From NCBI GenBank assembly GCA_963971535.1, contig OZ020587.1, positions 157,478,488 to 157,542,487 on the forward strand: 64,000 bases of DNA. Direction: 5' to 3'. The DNA is from Notolepis coatsorum (taxonomy: Eukaryota; Chordata; Actinopteri; Aulopiformes; Paralepididae). Under the pieces are notes generated by a model that saw only the letters and a program-made list of their open reading frames with translations, had not been told where the DNA came from and ran no database searches. The translations under genes and the position numbers were made by a program. Positions 1 through 64,000 of this stretch are shown here, piece after piece; position 1 is the first letter of the stretch, and every line of letters begins with the position of its first letter.

Positions 1-644
1 ATTATGTTAGTTAGACGGTATCTATTCTTTGATTGGAAAACAAAGGAGACAGCTGGTGGGCCCCAGGGGACGGCCCCTCTTTTTCAAATACTCTGTGAAG
101 GCTCGCGATTGGGTGGAAATCCTATGCGTGAGGTCACTTGGTGACGTCACGCCCAGGGTTTCTGGCTCAGGGATAAAATGGGGTGTGGTGACTGTGGGGA
201 CAGACTGAAAACGGAACAACACAGGACCACACCCACCTTTTCACATGGAGGACGGCGCGAGCAGAGGAGAACAGAGGAGAACAAGCTTTTGGAAGGAGAA
301 AAGAATCCTCTTTGTTATCAACAGAGAACAAAGACAACTCAACAATTACCATTCTTTAATCTACTTTTTTAGTCTGGTCTGGATCACAGACGGCATAGTG
401 TCTAGTGATCCGACTATAGCATTCATTATTTTAATTGAACCAGAACCATTGTGATTACACTTTTAACTTTGAATTAAACAGATGCTGGTACAACTTCTCC
501 TTCATTTCTCCTGCTTAGCTGCCGTCGAACAAGACCAGAGTTATGGTCTTTTGAAAGTACCAGGGTTTTTAGGACGGGCAATTCACAACGCAGAGTATTG
601 GTTCTGATGTCATCAGAACAGAACATAGACCCTAGGTGACTTCA
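1..644 (+). repeat. 5' LTR copy (left edge may lie outside window)
   Basis: This matches 12309-12942 almost base for base. Homology ends at ...GGTGACTTCAA, so the LTR probably ends with CA at 643-644. A TG that could open the LTR is at 5-6. A TATA-like ATAAAATGG lies near 172, and an AATTAAA element near 470 could serve as a poly(A) signal. If the LTR truly starts at 5, its U3 would be unusually short, which is one reason to suspect it continues upstream of the window. Confidence 0.75.
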
Positions 645-647
645 AAG

Positions 648-665
648 TGGTGCCGTCCACCCTTG
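648..665 (+). other. Candidate primer-binding site
   Basis: Three bases after the end of LTR homology the sequence reads TGGTGCCGTCC. A TGG start in this position is typical of a primer-binding site, and the first nine bases agree with the complement of the 3' end of a tRNA-His. The match weakens after that, so the tRNA assignment is tentative. Confidence 0.4.
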
Positions 666-763
666 TCCTGATGCGCCAGGAATTATTATTTTTCTTCTGA
701 CTCTCGGCTACTCGGTGCCTGGGAAACTCATCGCGACAGTCTCCTGCGGATCTTCAAAGAAAA

Positions 764-772
764 CAGGTGAGT
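764..772 (+). promoter_or_regulatory. Candidate splice donor in LTR-element leader
   Basis: The leader downstream of the 5' LTR contains CAG|GTGAGT, a full consensus 5' splice site with the intron starting at 767. Strong pyrimidine-rich acceptors exist at 6588-6614 (ending CATAG), just ahead of the gag-like frame, and near 9098 (ending CTTAG). Splicing from 767 to 6614 would remove about 5.8 kb without coding content and place the gag-like ATG at 6963 in the second exon. This is inferred from sequence only. Confidence 0.4.
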
Positions 773-3104
773 GAAAACGGGGCCGTGATGAATTAAAATA
801 CGAGGCGTTCAGGTCGAACGGGGGTTGCAATAGAGATGTATGACTCAGTGGTCTTGCTGAGGACGCCCGCCGGGGCTCCGTGGCAGTCGCGGGGTTCTTG
901 GTGGGCGCAATGATTATAATGGGGATTCGTAACGTTCGTTTATCATATTGGGAGCATCGATTTGAAGCGGGAGGTTCAAGGCATTCCGCTTCAATAGACG
1001 GGGACGTGCCGCACTAGACAAATAGCGTTTGATCACTGCTAAATTGTCTATGTGATGGGGTAGGTACGTTAGTGTGCAGCTCTGGATATGACTGGCCCCG
1101 GCTAGCTCAGTCAATCGCGGGTCGTCTTCCAGGGGGTGTAGTGATGAGTTGTGTTTTTTGTGTTCTGTATACGGTGAGTGGGCCTTGATATGTGCGATTG
1201 CAGGGCTAACGCCGTGCCTCTGTTTACTGGCGCCTCTCAAGCGACAGAAAACAGGGGTACAGGACGTCGGCAAGAACGTTAATGGGGTTTCCAGGTTTCA
1301 GTTCAACACCGTTGCAGGCCGCGGGGAAGGGTGGTTATGTTAAGAGGGTGCTCATGTGGTATAAGCTCGTTGCGAGTCGCGGGGTTCCCAGATGGTGGGG
1401 ATAGGCGGACGGCGGCTGAGTTTTGGGTGAGCATGCAATTAGCTTAGAGGTTCGTTCGGTCTAGCCGATTATACCTGGTGTTTCTACGGGCGGGGATTTT
1501 TTACCAAAACGTAGCGGCTATCCTACCATAATCTGGCCATGTTAGTGCTGGTTAGGGGGATCGAATTGCCTGGCTGGCCCTGAGAAAGCGAGTTCAAAAC
1601 AGGTTAAATATTCGGTACATATCCTGAGAGGGCATGCTCGCCTGGACGCCCAATTCCACTGTCTCGGACCGCGACGGCGATACAAAAAAAAAAAGAAAAC
1701 GCTTAGTAACAATATTCGTTTCAATATGCTCTTTGCAAGGTAAACGTCCTTTGCGATTATAGTATAATAATGCGCTTGAGCAAATAAAAAATGGTCGCGC
1801 GGAAACTATTGAAAAATGTAAACATAGAATGTGAATCTTTAAAGATGGCCGCGCGGGCGTTCTGATAACAATAGCATGAGATCAAAATCTGTATGGTTGT
1901 TTGTATTATATCTAAGGTAATGTGTTGCACTAATATGTATGTTTGGAGGCTGCTAGAGGTTAGGAATGACTGACAAAACGTGAGAGCTTGTTGTTGTATT
2001 ATTATGAAATTTTAATGACCAACAGCCGTGGGGAAATGTGATAGTTGAACACCGTTTTTTTCGGGGGTCGTTGGAACGCAGCGGCATTAGCTGCTACATT
2101 ATCCACGGGGGCGACCGGGGTTAACGGTGGTCTGGGCGTCGTGGTTTCGAGTATATGAAGTCGATCGGAAATATCATGGGGCTACGGGGATGTGTATGGC
2201 ACTTTAAAAATTTTCAAATTCGGCACGTTTAAGGTAACAATTTAATGTAATAAGGAATCAACTGGGGCGGAGGTTTGACCCGGAAGTCGTCCTGGGCACT
2301 GCGAGGCTATGCTACTGAGCTAAAGAGCTAACGAGGCTAATATGCTAAGCTACCTGTGCTAACGGCGTAGCATGACGGGACTCTCGGGATATCTCGCGGG
2401 ATGCTAGGGATGGGACTTCACTTGTAAACAAATTTATTTTTCAAGGTGGTGTTTGTTTAGGAATGCAGTAGGGGGCAGCAGAGGCCAGGTTAAGTTTCCA
2501 TTCAAAGCTGCTTTTGTTACATGTGGTTCTACACACTCAAAGCTGCTTTTTTTCATGTGGTTCTACACACAGGAGGTTTTTCTTTTAGAGATTAGTTTGA
2601 TAGTAGAGTTTAAATATTTTATTGTTATGCTGTGGTAGTTTGGTGAAATAGTTTAATCTAGTAGTGGAATGTGGGGCCCAGGTTTCCCCCCCTCCCCCTC
2701 CTCCCCCTCCCTCTCTCTCTCGATGGGGCAGTTCGATGCTGAGGACCGCAGAGTTGTGGCTGCGGTGGTAAACCGCGGCGTCATAGCTTGCGGTGGCGAT
2801 AGGCTGCCTAGCTGCGCGCATTAATGCTGATGCGTCGTGTGTAGGTTACAGTGTAATGTTGGGGACACTGTAATTATGGTTAGGGCATTTGGTGGCCGTA
2901 AGGGGGACACGCGCGTGCGCATTAGGCTGTTGGTGTAATGGGTGTGAGAGCTGGGGTCGGTGGGGATGGTGTGGGGTTTAAAGTCCACTAGGGGGCGGAA
3001 AAGTCATGTTTTAGGCTCTAGTCATAGGAAGGTCTAGTCGCTAATACTGCATAAATTGGGTTGTAGTTTCGGCCAATAGGGTGATACATGGACATGATAG
3101 TTCT

Positions 3105-3587
3105 TTAAGTCCTCTTACCCCCCTCTCTCTCTCTCTCGCCCCGGAATAGAAGGAGTGGAGTATCTACCGATACTCTGAACTTCCTTAACTGTCTCAGGTG
3201 ATGGAGGCGCTGTTTCGCCTTTTTCACCACAGAATCTATGTGTGTTGACCATGTCAGGTCCTCTGTGATGTGGACTCTCAGGTACTTGAAACTGCTCACC
3301 CTGTCCACGATAGCCCCATTTATCCGCAGTGGCGTGTGTCACCTGCTGTATTCTCCTAAAATCCACGATCAGCTCCTTGGTTTTACCAATGTTCAGGAGT
3401 AGGCTGTTATCCCGGCACCAGCGTGCCGGTTCATCAACCTCCTCCCGATAGGCCTTCTGGTCATTATTAGAGATCAGCCCCACCACCACCGTGTCGTCCG
3501 CAAACTTCACTATGGAGTTGGAGCTGAACCTGGCCACACAGTCATGTGTGTACAGTGAATACAGCAGGGGGCTCAGAACGCAGTAGA
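3105..3587 (-). pseudogene. LINE reverse transcriptase fragment (CR1/L2-like)
   Basis: Read on the minus strand, this fragment carries the LSPLLYSLY and FADDT motifs of the RT palm domain, followed by KTKELIVDFR and, after a frame break, VSSFKYL and DLTWSTHIDSVV. The same motifs in the same order occur in the longer LINE copy at 50845-52047, so both belong to one family. The fragment is truncated at both ends, its frame is shifted near 3300, and it ends in a CT-rich tract. It is a dead 5'-truncated non-LTR retrotransposon piece lying in reverse orientation inside the LTR element. Confidence 0.8.
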
Positions 3588-6500
3588 TTTAAATAAAGGT
3601 GTTCTATTTCTATTTCAACCTGATTCAATTGGATCTTTGTTTCCATATGAAGTATCATAAAATGTATCATATGAAATGTATAATTTATTAAATGTATCAT
3701 AAATATATTAATATTATAGACCAGAACATTATCTCAAGTGACTTTACTTTGCAGTAACATTGAATTTGTCAACATGCTTCTCCCCACTGATTATGGGCTT
3801 TGGACTGAAGACTTCATTATGTCAATGTTTAAATGTCTTTCATTTAGGACACCTCATACTTTTACTGATGTAACTCCCTGACCATGCATGCTATATTTAC
3901 ACATGTGGTATTGCTGGATTCAGCACAACCACACCTTTCCGGAAATCCCCTCATATGTGTTTCTATGACAATCCATGGCAGAGCCACTACAAAGTAAATG
4001 AGAACATTCTGCATAGATATAAATTGTTTACATTTCCGCTTATTTTAAGTATGTGTACATAGGTATATATTTCCTACAGGCATAAAGATATTCACATCCA
4101 GGTTGTTCTATTATGTTAAGCAACTGTCTGACTGCTAGCATGTCAAGTTTGAAAGCTCTTGGAGCTTGTATTATTAATCTACATGAGTTTATATGTCTCA
4201 ACTCCCATACGGCCAGGCTATATTTTGGTTATTTTTTCCTTTGTGGGTGTATAACAATATCTATCAATTTAACAAGTTTTGCAGTAAAATATTTTTATAC
4301 AAGAATCCATTTCATATATGGGAGACCTTAGAGATGAGGAAAAACAATGTTGTGTTTTGTCCTACCTCCGGTAGGGGTATCTCAACATTTTGGGGGCATT
4401 GTCACTAGGCTATTAGGGGTTCTCTTAGGTAAAGCGGCCGAAATACCACTCTGAACTTGCTCGTGGGGACTCCGTTTCTTCTGCACCTCACGCCTGCACA
4501 GGACCGGAGGGCGACCCAGGTGTTGGTTTAGGGGATGGGGCAGGCATTAGTAGGTTGGGAGTATTGCGTTTGAAGCGTAGGGCGTTGTGATAGGAGGAGT
4601 GGAGGTGTAGTTTAAGTACAGTTGGGGTGGCACAGGTGGGCATTAGGGGAATGCGATGTGGTTGTGGTGCGCTCACTTTTGTCCCCCTTTTCTCCTTCTC
4701 ACGCTCCCTCGTTATTGAGTTGGTTAGGTGGGCCTGGTGACTCATGCGGGTTAGGTGTGCAGCTGGGTTAGACTGGGTTAAGTGTGCGAGTTTACAATGG
4801 TACAAGCTCTCTACGCTCTCTCTTTCTCTCCTGTTTGAACTTGTTTAATTGTTTATGGTTATTTTTCTGTAGGTTTCTGGAGCAGATTGCTGGTATTTTC
4901 TGTAGGTTTCTAGTGCGGGTTGTTGTTATTTTCTGCAAGGTTTCTAGTGCTGGTGGTGGTAATGGCCAGCGTCAGGGCAATGATGTCGTGGCAGCGGCGG
5001 TGGGGCCATGCTTTATGGCTTTCTCAGGGTCTCCGGCCATCTTCCGGTCCCTTGATTTAACGGAGAAGTGAGGCGATAAGGGCCGTATGATGTGATCCCT
5101 GGGTGGCGGCCGGTCGTGTTGGACCAGTGGCGCTACGCTTTGGTTGGCATGATGCTCGTGCTTCTTCCTTTGCGTTTGGACGAACTCTGGCTGGTGTGAT
5201 AGAGGCTCTGTGTCAGTGTCTTGTGTGTTGCGTTCATGATGGTGGGCCGTAAGTCGGAGCGTGCTTTGAGGTTAGGTTTGGGACTCTCTACGCAGATGGA
5301 CCTGCGTATGAGGGGTCGCTCTGCTCGGCTGCACCTGTGATGGCGAGGTTGGTAGAAGAACAAGGCGTATGATGGAGGGGACGTGCCAGGGTTTGTTATG
5401 CATTGGGGGTTCAGTGGTAGGATTCCTGCCGGCCACGGTTGTGTTTAGATTTCGGCGAAGAGGGTGTGATTTTTCTTTTCATTTCAATGGGGGTGCCAGC
5501 TCCGGGCGTCGTGGCGTGCGGTGGTAGACAGCTGTGTCGTAGCTCGCTGTCTACCTGCGCGCATTGACGTGGAGGCGTCGTGTGTGCGCTGCGTCGTTGT
5601 AGCTCGCTGCCACACTATGCGCGTTGAGTCGCATTATGTGTGGGTATTTATGTGAAGGTGTTTGCTGTTGTTAATTTGAATCTGAGGATGGATTTTGAGT
5701 ATCGTTGTGCGGGGAGCCCGGGGTTTCACTTTCAGGTCGCTACTGAAAGGGGGGCCTAGGGCTGCGAATGGCGACCGTGAGATATCATTGGTCTGCAGGG
5801 ATTTCAAGATGGGGGTGGTGTCTGCACCTGTAGTTTAATGAACAGGTTGGGGGACACTGTGCCAAGCCACAGGGATTCTGTGATATGAATCACGGAAAAT
5901 TGATTTAATTCCTCGTGAGTTGTAAGCGTGGTGTTTAGCACCTGAGGTTAAGGTGTTAAAACGGGGGGAATGTGTATTAATTATGAGTAAATTGTGTGAA
6001 TATTGTGATGTAAAGATAAATGATGATAGAAATACATTCTAGACTTCCTCAGATAAAGATAAATACAGCTACACATAGTGTGAAAAGCGATATATGAGAA
6101 ATATACATTTTTAGACTTTCTCAGATAGAAATAAATAAAGCTACACATAGAAGGAAATGTTAGGATTACATAGACACATAGTCATTTGCAGAGCAATAAG
6201 AGTTTAAATATTTTATGAGAAAGGAATTACAAATTCATTAAGTGGAAGAAGTGATTTTATTCACCTAAATTACCAAATCCAGCACAAGTGTTTAGAAATG
6301 ATAGGCTGTGAATAACAAATTTCTGATTGATCAACAGACGGAAGAGGCCGATGCGAAATAGTGTTCCCCAGAGTCATGTGATGCGGATACATGACAAAAG
6401 GATTGGAAGATCCAGTTTTCCGATGAAGACAACAGAACAGAAAACAACTAAGGCCGTGTCGTTAAAATTCGAAAGAAAATTGCTCTAACGCTCTCTAAAG

Positions 6501-6960
6501 TGATATTAGTATAGAAGATGCCCGACATTCCATGCTTAAAGATAATGATGGATTGTGAAAGGGAAATGCCACTGATAATTAAGTGTATGTTTTTTTTTCT
6601 TTCTTTCTTCATAGCTGCTCGAGGGCGGACAGAGGCAGTGCTGACGATTCCAAAATCCAACGAGGGAACAATTGACGGTTAAAAGTCTGGGTGTAGTATC
6701 ACTAAGCGTTTTGTCAATTCCGGTCTGCGCCAAATAACTCTGCCAGTGTGAGTGATATTAACTCAAGTTTGTAAAAATAGTTTAAGTACAGAAAAACAGG
6801 TTTTTCCAAACGGTGATATTACGAGCGTTTGAAAGGAGTGTGAATGGGGTTTCACCAGCTTTGATAGGAACAATTAGAAGAAAAAATAGGATAACGAAAA
6901 CGAGAGTCGACAATTAGTCTATTTCATTAACTCATAGTATAATAAATAGAAGCAATATAA
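3588..6960. other. Unassigned interior of LTR element
   Basis: No convincing coding sequence. Content is mostly AT-rich, with a GC-richer island at about 4880-5800. The notable feature is the pyrimidine tract and AG at 6588-6614, a good 3' splice site in front of the gag-like frame. Confidence 0.5.
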
Positions 6961-6962
6961 AA

Positions 6963-7769
6963 ATGGCCAATAGTAGTCAGGCCAATGGGGGGGAAATGCC
7001 GATAACTTCTGCAGACATTTCATTGACCGAATTGAACAGTGACGTTAACCTGATTGATTTTAATGTGACTGACTCCCCTCCTGAGACCAGTGTGACGGAG
7101 GGACTGGAAATAATGTCTTTAACTCCAACACAGGGGGTCTATGGGGAGAGAGATCCAGAGACAACTGTATTACCAGAGCCGATCCACACTGGAGTGGCCA
7201 TTGCAGGTGACTGCAATTTACAGACCACCAGTGTCCCTTGCCCAGGTTCCCCCCACCCCCAACATCAGCACCAAACTGAGAGGCGTGGCCAGGGGACGAG
7301 GAGCCAGTCAGCAAGGGCCAGGGTGGTGTGCTGGACGTGCGAAAATTTCGGGCATACAGCTAGGGACTGTGACCAAGAATATCGACCCCGAGGAGGAGAG
7401 TATCGTCCTCAACCCAGAGGAGGAGGTCCGCGATGGAATAACAGACGAAGAGGCGGACACGGGCAAAACCAGGGTCGGTATCAAGAACAGTGTCCACAGC
7501 CCGCAAGTCCCCCCGGTCCAGAACCCCCTCAGCACCAGAGTCAAGATGAGAGGCGGGGCCCGGAGATGGGAAGTCAGACCGCCAGCGCTGAGATGGGGGG
7601 AGAGGCGTCGACCTATAGACAACAGAGAGCGTTTATAGCAGCGTTCGGACGACATGAGGCAGTGCATCGAGACCTGATGAAGACACAGCTGGAGATTGGT
7701 CAGGCCGCACACGAGACTGGAGCAAGAACTGGCGAGAAAGAATGTACTGCTAGATGGTACAGTGATTGA
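6963..7769 (+). CDS. Gag-like protein, first frame, one CCHC zinc knuckle
   Basis: A 268-codon frame starts at an ATG in a good context (AAAATGG). The N-terminal third is acidic and serine/threonine-rich. At about residues 122-135 it has a perfect CCHC knuckle, CWTCENFGHTARDC (C-x2-C-x4-H-x4-C), followed by an arginine/glycine-rich stretch, as in the nucleocapsid part of Gag proteins, which packages the RNA genome. No capsid fold is obvious by eye. It overlaps the next frame by 74 bases in a different phase, so the two may be one broken protein or a frameshift-linked pair. It is the only plausible structural gene of the 12.9-kb LTR element. A cellular CCHC protein captured by the element is an alternative. 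Confidence 0.6.
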   Translation: MANSSQANGGEMPITSADISLTELNSDVNLIDFNVTDSPPETSVTEGLEIMSLTPTQGVYGERDPETTVLPEPIHTGVAIAGDCNLQTTSVPCPGSPHPQHQHQTERRGQGTRSQSARARVVCWTCENFGHTARDCDQEYRPRGGEYRPQPRGGGPRWNNRRRGGHGQNQGRYQEQCPQPASPPGPEPPQHQSQDERRGPEMGSQTASAEMGGEASTYRQQRAFIAAFGRHEAVHRDLMKTQLEIGQAAHETGARTGEKECTARWYSD

Positions 7770-8166
7770 GGTCATGCTTCGGGCGTCGGAATTAGGCCGC
7801 CGTGATCAAGCAATGCCCTGTGCCCCGTTGCCCAGACAGGGAGCGGGGCCTCGACAGGGTGCTGAGAGCCTCGGGCGGGGTAGGTTTCCAGACCCCACCC
7901 AACAGCAGGCTCAAAGAACGGTGGCTGAACAAAATAGGTACGTGGTTTTCTCCCCAGAACAGGCTCAAGGGGGGCGAGGTGAGAGCTATGGTGGTAATGG
8001 CAGAGAGCAAGGACAGACTCTGGGCCCGATGAACCCAGGGCCATCCGATTACAGGCGGGGGGCCCACAGGGTCCCACAACCGAGGAAACAAGGACAGGTT
8101 TGCTGGATCTGTGGACTGATAGGTCATTTTCAAAGGTCATGTCTGCAGAGGCCACCGGAAGAATAA
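7696..8166 (+). CDS. Gag-like second frame with second CCHC knuckle
   Basis: A 156-codon frame overlaps the end of the preceding gag-like frame in another phase. Near its C-terminus (about residues 136-149) it carries CWICGLIGHFQRSC, again a perfect CCHC zinc knuckle. The middle is rich in glutamine, glycine, proline and arginine. Two knuckles in two overlapping frames suggest either that one Gag was split by a single indel or that ribosomal frameshifting joins them. The ATG at 7696 may not be used. No protease or polymerase follows, and the next 3.6 kb contain no long frame. Confidence 0.5.
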   Translation: MVRPHTRLEQELARKNVLLDGTVIEVMLRASELGRRDQAMPCAPLPRQGAGPRQGAESLGRGRFPDPTQQQAQRTVAEQNRYVVFSPEQAQGGRGESYGGNGREQGQTLGPMNPGPSDYRRGAHRVPQPRKQGQVCWICGLIGHFQRSCLQRPPEE

Positions 8167-8196
8167 AGAATATAGATAGGTATTAAAAATGAAAAT

Positions 8197-8288
8197 GAAT
8201 TGAATAAAAAATATATACAACTGATTAGAATAAAAATAGAATGAATTGAATAAAAAATATATACAACTGATTAGAATAAAAATAGAAT
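8197..8288 (+). repeat. 46-bp tandem duplication, AT-rich
   Basis: Two adjacent copies of a 46-bp AT-rich unit (8197-8242 and 8243-8288) containing ATATATACAACTGATTAG lie just after the gag-like stop. They look like a local tandem duplication. Confidence 0.8.
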
Positions 8289-8299
8289 AGAAAATATAT

Positions 8300-11200
8300 A
8301 GAGGGGTTAGGTGATTAGGCCATGAGTGGAAGTTACTAAAATGGATGTGTGACTAACGTGGAGGGATGAAGTAACTGACTGATGCATGAACTAATCGGAC
8401 TAACAAGAACATTAAATCAAATATTCCCAGTAGGGAAATATACCAATCATGGATTTTCCTTTTTGCTACAGTGTTTCTGATCAACTCTTGCTGTGGCAGT
8501 AAGGAAAACGTAAGAGAGAATGGTATGGTGGACGATTTTTGATGTCTCCCACCTGTGCAGCCTGGCCAAGCTGCACAGATGGGAGAAAGAGAGAAAAATT
8601 GTCACCGCAATGGCTTTTGTGGTCATGTGGACTCTGAACTAGGTTAAACAGTTAATATTAGGTATTCAATATTAGACAGTGAAATGATGTGACACTGCGT
8701 CAGCTAGTGATCAGTGGACTATCCATGCTTGATCAATAAACAGTTTGGTCAAAGGGTGGACTGCATGGGTAAGAAATTAAGAAATATTGATAGACGAACA
8801 TCAACAATCATGAGTAATAGATATAGGCGTTTATTTTTATTTCTGCTTATTTTTATTTCCTAGTGTTTTACAAGCGATTCCTGCCTTAGGCCGGAAGTTT
8901 TCATTTAGTTTATTCTTTTGATTTTTTCATTTTGTTTCTTAGTATATACGGGGGTGGTTACGCCCCTAGATAATAGGTTAATTTTGTTTCTAAGAGTGAG
9001 TTGAAAAAGCAATGCTCACAAATTTTGTTTATTGTTTCATTTGTGGTTTTGGCATGTTTTTCTTTGATTTTGTTTCTTTTCTCTATTTTTTTCTTAGGAC
9101 CTGACAGGCTGGGTGGAATCGCGACACAGCAGGACTGGTAGTATATGTCCATATGGTGGGCTGAGAACAATGTGAATGGACTAGAGCTGGTTCATGGTTT
9201 TTGTTCTCCGCTCATTAAAAATCCAGATCTAGGATCTGGGGGTTGTGTCGCGATTGGTGAAGTGTTGGGAAACATGATTCTCTGTACATTGATAAGCTCA
9301 GTAGGTTTTGGTCGCCATTGGCCAAATAGCCTTTGTGTAGGGTGTGGACATGTGCAATTGATAATTGGCTTGTGGGGGACTCTGACGGCTAGAGGCTGGC
9401 GGAGTGTGTGAAAGATGTGTGTTTAAAGCGGACTGTGGTTTGTTGTTGTGGACTACTGGGGGAGAGGTCTCGTCAGTATTGGCTGTCCGGGCCCCGAACA
9501 GCTGTCCAGGAATGGAGGTATGATGTTTAGAATGTTATTCCACATCAAAGGAGGGTGGGGTTATACTGTTTTGACAGCATAATCAGCATAATATAATGAG
9601 AGCCATGTGAATTTTTCTGAATTTTGAATATTAATGATCTAGAAGCCATGGAATATATAGATAAAGGATTTGGAAAAGAAAAGAAAGTTGTCAAACTCAG
9701 ACCAGTAAAGAGTGTCTGAGGGAGGAAAAATATGGATTCTCAATAAATTATTGTGATAGAAGTAACCTGCGCTGTCCACCGAAGCGATATATACTCACTG
9801 CAGGATACGAATGGGAGATTGGGGAGTCAGCAGTCATCAGAGTGTGGTACGAGGAAGACCAAGGACTCCATCGGTACTGTTGATCCAGGACACTGGCTAG
9901 TGTCTACCCAGCGGTTCCATGGGGAACCACAACACTGCGGGTACCAAGAGATCCAGGAGAAGCCTAACTCTCAAGCGTTGAGAGTTCCGGCCAACGCAGT
10001 GACCAAATCTTGAGGCTTCGGAGGGGAACGAGAGAGGCCAAACGACAGGCAATCTACGAGGAGACAGGCTGCAAGGCCTTAGCAACTGACCGGGTGTCAT
10101 CGAGTGAGGGGGTGGAGCCTCTATCGCCCTTATCAACGACCAGGCGGAGGGTGGGGAGAATCAAACCTCTTCCACTATTCCGAGGGTCAACAGGTGTTGA
10201 GCCAGCGATGACTGCAGGAGACAACACAACCTCCTCAACAGCCGTGACAGCGCCAGAGGGGAGATCTAATCACCCCACCTGAGATCGACGCAACTGACAT
10301 CCGAGAGAAGAGCTCCTGGTTCAACTGAACAGGCCAATACAGCAGGGGGTCATGCCCCTATTTGAGTGACAGCACGAGGCATGAGGCCTCGACAGAAGAA
10401 GGGGAGGGATCGGAAGTCAACTGGCTTTCTGATTCTACCTCCCTGTTTTGAAGCCAAGATTTGGTGGTAGCATTAAGAGGGAGATCAGCAGTCTTGATCT
10501 GCACCGTCTCTGAGAAATGAGGAGGGGGTGGCCAGGTCAATCCAGAAAACATTGACCCCCCTTCTCCCTGCTCCAAGTCAGAATTTGACACCCCCAAGGG
10601 AAACCAGTGGGAAATTGATCCTGGTACGAAAAAGAGTGTCAAAGACTGCACACTGCACACAGTGAATGAAAATGGACTAAAAATAAAGATGTTTGGGTGA
10701 CGATAGCTATACATAGGAAAGAGATGTAGAAAAAGAATGTTGTTTTGATTTTTTAGGATCCGAGTGTGGGATGCCGTATGTATTTTATCCAAGTATGATT
10801 TAAAATGTTTTAACTTTTATCCAGGTAGTAGTAAGCAGAAGTTAGGATCTATGTTTAGCATATTATACTAGCTAATTAAGGATAGTTAATCTCTATCCGA
10901 GTGTGGACTGTAGTATTATTTGATAAACCATAAATCCTAAATGTACTGGAAAATGTTCCTAATAGAAAAGGTTCTAAGTAAGCATAAGGATTGGTCATAA
11001 AAGATGTCTTTCAGTCATGAACCACAGGGGGCCAGGCCCTGAGGCTACATTGCAATAAAATAGAACAGATGGTTGTCCCTAGGTTAAGGAACTTTGTAAA
11101 TAATCATAAGTCATTTAATTAGAAAATACTACTGGATTTGTGTGCAAAATGAATGCTTTATACTTTTAGTCTTAAACAATAAGTGGTTAATAGGTTGGCA

Positions 11201-11796
11201 ATCAAATATAGTTTAAACCTGATTAAACTAGAGTGATTTAGCTCAGAGATTGTGTGTGTCTACAGAGACTTGGGCTCACAACAGGAGGTAGATTTGCATA
11301 CAACTGTTGGCAGCTGCAGACAATAGATCAAGAGTCACATATCCTGTGTTATCTGTTAAACTGGTCTGATTACTACATGTGGAGACAGCTGCCGTAGGAG
11401 GGACTATGATTCAGTATCTCAGTAACATCAAGTACACTTTCAAATGTCTGTTTCTATACCTAAATTAGCTTAAAATGAACTGCAAATGATCCTGTTATAT
11501 TGTGGTAACAATTCTGAATCTAATGATATAAAATATGCCATGTTTATGAATAAGAATCACAGAGTTTGAAATTAAACCACTTCTGGACTTCATTGGAAAA
11601 ATACTTAACGTGCTGAATAATAACTGTATAAAATAGATATTGATTTAAGTTAAAAGAATATGATTAGGAAACTATAGAAGTGGGCTTAATGATAAAACTA
11701 CTGTGATTCTCATTTAGCATCAAGAGAAACTATTCAAAAATGATATCTCTGTGTTCATGAAATCAATCTCAATTCGAATATATATATCTTGGGTTT
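8300..11796. other. Unassigned 3' interior of LTR element
   Basis: No recognised protein. Small frames at 9753-10282 do not resemble any polymerase, integrase or envelope segment I know. Pyrimidine-rich acceptors near 8935 and 9098, and a purine run AAAGGAGGGTGGGG near 9547, could be functional retroelement signals. The purine run would be a polypurine tract only if the LTR is longer than the repeated part seen here. Confidence 0.4.
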
Positions 11797-11810
11797 AATA
11801 ACCAAAGTAT

Positions 11811-12296
11811 AGGGCGGCTAGGTGGTGTAGTGGTCTAAGGCACTCGCCACCAGTGTGGAGACGCTAGGATTCGCGTGTTCGAATCCAGCTCTCCACATTG
11901 TTTTTCAGTTTGGCTGGTCGTCCGCAGTAATACACATTGGCCGTATTACGGGGAGGGAAAAACTGAAGGGTGGGGATCGAACGTTGTGAACAAGCGGCTC
12001 CTGCAGGTCGGTTGGTGCGCCTGCGCAGTAGAGTCAGGAAGTGTCGGGGGCAGCGTGAGCCTCCCACGCGTTACTCCTCGACACTGAGAGGTCGAGCTGC
12101 GCAGGTGAAAAGATGCGACTGCTGTTACCTCAAGTACCGGAGGGGACTTGTGCTATGTATGACTTAGTCCTCACTGCAGCCGGCTTGTGGGAGGCAAGAA
12201 ACAGCGTTCGTGACAGGGGAGGGTTGAATTGGATGATACGAAATTGGGATGGGAGAAAATATAGAAAAATGGGAGAAAAAGTGGATCAAAAAAAAA
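11811..12296 (+). mobile_element. tRNA-derived SINE with 14-bp TSD
   Basis: The head (from 11811) has a tRNA-like polymerase III promoter: an A-box-like TGGTGTAGTGGTCTAAGG and a B box GTTCGAATCC. The unit ends in an A-rich tail near 12290. The flanking sequence AATAACCAAAGTAT is repeated exactly at 11797-11810 and 12297-12310, a textbook L1-type target-site duplication. It landed immediately before, or within, the 3' LTR of the host element. Confidence 0.9.
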
Positions 12297-12310
12297 AATA
12301 ACCAAAGTAT

Positions 12311-12943
12311 TATGTTAGTTAGACGGTATCTATTCTTTGATTGGAAAACAAAGGAGACAGCTGGTGGGCCCCAGGGGACGGCCCCTCTTTTTCAAATACT
12401 CTGTGAAGGCTCGCGATTGGGTGGAAATCCTATGCGTGAGGTCACTTGGTGACGTCACGCCCAGGGTTTCTGGCTCAGGGATAAAATGGGGTGTGGTGAC
12501 TGTGGGGACAGACTGAAAACGGAACAACACAGGACCACACCCACCTTTTCACACGGAGGACGGCGCGAGCAGAGGAGAACAAGCTTTTGGAAGGAGAACA
12601 GAATCCTCTTTGTTATCAACAGAGAACAAAGACAACTCAACAATTACCATTCTTTAATCTACTTTTTTAGTCTGGTCTGGATCACAGACGGCATAGTGTC
12701 TAGTGATCCGACTATAGCATTCATTATTTTAATTGAACCAGAACCATTGTGATTACACTTTTAACTTTGAATTAAACAGATGCTGGTACAACTTCTCCTT
12801 CATTTCTCCTTCTTAGCTGCCGTCGAACAAGACCAGAGTTATGGTCTTTTGAAAGTACCAGGGTTTTTAGGACGGGCAATTCACAACGCAGAGTATTGGT
12901 TCTGATGTCATCAGAACAGAACATAGACCCTAGGTGACTTCAA
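12311..12943 (+). repeat. 3' LTR copy
   Basis: This is the direct repeat of 1-644, lacking a 10-bp duplication found near 270-280 of the 5' copy. Homology with the 5' copy ends at 12943, where flanking DNA begins. The TG at 12313 corresponds to the TG at 5. No polypurine tract precedes it, because the SINE and its target duplication sit at this junction. Confidence 0.8.
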
Positions 12944-12959
12944 TCTGAAGCACAATATT

Positions 12960-13200
12960 ATCGGAAGCACAATGCCTTTGAATCGTCCTTTTACTTACAT
13001 TAACATTTACATTGAGTCAGCTATAGCTGACACTTTTATTCAAAGTGACTTACGGTACATAGTGAACAACAAGTCAGCAGGAAGGGTACAACTCTGGCAG
13101 ATAAGGGTCAGTGGTGATGTTCATCAAATCAGGGTTCCCACAGACATTGCAAAATGAAATTCAAGGACTTTCAAAAGTTTCAAGTACTTTTCCAAGCACT
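12960..13200 (+). repeat. Fish interspersed repeat fragment
   Basis: The stretch around 12996-13060 (TTTTATTCAAAGTGACTTAC) resembles a very common teleost repeat that usually reads TTTTATCCAAAGCGACTTAC. The part around 13125-13195 resembles another dispersed fish repeat. Both are short, degenerate pieces. Confidence 0.5.
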
Positions 13201-13528
13201 ATTTTTCATTTTAAAAGGGCATTTAAAAGGATCCAATTCACTTTTAAATGCGTTTTTTTTTTTTTTTTTTTTGGAAAATAATCGGATCCAATATGTATGG
13301 CTTTCCGACAATTAGTTACACTTTAGATAAAAAAAATGCAATTTCTTGATTCAGAACAATTTGATCATGGATGAACAAAACTTTCAATGCGGAATGGTTG
13401 ATTTGAATTCCAAGGACGTTTAAAACACCTTGTTAAAAAAAAGTCAAGGAATTCCAGGGAGAGAGAGATGCAGAGGATCACACGACAACGACCCCTCTCT
13501 TGCCAGCCTGACTCCCATGTAGTGTAGT

Positions 13529-13529
<1 letters not shown>

Positions 13530-13602
<73 letters not shown>
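13530..13602 (+). repeat. (GA)n microsatellite
   Basis: About 36 uninterrupted GA dinucleotides, followed by a purine-rich, imperfect continuation to about 13640. Purine/pyrimidine strand asymmetry allows triplex formation. Confidence 0.98.
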
Positions 13603-13608
<6 letters not shown>

Positions 13609-13639
13609 AGGAAGAGAGATGGAAAGAGATGAAGGGTGA

Positions 13640-14454
13640 AAGAAACCAGTGGTGGTTTTCAATGTATGTGATGGATAGATTAGGGGGAGATGACCGCATC
13701 TAAAGGGGCCCGGGTCAGAGAGGTCGAAATGTGCATGGTGACGGTGGTGGCGGTTTGAACGGTGGAGGAAGCGGTCTAGTGGCTGGCAGTCAGTGGGAGC
13801 AGCACACTGCCAGCGAGCGGGGTGTTGACATTCCGATCTAGAACACAACAAGATAACGGCGGGGCACAGGAGACAGGGAGCAGAGCGATGGAGGTTTTGA
13901 CAGTAATGAAATGTTTTGATGTGTGTAAAGGTTAAAGCTGTTGTCATGGCAGCGGCACATGACAACCAGAAGAGGGGCGGGCCGTCGTTGCTATGGCGAG
14001 AATATAGAAAAGCAAGCTCCTTCCGGGTGTAAGCCAGACCAAGACGACTAAGGGCAGACTACAATCTGACTAGGACTGAGATCACACAGAAGAGACTCCC
14101 TCCTCTCATCACAGAGATAGGGGGGGGGGGGGGGGGGGGGGGGGAAGGAGGCCACATCATCATTAGCTTCGGCTAACACAAGGAGGGTTCTGGCTAACGA
14201 CCAGGCCTGACCACTATTGGACTGAATAGCAGAAGGACGATAGACTGAACACACCAAAAGACCATTAGAATAGATCTTACAAGGACAATACGAATTGGTT
14301 CCGAATTGGTTCCCATTTGATTATGAGGTCTCTGTTTATGAAAATAAACGCTTCTCCTTGTAAGGTATTACGCTGTGTCGAGTGTCGAATTCTTACGAAG
14401 GTGGAGGATTGCACTAACGGGAGAGATAAGGATTGTACAGCCAGTATATGAGAC
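13640..14454. other. Unassigned, low complexity up to assembly gap
   Basis: No coding signal or recognised repeat apart from a 25-base G run at 14120-14144. The sequence is interrupted by the assembly gap. Confidence 0.5.
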
Positions 14455-14654
14455 NNNNNNNNNNNNNNNNNNNNNNNNNNNNNNNNNNNNNNNNNNNNNN
14501 NNNNNNNNNNNNNNNNNNNNNNNNNNNNNNNNNNNNNNNNNNNNNNNNNNNNNNNNNNNNNNNNNNNNNNNNNNNNNNNNNNNNNNNNNNNNNNNNNNNN
14601 NNNNNNNNNNNNNNNNNNNNNNNNNNNNNNNNNNNNNNNNNNNNNNNNNNNNNN
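14455..14654. other. Assembly gap (200 N)
   Basis: Exactly 200 N bases, which is a placeholder length and not a measured gap size. Any reading frame drawn across it is artificial. Confidence 1.
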
Positions 14655-14917
14655 TGTACAGAGTTGTAGTATTAATATGTACAGTGTCACAGGTATAGAG
14701 ACACTATGGTAGTAAGTCGTACTGGCCAGCAGTGTAACTAGTAAGAGTAGGTAAGGGATGATATAGATATAGTATCTACAGATATGTAAAAAGGATTATA
14801 TGCATATGTACAGACAGATGTGTATATATATATATGGTAAGAATAAATATATACAGATATGTAAAAAGGATTATATGCATATGTACAGACAGATGTGTAT
14901 ATATATATCTGGTAAGA

Positions 14918-14979
<62 letters not shown>

Positions 14980-15265
14980 GGTTTATACAGCATTATTGTA
15001 CATGCTACCACACAGAGTTATATGGGTTATATGCAGGTGCACAAGTAGGTATATAGAAGGATTATATGCAGGTATATTCAGACAGATATGGATATATATA
15101 TGCAGTCAATCGAAATATATATGTATATACGATATATACAGCACAATTGTACATGTTATCATACAGTATACACTACAGAAAGAGAGAGAGATAGTATGCA
15201 GAGCTATATGGGTAGATATATAGTATGAGGTAGGTAGTTGTGATTATTATGATTACAGTGTAGGG
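14655..15265 (-). mobile_element. LINE 3' region, reverse orientation
   Basis: The reverse complement of this segment matches 40690-41240 closely, including the block around GACACTATGGTAGTAAGTC and the motif AGTAAGAGTAGGTAAGGG. In the right-hand copy the sequence continues into a LINE-type 3' end (CTGTATGATGACAATACA near 41395), so this is a LINE 3' untranslated region on the minus strand. It contains two copies of a ~75-bp unit (14777-14925) and a (TA)n run at 14924-14978. Homology resumes at 15550-15612, so the LINE tail at 15266-15549 was inserted into it. Confidence 0.7.
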
Positions 15266-15549
<284 letters not shown>

Positions 15550-15682
15550 GTAGACAGTGAAAGCAGTAAAGGTAGGTATAAATTGAGTATAGGCAACAGA
15601 GTTCAGAGTTCAAAGCCATCATGTTTAGATGGCTTTCATGTTTCTTGACAAACCGCCACATTCGATACCAAAAGATAACATA

Positions 15683-16075
15683 GGGCGGCACGGTGGTGTA
15701 GTGGTTAACACTGTCGCCTCACACACAGCTATAGAAGGTCCTGGGTTCGATTCCCGCTTGGGGACCAGGTTGCCTTGTTGCCAGTTACCCAGGTAGGGGT
15801 ATCTCCCGGGCCTTTCTGTGTGGAGTTTGCATGCCCCCCCTTTTGCTCGCAAGGGTTCCCCCCCCCCCCCCCCCCCCCCCCCCCCGGGCGCGGCCGCAGC
15901 CCCTATCTGATCCCGGCTGCCCTTAGGGGGGGAAGGACGACGGGATGGGAAGTGCAGAGAACATTTCATTCAGTGACTCAGTGCGTGTGTGTGCGTGTGT
16001 TCCTGTGGGTCGCACATCGCATGTGTGTGTGTTAAAATCTGCATGACAAATAAAGACTTCTCCTTCTCATTGATA
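15683..16075 (+). mobile_element. tRNA-headed SINE-like repeat
   Basis: The head GGGCGGCACGGTGGTGTAG and the B box GGGTTCGATTCCC form a tRNA-like pol III promoter. The body contains GTGTGGAGTTTGCATG, a hallmark of a widespread teleost repeat. It includes a 28-base C run at 15858-15885 and ends with AAATAAAGACTTCTCCTTC. It differs in its body from the SINE at 11811. Confidence 0.75.
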
Positions 16076-16167
16076 GCCTTGTTGAGGTATGACTGCAAAG
16101 GTAATAATACGCTCTCTTTCAGTCACCAAAACAAAACCCGCCCAAAAAAGTAGACCGAAGCCAAAGG

Positions 16168-16228
16168 GCAAAAAAAGAAGAAGAAAAAGAAGAAGAAGAA
16201 GAAGAAGAAGAAGAAGAAGAAGAAGAGG
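16168..16228 (+). repeat. (AAG)n microsatellite
   Basis: About 20 units of AAG/AGA, preceded by imperfect A-rich purine sequence. Any lysine/arginine-rich frame through it is a by-product of the repeat. Confidence 0.95.
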
Positions 16229-16490
16229 AGAATTAGTAGCCTACGCCATAGCCGAGAAATTAATCGTGTCCCTCTCTGAAGATGAACGGTGTCCCAGGTT
16301 ATTAATGAGTACATAATAACGGCCCATGCGGGGAAGTTGTGCGTGTCCTGGTGATGAATGTGACGGAGCCGGTCGAGGAGCGTGTTGACTAATGGCCCGG
16401 TGTCCCGGGACGTGATCCCTGTCCTCTGGGGGCCACAGCCGCCGCCGTCTGCGTCTCACATCACGCCAACACCCCGTGTGTCCACTCTAG

Positions 16491-16945
16491 GTACTGCTGC
16501 TCGCTAAAGACCCAGTCAGTGATCCACTATAACGCAGGGGTTCTCAAACTTTTTCATACCGCGGCCCCCATTTTATTTAGGATATTTTTTTTGGGGAACC
16601 CACATTTTAATGTATCGCGTAATTTCAGACGTGGAATTAAGGAATATCAAAATAAAAGCACACGTTGTTGAACTTGATTGTGCATATTTATTAGAAAATG
16701 CAATTACAGCACTATGTTATCGATACACATTTATAAAACGAGGCATATTTTAGCCAAAATATTTTGGCAGAACATTACATTTTTATTTATTTTTAATAAA
16801 TTATTTTTTACTTGCCAATGCCCTATAGGTACGCTGCTCTCTAAAGACCCAGTCAGTGATCCACTACAGGTACGCTGCTTGCTAAAGACCCAGTCAGTGA
16901 TCCACTACAGGTACGCTACTCGCTAAAGACCCAGTCAGTGATCCA
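16491..16945 (+). repeat. 41-bp minisatellite split by a hAT MITE fragment
   Basis: Units of about 41 bp share the core CTAAAGACCCAGTCAGTGAT. One unit lies at 16491-16534 and three at 16828-16945. Between them, at 16535-16827, is a hAT MITE starting CAGGGGTTCTCAAACTTTTT that also occurs at 45435. The right end of the MITE here lacks a clean inverted terminus, so it is truncated or decayed. Confidence 0.8.
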
Positions 16946-17063
16946 CATATGAACCAATGGGTAACTCCACCACAATACAATATTTTTTTTTGAATTTTCT
17001 TTTTGAAAGATAATAGGGGAAAAAATCAAGTGGACATGTTTTTATTCTTTAGTTGAATGATTC

Positions 17064-17580
17064 AGCTTAGGCGAGTCAATCTATGAAAAAAAAGCACTTA
17101 ACCCAAAAAAAATTTATACAAAAGGTTTTTCGATGGATTCCGAAAGTATTGGGCGTGCTAAATAACATACTAAAAGTCGACCAAAATCGACCCCCCCGAA
17201 AGCCGCCATCTCCAAGATGGCGTCCCAGATGGCGGTGGAGATATTAAAATGGCTATATCTCAAATTGAGAAAGGATTTCTCAACTGATTCTGGTACCTCT
17301 GGGCATGTTCACTAACATACTAAAAATCTAGGAAAATACACCTTCCAGAAAGGCTTAATTTTCAAGATGGCGTCCAAAATGGCGGCAGACCAAGCTTAAA
17401 ATGGCTATATATCTCAATAGAAAAAAATATATAACTATGATTTTTCACTTGATTCTGGTACCTCTAGACATGCTTGTGAACATACTAAAAATCTAGGAAA
17501 ATACACCTTCCGGAAAGGCATCATTTTCAAGATGGCGTCCAAACTGGCGCCCAGGAGCTTAAAATGACTATACAAATACA
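17064..17580 (+). repeat. Left inverted repeat of PIN/CXC element, tandem units
   Basis: Tandem units of about 150-165 bp, each with ATTCTGGTACCTCTRGRCATG-like, AACATACTAAAA and CAAGATGGCGTCC blocks, begin near 17064 (AGGCGAGTCAAT), 17246 and 17398; the fragment at 17561 is partial. The reverse complement of 39915-40577 carries the same units in the same order counted from the outer edge. The outermost unit of both arms has GGGCGTGCTAAATAAC, the second GGGCATG..CACTAAC, the third TAGACATGCTT or TAGACATACTT. This collinearity supports true terminal inverted repeats rather than chance copies. The large coding region begins 80 bp inside this arm. Confidence 0.75.
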
Positions 17581-17659
17581 AATAGCTTACTAAAAAAGGT
17601 GTTTGCACTCTCCAGCTCTCAAGCTAGCATAGTTGAAGCCTTCTTTTTGACCATTATAG

Positions 17660-19093
17660 TTGTTATATAAACAAAATGATGAGTGGTCATTCAAAGTCAA
17701 AGGTAGAATTGAATACTATAATAGTGATCTACATGCTGCAGACTGTGTGTATCATAATGCTTGTAGCACACATTTCCGGTGTGACCGTGATGTTCCCATG
17801 GAATTTCAGCCTGATTGTAATCCAAAGCGGAGAAAGTCTGGAAGGCCAAAGAATGAGGACCAAGAACAAGCCTTCTCAAAAATGTGTGCTTACTTTGAAA
17901 CGAATGATGATGGACAGCTGACCGTTTCTGCACTTAGGTGTAAAATGCAAGAGTATTTGTCTAAGGCCGATTCCATCCCATATAGTAATCAATACCTAAA
18001 AACATTGCTGATGCAACGATATGCAAATAGCATATTTATTGCAGAAGGAGATGGCTTGGATTGTATTGTTACAATAAGAGAGAAAACATCAGACATACTC
18101 AGATCCTACTATAACAACACAAAACAAAACAGTGATGAAGAGTCTGAGAAGAGACACTTACTTGAAACAGCTGCAAAACTCATAAAAAGTGACATAATGA
18201 CTAATGTTCCACCTGTTAATGAGTACCCGACTACAGAGACACTAAAACTACAGAATGCCCTTGATTATATTCCACAATCACTCCACATTGTGTTAAAAGC
18301 TTTGTTTGTCGGTAAAGAGACAGAGCAGAAAATTGCTAGTATTGGCCACACAATCATACAGGCAGTCCGACCACGAGCTGTCCTTGCCCCTTTGCAAATT
18401 GGCCTAGCAGTGCAAATGCACCACTTAAACCGGTCTCGGTTCATTGTAGATATGCTGAATAAGATGGGATTCTGCTCTTCCTATTCTGAACTGCAGAGGT
18501 TTGAAATGAATGCTGCAAATTGTACTGCACCAAACATGCTTGGTAAGGATATTGATGTGTTGAACACGACCGTCTTATTTGTTGCAGACAATGTAGATCA
18601 TAATATTCTAACAATTGATGGGAAAGGGACATTTCATGGGATGGGCATGATAGCTGCCTTGACACCAGGACAGAAGACAGACCAAAGGATTCCGAGGTTC
18701 AGAATTAATGAACTGAATCTTGTGCAGAGGTCAAAAGTTGTGATAATAGATTATCACTTTGCCAAACACTTTTGCAGAGACACCACATTTAAAGAACTTC
18801 CAAGACTCGCAGAATGTAACAAGATGGTTGATCTGCTTTGGGAGTTATCGTTCAATTTCAAACAGCCTGCACCTGGTTGGCAGGGGATGATGCACATTAT
18901 TCATAAGGGAGATGAACATCCAGGGCAGTCTTCAGTGAGATACTTACCAATGATAGACATGTACTCCGGAGACAAAACATGCATTCTGTCAACACTGGAG
19001 TTCATTTGTGGTCTGGCATCCAAACACCACCTTGCCCCAGTAGTTACATTTGACCAACCCCTATATTGGAAAGCAGCAGAGATAATCCTAGAT
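17660..19093 (+). CDS. PIN/CXC protein, N-terminal part (interrupted by hAT)
   Basis: There are 478 open codons. A stop lies directly before 17660, and the bases before it (TTTTTGACCATTATAG) form a plausible 3' splice site, so this is probably the second coding exon; the first in-frame ATG is near 17797. Near the start, DLHAADCVYHNACSTHF has the spacing of a small C/H metal-binding motif. Later landmarks are LFVADNVDHN and GTFHGMGMIAAL (about 18577-18660) and VTFDQPLYWKAAEI (about 19045-19085). I do not recognise a named family for this half. The frame ends exactly at the 8-bp target duplication of the hAT insertion and resumes in phase at 20524. There are no internal stops, unlike almost every other coding remnant here, which suggests recent function. 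Confidence 0.75.
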
Positions 19094-20515
19094 CAGGGGT
19101 CTCAAACTCAATTTACCTGGGGGCCGCTGGAGGTAGAGTCTGGGTGAGGCTGGGCCGCATCAAATATTCCACAAAAAAAGGGTTTCAAGTATTCCAAAAA
19201 AAAGTACAACTGATCCAATCTTCTCAATCTTTAGCAATAACAATTCAGAACATGAACAGTTCTTCAGAACATGAACGGTTCTTCAGAACATAGGCTTCTC
19301 AGTGGTGTCAGTGGACTCATCCACAGCTATGGAAATGCACTGTGCATTTTTTTTATTCTATCACAACGCTGTTTATTCTGGTTGCTGTGCAATCTGAGGG
19401 GGTTTTGCTTTTGTTTGCCTTCAAACATGGTCTCCATTACTTCAGTCATACATTATTTTATTATGTATGCATCAGAGAGAGAGAATGGCTTCTTGCCACT
19501 GAGTGAGGACTTGGTATCTGTATGTCATAATATGTCCTGATTAATTGAAAATGGGGGACCCTGATGTAAACAAGACGAAAGTCTTTCTCTGGTCTGCATC
19601 CCCTTAACAATTGTGTGTATTGAGCTGTACTGTATTGTACCCATTCTGCAATCTGTTAATACAGTTTTCAATCAATCAATCAATCAATCAATACACGTCA
19701 ATTCTAGCCTCCGATCCCATGACGTCATTTATCTCCTGCGGAGTGAGGATTATAAAATGAACGTGTTTTAAAGTGTGATGCTGTTTGTCATTTTAACAGC
19801 AGATACACTTTCTTAAATTCCATTGTCCCCGACAGAGCGTGTGACGGGGAGCTCGGACGGGATGTGTTTTGCTTGGTGTTATTATAGCATTAGCTGAAAA
19901 GCTAGCGTTAGCTACGTTACATCAAATCAGATGATGTCCTTTCTCCAGGACCTGACACTCTGTCCGTCTATCAACAATAATGCACCCACGGTGAATCGTA
20001 TTTAAGTCAAGTAGCTAGTGACTAGCGTCAGCTGACTAACGTTATCAAATGTCAATGTGAAAACCTTGCGGGGAAGACGAGCTAGGTCAGCTAGCTTAGC
20101 TTGACAACGGTCCCGTGGCTAATCCAGCAATAATGGCTGCAATCCTGCAAGCAAAGTACAGCAAGTTCCAAGTGCCAAAGGATAAGAGTCTCTGAGGCGG
20201 AGTCTCAAAAGAGAATGTTGAATATTTATTTTGCATCGAAAATCACAACATTCGAACGTCACTACTAGCCAGAGTCTCTGCGACTGCTACAGACTGGGTA
20301 GCGAGTGCAACACCGTCTAATGTCCGTGCGGATCATTGGAGTAGGGTATATCTGCAGTGCCGCAGCCCCATAAAACGTCCAACTCTCGCGCAACGACTCA
20401 GCAAACAGTTGCGTGCGGGCCGCATTAACACTACACTTTGACGTCAAGTAGGGGGCCGCAAAATATCATCCCGTGGGCCGCAAATGGCCCGCGGGCCGTG
20501 AGTTTGAGACCCCTG
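19094..20515 (+). mobile_element. hAT-type MITE with 8-bp TSD, inserted in PIN/CXC gene
   Basis: The termini are inverted: CAGGGGTCTCAAACTC at the left and GAGTTTGAGACCCCTG at the right. The flanks carry a perfect 8-bp duplication, TCCTAGAT, at 19086-19093 and 20516-20523, as expected for hAT transposition. There is no transposase frame, so it is non-autonomous. A LINE tail with a short (AATC)n is nested inside at about 19512-19692. Removing the element and one duplication leaves the host reading frame intact. Confidence 0.95.
19512..19692 (+). mobile_element. LINE 3' tail nested in hAT MITE
   Basis: The same tail as at 15266-15549: GAAAATGGGGGACCC, ACAAGACGAAAGTC, TGTATTGAGCTGTACTG, then a short AATC repeat ending near 19692. 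It is a severely 5'-truncated LINE insertion that occurred after the hAT had landed. Confidence 0.9.
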
Positions 20516-20523
20516 TCCTAGAT

Positions 20524-23187
20524 TCACCACAGTGCAGTCACCTCAAGTCCTTTGTCCTGCTCCTAGGAGGATTTCACACATTTATGAATTTGCTAGGAGC
20601 AATTGGTACACTGATGGACGGTACAGGACTTAAGGACATTCTATGGGTAGTCTATGGGGAGAACTCAGTAGCCCATATGATGACAGGCAAATCAGTTCAG
20701 AGAGAATTCCGTGGCCATCTTCTGGTTGACAAATGTCTTAACCGCATTATAATATCAGAAATGGTAGATGATAGTCATGAATTTGCAGCAATGGTTGAAC
20801 AGTCTGAAGCAATGTATACCTCAATAGTTAAGGGTGAAATGTCATTGGAAACAGTGTTCACATCAGAGACCCTCATTACAATAAATGAAGAGCTGGGAAA
20901 AAGGAAGATGGAACTGTGTGCTAGATCCAAAACTAGTCAGTTGTGGCTAAATTACCAACACATGTTAGAAGTTGCTAGGTCACTGATAACAGCAGATCGC
21001 ACAGGTTCCTGGCTTTTGCACCTACGCGCTGTTTCTGAATGCATGCCGATATTCGCTGCGGCTGGGCATTACAATTACTTGAAATCGGCACACTTTTATG
21101 TCCAAGAGATGAGTCAGCTTCACATCAACCACCCAGATGTCTTCAGACAATTTGAAAAGGGTTTTCATGTTATCCGTCGCAGCAGCCAATCATGGGCAGG
21201 CCTCAGCTCAGATCTTGTAATCGAAACAACATTGATGAGGTCATTGAAGACTACAGGAGGGATGACACATGGAAGTGGAATGACCGACAATCAGAGATCC
21301 CTTTGGACAATGTCAAAGGGCATAACATCAGAGTATAACACCGCAATGCAGGAGTTCTCAAACCAGACATACACAACATCAGAACAGCACAAGGATTCAA
21401 CAGAGGCAAGGATGAAAAGGGATGCTGCTGACCTGGAGAAGATCACTTCAAAACTTGCTATATGTTCACCTTTCTCTCCAGACTCTTCTTTAAGGAATGT
21501 TGTTACAGGTGTTGTCGCTGAGGATGGAGTGAACGTGCATGATTATGACTCTGTTGGACGCAACATCATGCACAAAATGATTGGACAGCCGGCATTCACA
21601 TTTTCATTTAGTAGAAAGGATAAAGCCATAACCCTTGGACAAAAATCATTTATCAAGGTTGCTCCTGATCGAATCATTGATTCTGCACTTCTTTTTCAAT
21701 GTTTCCTTATTGTCTCCCAAACTGGAGAGCTGTCATTGGAGGAGGTTATGCGTTACGAACTCAGTCCTTTCCCTCCTGCCCTCTTTGAAGCCGGAAACGT
21801 CTTCCGCAAAGCTGATAAACCACAACTAGCGCACGCGATCTGTGATCATGCAAGTGATGCAATCCTAGATTCTGTACCAGAAACGGAGCATTATGTTCTT
21901 GATGGTGGTTCACTCCTTCACCGAATACAATGGAAGCACGGACAAAGCTATGGTAAAATTGCACAGTCATATGCAGACTTCACCATCCAACATTATGGCT
22001 CAGCTACAACCATTGTGTTTGATGGCTATGAGGATGGGCCATCCATTAAAGACAACACACATCAAAGAAGAGGAAACAATATTCATCCCATTGTCAACTT
22101 CACTGCTGAGACAGAGTTCTCAGGTAAGAAGGAGGAGTTCCTGTCAAGAGATCTGAATAAACAGAAACTGATCCACATGATAAGTGATGAACTGAAAGAA
22201 CGGGATTGCACTGTGGTCAATTCACTTGGAAATGCTGATGTAGACATAGTAAGGGCCGCAGTGGGATCATCTCTTCTTCACACCACGACGCTGATTGGAG
22301 AAGATACTGATCTCCTCGTCTTACTTCTTTACTATGCACAGAGAGATAGCAAGGGCCTTTATTTCAGATCAGACAAGTCGAAAGCTGATGGCAGTTTTAA
22401 AGTGTACGCCATAAACCATTTGAAAGAAGTACTCGGACAGGATGTGTGTTCTCAGTTGCTGTTCATCCATGCTGTGACTGGCTGTGACACAACTTCCCGG
22501 ATCTTCGGAGTTGGCAAAAAGACAGCATTCCAAAAACTTGTAAAAGGGGATCCTGTCCTTCAGGCTTGTGCCAATGCATTCACTGTACCAAACCAGACAA
22601 CAGATGTGATCGATGACCTTGGGTGCCAAGCAATGGCTGTCTTTTTTGGTGGAAAGTGCACAGATTCGCTTGCAAAAATGAGATATAACATTTTCAGCAA
22701 GAAGGTTGTCTCAGCTTCATCAACGGTAACGCCTGAACGTCTACCACCAACTGAATCTGCTACCAAATTCCACTGTCGTAGAGCATACTACCAGGTCATG
22801 GTCTGGATGGGAACAGATGATGGTATAGATGCTCTAGACTGGGGCTGGAACCTGCAGGACAATAGATTTGTCCCACTCATGTCAACAATGAATGCTGCTC
22901 CAGACAGTCTCTTGAAGGTCATTCATTGTAACTGTACCACTGCCTGCAAGACACTTCGCTGCTCATGCAGAAAATATGGACTACCTTGTACTACTGTCTG
23001 TGGACCATGTCAACTTCATGAATGTGACAATCCACATACAGATGAAGCTTTTAGTATTCATGGGCGCTTTGCCGCGACGCGCGCACGGTTATATCACGTC
23101 GTTTTAATTAATTGGGAACCCAGGCTGCTGTTCTGTTTTATGCCGCCAGGAGGCGCAAAGTCGCCCGGCCCGGCGGCGGTCTATTGA
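20524..23187 (+). CDS. PIN/CXC protein, C-terminal part with nuclease-like and CXC domains
   Basis: There are 887 open codons continuing the frame that stops at 19093. LLGGFHTFMNLLGAIG lies at about 20560. A PIN/FEN-like nuclease domain spans roughly 21885-22545: YVLDGGSLLHR (first acidic residue), IVFDGYEDGPS (second), LIGEDTDLLVLL (acidic pair), VTGCDTTS and GVGKKTAFQKL, the last like the helix-hairpin segment of XPG/FEN and asteroid-type proteins. At 22926-23025 follows a cysteine cluster, C-x-C-x3-C-x4-C-x-C-x6-C-x3-C-x2-C-x4-C, resembling a tesmin/TSO1-type CXC zinc domain. The last ~45 codons are GC-rich and unlike the rest, so the native stop may have been lost. Predicted activity is nucleic-acid cleavage; the target is unknown. 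Flanking inverted repeats suggest a transposon gene. Confidence 0.8.
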   Translation, partial: SPQCSHLKSFVLLLGGFHTFMNLLGAIGTLMDGTGLKDILWVVYGENSVAHMMTGKSVQREFRGHLLVDKCLNRIIISEMVDDSHEFAAMVEQSEAMYTSIVKGEMSLETVFTSETLITINEELGKRKMELCARSKTSQLWLNYQHMLEVARSLITADRTGSWLLHLRAVSECMPIFAAAGHYNYLKSAHFYVQEMSQLHINHPDVFRQFEKGFHVIRRSSQSWAGLSSDLVIETTLMRSLKTTGGMTHGSGMTDNQRSLWTMSKGITSEYNTAMQEFSNQTYTTSEQHKDSTEARMKRDAADLEKITSKLAICSPFSPDSSLRNVVTGVVAEDGVNVHDYDSVGRNIMHKMIGQPAFTFSFSRKDKAITLGQKSFIKVAPDRIIDSALLFQCFLIVSQTGELSLEEVMRYELSPFPPALFEAGNVFRKADKPQLAHAICDHASDAILDSVPETEHYVLDGGSLLHRIQWKHGQSYGKIAQSYADFTIQHYGSATTIVFDGYEDGPSIKDNTHQRRGNNIHPIVNFTAETEFSGKKEEFLSRDLNKQKLIHMISDELKERDCTVVNSLGNADVDIVRAAVGSSLLHTTTLIGEDTDLLVLLLYYAQRDSKGLYFRSDKSKADGSFKVYAINHLKEVLGQDVCSQLLFIHAVTGCDTTSRIFGVGKKTAFQKLVKGDPVLQACANAFTVPNQTTDVIDDLGCQAMAVFFGGKCTDSLAKMRYNIFSKKVVSASSTVTPERLPPTESATKFHCRRAYYQVMVWMGTDDGIDALDWGWNLQDNRFVPLMSTMNAAPDSLLKVIHCNCTTACKTLRCSCRKYGLPCTTVCGPCQLHECDNPHTDEAFSIHGRFAATRARLYHVVLINWEPRLLFCFMPPGGAKSPGPAAVY

Positions 23188-23189
23188 TT

Positions 23190-23665
23190 ATTGACTTCCT
23201 CATTCAACACTGTGCCTTTGTGTCAATAACACGAGCCACTGTCAACGTTGGGACGGCGCGAGACAGAGAGACTTTATTGTGAATTTAAAATATGCTGGTA
23301 AAGTGGGGAGGGAGATTGTTCATTCAAGTAAGCTATAATATATTATGAAATTCGTATTATGAAACAGGAAACACCTCGACCATTGTCTTCAACTTATCTC
23401 ACTACGATTCAACCTATTGCGTGGCACAACAGAGAGACGTTGTAGTATCCGCGTCTGTGATTTGCCTAAACGTTATTATTTTGGTAACGTTTTATTTCTG
23501 ACTACAGTACAGTATGTATTACTATCTATTACTACCTACTATGGGCCAGCCGTGTATAGGTGTAACAGAGTTATAATAGTTCAATGGTTGTGATGGCGGA
23601 GTTACAGTAGCGACGCGTCAGGTTCCTTTGCATATCGTTTTATTTACTACTACCTACTATGCTGC
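23190..23665. other. Unassigned, possible 3' part of PIN/CXC element
   Basis: No coding potential and no recognised repeat. It may be the 3' flank of the PIN/CXC gene before LINE insertions begin. Confidence 0.4.
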
Positions 23666-23667
23666 TA

Positions 23668-23880
23668 TGTCTACTATCTACTACTACTTTGTATCACAAA
23701 CAGTACTGTATTTGCAAAACTGATATGTCATAAATGTATAGATGTACAGTAGCAGTACTGTCTACCTGTAAGTCATGTATGTCATTATGAATTGAAAATG
23801 GGGGACCCTGATGTAAAAAAGACGAAAGTAAAAATAAAACGTTCAAACTGTTCCAACTTGTGTATTGTTTTCATAAGATT
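23668..23880 (+). mobile_element. LINE 3' tail, variant end
   Basis: It shares GAATTGAAAATGGGGGACCC and the upstream CAGTACTGTCTACCTG block with the common tail. After ACGAAAGT it switches to AAAAATAAAACGTTCAAAC instead of the (AATC)n end. The identical variant junction occurs in reverse at 26600-26645. Confidence 0.75.
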
Positions 23881-23965
23881 GTACTCTTGTATTTTGCACT
23901 GTACAGTATGTCACAGGTGAGCTTGCTAGCCATTTGATTGTTAACGTGATATAAAAAAAAAATCA

Positions 23966-24463
23966 ATACTTTGATTGAAAAGTTTATTAACAGATTGCAG
24001 AATGGGTACAGTACAGTACAGCTCAATACATACAATTGTTAAGGGGATGCAGACCAGAGAAAGACTTTCGTCTTGTTTACATCAGGGTCCCCCATTTTCA
24101 ATTCATCATAACATATATGACATACATGACATACAGATAGACAGTACTGCTACATCTATACATTTATGACATATCAGATTTGCAAATACAGTACTGTTTG
24201 TGATACAAAAGTGTCCAGAAAAAGAGTGTATATACATTTGGCGTAGAAACTGTACATTAGAGGAGGTTGGGTGGGTGGGGTGGGGTTGGGTGGGTTGGGT
24301 GAGGGCTGTACATTGGAGGTGGGGGGGGGGGGGGGGGGTGATCATATGGGTGATCATACAGAAAGCATCCTTGAAGCTGTCATTACAAACAAAGTTTTAG
24401 TTTTGAATCACTTCTCTTGTAACACAACTCCTGGTCTACAGTTCTCCTGGTACAGTGTGTAAA
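23966..24463 (-). mobile_element. LINE 3' UTR and tail, reverse orientation
   Basis: This is the reverse complement of the common LINE tail plus its 3' UTR (TGTACAGTTTCTACGCC). It matches 26973-27405 as an almost perfect inverted copy, including a G run at 24321-24338 and the block ending AGTTCTCCTGGTACAGTGTG. Confidence 0.85.
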
Positions 24464-24505
24464 CCCATCTTAGGTCCCGTCATCTATTAACAGTCTATAC
24501 TGTAG

Positions 24506-24790
24506 TTGAGGGGAACCTGTGTCAGAACAAAAACAAAATTACAAACATCTCAAAACAATCTGGTCAGACTACTGCTTGACCTTACTCCTAGAACCCACCT
24601 CACCCCTGCCCACTTTGACAACCTAGGATGGCTTAGAGTAGACACAACTTGCAATGGGCCTGGTCTACAAGATACACTACACGACCAAAGTACCCATGTA
24701 CATGTCAAAATACTTCCCACTTTCAAAAACACTCTCAAAAAACACCTACGGGAGACTGCAATTCTAAACTGGCCCCTGTAAATGTCCTAA
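24506..24790 (+). pseudogene. LINE RT C-terminus fragment
   Basis: The forward-strand reading contains TKLQTSQNNLVRLLLDLTP, RTHLTPAHFDNLGWLRVD and FKNTLKKHLRETAILNWPL, which are C-terminal RT segments of the window's main LINE family, with an internal deletion between them. The same deletion product appears reversed at 26800-26972. Confidence 0.8.
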
Positions 24791-24828
24791 CACAACCCCC
24801 CCCCAATGTACAGTAAATTACCAAGTAT

Positions 24829-25075
24829 AATAATAATAATAATAACTTCGTTTTATATAGCGCCTTTCAGAGGACCCAAGGTCGCTTTACATAGGGGGGG
24901 GGGGGGGGGGGGGGGGGATGACAAATTAACAAACATAGTGGACAGACACAACATATACATATAAAGTGAGAAAGTTAGGGGTTGAAGGCCAAGTTGAAGA
25001 GGTGGGTTTTGAGCAGTTTTTTAAATTAGTCCAGAGTTGGGGCGGTGCGGAGTTCTGCTGGGAGGGAGTCAATAT
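24829..25075 (-). mobile_element. LINE 3' end with (AAT)n, reverse orientation
   Basis: An AAT repeat is followed by TTCGTTTTATATAGCGCCTTT. In reverse this is the familiar fish LINE end (GGCGCTATATAAAACGAA then ATT repeats). A G run occupies 24894-24917. Confidence 0.65.
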
Positions 25076-25077
25076 TC

Positions 25078-25447
25078 CAATGTACAGTTTTGCTTGTTCA
25101 GTTGTACAGTTTCCCCCATCTACTCTTCCTACCCAACCTCCCCCCCAACATCCTCCAATGTACAGTTTCTATGTCAAATGTATATACTCTCTTTTCTGGA
25201 CTCTTTTCGTATCACAAACAGTACTGTATTTGCAAATCTGGTATGTCATAGATGTAGCAGTACTGTCTATCTGTATGTCATGTATGTCATATATGTTATG
25301 ATGAATTGAAAATGGGGGACCCTGATGTAAACAAGACGAAAGTCTTTCTCTGGTCTGCATCCCCTTAACAATTGTATGTATTGAGCTGTACTGTACTGTA
25401 CCCATTCTGCAATCTGTTAATAAAATGTTCAATCAATCAATCAATCT
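25078..25447 (+). mobile_element. LINE 3' UTR and tail ending in (AATC)n
   Basis: A well-preserved copy of the 3' UTR (CCAATGTACAG blocks), the conserved tail and a short AATC end at 25430-25447. Confidence 0.9.
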
Positions 25448-25741
25448 CCCCGTACTGTGGTTTCTTCTCAACCTTGGGGGGAATGGAAATGCCCCAACAA
25501 TTAGCATTTCAATGGTGTGTTTGTGTGTGTGTGTTTGTGTGTGTGGGGGCCGCATTCCATGTCACACCTACAGTACATACACAGTATAGTCACTCTACTA
25601 CCCCCACCCCACTACCTCCACTCTACACTCTACTACCCCCCCCCGATGGAGGGAGAGACGAGACAGACTGAATGAAAACTTGTTTTCAAGTTTAATGTAC
25701 ATTAAGTTGTAAAGCACTTTGGATAAAAGCTCTATATAAAT

Positions 25742-25990
25742 GCTGTACTCTGTCGTCTACTCTAAGCCATCCTAGGTTGTCAAAGTGGGCAGGGGTGAGG
25801 TGGGTTCTAGGGGTAAGGTCAAGTAGAAGTTTGACCAGTTTGTTTTGTGATGTTTGTAATCTTGTTTTTAGCACCTTTGAGGTGCTTTGGTACCATGAGG
25901 TGCAAGCATAGTCGTAGTACCCTTGAATGAGTGCTCCTGCCAGAGTCTTCAGGGTATTCTTGTTTACCAGAGAGGAGATCCGGTACAAGA
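25742..25990 (-). pseudogene. LINE RT C-terminus fragment, reverse
   Basis: The minus-strand translation reads RISSLVNKNTLKTLAGALI, then GYYDYACTSWYQSTSK, LKTRLQTSQNKLVKLLLDL and HFDNLGWLRVDDRVQ. It is collinear with the longer copy at 53940-54430. The clade looks CR1/L2/Jockey-like but I cannot fix it by eye. Confidence 0.8.
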
Positions 25991-26269
25991 ATCTAGTTCA
26001 TTGGTTGACTTTTTGTATTACCTTGGATGCCATTTTGTCACAGGAAAGACGACAAGCACAACACCAGCCTCTGCCACAGCGAGTTATGTTATGTAAATGA
26101 GAGATTATATTGTTGTTAATGCTGCTATTTATGCAATTTTTATTGGTGTGTTTTGTTATTGTTATTAAACACAACGTTACATACAAAACTGTCTCTTCTG
26201 TTATTCAAGTGTTCTGATGGGAATGGTGTATTGTACCACACATAAAAATAGGGAAACAATGTCCAGGCA

Positions 26270-26350
26270 CGCACTCCAGGTTTTTCCAAATTTATTGGCA
26301 GCCTGAAATCATATCATGACGTTTCGGTGTGAAACGTTTGACCAATTACT
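26270..26350 (-). repeat. Penelope-like or hammerhead-like end fragment
   Basis: The reverse complement contains CACCGAAACGTCATGATATG followed by AATAAATTTGGAAAAACC, the order seen in a common vertebrate repeat end (GAAACG, then an AATAAA-like element). A second, related sequence is at 34345-34470. The assignment to Penelope-type elements rests on memory of this pattern. Confidence 0.4.
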
Positions 26351-26599
26351 TGACAAATGACCTGTCGACCAAGATGGCCACAAGAACAAGAAAATACAAT
26401 AAAATGTAATATAACAAGCTGTACGAATTGTATATAAAGAAACAAGAGGAATTAAAATACAATTATATAGGATATAGTGTGTTTTGTCTCAAGTGCCATG
26501 CTTTCTCAAAATCCTGCAAAACTGAAGATGTCCTCCACAAAAAAACAACTCAACATTGTAATTGTGCAAAATACAACAAGTAAATACCCTAGAAGCAGT

Positions 26600-26972
26600 G
26601 GATACACAAGTTGGAACAGTTTGAACGTTTTATTTTTACTTTCGTCTTGTTTACATCAGGGTCCCCCATTTTCAATTCATAATGACATACATGACATACA
26701 GGTAGACAGTACTGCTACTGTACATCTATACATTTATGACATAGAAACTGTACATTGGAGGAGGTTGGGTAGGAGGAGTGGGTGGGGGACACTGTACAAC
26801 TGAACAAGCATTTACAGGGGCCAGTTTAGAATTGCAGTCTCCCGTAGGTGTTTTTTGAGAGTGTTTTTGAAAGTGGGAAGTATTTTGACATGTACATGGG
26901 TACTTTGGTCGTGTAGTGTATCTTGTAGACCAGGCCCATTGCAAGTTGTGTCTACTCTAAGCCATCCTAGGT
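26600..26972 (-). mobile_element. LINE 3' part, reverse, variant end
   Basis: In reverse orientation this runs from RT C-terminal sequence (LKKHLRETAILNWPL) through a short 3' UTR to the variant tail that switches to AAAAATAAAACGTTCAAAC. Together with 26973-27405 it makes a head-to-head LINE pair, and the pair is mirrored at 23668-24790. Confidence 0.8.
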
Positions 26973-27405
26973 TTACACACTGTACCAGGAGAACTGTAGA
27001 CCAGGAGTTGTGTTACAAGAGAAGTGATTCAAAACTAAAACTTTGTTTGTAATGACAGCTTCAAGGATGCTTTCTGTATGATCACCCGTATGATCACCCC
27101 CCCCCCCCCACCTCCAATGTACAGCCCTCACCCAACCCACCCAACCCCACCCACCCAACCTCCTCCAATGTACAGTTTCTACGCCAAATGTATATACACT
27201 CTTTTTCTGGACACTTTTGTATCACAAACAGTACTGTATTTGCAAATCTGATATGTCATAAATGTATAGATGTAGCAGTACTGTCTATCTGTATGTCATG
27301 TATGTCATATATGTTATGATGAATTGAAAATGGGGGACCCTGATGTAAACAAGACGAAAGTCTTTCTCTGGTCTGCATCCCCTTAACAATTGTATGTATT
27401 GAGCT
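26973..27405 (+). mobile_element. LINE 3' part, split by LTR element
   Basis: The forward LINE 3' UTR and tail run to TGTATGTATTGAGCT at 27405 and resume at 37770 (AGCTGTACTGTACTGTACCC), ending in AATC repeats near 37832. The LTR element 27406-37769 sits in this break with AGCT duplicated on both sides. Confidence 0.95.
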
Positions 27406-27911
27406 TGTAATGGGAATTATTAAAGGACAAACGATGAGCCGTTTACATTAATCATTCTGAGTCATTATTTATAATAATAAGAAGGTTTATTCAATAAAGA
27501 AAGTTCATGACAGCGTGGCCACGCTGCCAGACCAGTCACCCTTCCAGAGGCAGACATGTTAACCCACTAGCGTCTGACAGGGGACTGACCCAGAGGCTTG
27601 GTCAGACATACAATTGAATACATGAAATGACGTAGAAGAAAACAAAATGGCTGGTTAGAGAAATTAATAATACGACTATGTTATGGCTAAGCCTGGAAGG
27701 AAAACAGCTCCATCTTACAGTTCCCATGACCTTGGGTTATGGCTCTATGGCTGGGAGAAACAGCAACTTCGTTATGACTGAGAGAATATCAGAGTAATCT
27801 TAAAGAGACATACACACATTAACCAGTAAATCTGGTCGGACTGAAACTCAAGCTGTATGACATGATAAAATAACAGAGACTCATAATGACATGATAATAT
27901 ATTCCATGACA
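27406..27911 (-). repeat. 3' LTR of the minus-strand LTR element
   Basis: 506 bp, beginning TGTAATGGG and ending CCATGACA on the plus strand. Read in reverse it contains TTGAATAAACC near 27480-27490, a suitable poly(A) signal, late in the LTR as expected for this orientation. Confidence 0.95.
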
Positions 27912-27926
27912 GTTCCCTCCTCTTGA
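27912..27926 (-). other. Polypurine tract
   Basis: On the minus strand TCAAGAGGAGGGAAC lies directly against the LTR start TGTCATGG. A purine run in this position primes plus-strand DNA synthesis in LTR retroelements. Confidence 0.75.
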
Positions 27927-29925
27927 TAATTATTAATCACAATCATTATCATTTCATAAAGACAACAAAAAATATTATCATTCAAACACAGATTATAATA
28001 ACCCAGCAAAAACTATTTTTATTATCTAAAAAACAGTCACTAGAGGGAGAACGAAATCCACACATCAATGAATGATGACGGATGACAGGTAAACAGGTTG
28101 TCTCCAGCAAAACCCCTGTCTCGATGGTCGGGATTTCACAACACAGTGTCCCGGCTCTGGGCGCTCAAGGCCATACTTCACCCACCACCAAGCTGAAAAA
28201 TTGAAATCACAAAAGAAAAAACAGGGCAGTACCTTGCAAGATAGACTGTGCTCACGAAATATAACACTGGGTGCATTACTAGAAAACAAAAAACATTCTC
28301 ACAAAACTCATAGCGAAAACAGAATACACGTGACTGCATTCTCACAGAGGCCGGGAGATAGCCAAAACAAAACAAAACTACAATTTGCAAACAAACATCT
28401 CCATTCTTTAACAAAGTTCAGTACATCGTTACTTAATATTTCCGAGATAATGTAATGTGATGTGGGTCAGACTTGCCTCTTAATCAGTTGTTGAATCTCA
28501 GGCAGGTCCCCCCTCTCCTCGCACCAAACACCCCCGGGCCGACCCAGTCCGATGGTTCCCTCGTCGTTGCCGATGGTCTGTTTTCTCACACTGCTCCTGG
28601 TTCGTTTTCACAACTGAAAACAGGCTAACTGTCTTATCCTCCGACGTTAAAAGCTTGTTGATGAATCGCAGTTAGGATTGAACTGTCTCTTAGTTCTTTA
28701 TCTTCGACCAATGATTCGGCCAGTGATGGCCCAGCTGTGGTCAGCTGTTGGGCAGTGTCTGATGTAGCTCATAGGTGCGTTGTCATGTCCAGCTGCAGGC
28801 CAGAGCAGGCTGGCATATACCTCTCCGGGCACAGCTTCCTCTCACTGGGCAGTAGTAGGGCCGGCGGGCATTGGTTTGGCACAGAGATGGAGGACCCCCC
28901 CCGAGAAACTACAAAGGAGAGGGGTGTACGTGGGAGAGAAGAGACAAAAGAGAGATATGAGTGGCTGGCTGTAATCTCCCCCTCTTTCCTCTTTCTCTTT
29001 CTCAGCCACGCTTAAAAAATATTTGCCCGTTACCACACATTATAGACAGTTACACACTAAAACGGTAGAAAGGGTCCTCTCCAGGCTTGAAGTTAGGACA
29101 TTCTATAGTACCTCATCTCAGCTCCAACGAGCAGGGCAGATTCCCTAAGTCATGACAACAAAAACAACGTCTCTAAGAGTCTCGTCTGCAAACAGGCCAT
29201 AATGATCTCTGCAGGTCACATGAAATTAGATGATCGCCGTCGCTAGCAGCTACTAAACATGCAAGTACTGAACAGGTAAATTCTCCAAGATTAAAGAGAG
29301 AGAAAGAAAATAAAAATTAAAAAAAGAAAAACTGTATTCTGAAGCTAGACGAAGATCATTCAATCACACTGTAAGACTGAACTGAACTTAAAGAGGAGAC
29401 ACTGCAGGTGAACTAATATATATATATATATATACCACAATGAAACTTCCCCAGTTGACTACTCACATTAAGACAATACCTTTTTTTTTTTTTATCACAA
29501 TTGCATGTTCAAATATGCACATAAGGCCTAATCTACTTAAATATGCACTAATTTGCATATAATTCCAGGACAGAAATCTGAACCCTTTTTCAAAAGTATA
29601 GCTCCATTTTGTCGACATATTAGAGCCAAAGGGGATTTTGGATATCTCTTTTTATCACTCCATAAATCAGAATACACTCCATTCAGTCATTGTTATGGCA
29701 AAATTCCATACTATGCCAAATCAGATATGAATAGAACTGGACAAACCAAACAAACAAAAAATAAAAGACAAAAAATAAAAACCCACTCTCGCTGGCAGTG
29801 TGCTAAACATTCTGCCTCTGAACCACTCCTTCTATCGCCCTTTGCTAAGGCAAACACATTTCGATCACCGTGTGTATTGAGCCCTACTGTACTTGTACTG
29901 CATAATGACAATACATTATATTAGA
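27927..29925. other. Non-coding interior of LTR element
   Basis: No recognised frame on either strand. There is a short (TA)n at 29410-29435 and a T run at 29481-29493. Confidence 0.5.
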
Positions 29926-32100
29926 TATATTGCTCATATCTGAGTCCTGGTTGAAGAAATCTGATTCTGACTCCACAATAAATCTACATGATTTTAATAT
30001 TGACTGGTTGAGTGTAACACTGAAATTGATGTTCAGTCCCCTGGACTCCTTTGTAAATACATTTAATTTACTAGTTGACAAACATACTCCTTCTAAAAAA
30101 AAATCTGCATTAAAGATAGAGTAATATCCTGGTTTTAAATGGAGGGGCAAGACAGTTAATACACACATACGACGTGGAAGGAGCTGCAACAACATCACCC
30201 TGAGGATTGGCTGAAATGACTATTATGGCTGCCTTACAAGGAAAACAGAGCGGATCCCATAACCTTGTGACTTATGGCCTTATAGCAAGGATCAACATAG
30301 TTCATAACCATATTGTTTTGACTGGCTAATGTGTGCTTCTCTTAAAGATAAACGCACACATTACGTCGATATATGATGATGGCTGTGGTCGCGCTTGAAA
30401 TTGAGAAAACACACATGATCACTAAGGGGAAAACACAGGCCCTAGTCTGAGGCGAGCTGTTGCCCTCCTGCATGTCATGAGTGACAAAAGTATGATGGAT
30501 GTAAGAAATGAGAAATAAAACAGGTGACCTTTGTAACCCGCACAGTCAGTGTGGCTGAGTACCCCATCCCACTAAGACTACAAGTCACGTTATCGCTGAA
30601 CAGATTACTTATATTTTGAACCTCTCCATCTTATCAGGTAGATTTCCTCTAGTTTGGAAATCTGCACGGGTGATTCCTTTACATAAGGGAGGTGATAGGG
30701 ATAACTTAGATAATTATCGTCCTATCCCCAGGCTACCTTGCTTAGCTAAATTCCTGGAAACACTAGTAAGTAAACAACTCTCTCAAAAATCTGGTTTTAG
30801 AGCCAAACTTAGTACAACATCTGCCATCACTTTGGTTACAAATTACATTATTTCAGCATTAGATAAGAAGAAACATTGTGCTGCCCTCTTTGTTGACTTA
30901 TCAAAAGCATTTGACACCGTTGATCACTATTTACTTCTAAAGAAACTATCTAACATTGGGTTGGATTATAATGCCTGTCTCTATCTGTACATACATCTGA
31001 CCCACACCATTCAGTCAGGTTGTTGATACCTCCATTTTAACACGCTTATTTTCTTTTGACAGACAAAAATAAAACAAAACAAAAATAGTTGTTGACTTGT
31101 ATAAGGGCCAACTTGTCTTAACAAAAATAATAAAACTATAAAGCCCTTGAGGAGGCTGTTACCGGCTAAAATCTATAGTTGACGCGTCTGTGGCTACTGT
31201 TGTATACCGTCTGGTGAAAGGAATGAATGTCCACAAGGTCCGTTCCACTAATACCCCAAATGGGTTTATTTACCACATAATTATGCACCAATTGCATGTG
31301 ATACAAAGCAAATGCCAACGATACCTTCAAAAGAACAAACAAACACTATACACTACAAACAAAACGATAACCTGGTTGTATGTTGTCTGGGCGCACGTCC
31401 TCTGTGGGTGCACTGACAGTGTGCACCTCCTTTGTGTGCACATCCTCTGTGTGCCCTTCACCATGGCTAGTTTGGCTACTTGTAATTGCCATATTTTGTC
31501 TCGCTCATAATCCAATGGCTAAACAAAACAAAACAAAAAATAAATAAATAAATCCAGGAAAACAGAAACAACCAAAAAACTGTTTATTTCAGAGGACTCT
31601 TATGTTTTTCATTTCTGTTGAGGGGACTTTATTTTAGGCAGCTGGCTGATGTCATAAATGACAGCAAAAAGTATTGAAGGATTAAGACATCTAGCCTATA
31701 CATGGATTAAAGAAGGCAGCGCCGTGTTCCTGTTTCAGAAGAAATGTGAGTAAGAGAGCATGTCTTCACTATACAAAGAGAAAAGCATCACCGGTTGTTT
31801 TACCAGCTCGGTGCGGCAACTTCTGGGAACTCTTGGCCTTAATGCAAACTAGCTCTCCATTGGTCTGACGTGTCTAGGGAATGCCATGCCAAAAACCTTT
31901 GACCCGTGTAAATGCAAAACACAGTACATATTATGTTAGGTAAGGGCTTTAAAAAGGACTCTCGTTTATCGTGCCATCAATCATTGGAATAACTGCCCAC
32001 TGAACATAAGTAAATTGGATAGTAAAGTGTGTCTTTCAAATACCACCTGAGAATGCACTACTTAAATATGTGTGCACAATATTCTGATATTGATAATGAT
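29926..32100 (+). pseudogene. Decayed LINE (endonuclease and RT remnants)
   Basis: Three islands read in order on the plus strand. At 29930-30120 an endonuclease-like ISESWLKK and a following FNLLVDKHTPSKKK segment. At 30616-31020 an RT segment with VWKSARVIPLHKGGDRDN, NYRPIPRLPCLAKFLE, SGFRAKLSTTSA and ALFVDLSKAFDTVDH. At 31950-32040 a C-terminal LVYRAINHWNN-like piece. The RT island misses a block between KQLS and SGFR, and the islands are separated by unrelated DNA (30125-30610). It is a non-LTR retrotransposon of CR1/L2/Jockey type, long dead, carried inside the younger LTR element in the opposite orientation. Confidence 0.8.
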
Positions 32101-34340
32101 GTCTACAATGTTTACCATTTTTAGATTATCATTGTGATTGTCATAATCTCACGTTGTTATGTTTATAAACCAAATATACATCGAAATAAACTCTCTTTCC
32201 CCCCCCCCTATGATTCTAACAACCCCAGAATCATAAATCATATTTGGTTTCTTAATAGGCCCCCTCCTCTTGCTCCCATCAGCTGTCTCAATGACCACTG
32301 TATAGCAAACGGACCTTCTATCCATGATTGAATGAGTTTGAGCAAAATGAAACTGGACACATGCCCTCTGTCTGGCTCCCTGTCATTCTCGAAGACACTA
32401 TGACGTCACACGACCGCCGCCATCTTGGTATTGGGGAAACAAAAACGGATTTCTACCACCAAATGTATGCGTCGAGCTCCGTCTTTATTACCTATTTTAT
32501 CACATTCCTGTTAATTTCATAACCCTTTCATATAATTTGTTTTGAAAATATTGAGGCCAACATGGCATATCACTATTTCGAAAGCCCTACTGGTGATTCT
32601 AAGTGCATGTCCCCCCCCCAAGCTGACAGAAAGTTAAAAAGACAGGAAGTTGACTTCGAGAATGACACAGCAGCTTATACCCTCACTTGGTCTGCTCCCC
32701 CCATGAACTTTCCATAACGTGTCTCGATAAATCCATTTGATTAGATCCAGCACTGAATGCATTTAGTGATTATCACGACAGCCGCTTTGTATTTCCTTGT
32801 AAACGATAACGAACCAGAGCCGCGAGCCAGCTCTGTAACGGAGATAGGACCCCGGAGTGACGTCACACAAATGCGACTGCTCAGTGGAAATGCGTTGGAA
32901 AACCTGTTGGTAAAAGCAATGACGCCTGCCGCGGACGTTAAGTTGGTAAAGTTCCTATAATAACTTTACGAAACGTGTGAAGACATTTTGATCGTTTTCA
33001 TTTTTAGTTCATGTTATTAGATTAGGCAATTATTGTATACACAATCATGAAGCCCTAGACAGACTATTTGTTTAGTTAAATAGTTGTCATTCTATATTCT
33101 TAAAGAAACATTCCCATCAGGCCTCTCGCGGAACCCCTGGCAGATCTCCACTGTACTAGAGTACTCGTGGAGGACAACGCCGTGTTTTTAGACTTTTATT
33201 TTGCGCGAACCACTCGTCTCGTCCGGTTCTGTGTTTTTGAACCAATCATACGCTAATGATAAAACAAATGTTGCCATTGTTGGTAAACAACTAACTTTAG
33301 GTTCGATTTAACGTTAGCTCCTAACGTTAGATGCAACTACTACAGGCAATCAACGATGAAAACACCAAGGAAGCGGCACCCCGTATATCCCAGAACAGTA
33401 GCCCTGTGGTGTGTAGGCAATCTACCCGTTATAATAAATTGATTCATGTTTAACTTGTCCCCGTGTCAGTCCTTTGATCAGTGCCCACCCGTTTATTGTA
33501 AACAATGATTAGCAGCCCAATTTCTCCGGCAGTAGCAAGTACAACAACATACGTTACACTACCCATAACGCTACTCGGTTAAAAGTGAACACCACTATTG
33601 AGAAATGTAGTTAAACTATACGTGGCTGGCGTTGCTTTAGGCAAGCTCAATATCATTGCATTCATTTCAAACCTTGCGGCAATTAATCGATTTATTTATT
33701 GTATGATAGCGCACATAAGTCCTTTTAGACCCAGTGTAATCTCTCTATAAACTCTCACTATAGACCGCTCTCTATAGACTCACTATGTTTGCCACATGTA
33801 TTCCCACTGTAGGCCTACTGTATTTGTGCTGTATAACGACAACACATTCGACACTTAAGTATGGATAAGTTCTATGTATTGATCACAGACACAAGTGTCA
33901 ATCTATGTAAATATTGATGAGTATTTTGGTGGCTGGTACAATGTGATGATGAGCAAAAAAAAACAGTCCAGCTCTACTGTCAATAACAAGATACTAACTG
34001 ACGTAAATTCACCCATGGCAATGTCAACACATACAAACGATGCAGATAAAATAGCGAATTGTTTATCCCCTATCACAGCGTGCGTGCATGTAAACATGTG
34101 TGTGTGTGTGCCTACACAGACAGAGGAAAAGATTTCTATGTAATATAACAGTGCAGCGGTCAGCGTGCACCTGCCTGTGCTACAGTATGCACTTGTTTCC
34201 ATTCTATGCTGCATTTAATAAAAATAATTACCTATATTTGTGCCTTTATGGCTGCTCTTTTTATGTTGATTCAAAGCAGGGTATATATTGAAATGTATTT
34301 AAATCGCAGTCTCAAAGGTATACCTAACCCTTATATAAGA
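32101..34340. other. Non-coding interior of LTR element
   Basis: No recognised gene. A sequence near 33810-33845 (CTGTATTTGTGCTGTATAACG) resembles a LINE 3' end like that at 41370-41400. The remainder is unassigned. Confidence 0.45.
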
Positions 34341-34344
34341 AAGG

Positions 34345-34470
34345 TTGAGATCCAAGGCAGCTCTACAGTTTTTTAAAAAACCTTTAATAAGTGGCTTACA
34401 TTATTTAGAAAAATCTTTTAAAAGTCCAACATGTTTCGGCCTACATGGCCTTCTTCAGGGTTCACCTAAC
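34345..34470 (-). repeat. Repeat with hammerhead-like core, reverse
   Basis: Read in reverse: CTGAAGAAGGCC, then ATGTAGGCCGAAACATG, then an AT-rich run and AGAGCTGCCTTGGATCTC. CUGANGA plus a GGCC/GGCC stem plus GAAAC is the layout of a hammerhead ribozyme core, known from Penelope-like elements. The base next to the core in stem II is not ideally paired, so activity is uncertain. Confidence 0.45.
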
Positions 34471-35960
34471 CCTATACACTTTATGATCACTTTGGAGCTA
34501 CTAATACAAATTGGAGATGGTTATAGGACAGAGACTTGTATGGTTCCAATGAGCCAAACCCTTTACATACTGTGCGTGCATGTGAGTGTGCGCTATACAT
34601 TGCCTGCCATTATCCTGTCCCGAGCCTCAGGTCGATGTCTCCCCGCCGTGCGTCCAGCCAATGCGCTGAGGGCCCGTCCCGTCCTGCACCTCCGCACGCT
34701 CTTCAGCGTACACCCTCATCCAGCCTCATGTGTGGCCGCTGCAGCGGGAGGCCTCTCTCCTCGCACCGGAGTTGATGGTCGCCGGCGAGACCAGCGGATA
34801 GGAGACGGGACGGCCGGTGACGCACACGGAAAAACACCGAGCCCAAAATCCCAATAGGAGAAGAGAAAAAACACAAAGTGTTAGCATCCTCCCCATATCT
34901 AATCCTACAGACTGCTCCCTGCCTTTCAACTAAATTGTCCACATTCTCCATTTTCTAGGTAAACACAAAACAAACAAAAACAAATAGTTTCCTCTAAATC
35001 ACTTGGGGAAAAAAAGCTCTATAGCAGCGTACACGTATTTCAACTAGAATTGTAAATATCCAATGAAACACACACGCCCCTATCTTAGTTTCATCTAGAA
35101 ACAACTGCAGTTTGACCAGATAAGATGTTTAGAAACTAAGTCACACAAGAAAAACAACTGTCCTCTGCTTATGGCATTCCCCCACTCACGGTCAACTTCC
35201 CGCCTGTCTGTGAAAGAAAAAACAACCAATACAAAATAGAATCAGTGCTAAAAGATCTTAAATCCACGCCTAACTATCGGGACCCTTGCATGACTATTTC
35301 CAACATACTCCTAGTACACTTTGCCCATGCCTGTTATTTCGGGTACAAATGTAATTCTCGCCTTTACTTTCGGAACGTACCTTTAAACCCCAAGTGTTTC
35401 AGAGGAAACCCAGAGGGTAACACACAAAAAAGAAAAACAATACCAAGTTTTAGTGTTTGTCCCCACCGGGCCCTGTTTCTTGTACGTGGTTCAACTAAGT
35501 CGATCAAGATGTCATTATCCAGCTTCAGTTAACCCGATGTTTGAAGCTGGGATTTTCCTGTTCCACGAAGGTGGATTCAGTCTCGTTAACTCAAGCCAGA
35601 CTTGCGACTCAGGCTAAATGCGCGCGGCCGCTTTAGGTGAAAAGCCAGCACGTATCGATGGCAGAGATCCTGATTCTCTAACGGCATTGATTGATTAATT
35701 GATTTAAGACTTTATTGACAGATTGCAATACGGCTCAATCGCCTCGCCGACAAGTTAAATGCGTTATCTATAGGCTAATTTTAAGTCCCTCATTACCTCA
35801 ATCAATCAGATTATATTTCTTTAAACTTGCCTGCTGGATTGAATAATCAAATGAGATCTTGCTAGCGAAAATAATTAGTTAACTGTTATACAGAATTACG
35901 ATACGGCTCTCTTACCCATTGATGGATGTATAGTCAATCTTTAACTTATCTCCAATGTGG
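34471..35960. other. Non-coding interior of LTR element
   Basis: No recognised gene. A GC-rich patch lies at 34615-34860. At 35695-35745 a short LINE-tail-like piece (TTGACAGATTGCAATACGGC) is visible in reverse. Confidence 0.45.
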
Positions 35961-35961
35961 T

Positions 35962-36030
35962 CTAACGGGTTGTTCTTTTGACTTTCACACAGACGACCGG
36001 GGTTCGAGACCCTAGTCGTCTCCTTCTTTT
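35962..36030 (+). repeat. tRNA-like segment
   Basis: TGTGGTCTAACGGG resembles an A box, and GGGGTTCGAGACCC is a perfect B box with a T-arm stem, spaced like a tRNA. The acceptor stem is not convincing, so this is probably a SINE head or a tRNA pseudogene. Confidence 0.5.
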
Positions 36031-36182
36031 TGCAATATAGGAATAATTCAATTTGGTGGACGTTGAGAGCTATATAAAGAATGACATCCTCAATGTATGT
36101 AGATTTATAATATTTTAACTTAAAACCAGGCTACTTTGGCGTATAATCATTAATATTATATTCAAAAAAATCATATTGGAAA

Positions 36183-36252
36183 CACCGGGTTTTGAACCCC
36201 GGTCGCTGGGTTGGCAGGCTTGAGCACTACCGCTGCACCACTGTGCCAGATG
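36183..36252 (-). repeat. tRNA-like segment, reverse
   Basis: In reverse: TGGCACAGTGGTGCAGCGG, then CAAGCCTGCCAACCC, then CGGGGTTCAAAACCCGG. The A and B box positions suit a tRNA or SINE head. It is the second such piece within 300 bp. Confidence 0.5.
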
Positions 36253-36914
36253 GGATAAATTCATTGTTTATACATTAATGAACGAGAGACCCGTGTTTAG
36301 AATATCCTTTGTTTTGAATGAAGTTTATCTCTTTATCCTCATTCATTAATGTGACGTCAACGGCTCATTCAATTTCTCAAATCCGTCAAACAGCGCATCT
36401 CATCAGACATCTTAATCCCAGTTACAATTAAAATAACCACATAATGTGTACATCGCACGAGCGAGCGCCACCGTCGCCACGGTATATATAACGTGCATTA
36501 TTTAGGACAAAGTGAATTTAGTATCAGCATTTTGGGTCTATTTTACATTTCAAAAGCCCCCTCTGGAAGAATGGAGCACAAAAACGTAATTCAGAATGGT
36601 ATAATGCAGATCGTAGACTGTGGGAATAGTTTCAGGAAACGGGCTGTCACTTCTTTGCGGGGGCGTGGCGATGGGTCAGGCTAACTTGAACTTAAACTCT
36701 GCTTTCGACCAGGCTCAAACTTTTGGATCTGTTGTCATGGTGATTTGGAAAATCCACGTACAGGGAACCGGAAAGTCCGGCTAACTCAGTTATCCAGTTA
36801 AAGTTATCCGGCTAACTCAGTTATCCAGGTACAAGAAACAGGGCCCCTGGACCCAGAGACTCAAAAATAACTTCAACACCCCACTTGCATAATTACTTTA
36901 TAGATAAAAACAAA

Positions 36915-37001
36915 AACCGCTTTTAAACAGAATGGCTACTTTATAGATAACCGCTTTTAAACAGAATGGCTACTTTATAGATAACCGCTTTTAAACAGAA
37001 T
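36915..37001 (+). repeat. 33-bp tandem repeat
   Basis: Three copies of a unit containing CCGCTTTTAAACAGAATGGC and TACTTTATAGATAA, close to the 5' LTR of the minus-strand element. Confidence 0.9.
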
Positions 37002-37242
37002 GCCCAGCTCACCGAATATCTCCCCCACGCGTTCCCATGGATCCTAGCCATAGTTGGCAGCCAAACGGACGCCAGCAGGTGGTTTCTCACTCCCTTCCCA
37101 TGTGCGGAGGAGTATTGAGATGAGAAAGCGCTTTCCCTGAAACCCAAGATTTCAACCTGCCCGCATAGCGCCTCGGCTCGCGGCCAACTCGACCCCCATC
37201 GCTTTAAAATATATATTATCCTAATTAAAAAAAATATATCCC

Positions 37243-37262
37243 ATAATTCTTCTCGTCGCCAA
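37243..37262 (-). other. Candidate primer-binding site
   Basis: Read in reverse, TTGGCGACGAGAAGAAT begins one base after the end of the 5' LTR (...CCCATTACA). A TGG start at this point is the normal PBS position; TGGCGAC resembles binding sites for tRNA-Arg. Confidence 0.55.
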
Positions 37263-37263
37263 C

Positions 37264-37769
37264 TGTAATGGGAATTATTAAAGGACAAACGATGAGCCGT
37301 TTACATTAATCATTCTGAGTCATTATTTATAATAATAAGAAGGTTTATTCAATAAAGAAAGTTCATGACAGCGTGGCCACGCTGCCAGACCAGTCACCCT
37401 TCCAGAGGCAGACATGTTAACCCACTAGCGTCTGACAGGGGACTGACCCAGAGGCTTGGTCAGACATACAATTGAATACATGAAATGACGTAGAAGAAAA
37501 CAAAATGGCTGGTTAGAGAAATTAATAATACGACTATGTTATGGCTAAGCCTGGAAGGAAAACAGCTCCATCTTACAGTTCCCATGACCTTGGGTTATGG
37601 CTCTATGGCTGGGAGAAACAGCAACTTCGTTATGACTGAGAGAATATCAGAGTAATCTTAAAGAGACATACACACATTAACCAGTAAATCTGGTCGGACT
37701 GAAACTCAAGCTGTATGACATGATAAAATAACAGAGACTCATAATGACATGATAATATATTCCACGACA
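37264..37769 (-). repeat. 5' LTR of the minus-strand LTR element
   Basis: Direct repeat of 27406-27911 at the same length, 506 bp. The only difference I see is CCACGACA here against CCATGACA in the other copy. It is followed by the AGCT duplication and the rest of the split LINE tail. Confidence 0.95.
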
Positions 37770-38004
37770 AGCTGTACTGTACTGTACCCATTCTGCAATC
37801 TGTTAATAAAATGTTCAATCAATCAATCAATCTCCCCGTACTGTGAACCTGATGTAAACAAGAAAATTTTTCTGTTTGATATCTCAATGTTTTGTAATAA
37901 AAAAAATTATTCTGATTGGACAAGAGATAACAATTATTTGCATCTTTATTGTAACAAATGTATGAACAGTCAGCAATAGATGTCAAATGATTTACAGTAA
38001 TATC

Positions 38005-38530
38005 AAGTTTCACTACCACACTACAGACGGTTAACCCTTTCACTACCACACTACAGACGGTTAAACCTTTCACTACCACACTACAGAAGGTTAACCCTTT
38101 CACTACCACACTATAGACAGTCAACCTTTCACTACCACACTACAGACGGTTAACCCTTTAACTACCACACTACAGAAGGTTAACCTTTCACTACCACACT
38201 ACAGAAGGCTAACTTTTCACTACCACACTACAGAAGGTTAACCTTTCACTACCACACTACAGAAGGTTAACCTTTCACTACCACACTACAGAAGGTTAAC
38301 CTTTCACTACCACACTACAGACGGTTAACCTTTCACTACCACACTACAGACGGTTAACCTTTCACTACCACACTACAGAAGGTTAACCTTTCACTACCAC
38401 ACTACAGAAGGTTAACCCTTTCACTACCACACTACAGAAGGTTAACCTTTCACTACCACACTACAGAAGGTTAACCTTTCACTACCACACTACAGAAGGT
38501 TAACCTTTCACTACCACACTACAGAAGGTT
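38005..38530 (+). repeat. 29-bp minisatellite, about 18 units
   Basis: The unit is roughly CTACCACACTACAGAAGG followed by TTAACCTTTCA, with small variants (GAAGG/GACGG, extra C). Single copies of the same motif appear near 44195, 44690 and 44760. It ends at a short (TTGA)n, hinting at a LINE tail at its edge. Confidence 0.95.
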
Positions 38531-38679
38531 GATTGATTGATTGATTACTTTACAGCAACTTGCAATGGGCCTGGTCTACAAGATACACTATACGACTAAG
38601 GTACCCATGTACATGTAAAAATACTTTCATGCATAATAATCATCTGTTCTGTGCACAACCGAGGGAACATGTAAGCTTT

Positions 38680-39185
38680 TAATTTTTTTTATCTGTCACC
38701 ATAGTACAGTGGTACCATTGCCGTTTCGCAAACACTAACACTTTGCAAAAAGCTGGTTCGAATCTCGTTTTTTCCCCTTTTATATATAATTCATTTATAA
38801 AATGAAATGGTGTTCTTCCAACGTGTTTTGGCTAAATACATTATTGTACATGTACTGTATGTCGTTTTATTAATGTATTCCTCCCATGCTGTCCATCTGC
38901 GGACCACAAATGACATCACAAATCAGACAAAAGTATCGTTTTATTTTTCAAACATATTCAAATTATACATCATAACCATGTCACAACAGCAGTTATAATG
39001 TGTATATTATCATCAATACGTTAGTTTACCAATAGGTTAAAGTGTTATTAGATAGATAGTTATTCCTTTTTCCAGATATTCTCTCCGGAAAAAACGAGAT
39101 TCGAACCAGCTTTTTGCAAAGTGTTAGTGTTTGCAAAACAGGAATGGTACCACTGTACCATGGTGACAGATACAAAAAAAAAAAG
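38680..39185. repeat. Inverted repeat pair with tRNA-like arms
   Basis: Left arm 38680-38775 and right arm 39085-39182 are reverse complements of about 95 bp (CTGTCACCATAGTACAGTGG, CAAACACTAACACTTTGC, CTGGTTCGAATCTCG). The B-box-like GGTTCGAATCT and the preceding half-A box make each arm tRNA-like. The 310-bp spacer is AT-rich and non-coding. Confidence 0.8.
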
Positions 39186-39214
39186 CTTTCGTCTTGTTTA
39201 CATCAGGGTGTAAT

Positions 39215-39535
39215 GAAAATATACACATTGACTGCTAATTCGACAGGTCTTAACGGTTTAATTATTTTATTCAGCAACATTGCGTACACAAACTTATTGT
39301 TACCAAGAAGCATTACACTAACGCTTTCTTCTGATGAAATGAATGGACAAGAGAGTCGTACGTCGGCCGTCTAATGAAGTTAGATTTGACACGTTTTAAT
39401 ATATACACTTTGACTGCTGAATTGACACGTTTAACTTATTCATTCTTTAATTCAGCAACATTCATGTTTTAATATACACTTTGACTGCTGAATTGACACG
39501 TTTAACTTATTCATTCTTTAATTCAGCAACATTCA
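39215..39535 (+). repeat. Tandem ~72-bp repeat, three copies
   Basis: Two close copies (about 39395-39465 and 39466-39535) of a unit containing CACTTTGACTGCTGAATTG and CTTTAATTCAGCAACATTC, plus a diverged third copy from 39225. No coding role seen. Confidence 0.75.
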
Positions 39536-39914
39536 TTCATGCAGTCTGTAGACATAGGATGTTGTAGCATCCTATGAATGAAGTCACCAGCTGTAATCGA
39601 ACTGAATGTAACTCGAGCTTTGTCAGGCGCGGAGCTCCTCCAATGAATGAACCAAAAGCCGGCGCGTCGGGCCGTTGTCACCAGCTGTATGAGAGCGCCC
39701 CCGCTGGTCATTGTTACCGTTAACGATGGCCAAACGGTCCCCAAACAGTGGTTCCAGGACTTTTCCCGGCTTCATCTGTAACAAGTTTCTCCCAGAGGAT
39801 CCTGAAGATGATGATGAGTAGGCCTAAAGACCACAATAAGTGGGTCATTTATTTTGTGTTCAACACCAAAGCCAGCTTTCTAGGTTGAATATAATAACCA
39901 ATTTTAATTTTAGC

Positions 39915-40577
39915 CAAAATAAGCTACAGGCAGCCATTTTGATGATGCAAATGATGCATTCCTAGCAGATATATTTAGCTAGATATTTTGCTCATTATTA
40001 ATGTATAGAGGTGCCAGAATCAGTTTATAAATCCTTTAGAAATGTTTTCCCATTTGAGATACAGGCATTCTAAGCTCCCAGTCGTCATTTTGGACACCAT
40101 TTTGAAAATTAAGCCTCTTCGGAAGGTGTATTTCCCTAAAACTTTAGTATGTTCCTAAGTATGTCTAGGGGTACTTGGGGTACCAGAATCAAATGACAAA
40201 ATCATTTATATAATTTTTATATTGACATATATATAGCCATTTTAAGCTTGGCCAGCCGCAATTTTGGACGCCATCTTGAAAATGAAGCCTTTCTGGAAGG
40301 TGTATTTTCCTAGATTTTTAGTATGTTAGTGAGCATGCCCAGAGGTACCAGAATCAGTTGAGAAATCCTTTGCACCATTTTCTTAATTTGAGATATAGCC
40401 ATTTTAATCGCACCGGCGCCATCTGGGACGCCATCTTGGAAATGACGGCTTTCGGAGGGGTCGATTTTGGTCGACTTTTAGTATGTTATTTAGCACGCCC
40501 AATACTACCAGAATCCATTGAAAAACCTTTTGTATCAATTTTTTTGGGGTTAAACCATATATTGACTCGCCTAGCTC
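39915..40577 (-). repeat. Right inverted repeat of PIN/CXC element
   Basis: In reverse this starts AGGCGAGTCAATATATGG and repeats the left arm at roughly 85-90% identity by eye, with the same order of unit variants and the same CAAGATGGCGTCCCAGATGG block. It holds one more inner unit than the left arm. Just outside, AGCT occurs next to the terminus on both sides, a possible short target duplication, though not a clean one. Confidence 0.75.
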
Positions 40578-40589
40578 TTGAGACAAGGA

Positions 40590-41405
40590 CTGCCAGTAGG
40601 ACTGACTCCACTGCCTACACCCTCCTAGGCTCTGTTACCCATACTGTACGACTCTGACTCCACTGCCTATACCTACCTACTTGCTTTCATTGTCTACAAC
40701 TGCCCTACACTGTAATCATAATAATCATAATAATCATAACTACCCACCTCATACTATAGTCTACCCATATAACTCTGTATGATAGCAGGTACAATAGTGC
40801 TGTATACACCATATATATACATTTATATTGTTACATTTACCCATATATACATATATGTCTGAATATACTTGCATATAATCCTATATATACCCACTTATAC
40901 ACCTGCATATAACCCATATAACACTGTATGATAGCATGTACAATAATGCTGTATATACCGTATATATACAGTATATTAATTCTGTCTGTACATACCTGCA
41001 CATAACCCTTGTTACATATCTGTACATATCCCTTACCTACTCTTACTAGTTACGCTGCTGGTCTGTATGATTTACTACCATAGTGTCTTTATACCTGTAT
41101 CACTGTAATTATTAATACTATATATATATATCTGTACATATCCCTTACCTACTCTTACTAGTTACGCTGCTGGCCAGTATGACTTACTACCATAGTGTCT
41201 TTATACCTGTATCACTGTGCATATTAATACTCTACAACTCTGTACATACATCTGATTTTATTTATATATTGTATACCCAGTTTAATCACCCGTACATTGT
41301 ATATTACTACTGTACTTTACTGTTACATTTGCACTCTGGTTGGATGCCAAACTTATTTTCGCCATACTGTACTTGTGCTGTATGATGACAATACAGTGCT
41401 AAACT
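40590..41405 (+). mobile_element. LINE 3' region, forward
   Basis: Inverted counterpart of 14655-15265 and 15550-15612. It ends with GCACTCTGGTTGGATGCC and CTGTATGATGACAATACA, a typical fish LINE 3' end. Internal tandem blocks (CTTACCTACTCTTACTAG) are repeated at 41030 and 41145. Confidence 0.75.
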
Positions 41406-41439
41406 ACGTGTAGGAGGTGCAGACGAGGCCTTGTGGAAA

Positions 41440-41990
41440 TCCAGCAGGGGTGTAAAGTACTTGAGTAATTGTACTTTGTTACACTACTTAAGTACTGTTT
41501 TGGGGGATTTGTACTTTACTGTATTATTAGGTTTGTATACTTGTACTTTTAATCAATTACATTTCAGAGGGAAAAAAACATCCTTTTCACTCCTTACATT
41601 TAAAATGCAGACCTACAAAGTACACAGTACAAATCTCACAGGTCCAACCATTTTAATTAGTATATTTGTTTCTCTGGCCGAACTAACGTTAACGTTTATT
41701 AATCCTGCGGCCGCGCTTTATTTAAAAACAGCCAATCAAATCCCCATCAATGGAAAATGAACCCGCCCATACCCATGCTGATTGGTCCTTGTGCAAGACT
41801 AGAACACGGGGATCTTTGACCTGCTATCAGAAGAATAGACAGTCAGAAAAAAAGTGTTTACTTTTACTTTTTAGTACTTAAGTACATTTAAAAGTAGAAA
41901 CTTTTTTTTACTTTTACTCAGGTGTGTTTTTAGCCAGATACTCCGACTTTAACTCGAGTACGATTTTGAGACGCTACCCATACTTTCACT
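41440..41990. repeat. Dispersed repeat with AAGTACTT-type inverted ends
   Basis: TTGAGTAATTGTACTTTG and TTAAGTACTG at the left are mirrored by TTAGTACTTAAGTACATTT and TACTTTTACTCAGG at the right. It looks like a MITE; termini and duplication could not be fixed. Confidence 0.5.
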
Positions 41991-42539
41991 TTAAATATAA
42001 TTTCTGGGTGCCTTTTACACCCCACTGAAATCCAGTTTGCAAAGAGATCAAGTGATTGTAGGTTGGAGGGAGATGGCAGGGCTGCTTGTTTAGAGGAACA
42101 GGAGGATTACAGCGCTGGATGAATCGTTGTTCGTGTCTCCGAGAGCTAGCGAGGCGAGGACCTTGATGTGTCTGGGCGCTTTGAGCCTGGGGCTGCATGT
42201 GGGACACACAGGCCTTGTGGCGAGAAGCACATTTCTGAACGATTGCCAAATGATTGTAGGAGATTTACCCGGGGGACCCATAATGAATAAATAAGGCTGA
42301 GAATTGATACCAAGCTTGTAACTCAAGCCAAACGCTGCCCCACACAACACATGTTAGGCTACATTCACACTGGGGGCTCAATTCTGATTTATTGCTCGGG
42401 CCTGAATTTGTTTGTTTAGCTGTTTGCATAATAAAACAATTTAAAAGTGTGGCCGATATCAGATTCCAGATTTTTTCAAGATTCAAGAGATTTATTAGTC
42501 ACATATACGAGACATGTAGTGAAATGAAGGTAGCCATGA

Positions 42540-43345
42540 GTGTATAGTAGTATAGTAGGTAGTTATATAGACAAGGACGATTATTTAGTGGAAAAGTGCA
42601 TGATAGTAGAAGACAGTACAAAGTATTTTTTTTTATCCATTTTCTTTTTTAATTCTCCTTCATTTCAGATATTGATTGTGATTGATTGTGCAAAAAAAAA
42701 TACAAACAATAATAGAATAAAATAGAATAGATAATAGATAGACATGATAAAAGGTACTAAGATAATACTATGCTAAGCTTACGAATGAAAGGTAATGAGT
42801 CCTATATACAATACTATACAATATGCTATACAAAAATATACAGTTATGCTATATGTAACTATACTATACTAACTATACTAACTATACTATACAAAAACAT
42901 ACATTTATTTATTTCAAAGAGAAGCAGGCTAGTCTTGGTCCCCACTCCACAACGGTGGAACGAACTTCCCACCACAGTTAGGAGCCGAAACCCGACCAAT
43001 CTCGCCGTCGACTAAAAACACACTTCTTCAATCAATATCTGAAATGAAGGAGAATTAAGAAAGAAAAATGTATTAAAAAAAAATACTCTGTAGCCTATAC
43101 TGTCTTCTACTATCCTGCACTTTTCCACTAAATAATCGTCCTTGTCTATATCACTACCTACTACACTAACTAACATGTCTCTGCTACTATGCACTCAACA
43201 CTGCAGCACCCAAGTTTCAACACTGTTTGATGAACATTGTTACTCAGCTGATAGAGTCGTGCCCTTCCTTCCTGATGACTTGTCGTACAGAACCTGTGAG
43301 TCGCTTTGGATAAAAGCGTTCATCTAAATGACTCAATGTAAAAAA
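42540..43345 (+). mobile_element. LINE 3' end with 5' inversion
   Basis: 42905-43345 is forward LINE sequence with an RT C-terminal SRLVLVPTPQRWNELPTTVR and a 3' end GTCGCTTTGGATAAAAGCG. The 135-bp stretch at 42545-42680 is the reverse complement of 43015-43165. A 5' inversion of this kind is typical of twin-primed LINE insertions. Confidence 0.75.
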
Positions 43346-43460
43346 AAATTATAAACCGGTCAATGCTGAACAATAAAGAATGTATCTGATTTAGGACCAC
43401 ATATGAAAGCGGCCAGAATCAGAATTTAAAAGATCAGATTCCATGTGATTTGGCTGTTCA

Positions 43461-44060
<600 letters not shown>

Positions 44061-44229
44061 TTTTTAAATGTGGCCGATATCAGATTCCAGTGTGAACCGG
44101 TCCCACGCTCCTGAACTGAGCCGCATGCGCAAATTAACAATAAAGAAGATTGATTTAAACATGGAGGACACTGAAGTCACAGTTTATTATGGTTTAACCC
44201 TTTCACCACCACACTACAGCAGGTTAAGG

Positions 44230-44690
44230 AACCAAGTAAGGTTTCGTCGATAATCCAATGTACACTTACCCCCCCCCCCACCACCCAGCCTACCCACCCC
44301 CCCCCCCCCCCCCACCTCCAATGTACAGTTCCCCCCCCCCCCCCCCCCCACCCCACCCCACCTACCAACCTCCTACCTACCAACCTCCTCCAATGTACAG
44401 TTTCTTCGTCAAATGTATATACTCTCTTTTTTAGACTCTTGTATCACAAACAGTACTGTATTTGTAAATCTGGTATGTCATACATGTCTAGATGTAGCAG
44501 TACTGTCTATCTGTATGTCGTGTGTGTCATATATGTTATGATGAATTGAAAATGGGGGACCCTGATGTAAACAAGACGAAAGTCTTTCTCTGGTCTGCAT
44601 CCCCTTAACAATTGTGTGTATTGAGCCATACTGTATTGTACCCATTCTGCAATCTGTTAATAAAGTTTTCAATCAATCAAACCCTTTCGC
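44230..44690 (+). mobile_element. LINE 3' UTR and tail
   Basis: C-rich 3' UTR with CCAATGTACAG blocks (44262-44400), then the common tail and a very short AATC end at 44673-44681. Confidence 0.85.
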
Positions 44691-45434
44691 TATACCACAC
44701 TACAGACGGTTAACCAGTGAAAGGGTTAAACCTTCTGTATTGTTGCCGTGAAAGGGTTAACCCCTTTGGTAGTGTGGTAGTGAACGGGTTAATTTATACG
44801 TCGATGAGCAGTTGAGGCTAATCTGTGAGCAGATGATGATGGGGCTGAAGAGGAGGTGAAAGAGAGACATTTCTTCTTTCAATAATTATGCTTTTTTCAA
44901 ACACAGCATATTGGCACAGATTTCTAAGCTCATAATGTGACTCAGATCTGAGTCTTTCACAACAGTGTGAACGGCACAAATCACATGGAATCTGATCTTT
45001 TCTATTCTGATTTGGGCCACTTTCATAATGTGATTCTAAATCAGATACAGGTCTGATTTTTTTTGTAATGTGACCTCAGTCTGAACAGACCTTCATGTGA
45101 CTTTTACGACACTCTAGATTGATATTTGTCAACAAAATCTTTTATTAAATTTTTTACGTCCACCTTCTTTATTGTTCATTTGCGCATGCGGGTCAGGTCA
45201 GGAGCGTTGACCGGTTCACACTGGAATCTGATATCGGCCACATTTTTGAAAGATTTAGAAACAAAAATGTGAACAGCCAAACAAAAAGAAAATCTGATCT
45301 GGGCAATACATCGGAATTGAGCGAAGCAGAATTGAAAAGATCAGATTCCACGTGATTTGTGCTGTTCACACTGTTGAGGAAAAATAAAATAAAACAGACA
45401 CTCTGGAGGACGTGGCCCTGAAGACACTCTAGAA

Positions 45435-45919
45435 CAGGGGTTCTCAAACTTTTTCATACCGTGACCCCATTTTATTTAGGATTTTCTTTTTTGGGGACCC
45501 CACACTTAAAGGAAAACTCTAACATTTTGGGAAATTAGCTTATTTGCCATCCACCCTGGAGTTAGACAAGAAGATTCATACCCTTTTTCTTCTCTGTGCA
45601 TGCAGTAGGAGTAGGAAGACACGCACCGTTAGCCTAGCTTAGCGTCAGTCACTGGAAGTAGGTTCCTCCATTAGCCTATAGTTCCCCAACGTCTTCCTAC
45701 TCCTACTGCATGCACAGAGAAGAAAAAGGTATGCATCTTCTTGTCTAACTCCAGGGTAGATGGCAAATAAGCTAATTTCCCAAAATGTTGGAGTTTTCCT
45801 TTAATGTATTGCCTAATTTCAACGTGGAATTAAGGAATATCAAAATAAAAGCACACGTTGTTGAACTTGATCATGCATATTTATTAGAACATTTTATTAC
45901 AGCACTATGTTATCAATAC
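45435..45919 (+). mobile_element. hAT MITE fragment carrying a TTAA MITE
   Basis: It starts CAGGGGTTCTCAAACTTTTT, matching 16535-16735 without the insert. The copy is broken twice: by the TTAA MITE at 45510-45800 and, at 45920, by an LTR. The uninterrupted copy at 16535 shows the empty state of both sites. Confidence 0.85.
45510..45800 (+). mobile_element. Palindromic MITE with TTAA duplication
   Basis: A 291-bp element whose arms are long inverted repeats: AGGAAAACTCTAACATTTTG at the left and the reverse complement at the right, continuing for over 100 bp per side. TTAA flanks both ends (45506-45509 and 45801-45804), as for piggyBac or Kolobok-type transposition. The paralogous hAT copy near 16605 has one TTAA and no insert. 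Confidence 0.93.
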
Positions 45920-46725
45920 TGTGAGGGTTCGCCTGTCCCTGGACCTTTTTTCCCTGTCTCCTCTCCTCAACAGCCCCCACCCTTGCAAGGACTTTTCTCC
46001 TCTACTCTTCACCAGCCCCCACCTTTGGACATTCTTGTACTCTTGGCGTTTTTATTGTCTCCTGTGTGTTTTAACTGTGTTCTGTCTTTAGTCTCGTTCC
46101 CTTTGTAATTATTTATTAGTTCCTTGTATGGTTGTTATGTTTACTCTGTCTAGTGTACAGTCTTTTCTTGTGTAGTTAGTTCTGTGTGCTTCCCTGTTTA
46201 TTTCCCCAGAGTGTTTGGTCTTGTGTTTCCCTCATGTGCGTCTCGTTTTGCTAATTGCCCTGCTGTCTCTCTAGTGTTAATTGTTTCCCCTATATCTGGT
46301 GTGTGTTCCCTACTCTTGTTGTCGGTTCATTGTTTCGGTTCCATGTTTGATGTTGCTCTGCTCTCTGTCTCACCCTGTCTCCCGTGATCCTGTTTTTGCC
46401 TCATAGTAAGTGTTCCCAAGTATTAGTGTTTGTTTTGTGACTTTCCTTGTTTTTGCATTTACAGTTCATGTTTTTGGTTAGTGTTTATTTTGTAGTTAGG
46501 TTTTGCAATAATTTTCTTGCCAGCCTTGCTGAGTTTGTTTTTGTCCTTTGGAAAATCCTTGTTTGTTGCTACTGCTCCTTTTTGAAGTAAAGCTGTTTTT
46601 GTTACACTTCACCCCTGGCTCCAAGTGAATCGAATTAAAGGAGCAGTGCTCATATTTGACAATATACCTCTACCTCTCCCTCGTATCTGTTTGCGCCTGG
46701 GCCCTCTGCTAACACATCCCTAACA
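45920..46725 (+). repeat. Single LTR of a Gypsy-like element (5' LTR)
   Basis: About 806 bp beginning TGTGAGGGTTCGCC and ending CCCTAACA. The left edge is fixed by comparison with the hAT paralogue at 16735, where the sequence continues without it. It is pyrimidine-rich and is followed two bases later by the ATG of a gag-like frame, a compact layout seen in fish Gypsy elements. The 3' LTR is not in the window. Confidence 0.65.
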
Positions 46726-46727
46726 GA

Positions 46728-47713
46728 ATGAACCGACCCTGTCTGGACCCAGCGAACAGAACGAGGGAGGATTTGAGCACCTTGGAGGCGTTCAGACTGG
46801 GGGATTTACCTTCCTCCTCCTTGGAGGAGAGGAAGGAGGTTTTGCGTCTGCTCTACTCTCTCAGGGAGTGGCACCCTGAGCTGGCCCCACAGCTGGAGGA
46901 GTATGGCAGACACTGGATCAAGTACCTATTCCAGCCTCCAGCCTCCAGTCAAGCCCCTACTGCTGGTAAGGCCTCTACCACCAGCATAGCCTCACCTGCT
47001 AGGGTACCTACTGCTAGCACCTCAGCCCTGCCTGCTAGACCCACGGTGTGTGTAGCAGTTAGCTTAGGCCCCGCAGCTCTCACTTCTCAGGCAGCTAGCA
47101 CTGGCCTTATAGCTAACCCTGCCCCTGTGGTTAGCCTAGCCCTTGTAGCCTCGACAGCTACCCCGTTAGCTCCTACTGCTACCGAGTCACGGAGAGCTAG
47201 AAGATCTAGGAAGGCTAGCTTAGGCCCCGCAGCTCTCACTGCTCAGGCAGCTAGCACTGGCCCGATGGCTAACCCTGCCCCTGTGGTTAGCCTAGCCCTT
47301 GTAGCTTCGTCAGCTAGCCTGTTCCCTACAGCTAGTCCAGCCCTGTCTGCTAGCTTAGCCCATGCAGCTAACCAGGCCTCAACAGCTAGTACAGCCCCAT
47401 CTGATAGCTTAGCCTCTGCAGCTAACCAGGCCTCTACAGCTAGTACAGCCCTGTCTGATAGCTTAGCCTCTGCAGCTAACCAGGCCTCAACAGCTAGTAC
47501 AGCCCCGTCTGATAGCTTAGCCTCTGCAGCTAACCAGGCCTCAACAGCTAGGACTGCCCCGTCAGCTAGCTCGTTCCCTATGGCCCCTGTTTCTCTGGTC
47601 TCGGTTCCTTGGTCTGGCCCTCCAGCCAGTGTTAACTATCCTGCTAGAACTGCCCCTTCAGTTATCAGGATGGGTTATTTCCGTGTTACTCCGACTAGCA
47701 CCTCAGTTTCGTC
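46728..47713 (+). CDS. Gag-like protein with 18-residue repeats, truncated by gap
   Basis: At least 328 codons open from an ATG two bases after the putative LTR. The first 70 residues are a compact charged region (LGDLPSSSLEERKEVLRLL, LAPQLEEYGRHWIKYLF) resembling the N-terminus of a fish Gypsy Gag. The rest is rich in Ala, Ser, Thr and Pro, with four near-identical 54-bp repeats at about 47354-47570 encoding ASTASTAPSDSLASAANQ and many GCTAGC motifs. The frame runs into the 200-N gap, so the end is unknown; the apparent continuation in GA-rich DNA beyond is meaningless. No capsid or zinc-knuckle segment is visible before the gap. A captured low-complexity host gene is a less likely alternative. 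Confidence 0.55.
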
Positions 47714-47913
47714 NNNNNNNNNNNNNNNNNNNNNNNNNNNNNNNNNNNNNNNNNNNNNNNNNNNNNNNNNNNNNNNNNNNNNNNNNNNNNNNNNNNNNNN
47801 NNNNNNNNNNNNNNNNNNNNNNNNNNNNNNNNNNNNNNNNNNNNNNNNNNNNNNNNNNNNNNNNNNNNNNNNNNNNNNNNNNNNNNNNNNNNNNNNNNNN
47901 NNNNNNNNNNNNN
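47714..47913. other. Assembly gap (200 N)
   Basis: Exactly 200 N, again a placeholder size. It separates the gag-like frame from GA-rich repeats that probably caused the gap. Confidence 1.
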
Positions 47914-48300
47914 GAGCGAGGGGGGTGGGGGAAAGAGAGAGGGGAGAGGGAGAGAGAGGGGGGAGAGAGAGGGGGGTAGAGAGAGGGAGAGGGGGGAGAT
48001 AGAGAGAGAGGGGAGAGGGAGAGGGGGGAGAGGGAGAGAGAGTGAGGGGGGTAGAGAGAGGGAGAGAGATGGGGAAGAGAGAGAGGGGTGGCAGATAGAG
48101 AGGGGGAGAGAGATAGGGGTACAGTAGGTGAGTAAGAGAGACAGAGGAGGGTGAGTAAGGGAGCGAGAGAGATAAAGAGAGAGAGGTGGGGTGAGTGAGT
48201 AAGAGAGGGGTGGGGGAGGGAGGAGAGGAGGAGAAAGAGAGAGGGAGAATGTGAAAGGGAGAGAGTGAGACAGTAATAAAGACAGAGGGTGAGACAGGGG
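47914..48300 (+). repeat. GA/GGGA-rich low-complexity tract
   Basis: Almost pure purine sequence built of GAGA and GGGGAGA blocks, extending from the gap to about 48300. Confidence 0.95.
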
Positions 48301-48320
48301 GTGAGTCTGTCCTGCTGCAG

Positions 48321-48360
48321 GAGTTATTAAGAGTTATTAAGAGTTATTAAGAGTTATTAA
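48321..48360 (+). repeat. (GAGTTATTAA)4
   Basis: Four perfect copies of the decamer GAGTTATTAA. Confidence 0.99.
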
Positions 48361-48640
48361 GTTTGTCTCTCAGACACAGTTGGTTTCCCCAGGTGCACGT
48401 CCGTCACTCATAATCGATGCTAATCTGTTCAGGGCTGACTGGTGACGGAGTCTCCTGCCCTTCACAGAATTAGTCCTCAGCTTTTATCAAAGCACCCAAA
48501 CTGCCTCGCTAATTACACTCATTTCCTCCGGCATGAATTATTTATGTCCATTGTAACTGATCGCGGGCGATTGGTGACGCGCTACCACCCTGTGTGGCAG
48601 TGCCCCCCGCTCTTCACGTAACACCAGACATGCTTCAAGT
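48361..48640. other. Unique-looking non-coding block
   Basis: No similarity to other parts of the window and balanced base composition. It contains CGCTAATTACACTCATTTCC and GGCATGAATTATTTATGTCC with TAATTA/ATTTA homeodomain-type cores. It could be a conserved regulatory element, but sequence alone cannot show this. Confidence 0.3.
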
Positions 48641-49267
48641 ACGGTAAGTCGCTTTAACCCGACCTCTGTCTAGAACCAACGCTCTAAAGAAAACTGCAAT
48701 GTATAGAGAGCCATAACATAATTGGAATAGGATCCCATTACATATCATACGGATGGACGGAAAACAAGGACAGTTTAAAAAAGACAGACGTGTGCGCGCA
48801 ACTGTACTATTTTATTTAGCATAAAGCTTTAGTACGTGTGTGAGATTATGTGCAAAATAAATCAGCATTTTTTTTTTTTTTGTGAAATGCTCCTTTAACC
48901 ACTTTAAACAGAGTACACAGCGTTGCGAGATGAAAACGGCTACTTTCCAGAGTGAAACTTCTTCAGAATGTTTATGGATAATATTCCATAAGTTCTGTTC
49001 TCCTAATCAAAAACACGCTCTCCCTAATTACATCTACTTACAACGGCATGCAAATTTCTCGATTCTGATTGGCTGAAACAGTCCATTTACACGTATGTAT
49101 AGGGAACAATCCACGCTCCTGGTCCCCACAACCGAATCACATCACTCCGCGTCTCCGCCGTGCGGATTCTTCGGAGAAAACAAGATGGCGGACAATAATC
49201 TTTAACAAATGGATATGTTGATAGCGTCATAACAACTAAATATAAAGCGATTCTGTCACGGCGAATG
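48641..49267. other. Unassigned
   Basis: No coding potential or clear repeat. Contains a T run at 48870-48881. Confidence 0.5.
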
Positions 49268-49275
49268 TCTTAGTC

Positions 49276-49353
49276 CAGTGGTCACCAACCCGTCGATCTT
49301 GATCGACTGGTCGATCTTTGAGACTGTCCCTGTAGATCTTTCCATGAAAATTT

Positions 49354-49388
<35 letters not shown>

Positions 49389-50070
49389 CTTACCCTGAGA
49401 GTCCACATTACAGTTCTACCTTTGTTTTGATGTGAAAAGTGATGCTGCACCTAGTACTGACTGAGAAAGTACACATACAGTTCTACTTTTGTTTTGATGT
49501 GAAAATGATGCTGCACTTAGCACTGACTGCACTTAGCACTGACTGCACTTAGCACTGACTGAGAAAGTACACATTACAGTTCTACTTTATAAAATGCTAA
49601 TTGTAAATATGTTTGTCAATGTTAATAATATGAGAAAGTCCACATTACAGTTCTACTTTTGTTCTGATGTGAAAAGTGATGCTGCACTTAGCACTGACTG
49701 CACTTAGCACTGACTGAGAAAGTACACATTACAGTTCTACTTTATAAAATGCTAATTGTAAATATGTTTGTCAATGTTAATAATATGAGAAAGTCCACAT
49801 CTCAATTTTTTTGTTTGTTTTGATGTGAAAAGTGATGCTGCATAAGATGACTGCACTTAGCACTGACTGAGAAAGTACATAATAGTTCTATTTTGACGTT
49901 TTAATGTTGGACCAAAGCATTGCATGTAATTAGAATACAGGCAAATAAAAGTCATTTAGTTTAAAGTACAATCTTGGCTGTCTTTTTCTCTCAACGCTTC
50001 AATAGGTAGATCTTGCCTTCACCAAAAAAATAAAAAGTGATCTTGGGCTTAAAAAGGTTGGTGACCACTG
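49276..50070 (+). mobile_element. Complete hAT MITE, TSD TCTTAGTC
   Basis: Inverted ends CAGTGGTCACCAACC and GGTTGGTGACCACTG are flanked by a perfect 8-bp duplication TCTTAGTC (49268-49275 and 50071-50078). The 795-bp body has no transposase. It consists largely of tandem blocks with GAGAAAGTACACATTACAG and the 16-bp sub-repeat GCACTTAGCACTGACT. Confidence 0.95.
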
Positions 50071-50250
50071 TCTTAGTCCTTTAAACAATGTTGGATGATG
50101 TAATTGATGGGTCATGAGTCATTGTAGAACAAAAGAAAAATCGCGGATTGATTGATTGATTATTTGCAATTTTATTTAAAATTTCTTCTTCCTTCCCCCT
50201 GACTGCAGCGCTCACTCTCACACTGTCCGACGCTGGCGTACCCACCCACC

Positions 50251-50529
<279 letters not shown>

Positions 50530-50782
50530 CTGTCTGCAACGGCGGGGGAGAGTCAGACTGAGAGAGAAGCAGCTGAGTGCTGCACTGTTTTAAGTGAGCA
50601 TGGTCTATTGAATTGATTGATTGGTTGATTGCTAATTTTAGTACTGTACGCCTGATTTCCAACTGGTTAAGTTTAGGCCCTCTAAAGTAGGTTTAAAAAA
50701 ATAAATAAAAAAATAGGGCGAAGAAAACTTTTTTTTTCCTATAGGGCAAAGAAAACGTTTTAATTTGTTTTACCTACTTTCT

Positions 50783-50824
50783 ATAGAAGCATCTAAGAAT
50801 GAAGTTCTATAGAAAGTAGGTCTG
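50783..50824. repeat. Short perfect hairpin
   Basis: ACCTACTTTCTATAGAA and TTCTATAGAAAGTAGGT are 17-bp inverted arms around a short loop. Confidence 0.7.
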
Positions 50825-50844
50825 CATACCCTTAACAAGTTTCA

Positions 50845-52047
50845 AGTTTCAAGTTTCTTTAATAGTTGTCATACAGAAGTACAGAATACTTTCATACAAA
50901 ATGCTTCTTACTGTTACGCTCCAGAGACTGTGCTAGACAAGATAGTATCAAATAACATAGTATAGCATGTAATTTAGAAGAAGAAAATGAGGTCACAGTG
51001 TTCGGTATAGACATATGTACAATGTTCTGAGTTACCATATAATATACAATACTATGCAGTGTACTAATGTACAGTACTATCTAGTGCAAAGCAGAAATGG
51101 GATGAGGTACAATTTAGGTACAATTTACAGTAAGGTGTACGAGTTGTAGTGCAATCCTTCATCAATAAATATAAAGTGTGGGGAGTGGGTGCTACAGTGT
51201 GTTTGTTTAAAGTGGGTGTGTGCTATAAAGTGTGTGGAGTGGGTGCTACAGTGTGTTTGTTTAAAGTGAGTGTGTGCGTGTGGATGTGTGTGCTATGTGC
51301 GTTTGGTGGTTGTTGTTGTGTAGTGTTCATTCATTGTTCGTTTAGCAGCCTGATGGCCTGGGGATAGAAGCTTCTTCTGAGTCTTTCTGTGCTCGCCTTG
51401 AGACTCCGGTATCGCTTGCCTGACCGCAGCAGTTCAAAGAGGCAGTTGTTCGGGTGACTGGAGTCTTTAATGATTCTCTTAGCCTTGCCCTTGCAACGCT
51501 TGTTGTAAATGTTCTGGAGGGTGGGGAGCCCCCCTCCAATTGTGCGTTTGGCTGAACGTGTCACTCTTTGTAGTCTGCTTCGGTCTTGTGCAGTGCTATT
51601 CCCAAACCAGGAGGTGATGTTGCCGGTCAAGATGCTCTCTATTGTACATGAGTAGAAGTTCTTAAGGATCTTCTGACTGACTTGGAACTTCCTTAGGCGC
51701 CTGAGGAAGTAGAGGCGTTGTCGTGCCTTCTTCACAACACTGTCAATGTGTGTGGTCCATGTCAAGTCCTCGGATATGTAGGCTCCGAGGTACTTAAAGC
51801 TGTTGACTCTCTCAACCGGTGCCCCGTCGATGCTGAGGGGGCTGTAGTCCTTGACCCCCGACCTCCTGAAGTCCACAATCATCTCCTTTGTTTTGCTGAC
51901 GTTCAGGGAGAGGCTGTTTTCCTGGCACCATCCCGCCAGGACCTTGACCTCTTCCAGGTAGGCCCTCTCGTCGTTGGCAGAGATCAGGCCCACCACCACT
52001 GTGTCGTCAGCAAATTTGATGATTGTATTGCTACTCCGCTGAGCCAC
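50845..52047 (-). pseudogene. LINE RT C-terminal half plus 3' UTR (CR1/L2-like)
   Basis: The minus strand holds a 238-codon open frame (51331-52047) beginning at FADDTVVVGLI, the RT catalytic motif. Then come NVSKTKEMIVDFR, VNSFKYLGAYISEDLTWTTH, KARQRLYFLRRLRKF, ESILTGNITSWFGN, RVTRSAKRTIGG and SFYPQAIRLLN, the usual order of a CR1/L2/Rex1-like RT C-terminus. A 3' UTR of about 480 bp follows, ending in repeats of CTTGAAA near 50845-50860. The upstream fingers, palm start and endonuclease are missing: a 5'-truncated insertion. No stop or frameshift is visible, so it is young. It is the best-preserved LINE coding piece here and the parent family of 3105-3587. Confidence 0.88.
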
Positions 52048-52049
52048 AC

Positions 52050-52122
52050 AGTGTATTGTGTATTGAGCCGTACTGTATTGTACGCATTCTGCATCTGGTA
52101 ATAAAATGTTTAATCAATCATT
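52050..52122 (+). mobile_element. LINE 3' tail, very short
   Basis: Only the last ~70 bp of the common tail (TGTATTGAGCCGTACTGTA to AATCAATC), abutting the truncated 5' edge of the minus-strand LINE. Confidence 0.8.
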
Positions 52123-52345
52123 CCAATAACACACAGTTGTATGCACTTCCGAGCTGCTTCCACATGAGGCAACTTCTCTCAATCATTCCAATAACACACA
52201 GTTGGATGTGTTAGTTGGTTGGATGCACTTCCGAGCTGCTTCCACATGAGGCAACTTTTCTCAATCATTCCAATAACACACAGTTGGATGTGTTAGTTGG
52301 TTGGATGCACTTCCGAGCTGCTTCCACATGGAGGCAAATTGTCTT
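52123..52345 (+). repeat. ~75-90-bp minisatellite, three units
   Basis: Units share CATTCCAATAACACACAGTTG and CACTTCCGAGCTGCTTCC. The second and third also contain GTGTTAGTTGGTTGGATG. Confidence 0.9.
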
Positions 52346-52455
52346 TTTTGTTGTTGTGGGAACTACTTTTTCTTGCGGATGGTTTTTTCAATAAATCTTC
52401 GATTAATGTGTGTTTATTGTATAGCAATAAGGTTGGATGAATGTGGCAGTTGTAT

Positions 52456-52580
52456 AAAAGCATTACACCACTTGCAGTCGTGATTTGTGAACAATAAACC
52501 ATGCCTAGGGGGGTCTAACGACCACCCCTAGGCATGGTTTATTGTTCACAAACCACTCCTGCGCGTGATGTAATGCTTAA
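52456..52580. repeat. Perfect 28-bp hairpin within a longer foldback
   Basis: Arms 52484-52511 and 52525-52552 are perfect reverse complements (AACAATAAACCATGCCTAGG core) with a 13-base loop. Weaker complementarity extends outward to AGCATTAC (near 52459) and GTAATGCT (near 52570). It is a small foldback element or MITE. Confidence 0.9.
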
Positions 52581-52969
52581 TTATAGTCATTTTGTGAAAG
52601 GGAAAAAAAATTAAAGAGAATGTTGTGCTTAATTGCATTACTATCTGGAAGGCAGAAATATGCAGAGCGGAAAACACAAAAACATATATAGCAACGTGAG
52701 GGAATTGCTAATTAGTGTGATATTTGGTTTGCATTACCGAATAGCATGGCGAAACCCCCCCCCCCCTCAAATAGATAGGAGGCTAAAGAGAGTGAGGGGT
52801 CTTTTCTATAATCACACAAACACAGATGTATCCAGATACACACTGGAGGAGAAGTTTACAATAAATTACGGAGGAGTGGAGTTGGACACGCCTTCCCAGA
52901 AAAGAAATTAAACCAAAAAAACATATACTTCTAAAAACAACATCCGTATTTTGTATTTATTAGTAGTTA

Positions 52970-53125
52970 CGTTTTGAGAGGAGGTTTATGGACACAGTGA
53001 AGGAGGACATGCAGGCAGTGGGAGTGACGGAGGACGACGCAGATGACAGAAACAGATGGAAACGGATGATCCGCTGTGGCGACCCCTGACGGGAAAAGCC
53101 GAAAGAAAAAGCAGAAGAAGTAGTT
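52970..53125 (+). mobile_element. LINE 3' end, RTE-like
   Basis: The forward frame ends VKEDMQAVGVTEDDADD, then RNRWKRMIRCGDP and a stop, followed by GGGAAAAGCCGAAAGAAAAAG. This is a C-terminus and 3' end that I associate with a common fish non-LTR element of RTE type. Only the last 150 bp remain. Confidence 0.65.
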
Positions 53126-53329
53126 AAGTTTTGATATTCTGTATTTATTATTTCCAATTGCCTTGTCATTATTATGATTATTATTGTTGAAATACTGTCC
53201 TGTGTATTATTGCTGTCACTGTATTTTCTTCTGATTCTGTTTAATTGAAAATTGAAAATAAAAGAAATTTGATAAAAGAAAATAAAAAAAAATACATCCA
53301 AGGTAGCAAGCACTCTGAGAATTAGATGC

Positions 53330-53450
53330 TCTGATTTTATTTATTTTTATTTAACCTTTATTTATCCAGGCAGGTCAATTAAGAACAAATTCTTATTTTC
53401 AGTGACGGCCTGGCGAGAGGACACGAGGTCCCCTCGAAGGGTACTAACAG
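53330..53450. repeat. Common fish repeat fragment
   Basis: TTTAACCTTTATTTATCCAG and TTAAGAACAAATTCTTATTT match a widespread teleost interspersed repeat as I remember it. Confidence 0.5.
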
Positions 53451-53609
53451 GGAAAGGGGACAAAATAAATTAAATTAAATAGAAACGAGACAGATTGTAC
53501 AAACATCACAGAGGTACGGGAAATAATTAAAACACACATCAAACAAACAAAATGACATACATGATACATACATGAACCAGAACTGTAAAATGACAGTTAA
53601 AAGGCTGGG

Positions 53610-53610
<1 letters not shown>

Positions 53611-53683
<73 letters not shown>

Positions 53684-54505
53684 CACTTTTTTAACAGATT
53701 GCAGTACGGCTCAATACACACAATTGTTAAGGGGATACAGACCAAAAAAATACTTTTGTCTTGTTTACATCAGGGTCCCCCATTTTCAATTCATCAGGAC
53801 ATGTATGTGTATACAGTACTGTTTCATCTAGACATTTGTGACATACAAGACATATACACAATATACAGTACTGTTTATACATTCGACGGGGAAGAAACTG
53901 TACATTGGAGGGGGTTGGGTGGGGGGGGGTTGGACATTTACTGGGGCCAGTTTCTAATTGCAGTCTCTCGTAGGTGCTCTTTGAGAGCGGTTTTGAAGGA
54001 GGGTAGGGATTCACATTCCTTTACAGCTGTGGGTAGCTGTGGGTTGAACATGATTAGTGGAACTCCCTCTGGTGTTGTGGTCGTGGAATTCACTGACCTT
54101 TGGGAAGTATTTCGACATGTACATGGGTACCTTAGTGGTGTAGTGTATCTTGTAGACCAGGCCCATTGCAAGTTGCTGTACTCTGTCGTCTACTCTAAGC
54201 CATCCTAGGTTGTCAAAGTGGGCAGGGGTGAGGTGGGTTTTAGGAGTAAGGTCAAGCAGTAGAATGACCAGTTTGTTTTGTGATGTTTGTAATCTTGTTT
54301 TTAGGGCCTTTGAGGTGCTTTGGTACCATGAGGTGCAAGCATAGTCGTAGTACCCTTGAATGAGTGCTCCTGCCAGAGTCTTCATGGTATTCTTGTTTAC
54401 CAGAGAGGAGATCCGGGTGACAGTTGCAGGTGTGTAATATATAGAGAGGAGAAGGGGAATCAACATGGGAATCAACATGAAAGTATATCTTGCGGCATAT
54501 TTCAA
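53611..54505 (-). pseudogene. LINE RT C-terminus, 3' UTR and tail, with (GATT)n
   Basis: This is the longest copy of the window's commonest LINE family, on the minus strand. From 54430 downward it encodes RISSLVNKNTMKTLAGALI, GYYDYACTSWYQSTSKALK, LQTSQNKLVILLLDLTPKT, HFDNLGWLRVDDRVQQLAM, YKIHYTTKVPMYMSKYFP and FKTALKEHLRETAIRNWPQ, with a frame break near 54010-54170. The 3' UTR (53700-53935) and conserved tail follow, closing in about 18 units of AATC (GATT on the plus strand, 53611-53682). The RT type looks like the CR1/L2/Jockey superfamily. It lacks everything upstream of the RT thumb. Confidence 0.85.
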
Positions 54506-54885
54506 TTTTTTTTATATTAAAATATATTTAGTTTTTAAGAATTTGTAAAGGATAGGCAAAAATAAGCATGTGCTTCAGCCTATTCCTTTTTTTCGGTCAT
54601 TGATTTTGGATTCTGTGTGTGAGCTTACCTTGAATATGTATTGTGATTTTTTTTCTTTTTTCTTTTTTTTCCACACAAGTGTGTTTATGATTTATCTGTA
54701 AACAAGACAGAAAAATAAACTTCATTCAGTTATAAACATGTCAGCTGTGGGGACGGTCGCAGTTTCTGCTCAAACACATGAAATGACGGAAGTGATGAAA
54801 GTTTAAGGGAGTTTTGGAGAGAGCTCCAGTCATTTGCTGCTGCAGCAAAACGAAAGGAATTCGGGCCACAAAGACCGTGCGGGCC

Positions 54886-55300
54886 GCCTTGAATACTTTA
54901 GACAACAAATGTTTGTTTCCGCGTCTCTGATTGGCCACGTGCGTTTCTTCTGGTCATGTGACATTGCGCCAATCGTGGGACCGCAAGTTTCTACACTGGT
55001 TAAGCTTAGGCGCTCTTTCGAAGTTGGTTAAGGTTAGAGTTTGTCTTAGAGCATGGCGATAGAACACCTGCCCTGATTCTCACGGTTAAGCTTAGGCACT
55101 TTTTCGAAGTTGGTTAAGGTTAGAGTTTGTCTTAGAGCATGGCGATAGAACGCCAGGTAGTTTGCAGGCTGTTAAACCCGGAAATAGGCGCAGAACTTGC
55201 TGTCCCACGATTGGCACACATGTCACATGACCTGGCCAATCAGAGCGCAAAACTCGAACGCGGAAACAAACATTTGTTGTCGAAAGTATTCATGCGTGTG
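54886..55300. mobile_element. Foldback MITE
   Basis: The left arm 54886-54995 (ACAACAAATGTTTGTTTCCG, TCTGATTGGCCA, GCCAATCGTGGGAC) is reverse-complementary to 55190-55300. The loop carries two copies of GGTTAAGGTTAGAGTTTGTC. No transposase is present. Ends near GAATACTTT are likely, but the target duplication is unclear. Confidence 0.8.
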
Positions 55301-55424
55301 GGCCTCTTGGGAATAGATAGAGTCATGAGATCACCTCAGGTGGTAGTTGCTATGGGAACGGTGCAGGTATTGGATAGGTATTGAGGTGTCTTTCCTAGTA
55401 GAGTCTTAATATTCTATGTACCAT

Positions 55425-55760
55425 TCTGCGTGTATATTTTCTCCAACGGAGTTTCACTTCTGCATTCTGTTTGCGCGATCTGATTGGCCACTGGTGGTTT
55501 TTTCAGCGCCAATCGCATTACTTACTCCTAACAATCGCGCCAGCAGGCTGTTACCCTAACCCTAACCCTAACCTTAACCAACTAACCCTAACCCTAACCC
55601 TAACCATAACCAACTTCGACAGAGAGCGACTTCGAAAGAGTCGCCAAGCTTAACCAGTTTGTTAGGAGTAACGCGATTGGCGCTGAGAGAAACGTCAGTG
55701 GCCAATCACATCGCGCAAACCCAACGCGGAAGTGAAACTCCGTTGGGGAAAATATACAGG
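55425..55760. mobile_element. Foldback MITE with telomere-like loop
   Basis: The left arm 55430-55540 (GTATATTTTCTCCAACGG, GGAGTTTCACTTC, GATTGGCCACTG) is reverse-complementary to 55655-55757. The loop contains CCCTAA repeats and the CGACTTCGAAAGAGTCGCC and AAGCTTAACCAGTTT blocks, which also occur, reversed, at 54990-55025 in the neighbouring MITE, so the two are relatives. Confidence 0.8.
55552..55611 (-). repeat. Interstitial telomere-like (TTAGGG)n
   Basis: About eight CCCTAA units on the plus strand, interrupted by CCTTAACCAACTAA. They lie in the loop of a foldback MITE, so they are probably part of a repeat rather than a chromosome end. Confidence 0.85.
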
Positions 55761-55764
55761 CTAC

Positions 55765-56105
55765 TGTGGTATAATATGTCCTCATGTAAATATATTCCCC
55801 TTACCTGTGCCCCCCCCCCCCTCTCTGTGGAATCACCCCCCTCCCCTGTGTCCCCAAACCTGTACCCCCTCCCCCCCATCTGACCTATCAAATGGGACCA
55901 CACACCCCCTTTGTTGAACTATAAAGGGCTCCTCCCGACCACAATCAAGGCTTCTTACCTGGGTAATTTCAGCTGACCACCTGGGGGGAAACCCTCAGCC
56001 ATTCTCTCTATGTAATCTATCTGTTTGGTTAATAAACCCTTGTTATTATCCAAACCTCGGTTGACTGAGCACATTTTTCATCAGGATATCTACGAATATC
56101 CCACA
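55765..56105 (+). mobile_element. Solo LTR, TSD CTAC
   Basis: 341 bp, starting TGTGGTATAATATG and ending GAATATCCCACA, whose ends are short inverted repeats. It is flanked by CTAC at 55761-55764 and 56106-56109. TATAAAGGGC near 55921 and AATAAACCC near 56032 are suitable promoter and poly(A) signals. No second LTR or interior is nearby, so this is an LTR-LTR recombination product. Confidence 0.88.
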
Positions 56106-56129
56106 CTACCATTCTACTACCTGTACCAC

Positions 56130-56213
56130 CCCCCCCCCCTCCTCCCCCATGCTGCTATGATTCCTGAATTTCCCCAAGGGGATCAATGAAGGAATATCTT
56201 ATCTTATCTTATA
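56130..56213 (+). mobile_element. LINE 3' tail ending (ATCTT)n
   Basis: GAATTTCCCCAAGGGGATCA followed by ATGAAGGAATATCTTATCTT is a familiar fish LINE end with a pentamer tail. Confidence 0.7.
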
Positions 56214-56424
56214 AGTAGAAGCCAGTGATGAAGTCGGCTGGTGTGGAGGGAGGACCAGCCTGTCGGTTTATACAGGTCACAATGGTGGGTGGAAAATGTG
56301 GGAAAAGAGAACATCAAGCCGGTTATTAAGGGCCACATGGAAGCCATTTTATAGATGACATCACCATAATCAAACATGAAGAAAGCTGTGTGGAAGTTCT
56401 CCTCTGAGAGGACTCTGTTCACAC

Positions 56425-56595
56425 CTCCCCCGTATCCTCCCCTTATCCTCCCCCTTATCCTCCCCTTATCCTCCCCCTTATCCTCTTTTTATCCTCCTTT
56501 TATCCTCCCCTGTATCCTCCCCTTATCCTCCCCGTATCCTCCCCTTATCCTCCCCTTATCCTCCCCTCATCCTCCCCTTCCTCTCCCCTCACACC
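56425..56595 (+). repeat. TATCCTCCCC minisatellite
   Basis: About 14 imperfect units of (CT)TATCCTCCCC, pyrimidine-pure on the plus strand. Confidence 0.93.
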
Positions 56596-56718
56596 CTATA
56601 GGGAGGTGTAGTCTGACGTCACTTTGGACCGCCCGCGAGGTCCACCCGTATAGGGATTTATCATTGGGAAAATGGATTATCGGCTATTGTGACAAAAACA
56701 ACATCCAAGGATATTACA

Positions 56719-57085
<367 letters not shown>

Positions 57086-57149
57086 AAGATAAAATAGGAA
57101 TTCGCCAGAAGTTCGCCAGCCCCCGGAACCTTCTCGGCACGTCCTAACA

Positions 57150-57925
57150 GTGCGGCGGTCCTGTCCTGTGTTTTCCTCGTCGCGTGACAGCGCCCTAGCG
57201 CTTGCAGCTAATGCTAATGCTAAGATGTTTGGGGCGCCGTTCCCATGTGCCCCGCCGGGGTTGTCACCACACTTCCCTCCTCTTGACCGTTTCATTGCTG
57301 AAGGTCAATCGGTGTCTAATGTTGAGGGTTTTGCTGAGGCTTTTTTACACTTTACACGGGTGGATTGGCTGACGACAGGTGTGCCGTGCTTAGAGGAGCA
57401 GGTAGCATCGGCCCTTTGCCCTGGCATGGTTGAACGGTATCCCACCCGGAAGCCAACGCCGGAGGGCGAGTCCGGCAGGTGGCTGAGTGGGCTGATGAAG
57501 CTTATACCGCCGCGGGACGGAATTTAGCAGCAACCAATAACATTGCTCAATTGGCTGCTTTTCTGTCCAAAATGGTGTCGGTGGTGGGGCCTTAGGGCCA
57601 GCCGACGTCAAAAACATCGCACGCGTTTTTGAGGTTATACAGCTTTTGACCCAGCCACAAGCTATAACCGCAGGGAGGGCTAGGATGCTGTCAACGCTTG
57701 TTCACAGGCATCTTTGGTTGGAGCAATCTCCCATTGAGGAGGAGAGGAGACTTCCCCTCCTCAGGGCTCCCATCTCCGCAGATGGACTTTTTGGTCTGTC
57801 CGCAGGGGCGCGGGCGGTATTTGACCTGGGACCCACACCGCGCAGCCAGAGGTGAGAGCACGGCCTCGCCAGTGGCTGCGGTGAGACCCCCGGCCAGCGA
57901 CCATGTTTCTCCCGCCTGAGATACC
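57150..57925 (+). pseudogene. DIRS gag-like ORF, frameshifted
   Basis: Readable segments are FHFTRVDWL-like EAFLHFTRVDWLTTGVPCL, then in another phase AEWADEAYTAAGRNLAATNN and IAQLAAFLSKMVSVVG, then at 57646-57855 STLVHRHLWLEQSPIEEERR, LLRAPISADGLFGLSAGA. These correspond to the conserved C-terminal half of fish DIRS Gag-like proteins, which are thought to coat the RNA. At least two frame changes and a stop near 57590 make it non-functional. Confidence 0.75.
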
Positions 57926-58136
57926 CTGGTCACAAAGAAAACAGGTGATCACAAGGCCGACAGCCTTGGCGGCCGAGGGATCGGCTACATTGGCACGTCC
58001 TAAAAAAACGCCGCCATCTAGCTGTGTCTAGCACGTTCTCCGGTTACTCCCCCCCACTACACTACAGGACACAGGGCTCTGATTTGTCCCCTTTGGCTGC
58101 GATATCCCGGCTCCGCGAGACACCCTGGTCGCGCGG

Positions 58137-60814
58137 TTGGCGAGTCCAGGGTTGGCAACACACAGCGGGAGGGACCGGGCCTCCTATCTACGGTTCCTGG
58201 CGGACCAGCGCCAGTTGGCTGCGGGTGCGCTTTGGGATTATCATCACGTATGGTTACAGGAGTGCCGTATGTCAAGGTGGATGGAGAGAACGCTGAGGGA
58301 GGGGCTTGTGTTACAGTTTGCACAACACCACCCTCCGTTTTTGGGTTTGGTACGCGTGAACACTTAAGGTAACTAACTTGCGTTCACGACACCCACGTGA
58401 ACGCGCGCTAGCACGCCCCCTTATCCACGCCTGCCGCTCTGTGTGTTGCGCGGCAGAGGTCCCTGTGTGTTCTCGCCTTCCTCAATTTATACGCATGGAA
58501 GTATTGACTATGCCGTAACGAATCATTAAAAAAGATATACCGTTAACTGGAATATGTTGTGCCTTTACACATATGTTGGATTATGTAATTGGTTTGTCAT
58601 GACAAACAAATAAAAAAATTGCGATTTACCCGGTGGCTACAACAACACACAGTGACTGCATGTAGTCACTGTGTGTTGTTGTAGCCACCGGGTAAATCGC
58701 GATTTTTTTATTTGTTTGTCATGACAAACCAATTACATAATCCAACATATGTGTAAAGGCACAACATATTCCAGTTAACGGTATCTTTTTTTAATGATTC
58801 GTTACGGCGCAATCAATACTTCCATGCATTCGGGACCTCCATGTTTTGGGGGTATTCATCAGACAAATCGGATCCGGGATTCGGCTCCCATTAGTCGGGC
58901 AAGAACTGCAGGTTTTCAGCCTCTCTCCTCTCTCCTGGAGCTTAAGGGGGAGCTTAGTATTCCTGCCTCTGAGGAGGTGGCTACAACAACACACAGAGAC
59001 TACATGCAGTCACTGTGTGTTGTTGTAGCCACCGGGTAAATCGCGATTTTTTTTATTTGTTTGTCATGACAAACCAATTACATAATCCAACATATGTGTA
59101 AAGGCACAACATATTCCAGTTAACGGTATATTTTTTTAATGATTCGTTACGGCGTAGTCAATACTTCCATGCGTATAAATTGAGGAAGGCGAGGACACAC
59201 AGGGACCTCTGCCGCTCTGCCGCGCGCTGCAACACACAGAGCGGCAGGCGTGGATAAGGGGGCGTGCTAGCGCGCGTCGTGGCCAATCAGAGAAACGCTG
59301 AACGCAAGTTAGTTACCTTAAGTGTTCACGCGTTTGGTACAGACCCTTTTGTCAGGGTCTGCAGCAATGACAGCTCTGGCCGACGAGATCCAATCTCTGT
59401 TGGCGAAGCAGGCCATCGTCGTGGTCCCAAGGGAGGACACGATGTGTGGCGTTTACTCCCGGTATTTTCTGGTGCCCAAGAAATCGGGAGGTGTCAGACC
59501 TATGCTGGACCTGTCCACATTCAATTGACTGATTGTGGCGAGAAAGTTCAGAATGTTGACCGTCAAACACCTGTTAAGCGCTGTCAGAGTGGGAGACTGG
59601 TTCACCTCCATAGACCGGAAGGATTCGTATTTTCATATCTCGATCTTCCCTCCTCACAGGAAATTCCTACGCTTCCTTTTTCAGGGCATAGCGTACGAGT
59701 ACCAGAGGCTGCCGTTCGGCTACTCTCTGGCTCCTCGCACATTCACCAAGTGCGTGGAGACCGCGCTGGACCCTCTGCGTCGTCAGGGGATACAAATTTT
59801 ATTCTACCTCGACGACATTCTGGTCCTCAGCCGGTCAGAGGAGATCGCCAGGTTTCATACCAGGCTGGTGGGGGAATTCCTCGCCAGTCTGGGTTTTGCT
59901 GTGAACTGGAAGAAGAGTACTCCTCTTCCCAGTCAACAGGTGGAGTACTTGGGCTTGGTTCTAAGCTCATGGCCCATGAGGGCAACCCTCTCAGAGCAGC
60001 GGCGGGAGGATATTCTCGGCGCGCTCAGGAGGTTCCATCCTGGCAGGACGGTTACGGCGCTGTCCGTGACGCGCCTGCTCGGTATGATGGCATCTGCTCA
60101 CTCTGTGGTCCCTCTTGGCCTCCTCTTCATGAGGAGGATACAGAGGTGGTTTTCCAGGATGAAAATAGACCCAGTGAGAGACAAGTGGAAGCGGCTGAAG
60201 GTTCCCGTGTCAGTACTGGGGGATCTCGACCACTGGGGGAGACCTGGTGCCCTCACCAGCGGGGTCCCCATGGGCAGCAGGCTATCACACGTCACGGTCT
60301 TCACGGAATGGGGGGGGACGTGTCGGGCCCACGTAGTAGGGGGCAGATGGCAGTACCATGCTGCCCGGTCTGCTCTACATATCAATGTGTTGGAATTGAA
60401 GGCAGTCCTTCTGGTCCTCAAGTGGCTTGGCCACCTTGTGGTGGACAAGCATGTTTTGATCAGGACGGACAACACGACGGCATCGTCGTATATCAACAGA
60501 CGGTCAGTCGGAAGGACAACCCCTCTCTGGGGGTGGATGCCTTCTCGATGTATCCGTGGCCGCCCGGGATTCTGTATGCGTTCCCCCTCATACATCTGAT
60601 AGCTCAGCTGTTGGAGCGGGTACGTCGGGAGCGCAGGACTTTGATCGCGCCGGACCAGGCCACGGCTGTGTGGTTCCCGGCCCTGATTCAGCTCTTGGTG
60701 GCCCCGGCGTGGCCTGTTCCGAGGTCATCGCGGGCCCTCTCCCAGGCTCACGGGACGCTGTGTCTGTGTCCTGTTCTGGGGCAGCCATTGATGGTTTGGC
60801 TGCTGAAAGGGTGA
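58137..60814 (+). pseudogene. DIRS RT/RNase H, split by foldback insertion
   Basis: The start of the polymerase (TLREGLVLQFAQHHPPFLGL) runs into the 9-bp duplication at 58345-58353. After the foldback element the same frame resumes with ALADEIQSLLAKQAIVVV and YFLVPKKSGGVRPMLDL, then an in-frame TGA at 59526-59528. From 59535: DWFTSIDRKDSYFHI, LPFGYSLAPRTFTK and the catalytic YLDDILVLS, then the RNase H piece INVLELKAVLL and RTDNTTASSYINR at about 60385-60500. Soon after, the frame changes and the sequence jumps to LGVDAFSMYPWPPGILYAFP, so roughly 80 residues expected between the two are deleted. The tail ends near 60814. Product: reverse transcription of DIRS RNA, now lost. Confidence 0.88.
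58354..59331 (+). mobile_element. Foldback element with 9-bp TSD (Mutator-like?)
   Basis: The arms start GCGTGAACACTTAAGGTAAC and end with its reverse complement, and are near-perfect inverted repeats of over 300 bp. GTTTGGTAC is duplicated at 58345-58353 and 59332-59340. The order is left arm, a partial right arm (58664-58829), a 148-bp unrelated spacer (58830-58977), and the full right arm. Nine-base duplications with long inverted ends suit Mutator-like elements. There is no transposase. Removal with one duplication restores the DIRS frame. Confidence 0.93.
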
Positions 60815-60904
60815 ATCTGGAGGAGATGTGTCTGAACCCTACTGTGTATGGACCCAGTTTCTTGCCCCCTGGACTCGGTTCTTTCCTTCCTCTAGTTTAG
60901 TGTA

Positions 60905-61767
60905 TGTTGGCCTCGACGGTGAGGGTATACGCCGCGGCTATATCCTCTTGTCACGTGGGCTTTGAGGGCGTACGCTGTTCAGCCACCCTCTGGTGAAACG
61001 TTTCCTGCTTGGCGCTCGGCGTCTCAATCCTGTGGAGCGTTCTCTGTCTCCGAGTTGGGACCTCCAACTGGTCCTGGGTCGGTTGTCGGAGGCCCCGTTT
61101 GAGCCTCTTGACCAGGCGCCGTTGGATCGGCTGTCTTTTAAGACTGCGTTCCTTTTGGCCATCACCTCCGCTAAACGCGTGGGTGAGCTGTGTGCTCTCT
61201 CGGTGCGGCCTGAGTGCCTGTCTATTCGGGCCGATAGCAGGGCGACTCTGAGGCCTAATCCGGTCTTCGTGCCAAAGAATATCCGGAGCTCTTTTCGCTC
61301 CAGGGATATTGTGATTCAGGCGTTTCATCCTCCTCCTCACGCTAGTGGGTTGGAGTCGAGCCTTCACCTGTCGTGTCCTGTCCGTGCACTGGGGGTTTAC
61401 CTTAGTCGCACGCAGGGTCCGATCAACTGTTTGTTTGTTATGGTGGCCCTCGCGCAGGTGAGGCGCTGTTCAAGCAGCGCCTGTCACATTGGTTGTGCGA
61501 GGGCATTGCCCTTTGCTACACGTTGGTTGGACAGGTTCCCCCCGGGGGCGTCGGGCACACTCCATTCGTGGTGTGGCGGCCTCTGCTGCCCTGTTAGGGG
61601 GGGCCTTGGTGGAGGACATTTGTGCTGCGGCCTCCTGGTCCTCCCAGAGTCCTTTCGTTAGGTTTTACCTCATGGACATGACTGGGGATTCTGTCTCCCA
61701 GGCGGTCCTGAGATCTAGGACCTCTCCTGCATCCCGCCATCAGGTGGGCTTCCCTAACGTCCATAGG
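60905..61767 (+). pseudogene. DIRS tyrosine recombinase, frameshifted
   Basis: Segments in order: TVRVYAAAISSCHVGF (from about 60915); VKRFLLGARRLNPVERSL, LSFKTAFLLAITSAKRVGEL with the first catalytic arginine, and CPVRALGVYLSRTQGPIN (to about 61430); then, in another frame, HWLCEGIALCYT (about 61480-61520); then RAHSIRGVAASAALL (about 61552) with the H-x-x-R motif, DICAAASW, and FVRFYLMD (about 61650-61673) with the nucleophilic tyrosine. All catalytic positions can be seen, but they are spread over three frames, so the enzyme is broken. In an intact element it would integrate circular DNA. Confidence 0.87.
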
Positions 61768-61980
61768 TAATGTGTTCCATAACTTTGATGCATAGTTTGC
61801 AAAGGCTGCATCCGCGATTTTCCTGTGGCTTGGAACTTTCAATAGACCAGTAGTAGATGGTTGCAATGTTCTAGGAGGCACATAGTTGACTAGAGAATTT
61901 GCAATGTAGCTTGGTCCTGTTCCATTTAGTGCTTTGTATATAAGGAGGAGGACCTTGAAATCAATTCTAAATGTTACCGT
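61768..61980 (-). pseudogene. LINE RT C-terminal fragment
   Basis: The minus strand reads VLLLIYKALNGTGPSYIA, NSLVNYVPPRTLQPSTTGLL and FANYASKLWNTLPMDVR, the end of a CR1/L2-type RT (usual pattern APKLWNSLP). It follows the DIRS recombinase directly and probably marks its broken 3' edge. Confidence 0.8.
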
Positions 61981-62002
61981 CGGTAGTGTGATATAAAGGG
62001 TT

Positions 62003-62295
62003 AATGTAAGGTTATGTATATAACCAAGTTCTATGAATTATGGTGACGCTCAGCATCATTCTGCATGCACTTCACTTCGTGCACGAGCACTGAATAAAAA
62101 ATTCCACAATGTACCTTTACATCCCAACATTCGTCTGGCCACACCCCTATCCGCTTACCTTCATAAGCAGGTGTGTGGTCACCTACTCGCCTCCTTCCCA
62201 AACTTTCACCACAAGGCGAGATCAAGGGCCGCAGCGGCGTCCTGATGCTGAGCGTCACCATATTTCATAGAACTTGGTTATATACATAACCTTAC
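62003..62295. repeat. Inverted-repeat unit with GGTTATGTATATAACC ends
   Basis: 62003-62062 (TAAGGTTATGTATATAACC, AGTTCTATGAATTATGGTGA, CGCTCAGCATCA) is reverse-complementary to 62240-62295. The ends are themselves palindromic. Such ends recall the terminal repeats of fish DIRS elements, but this is memory-based. A second GCTCAGCATCATTCTGCA follows at 62317. Confidence 0.6.
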
Positions 62296-63494
62296 GTTCT
62301 ATTTCATTATGGCTGCCGCTCAGCATCATTCTGCACAAGAGGAGTTGAGCGGGAGCCAAAGCTCGACAAATGTACCCCGCTGAGGCCCCCCACAACCATC
62401 AGACCGGGGAGGACCAAGCCCCCCGACCCTCCCTAATGGAGGATACCCTCCCTATTGGAGGACGGGAGGGAGACGGATCCGACCGTGCGAAGAGGAACTC
62501 AAGCAACTCAACGCACAGGGTGAGCAGACCGTGGCTTGACCCCACGACTACGCACACGCACAACCCGCATGCCACCCGGGAACGAACGGAAGGAACAACC
62601 CTTGTTACTGCCCCCAGAATCACGGGGTCAAGAGCAAACCCAACCCCGTGGCAAGGCCGTAGCAGCGGAGCGCGAAGGAAGACCCAGACCCACTGAAGGA
62701 AATGGATCCCCTGGAAAAAGGGGGCCCGGAGAGGTCAATGACGCCAGGCATCAAGACCACACCAGGCGGTCACTTAGTGACACCGCCCCCCACATTGCCA
62801 GCGTATTCGGATAGAGCCCCTCCGAGAGCGGGCCCTTACCCCCCAATAGTACACCGCCTGGCACACTGACCCTGCAGAACAGGCAGTCAGCATGGCCGTA
62901 AAGCACTCAAAAAAGTTTAACCAACGGAAGCAGGCAGCGCACCGGGGAACCAGGCAGCAGGCCGTAGACCTGAGCCTGGAGCACTGCGGACGAGACAGGC
63001 GCCAAAGGAGTCAACTGAAAACAGCCCCCCCGGCGGAAGGGGCGTATGCTGGCGTTGTTGAGCACCATGACAAAGCCTCCATTAAAAAAAAACCACCCAG
63101 AGGGGTCGAGGCAGAGAAGGCTGACACGATTGGCAGACGTCATGAACGTGCAGGGGCACACTCAACCGGGTAACCCGGGAGTTGACTCTGCTCCAACACA
63201 CCAGGGAATCAACCACCCTCTCGGTACACAGACGGTGGTTGTTCCTATAACCCCTCAAGAAAAAACTCCAAAACACACCTGCGGGTATACACCAGCTATA
63301 CCGCAGTACAAGTGTTTCAGTTTCCAAAAAAAGGGTTATCCCAGGCCTACGGTATCAACGAAACATCACTTCGGACCGGGCCCGGCGGCTCGGGAAGCAC
63401 ACAGGGTTACCAGAGGAGGTCCAAAAGACCACCCCAACAGCCCCCTCTTCGCCACGCATGAGAGAGGAGCGAAAAGAATGGAGAACCAGCCCTA
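62296..63494. other. GC-rich unassigned region
   Basis: Frames here are low-complexity and basic and match nothing I recognise. It might be the untranslated leader of another DIRS-like element starting at the inverted repeat, or non-transcribed spacer next to the 5S-like sequence. Confidence 0.4.
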
Positions 63495-63611
63495 AGCTCA
63501 CTGCACTTGGTATACCCAGGCGGTCTCCCATCCAAGTACTAACCAGGACCGAACCTGCTTAGCTTTCGATCGGATGAGATCGAGCGTGTTCAGGTTGGTA
63601 TGGCCGTAAGC
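63495..63611 (-). rRNA. 5S rRNA-like sequence (probable pseudogene or 5S-derived element)
   Basis: Read in reverse it runs from GCTTACGGCCATACCAACCT through AGCTAAGCAGGTTCGG (box A region) and TTAGTACTTGGATGGGAGAC (box C region, intact) to a final GTGAGCTT. At 117 nt it is about full length, with roughly a dozen differences and a 2-nt deletion relative to the usual vertebrate 5S sequence. No T-run terminator follows the 3' end. It is therefore a pseudogene, a variant gene, or the head of a 5S-derived SINE. Confidence 0.85.
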
Positions 63612-64000
63612 CATTACGATAGAGCAGAGTACAACATGTACCCAACAAAGGGTCTCCATAACGCCTAACCCTGTGACACCCGGGCCGACCCGGCATTTTT
63701 CCCCCCGAAAAAAGCACAAGTCCCTCAGGGTACCAGAACAGCAGATCCGCAGCCCCGGCGGACAACGGGTTAACTGACCTGGACCAGCGTGACCAGAACC
63801 AGTCCCGTGCCCTAACCACGCCGACATGCCCACTCCAGAAGAGGGGGTAGGTATGCGTGTCGATCTAAAACATGAAAAGAGGGCGCCACCCAGACGGTCC
63901 CATTTGTACCGCGCTCAGTGGCCCACCCCAAGGGCGTGAGACCCCTCTACCTATGTTCTGATCTATTCCGTTAACATCCCCCAGATATGAACGAGAATTC
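63612..64000. other. Unassigned right edge
   Basis: No coding signal or recognised repeat. It contains GGTCCCATTTGTACCGCG and other non-repetitive sequence upstream of the 5S-like unit. Confidence 0.4.

Follow-up and report, generated by a model that had tools for sequence, protein, structure and literature searches.

The question raised by this locus of Notolepis coatsorum is what kind of mobile element, named or not, encodes the long nuclease-like protein read from it. We refer to the whole stretch of DNA analysed (64,000 nucleotides) as the window. Two frames were read from the sequence, one of 495 codons (17660-19147) and another of 911 codons (20452-23187), and removal of a hAT-type insert together with one copy of its duplication joined them into 1,365 codons with a single stop. 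This bore out an earlier note, made from the letters alone, which had claimed a frame of that length once the hAT insertion was set aside: the joined frame was open throughout, and the motifs listed there (LDGGSLLHR, VFDGYEDGPS, GEDTDLLVLL, GCDTTS and GVGKKTAFQKL, then nine cysteines) were all found along it in the same order. The extent proposed for the protein held for the length of the frame but not for its ends, the codons past 23038 belonging to a further insert and the N-terminus being missing. Chance does not explain the open frame, since a protein search with its second part returned 298 homologous proteins at E<=1e-3 (best 120 of the 298 listed).

A broken copy and its later insertions

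The whole element spans positions 17068-40573 and its ends are inverted repeats of about 510 bp, flanked by a 3-bp target duplication. Its parts and the insertions that interrupt it are:

17065..17067, no strand: target site duplication GCT, left
17068..17577, + strand: 5' terminal inverted repeat, 510 bp, starting TAGGCGAGTCAAT and pairing with 40573-40052
17667..19093, + strand: predicted transposase, coding part 1, with homology from about residue 134 of P0002 and 99.65% identity to L001; the first two acidic residues (D) of the putative DDE lie in its ADNVDH and TFDQP
19086..19093 (left) and 20516-20523 (right), no strand: 8-bp duplication TCCTAGAT of the hAT-type insert
19094..20515, + strand: hAT-type insert, 1,422 bp, foreign to the element, with inverted ends CAGGGGTCTCAAACTCA
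20516..23038, + strand: predicted transposase, coding part 2, with the FHTFMN segment, DLVIE (putative third acidic residue), FEN/XPG nuclease and cysteines; 99.5% identity to L001
21817..22836, + strand: predicted FEN/XPG nuclease domain with LDGGS, FDGY, DAD, GEDTDLL, GCDTTS and GVGKKTA; approximate bounds, taken from model residues 1-340 aligned to FEN1/EXO1
22927..23025, + strand: nine-cysteine CXC-like cluster, model residues 371-403
23037-23038 and 39779-39780: TA duplication of the 16,740-bp insert, with the unfilled site present in L001
23039..39778, no strand: later insert of 16,740 bp, foreign to the element, with 10-bp inverted ends CAGATGAAGC
39780..39821, + strand: C-terminal codons NKFLPEDPEDDDE and stop, the same C-terminus as in four intact copies
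40052..40573, - strand: 3' terminal inverted repeat, starting TAGGCGAGTCAAT like the left repeat
40574..40576, no strand: target site duplication GCT, right

Alignment of the two inverted repeats gave 450 matches, 47 mismatches and 38 gap columns, and 17068-17572 compared with the inverted 40060-40573 was 84% identical over 527 columns. Within both ends (17068-17577 and 40052-40573) lie internal repeats, each about 160 bp long and diverged, that carry AAGATGGCGTCC.

Another copy of the same genome, L001, aligned with that of the window in four blocks at 97.7-99.65% identity. Besides the two inserts, the comparison showed that the window copy has lost about 630 bp (L001 positions 1250-1879), with breakpoints that a local repeat makes hard to place exactly. 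This deletion removed some 130 N-terminal codons, and the window covers residues 134-1444 of the relative P0002. The N-terminal part gave no convincing match by tblastn of window positions 10000-17700 and none by profile in the six frames of the whole window (best E 1.4). We had considered a missing first exon, a reading that was dropped because four genome copies carry one uninterrupted ORF and the window copy is about 630 bp short at that point. At the other end, the true C-terminus (NKFLPEDPEDDDE and stop) starts at 39780 on the + strand, just inside the right inverted repeat; it is absent from the main ORF, identical in the four intact genome copies, and separated from the rest of the protein by the 16.7-kb insertion.

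The hAT-type insert is devoid of a long ORF, and a short repeat within it (19519-19692) recurs at several places in the window. No stop-to-stop frame of at least 200 residues was found in the 16,740-bp insert, which sits within a very young element. It may be a single large non-autonomous transposon or several elements nested in one another, and 2,513 bp of its sequence are repeated elsewhere in the window. Elsewhere in the window we found a 5S rRNA-like sequence (63495-63611, - strand, 87.5 bits against a cut-off of 38), a reverse transcriptase match (59529-60599, + strand, RVT_1 4.8e-22) and a second RVT_1 match (51331-52113, - strand, 1.9e-5) with ALKBH8_N (4.9e-17) in the same frame.

Copies in the genome, target duplications and age

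Multicopy relatives, for which the earlier note had proposed a search, were found in the element's own genome (3.42 Gb), where P0002, compared with all six frames, had 37 matches that correspond to at least 32 further places after merging fragments by position, a lower bound because 32 of the 4,624 first-look candidates were scored. Likewise, the first 263 bp of the left end had at least 40 near full-length genome matches, that of the window included (40 of 826 candidates scored). We examined 24 copies, namely the window and 23 of the 32 places (L001-L008 and L014-L028; L009-L013 are longer cuts of five among L001-L008). Allowing at most one mismatch in a 13-base motif, both ends were recognised in 16 of them (the window and 15 genome copies), and 15 of these 16 were flanked by an exact 3-bp duplication, compared with 3 of 240 in a control of mispaired flanks. 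None of the 16 matched at 4 or 5 bp, and the single miss was L025, with flanks ATA and ATG. Duplications were left unscored in the remaining 8 of the 24, in which one or both ends were not recognised. Among these, the right-hand motif of L008/L013 carries three mismatches and its flank differs from the left one, which would be a miss if that is the true end. When 1.5-kb flanks of eight loci were aligned, long inverted ends were obtained in five and partly in L003; no such alignment resulted for L004 or L006, and L006 shows both ends in its longer cut, L011. Element lengths were 5,975 bp for L001 and 5,900 bp for L005. Inverted ends plus a duplication of fixed length are what cut-and-paste transposition leaves behind.

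An intact ORF of 1,446-1,455 residues was present in 4 of the 23 genome copies (L001, L003, L004 and L006). Their six pairwise dS values ranged from 0.0064 to 0.0113, with dN/dS of 0.46-0.71, although selection is weakly measured by these ratios because each pair differs by just 6-10.5 synonymous changes. Intact ORFs in four copies, at a dS of 0.006-0.011, indicate that the family is very young in its own genome, and the window copy is a dead, broken member of this young multicopy family.

The nuclease domain and a putative DDE core

A search with residues 400-880 of the coral relative P0112 returned 569 proteins (best 120 of 569 listed). Many relatives among the matches listed were 1,450-1,530 residues long, and their hosts, again among the matches listed, included Coilia grayii, Xyrichtys novacula, Seison nebaliae, Homarus americanus, Nymphon striatum, Porites evermanni, Porites lobata, Mytilus edulis, Lytechinus pictus, Argopecten irradians, Littorina saxatilis and Pinctada imbricata. 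No relatives were found in pattern scans of viral contigs and prokaryote genome contigs, nor by tblastn in phages, all of them collections that may omit records near the window's genome.

The structure lists obtained for the nuclease model were filled by FEN1, EXO1, XPG and XRN folds, and the modelled domain thus shows a FEN/XPG fold. The PIN/FEN-type nuclease with a CXC-like cysteine cluster, as well as the attribution of the protein to a mobile element, had therefore been correctly recognised from the letters; the inverted ends, the 3-bp duplications and the many copies now document the latter. What had been missed, besides those ends and duplications and the Academ/AcademX class discussed below, was a putative DDE transposase core. 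By its sequence and its model, the region that precedes the nuclease looks like such a core of RNase H-like type. Three acidic residues, D438, D593 and E840 in P0002 numbering, were invariant in 28 relatives and occur in RNase H-like order. In model m45a92605d8cd the putative DDE residues (P0001 residues 100, 255 and 502) place one D on strand 94-105, the other D just after strand 251-254 and the E on helix 497-510, positions expected of such a core. The lists for the 1,119-residue model contained no solved transposase, but as the nuclease filled them they say nothing on the DDE core. Conservation was scored in those 125 of 217 proteins in which none of the 19 sites is blank (the other 92 lack at least one): the D/D/E triad, seven nuclease acids and nine cysteines were all retained in 122 of the 125, and the seven acids, on the same chain as the DDE residues, in 123.

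Profile searches were less informative. Nothing above the Pfam cut-off was found for the transposase or its relatives, and DUF6589 was matched below the cut-off by P0085 (2.2e-5) and weakly by 6 of the 28 relatives (best 0.0051). In the relatives P0085, P0154 and P0171 this weak relation concerned the transposase part, a hint that DUF6589 may itself represent the transposase core of Academ-type elements. The 28 relatives matched 17 Pfam families at E<=0.1, none of them a helicase; NCBIfam gave a chance-level match only, and no solved structure was significantly matched when searched by sequence.

Class assignment and a proposed role for the fused nuclease

Academ elements have terminal inverted repeats, and their proteins reportedly (Kapitonov & Jurka, Kojima) combine an XPG nuclease with a cysteine-rich finger. 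The NV of the entry Academ-1_NV we take to be Nematostella, a cnidarian. Academ is a named DDE superfamily according to an excerpt of PMC9587614. Within it, passages of PMC10045372 describe two lineages, AcademX with a nuclease and target duplications of 3 or 4 bp and AcademH with a helicase and duplications of 9 or 10 bp, and duplication length there is seemingly tied to nuclease versus helicase. Accordingly, neither the 'no named transposase class' of the earlier note nor its candidate undescribed system is supported, since the nuclease and the 3-bp duplication fit AcademX. We conclude that the element is very probably a cut-and-paste DNA transposon of the AcademX lineage, a membership judged by anatomy and description and not by a tree. 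Several points count against the assignment: an older paper, in the part available (PMC3627910), mentions a RecQ helicase in Academ, and the gastropod Littorina saxatilis is among the relatives, whereas among molluscs Academ is nearly restricted to bivalves in the sections consulted of PMC10294476; Pfam yields nothing beyond the weak DUF6589, and there are the inexact duplication of L025 and the 8 unscored copies of 24. The class is thus known, and what is new is one well bounded, young, multicopy family of it, so that a candidate undescribed system is replaced by an Academ-type family whose ends, target duplication and number of copies have been established, along with its age and its intact ORFs.

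In the mechanism we propose, one ORF of about 1,450 residues would comprise an N-terminus rich in cysteine and histidine, a DDE core of RNase H-like type into which a large helical insertion is set, the nuclease and a CXC-like zinc cluster. Cutting the long inverted ends and joining them to a target, staggered by 3 bp, would fall to the DDE core. At the excised ends or at gaps in the target, the FEN/XPG domain would trim 5' flaps or overhangs of the second strand, and the cysteine clusters would bind DNA. That the nuclease shapes the duplication length is suggested by the contrast between AcademX and AcademH in the excerpted PMC10045372. The full proposal, with two separate active sites, an obligatory processing step in which the FEN/XPG domain removes a 5' flap or the second strand and thereby sets the duplication at 3 bp, and intact, possibly mobile copies, we regard as tentative, its chances being slightly below even. 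We know of no experimental study of Academ transposition, after a literature search that was not exhaustive. With four intact ORFs less than 1.2% apart at synonymous sites, the role of the fused nuclease can be tested.

On a different reading of the same Academ-type transposon, the nuclease is a mere passenger that does not take part in transposition and serves, for example, in counter-repair. Its part in transposition is, after all, our inference, and AcademH carries a helicase in its place (PMC10045372, in the passages cited). This reading is unlikely, though it keeps appreciable weight: the domain shares a chain with the DDE residues in all 125 proteins, with its seven acids kept as described, and the length of the duplication differs between the nuclease and the helicase lineages in the same passages of PMC10045372. 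We consider it improbable that the family forms a separate superfamily in which a DDE core and an XPG/FEN nuclease were joined independently of Academ. Likeness to Academ proteins was indeed set by description and not by direct sequence comparison, and Pfam yields just the weak DUF6589; however, the nuclease, the 3-bp duplication and the 5,900-5,975-bp length match Academ in the available text of PMC10045372 and PMC10294476 (mean length in bivalves, 5,565 bp), the occurrence in fish and bivalves matches that in extracts of PMC4746887 (recorded in zebrafish, medaka and stickleback, not in tetraodon) and PMC10294476, and the cnidarian entry Academ-1_NV is on record in a portion of PMC9004415. 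There is next to no chance that the frame is a domesticated host gene for a FEN/XPG-family nuclease, as its strongly conserved acidic residues and the JGI names of some relatives, such as 5'-3' exonuclease, might suggest, given that many near-identical copies are spread over many contigs and carry inverted ends and 3-bp duplications. The earlier note had named, as one case against its own reading, a syntenic host gene present once and lacking flanking repeats; this was ruled out, the sequence being multicopy with flanking repeats.

Returning to the AcademX-type transposon that we favour, its nuclease resembles FEN1, EXO1, XPG and XRN in fold and in the row of conserved acidic residues, but here it is one domain of a transposon protein, with about 9-18% identity in structure alignments. 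Unlike hAT elements, the element lacks an 8-bp duplication, which occurs only at the hAT-type insert 19094-20515. Zisupton/KDZ transposons resemble it in having CXC-type cysteines and a DDE core, here a putative one, but are not known to carry an XPG nuclease and make duplications of 8 bp, compared with 3 bp in the present element. AcademH differs by its helicase and 9-10-bp duplications (PMC10045372, in part), compared with a nuclease and 3 bp in 15 of 16 copies here. From AcademX no difference is established, the long internally repeated ends and the nine cysteines lying outside the comparison, and the two are alike, in the portions cited of these sources, as nuclease-bearing DDE transposons with 3- or 4-bp duplications (PMC10045372; here a putative DDE core and 3 bp), a length of about 5.5-6 kb (PMC10294476) and occurrence in fish and bivalves (PMC10294476, PMC4746887).
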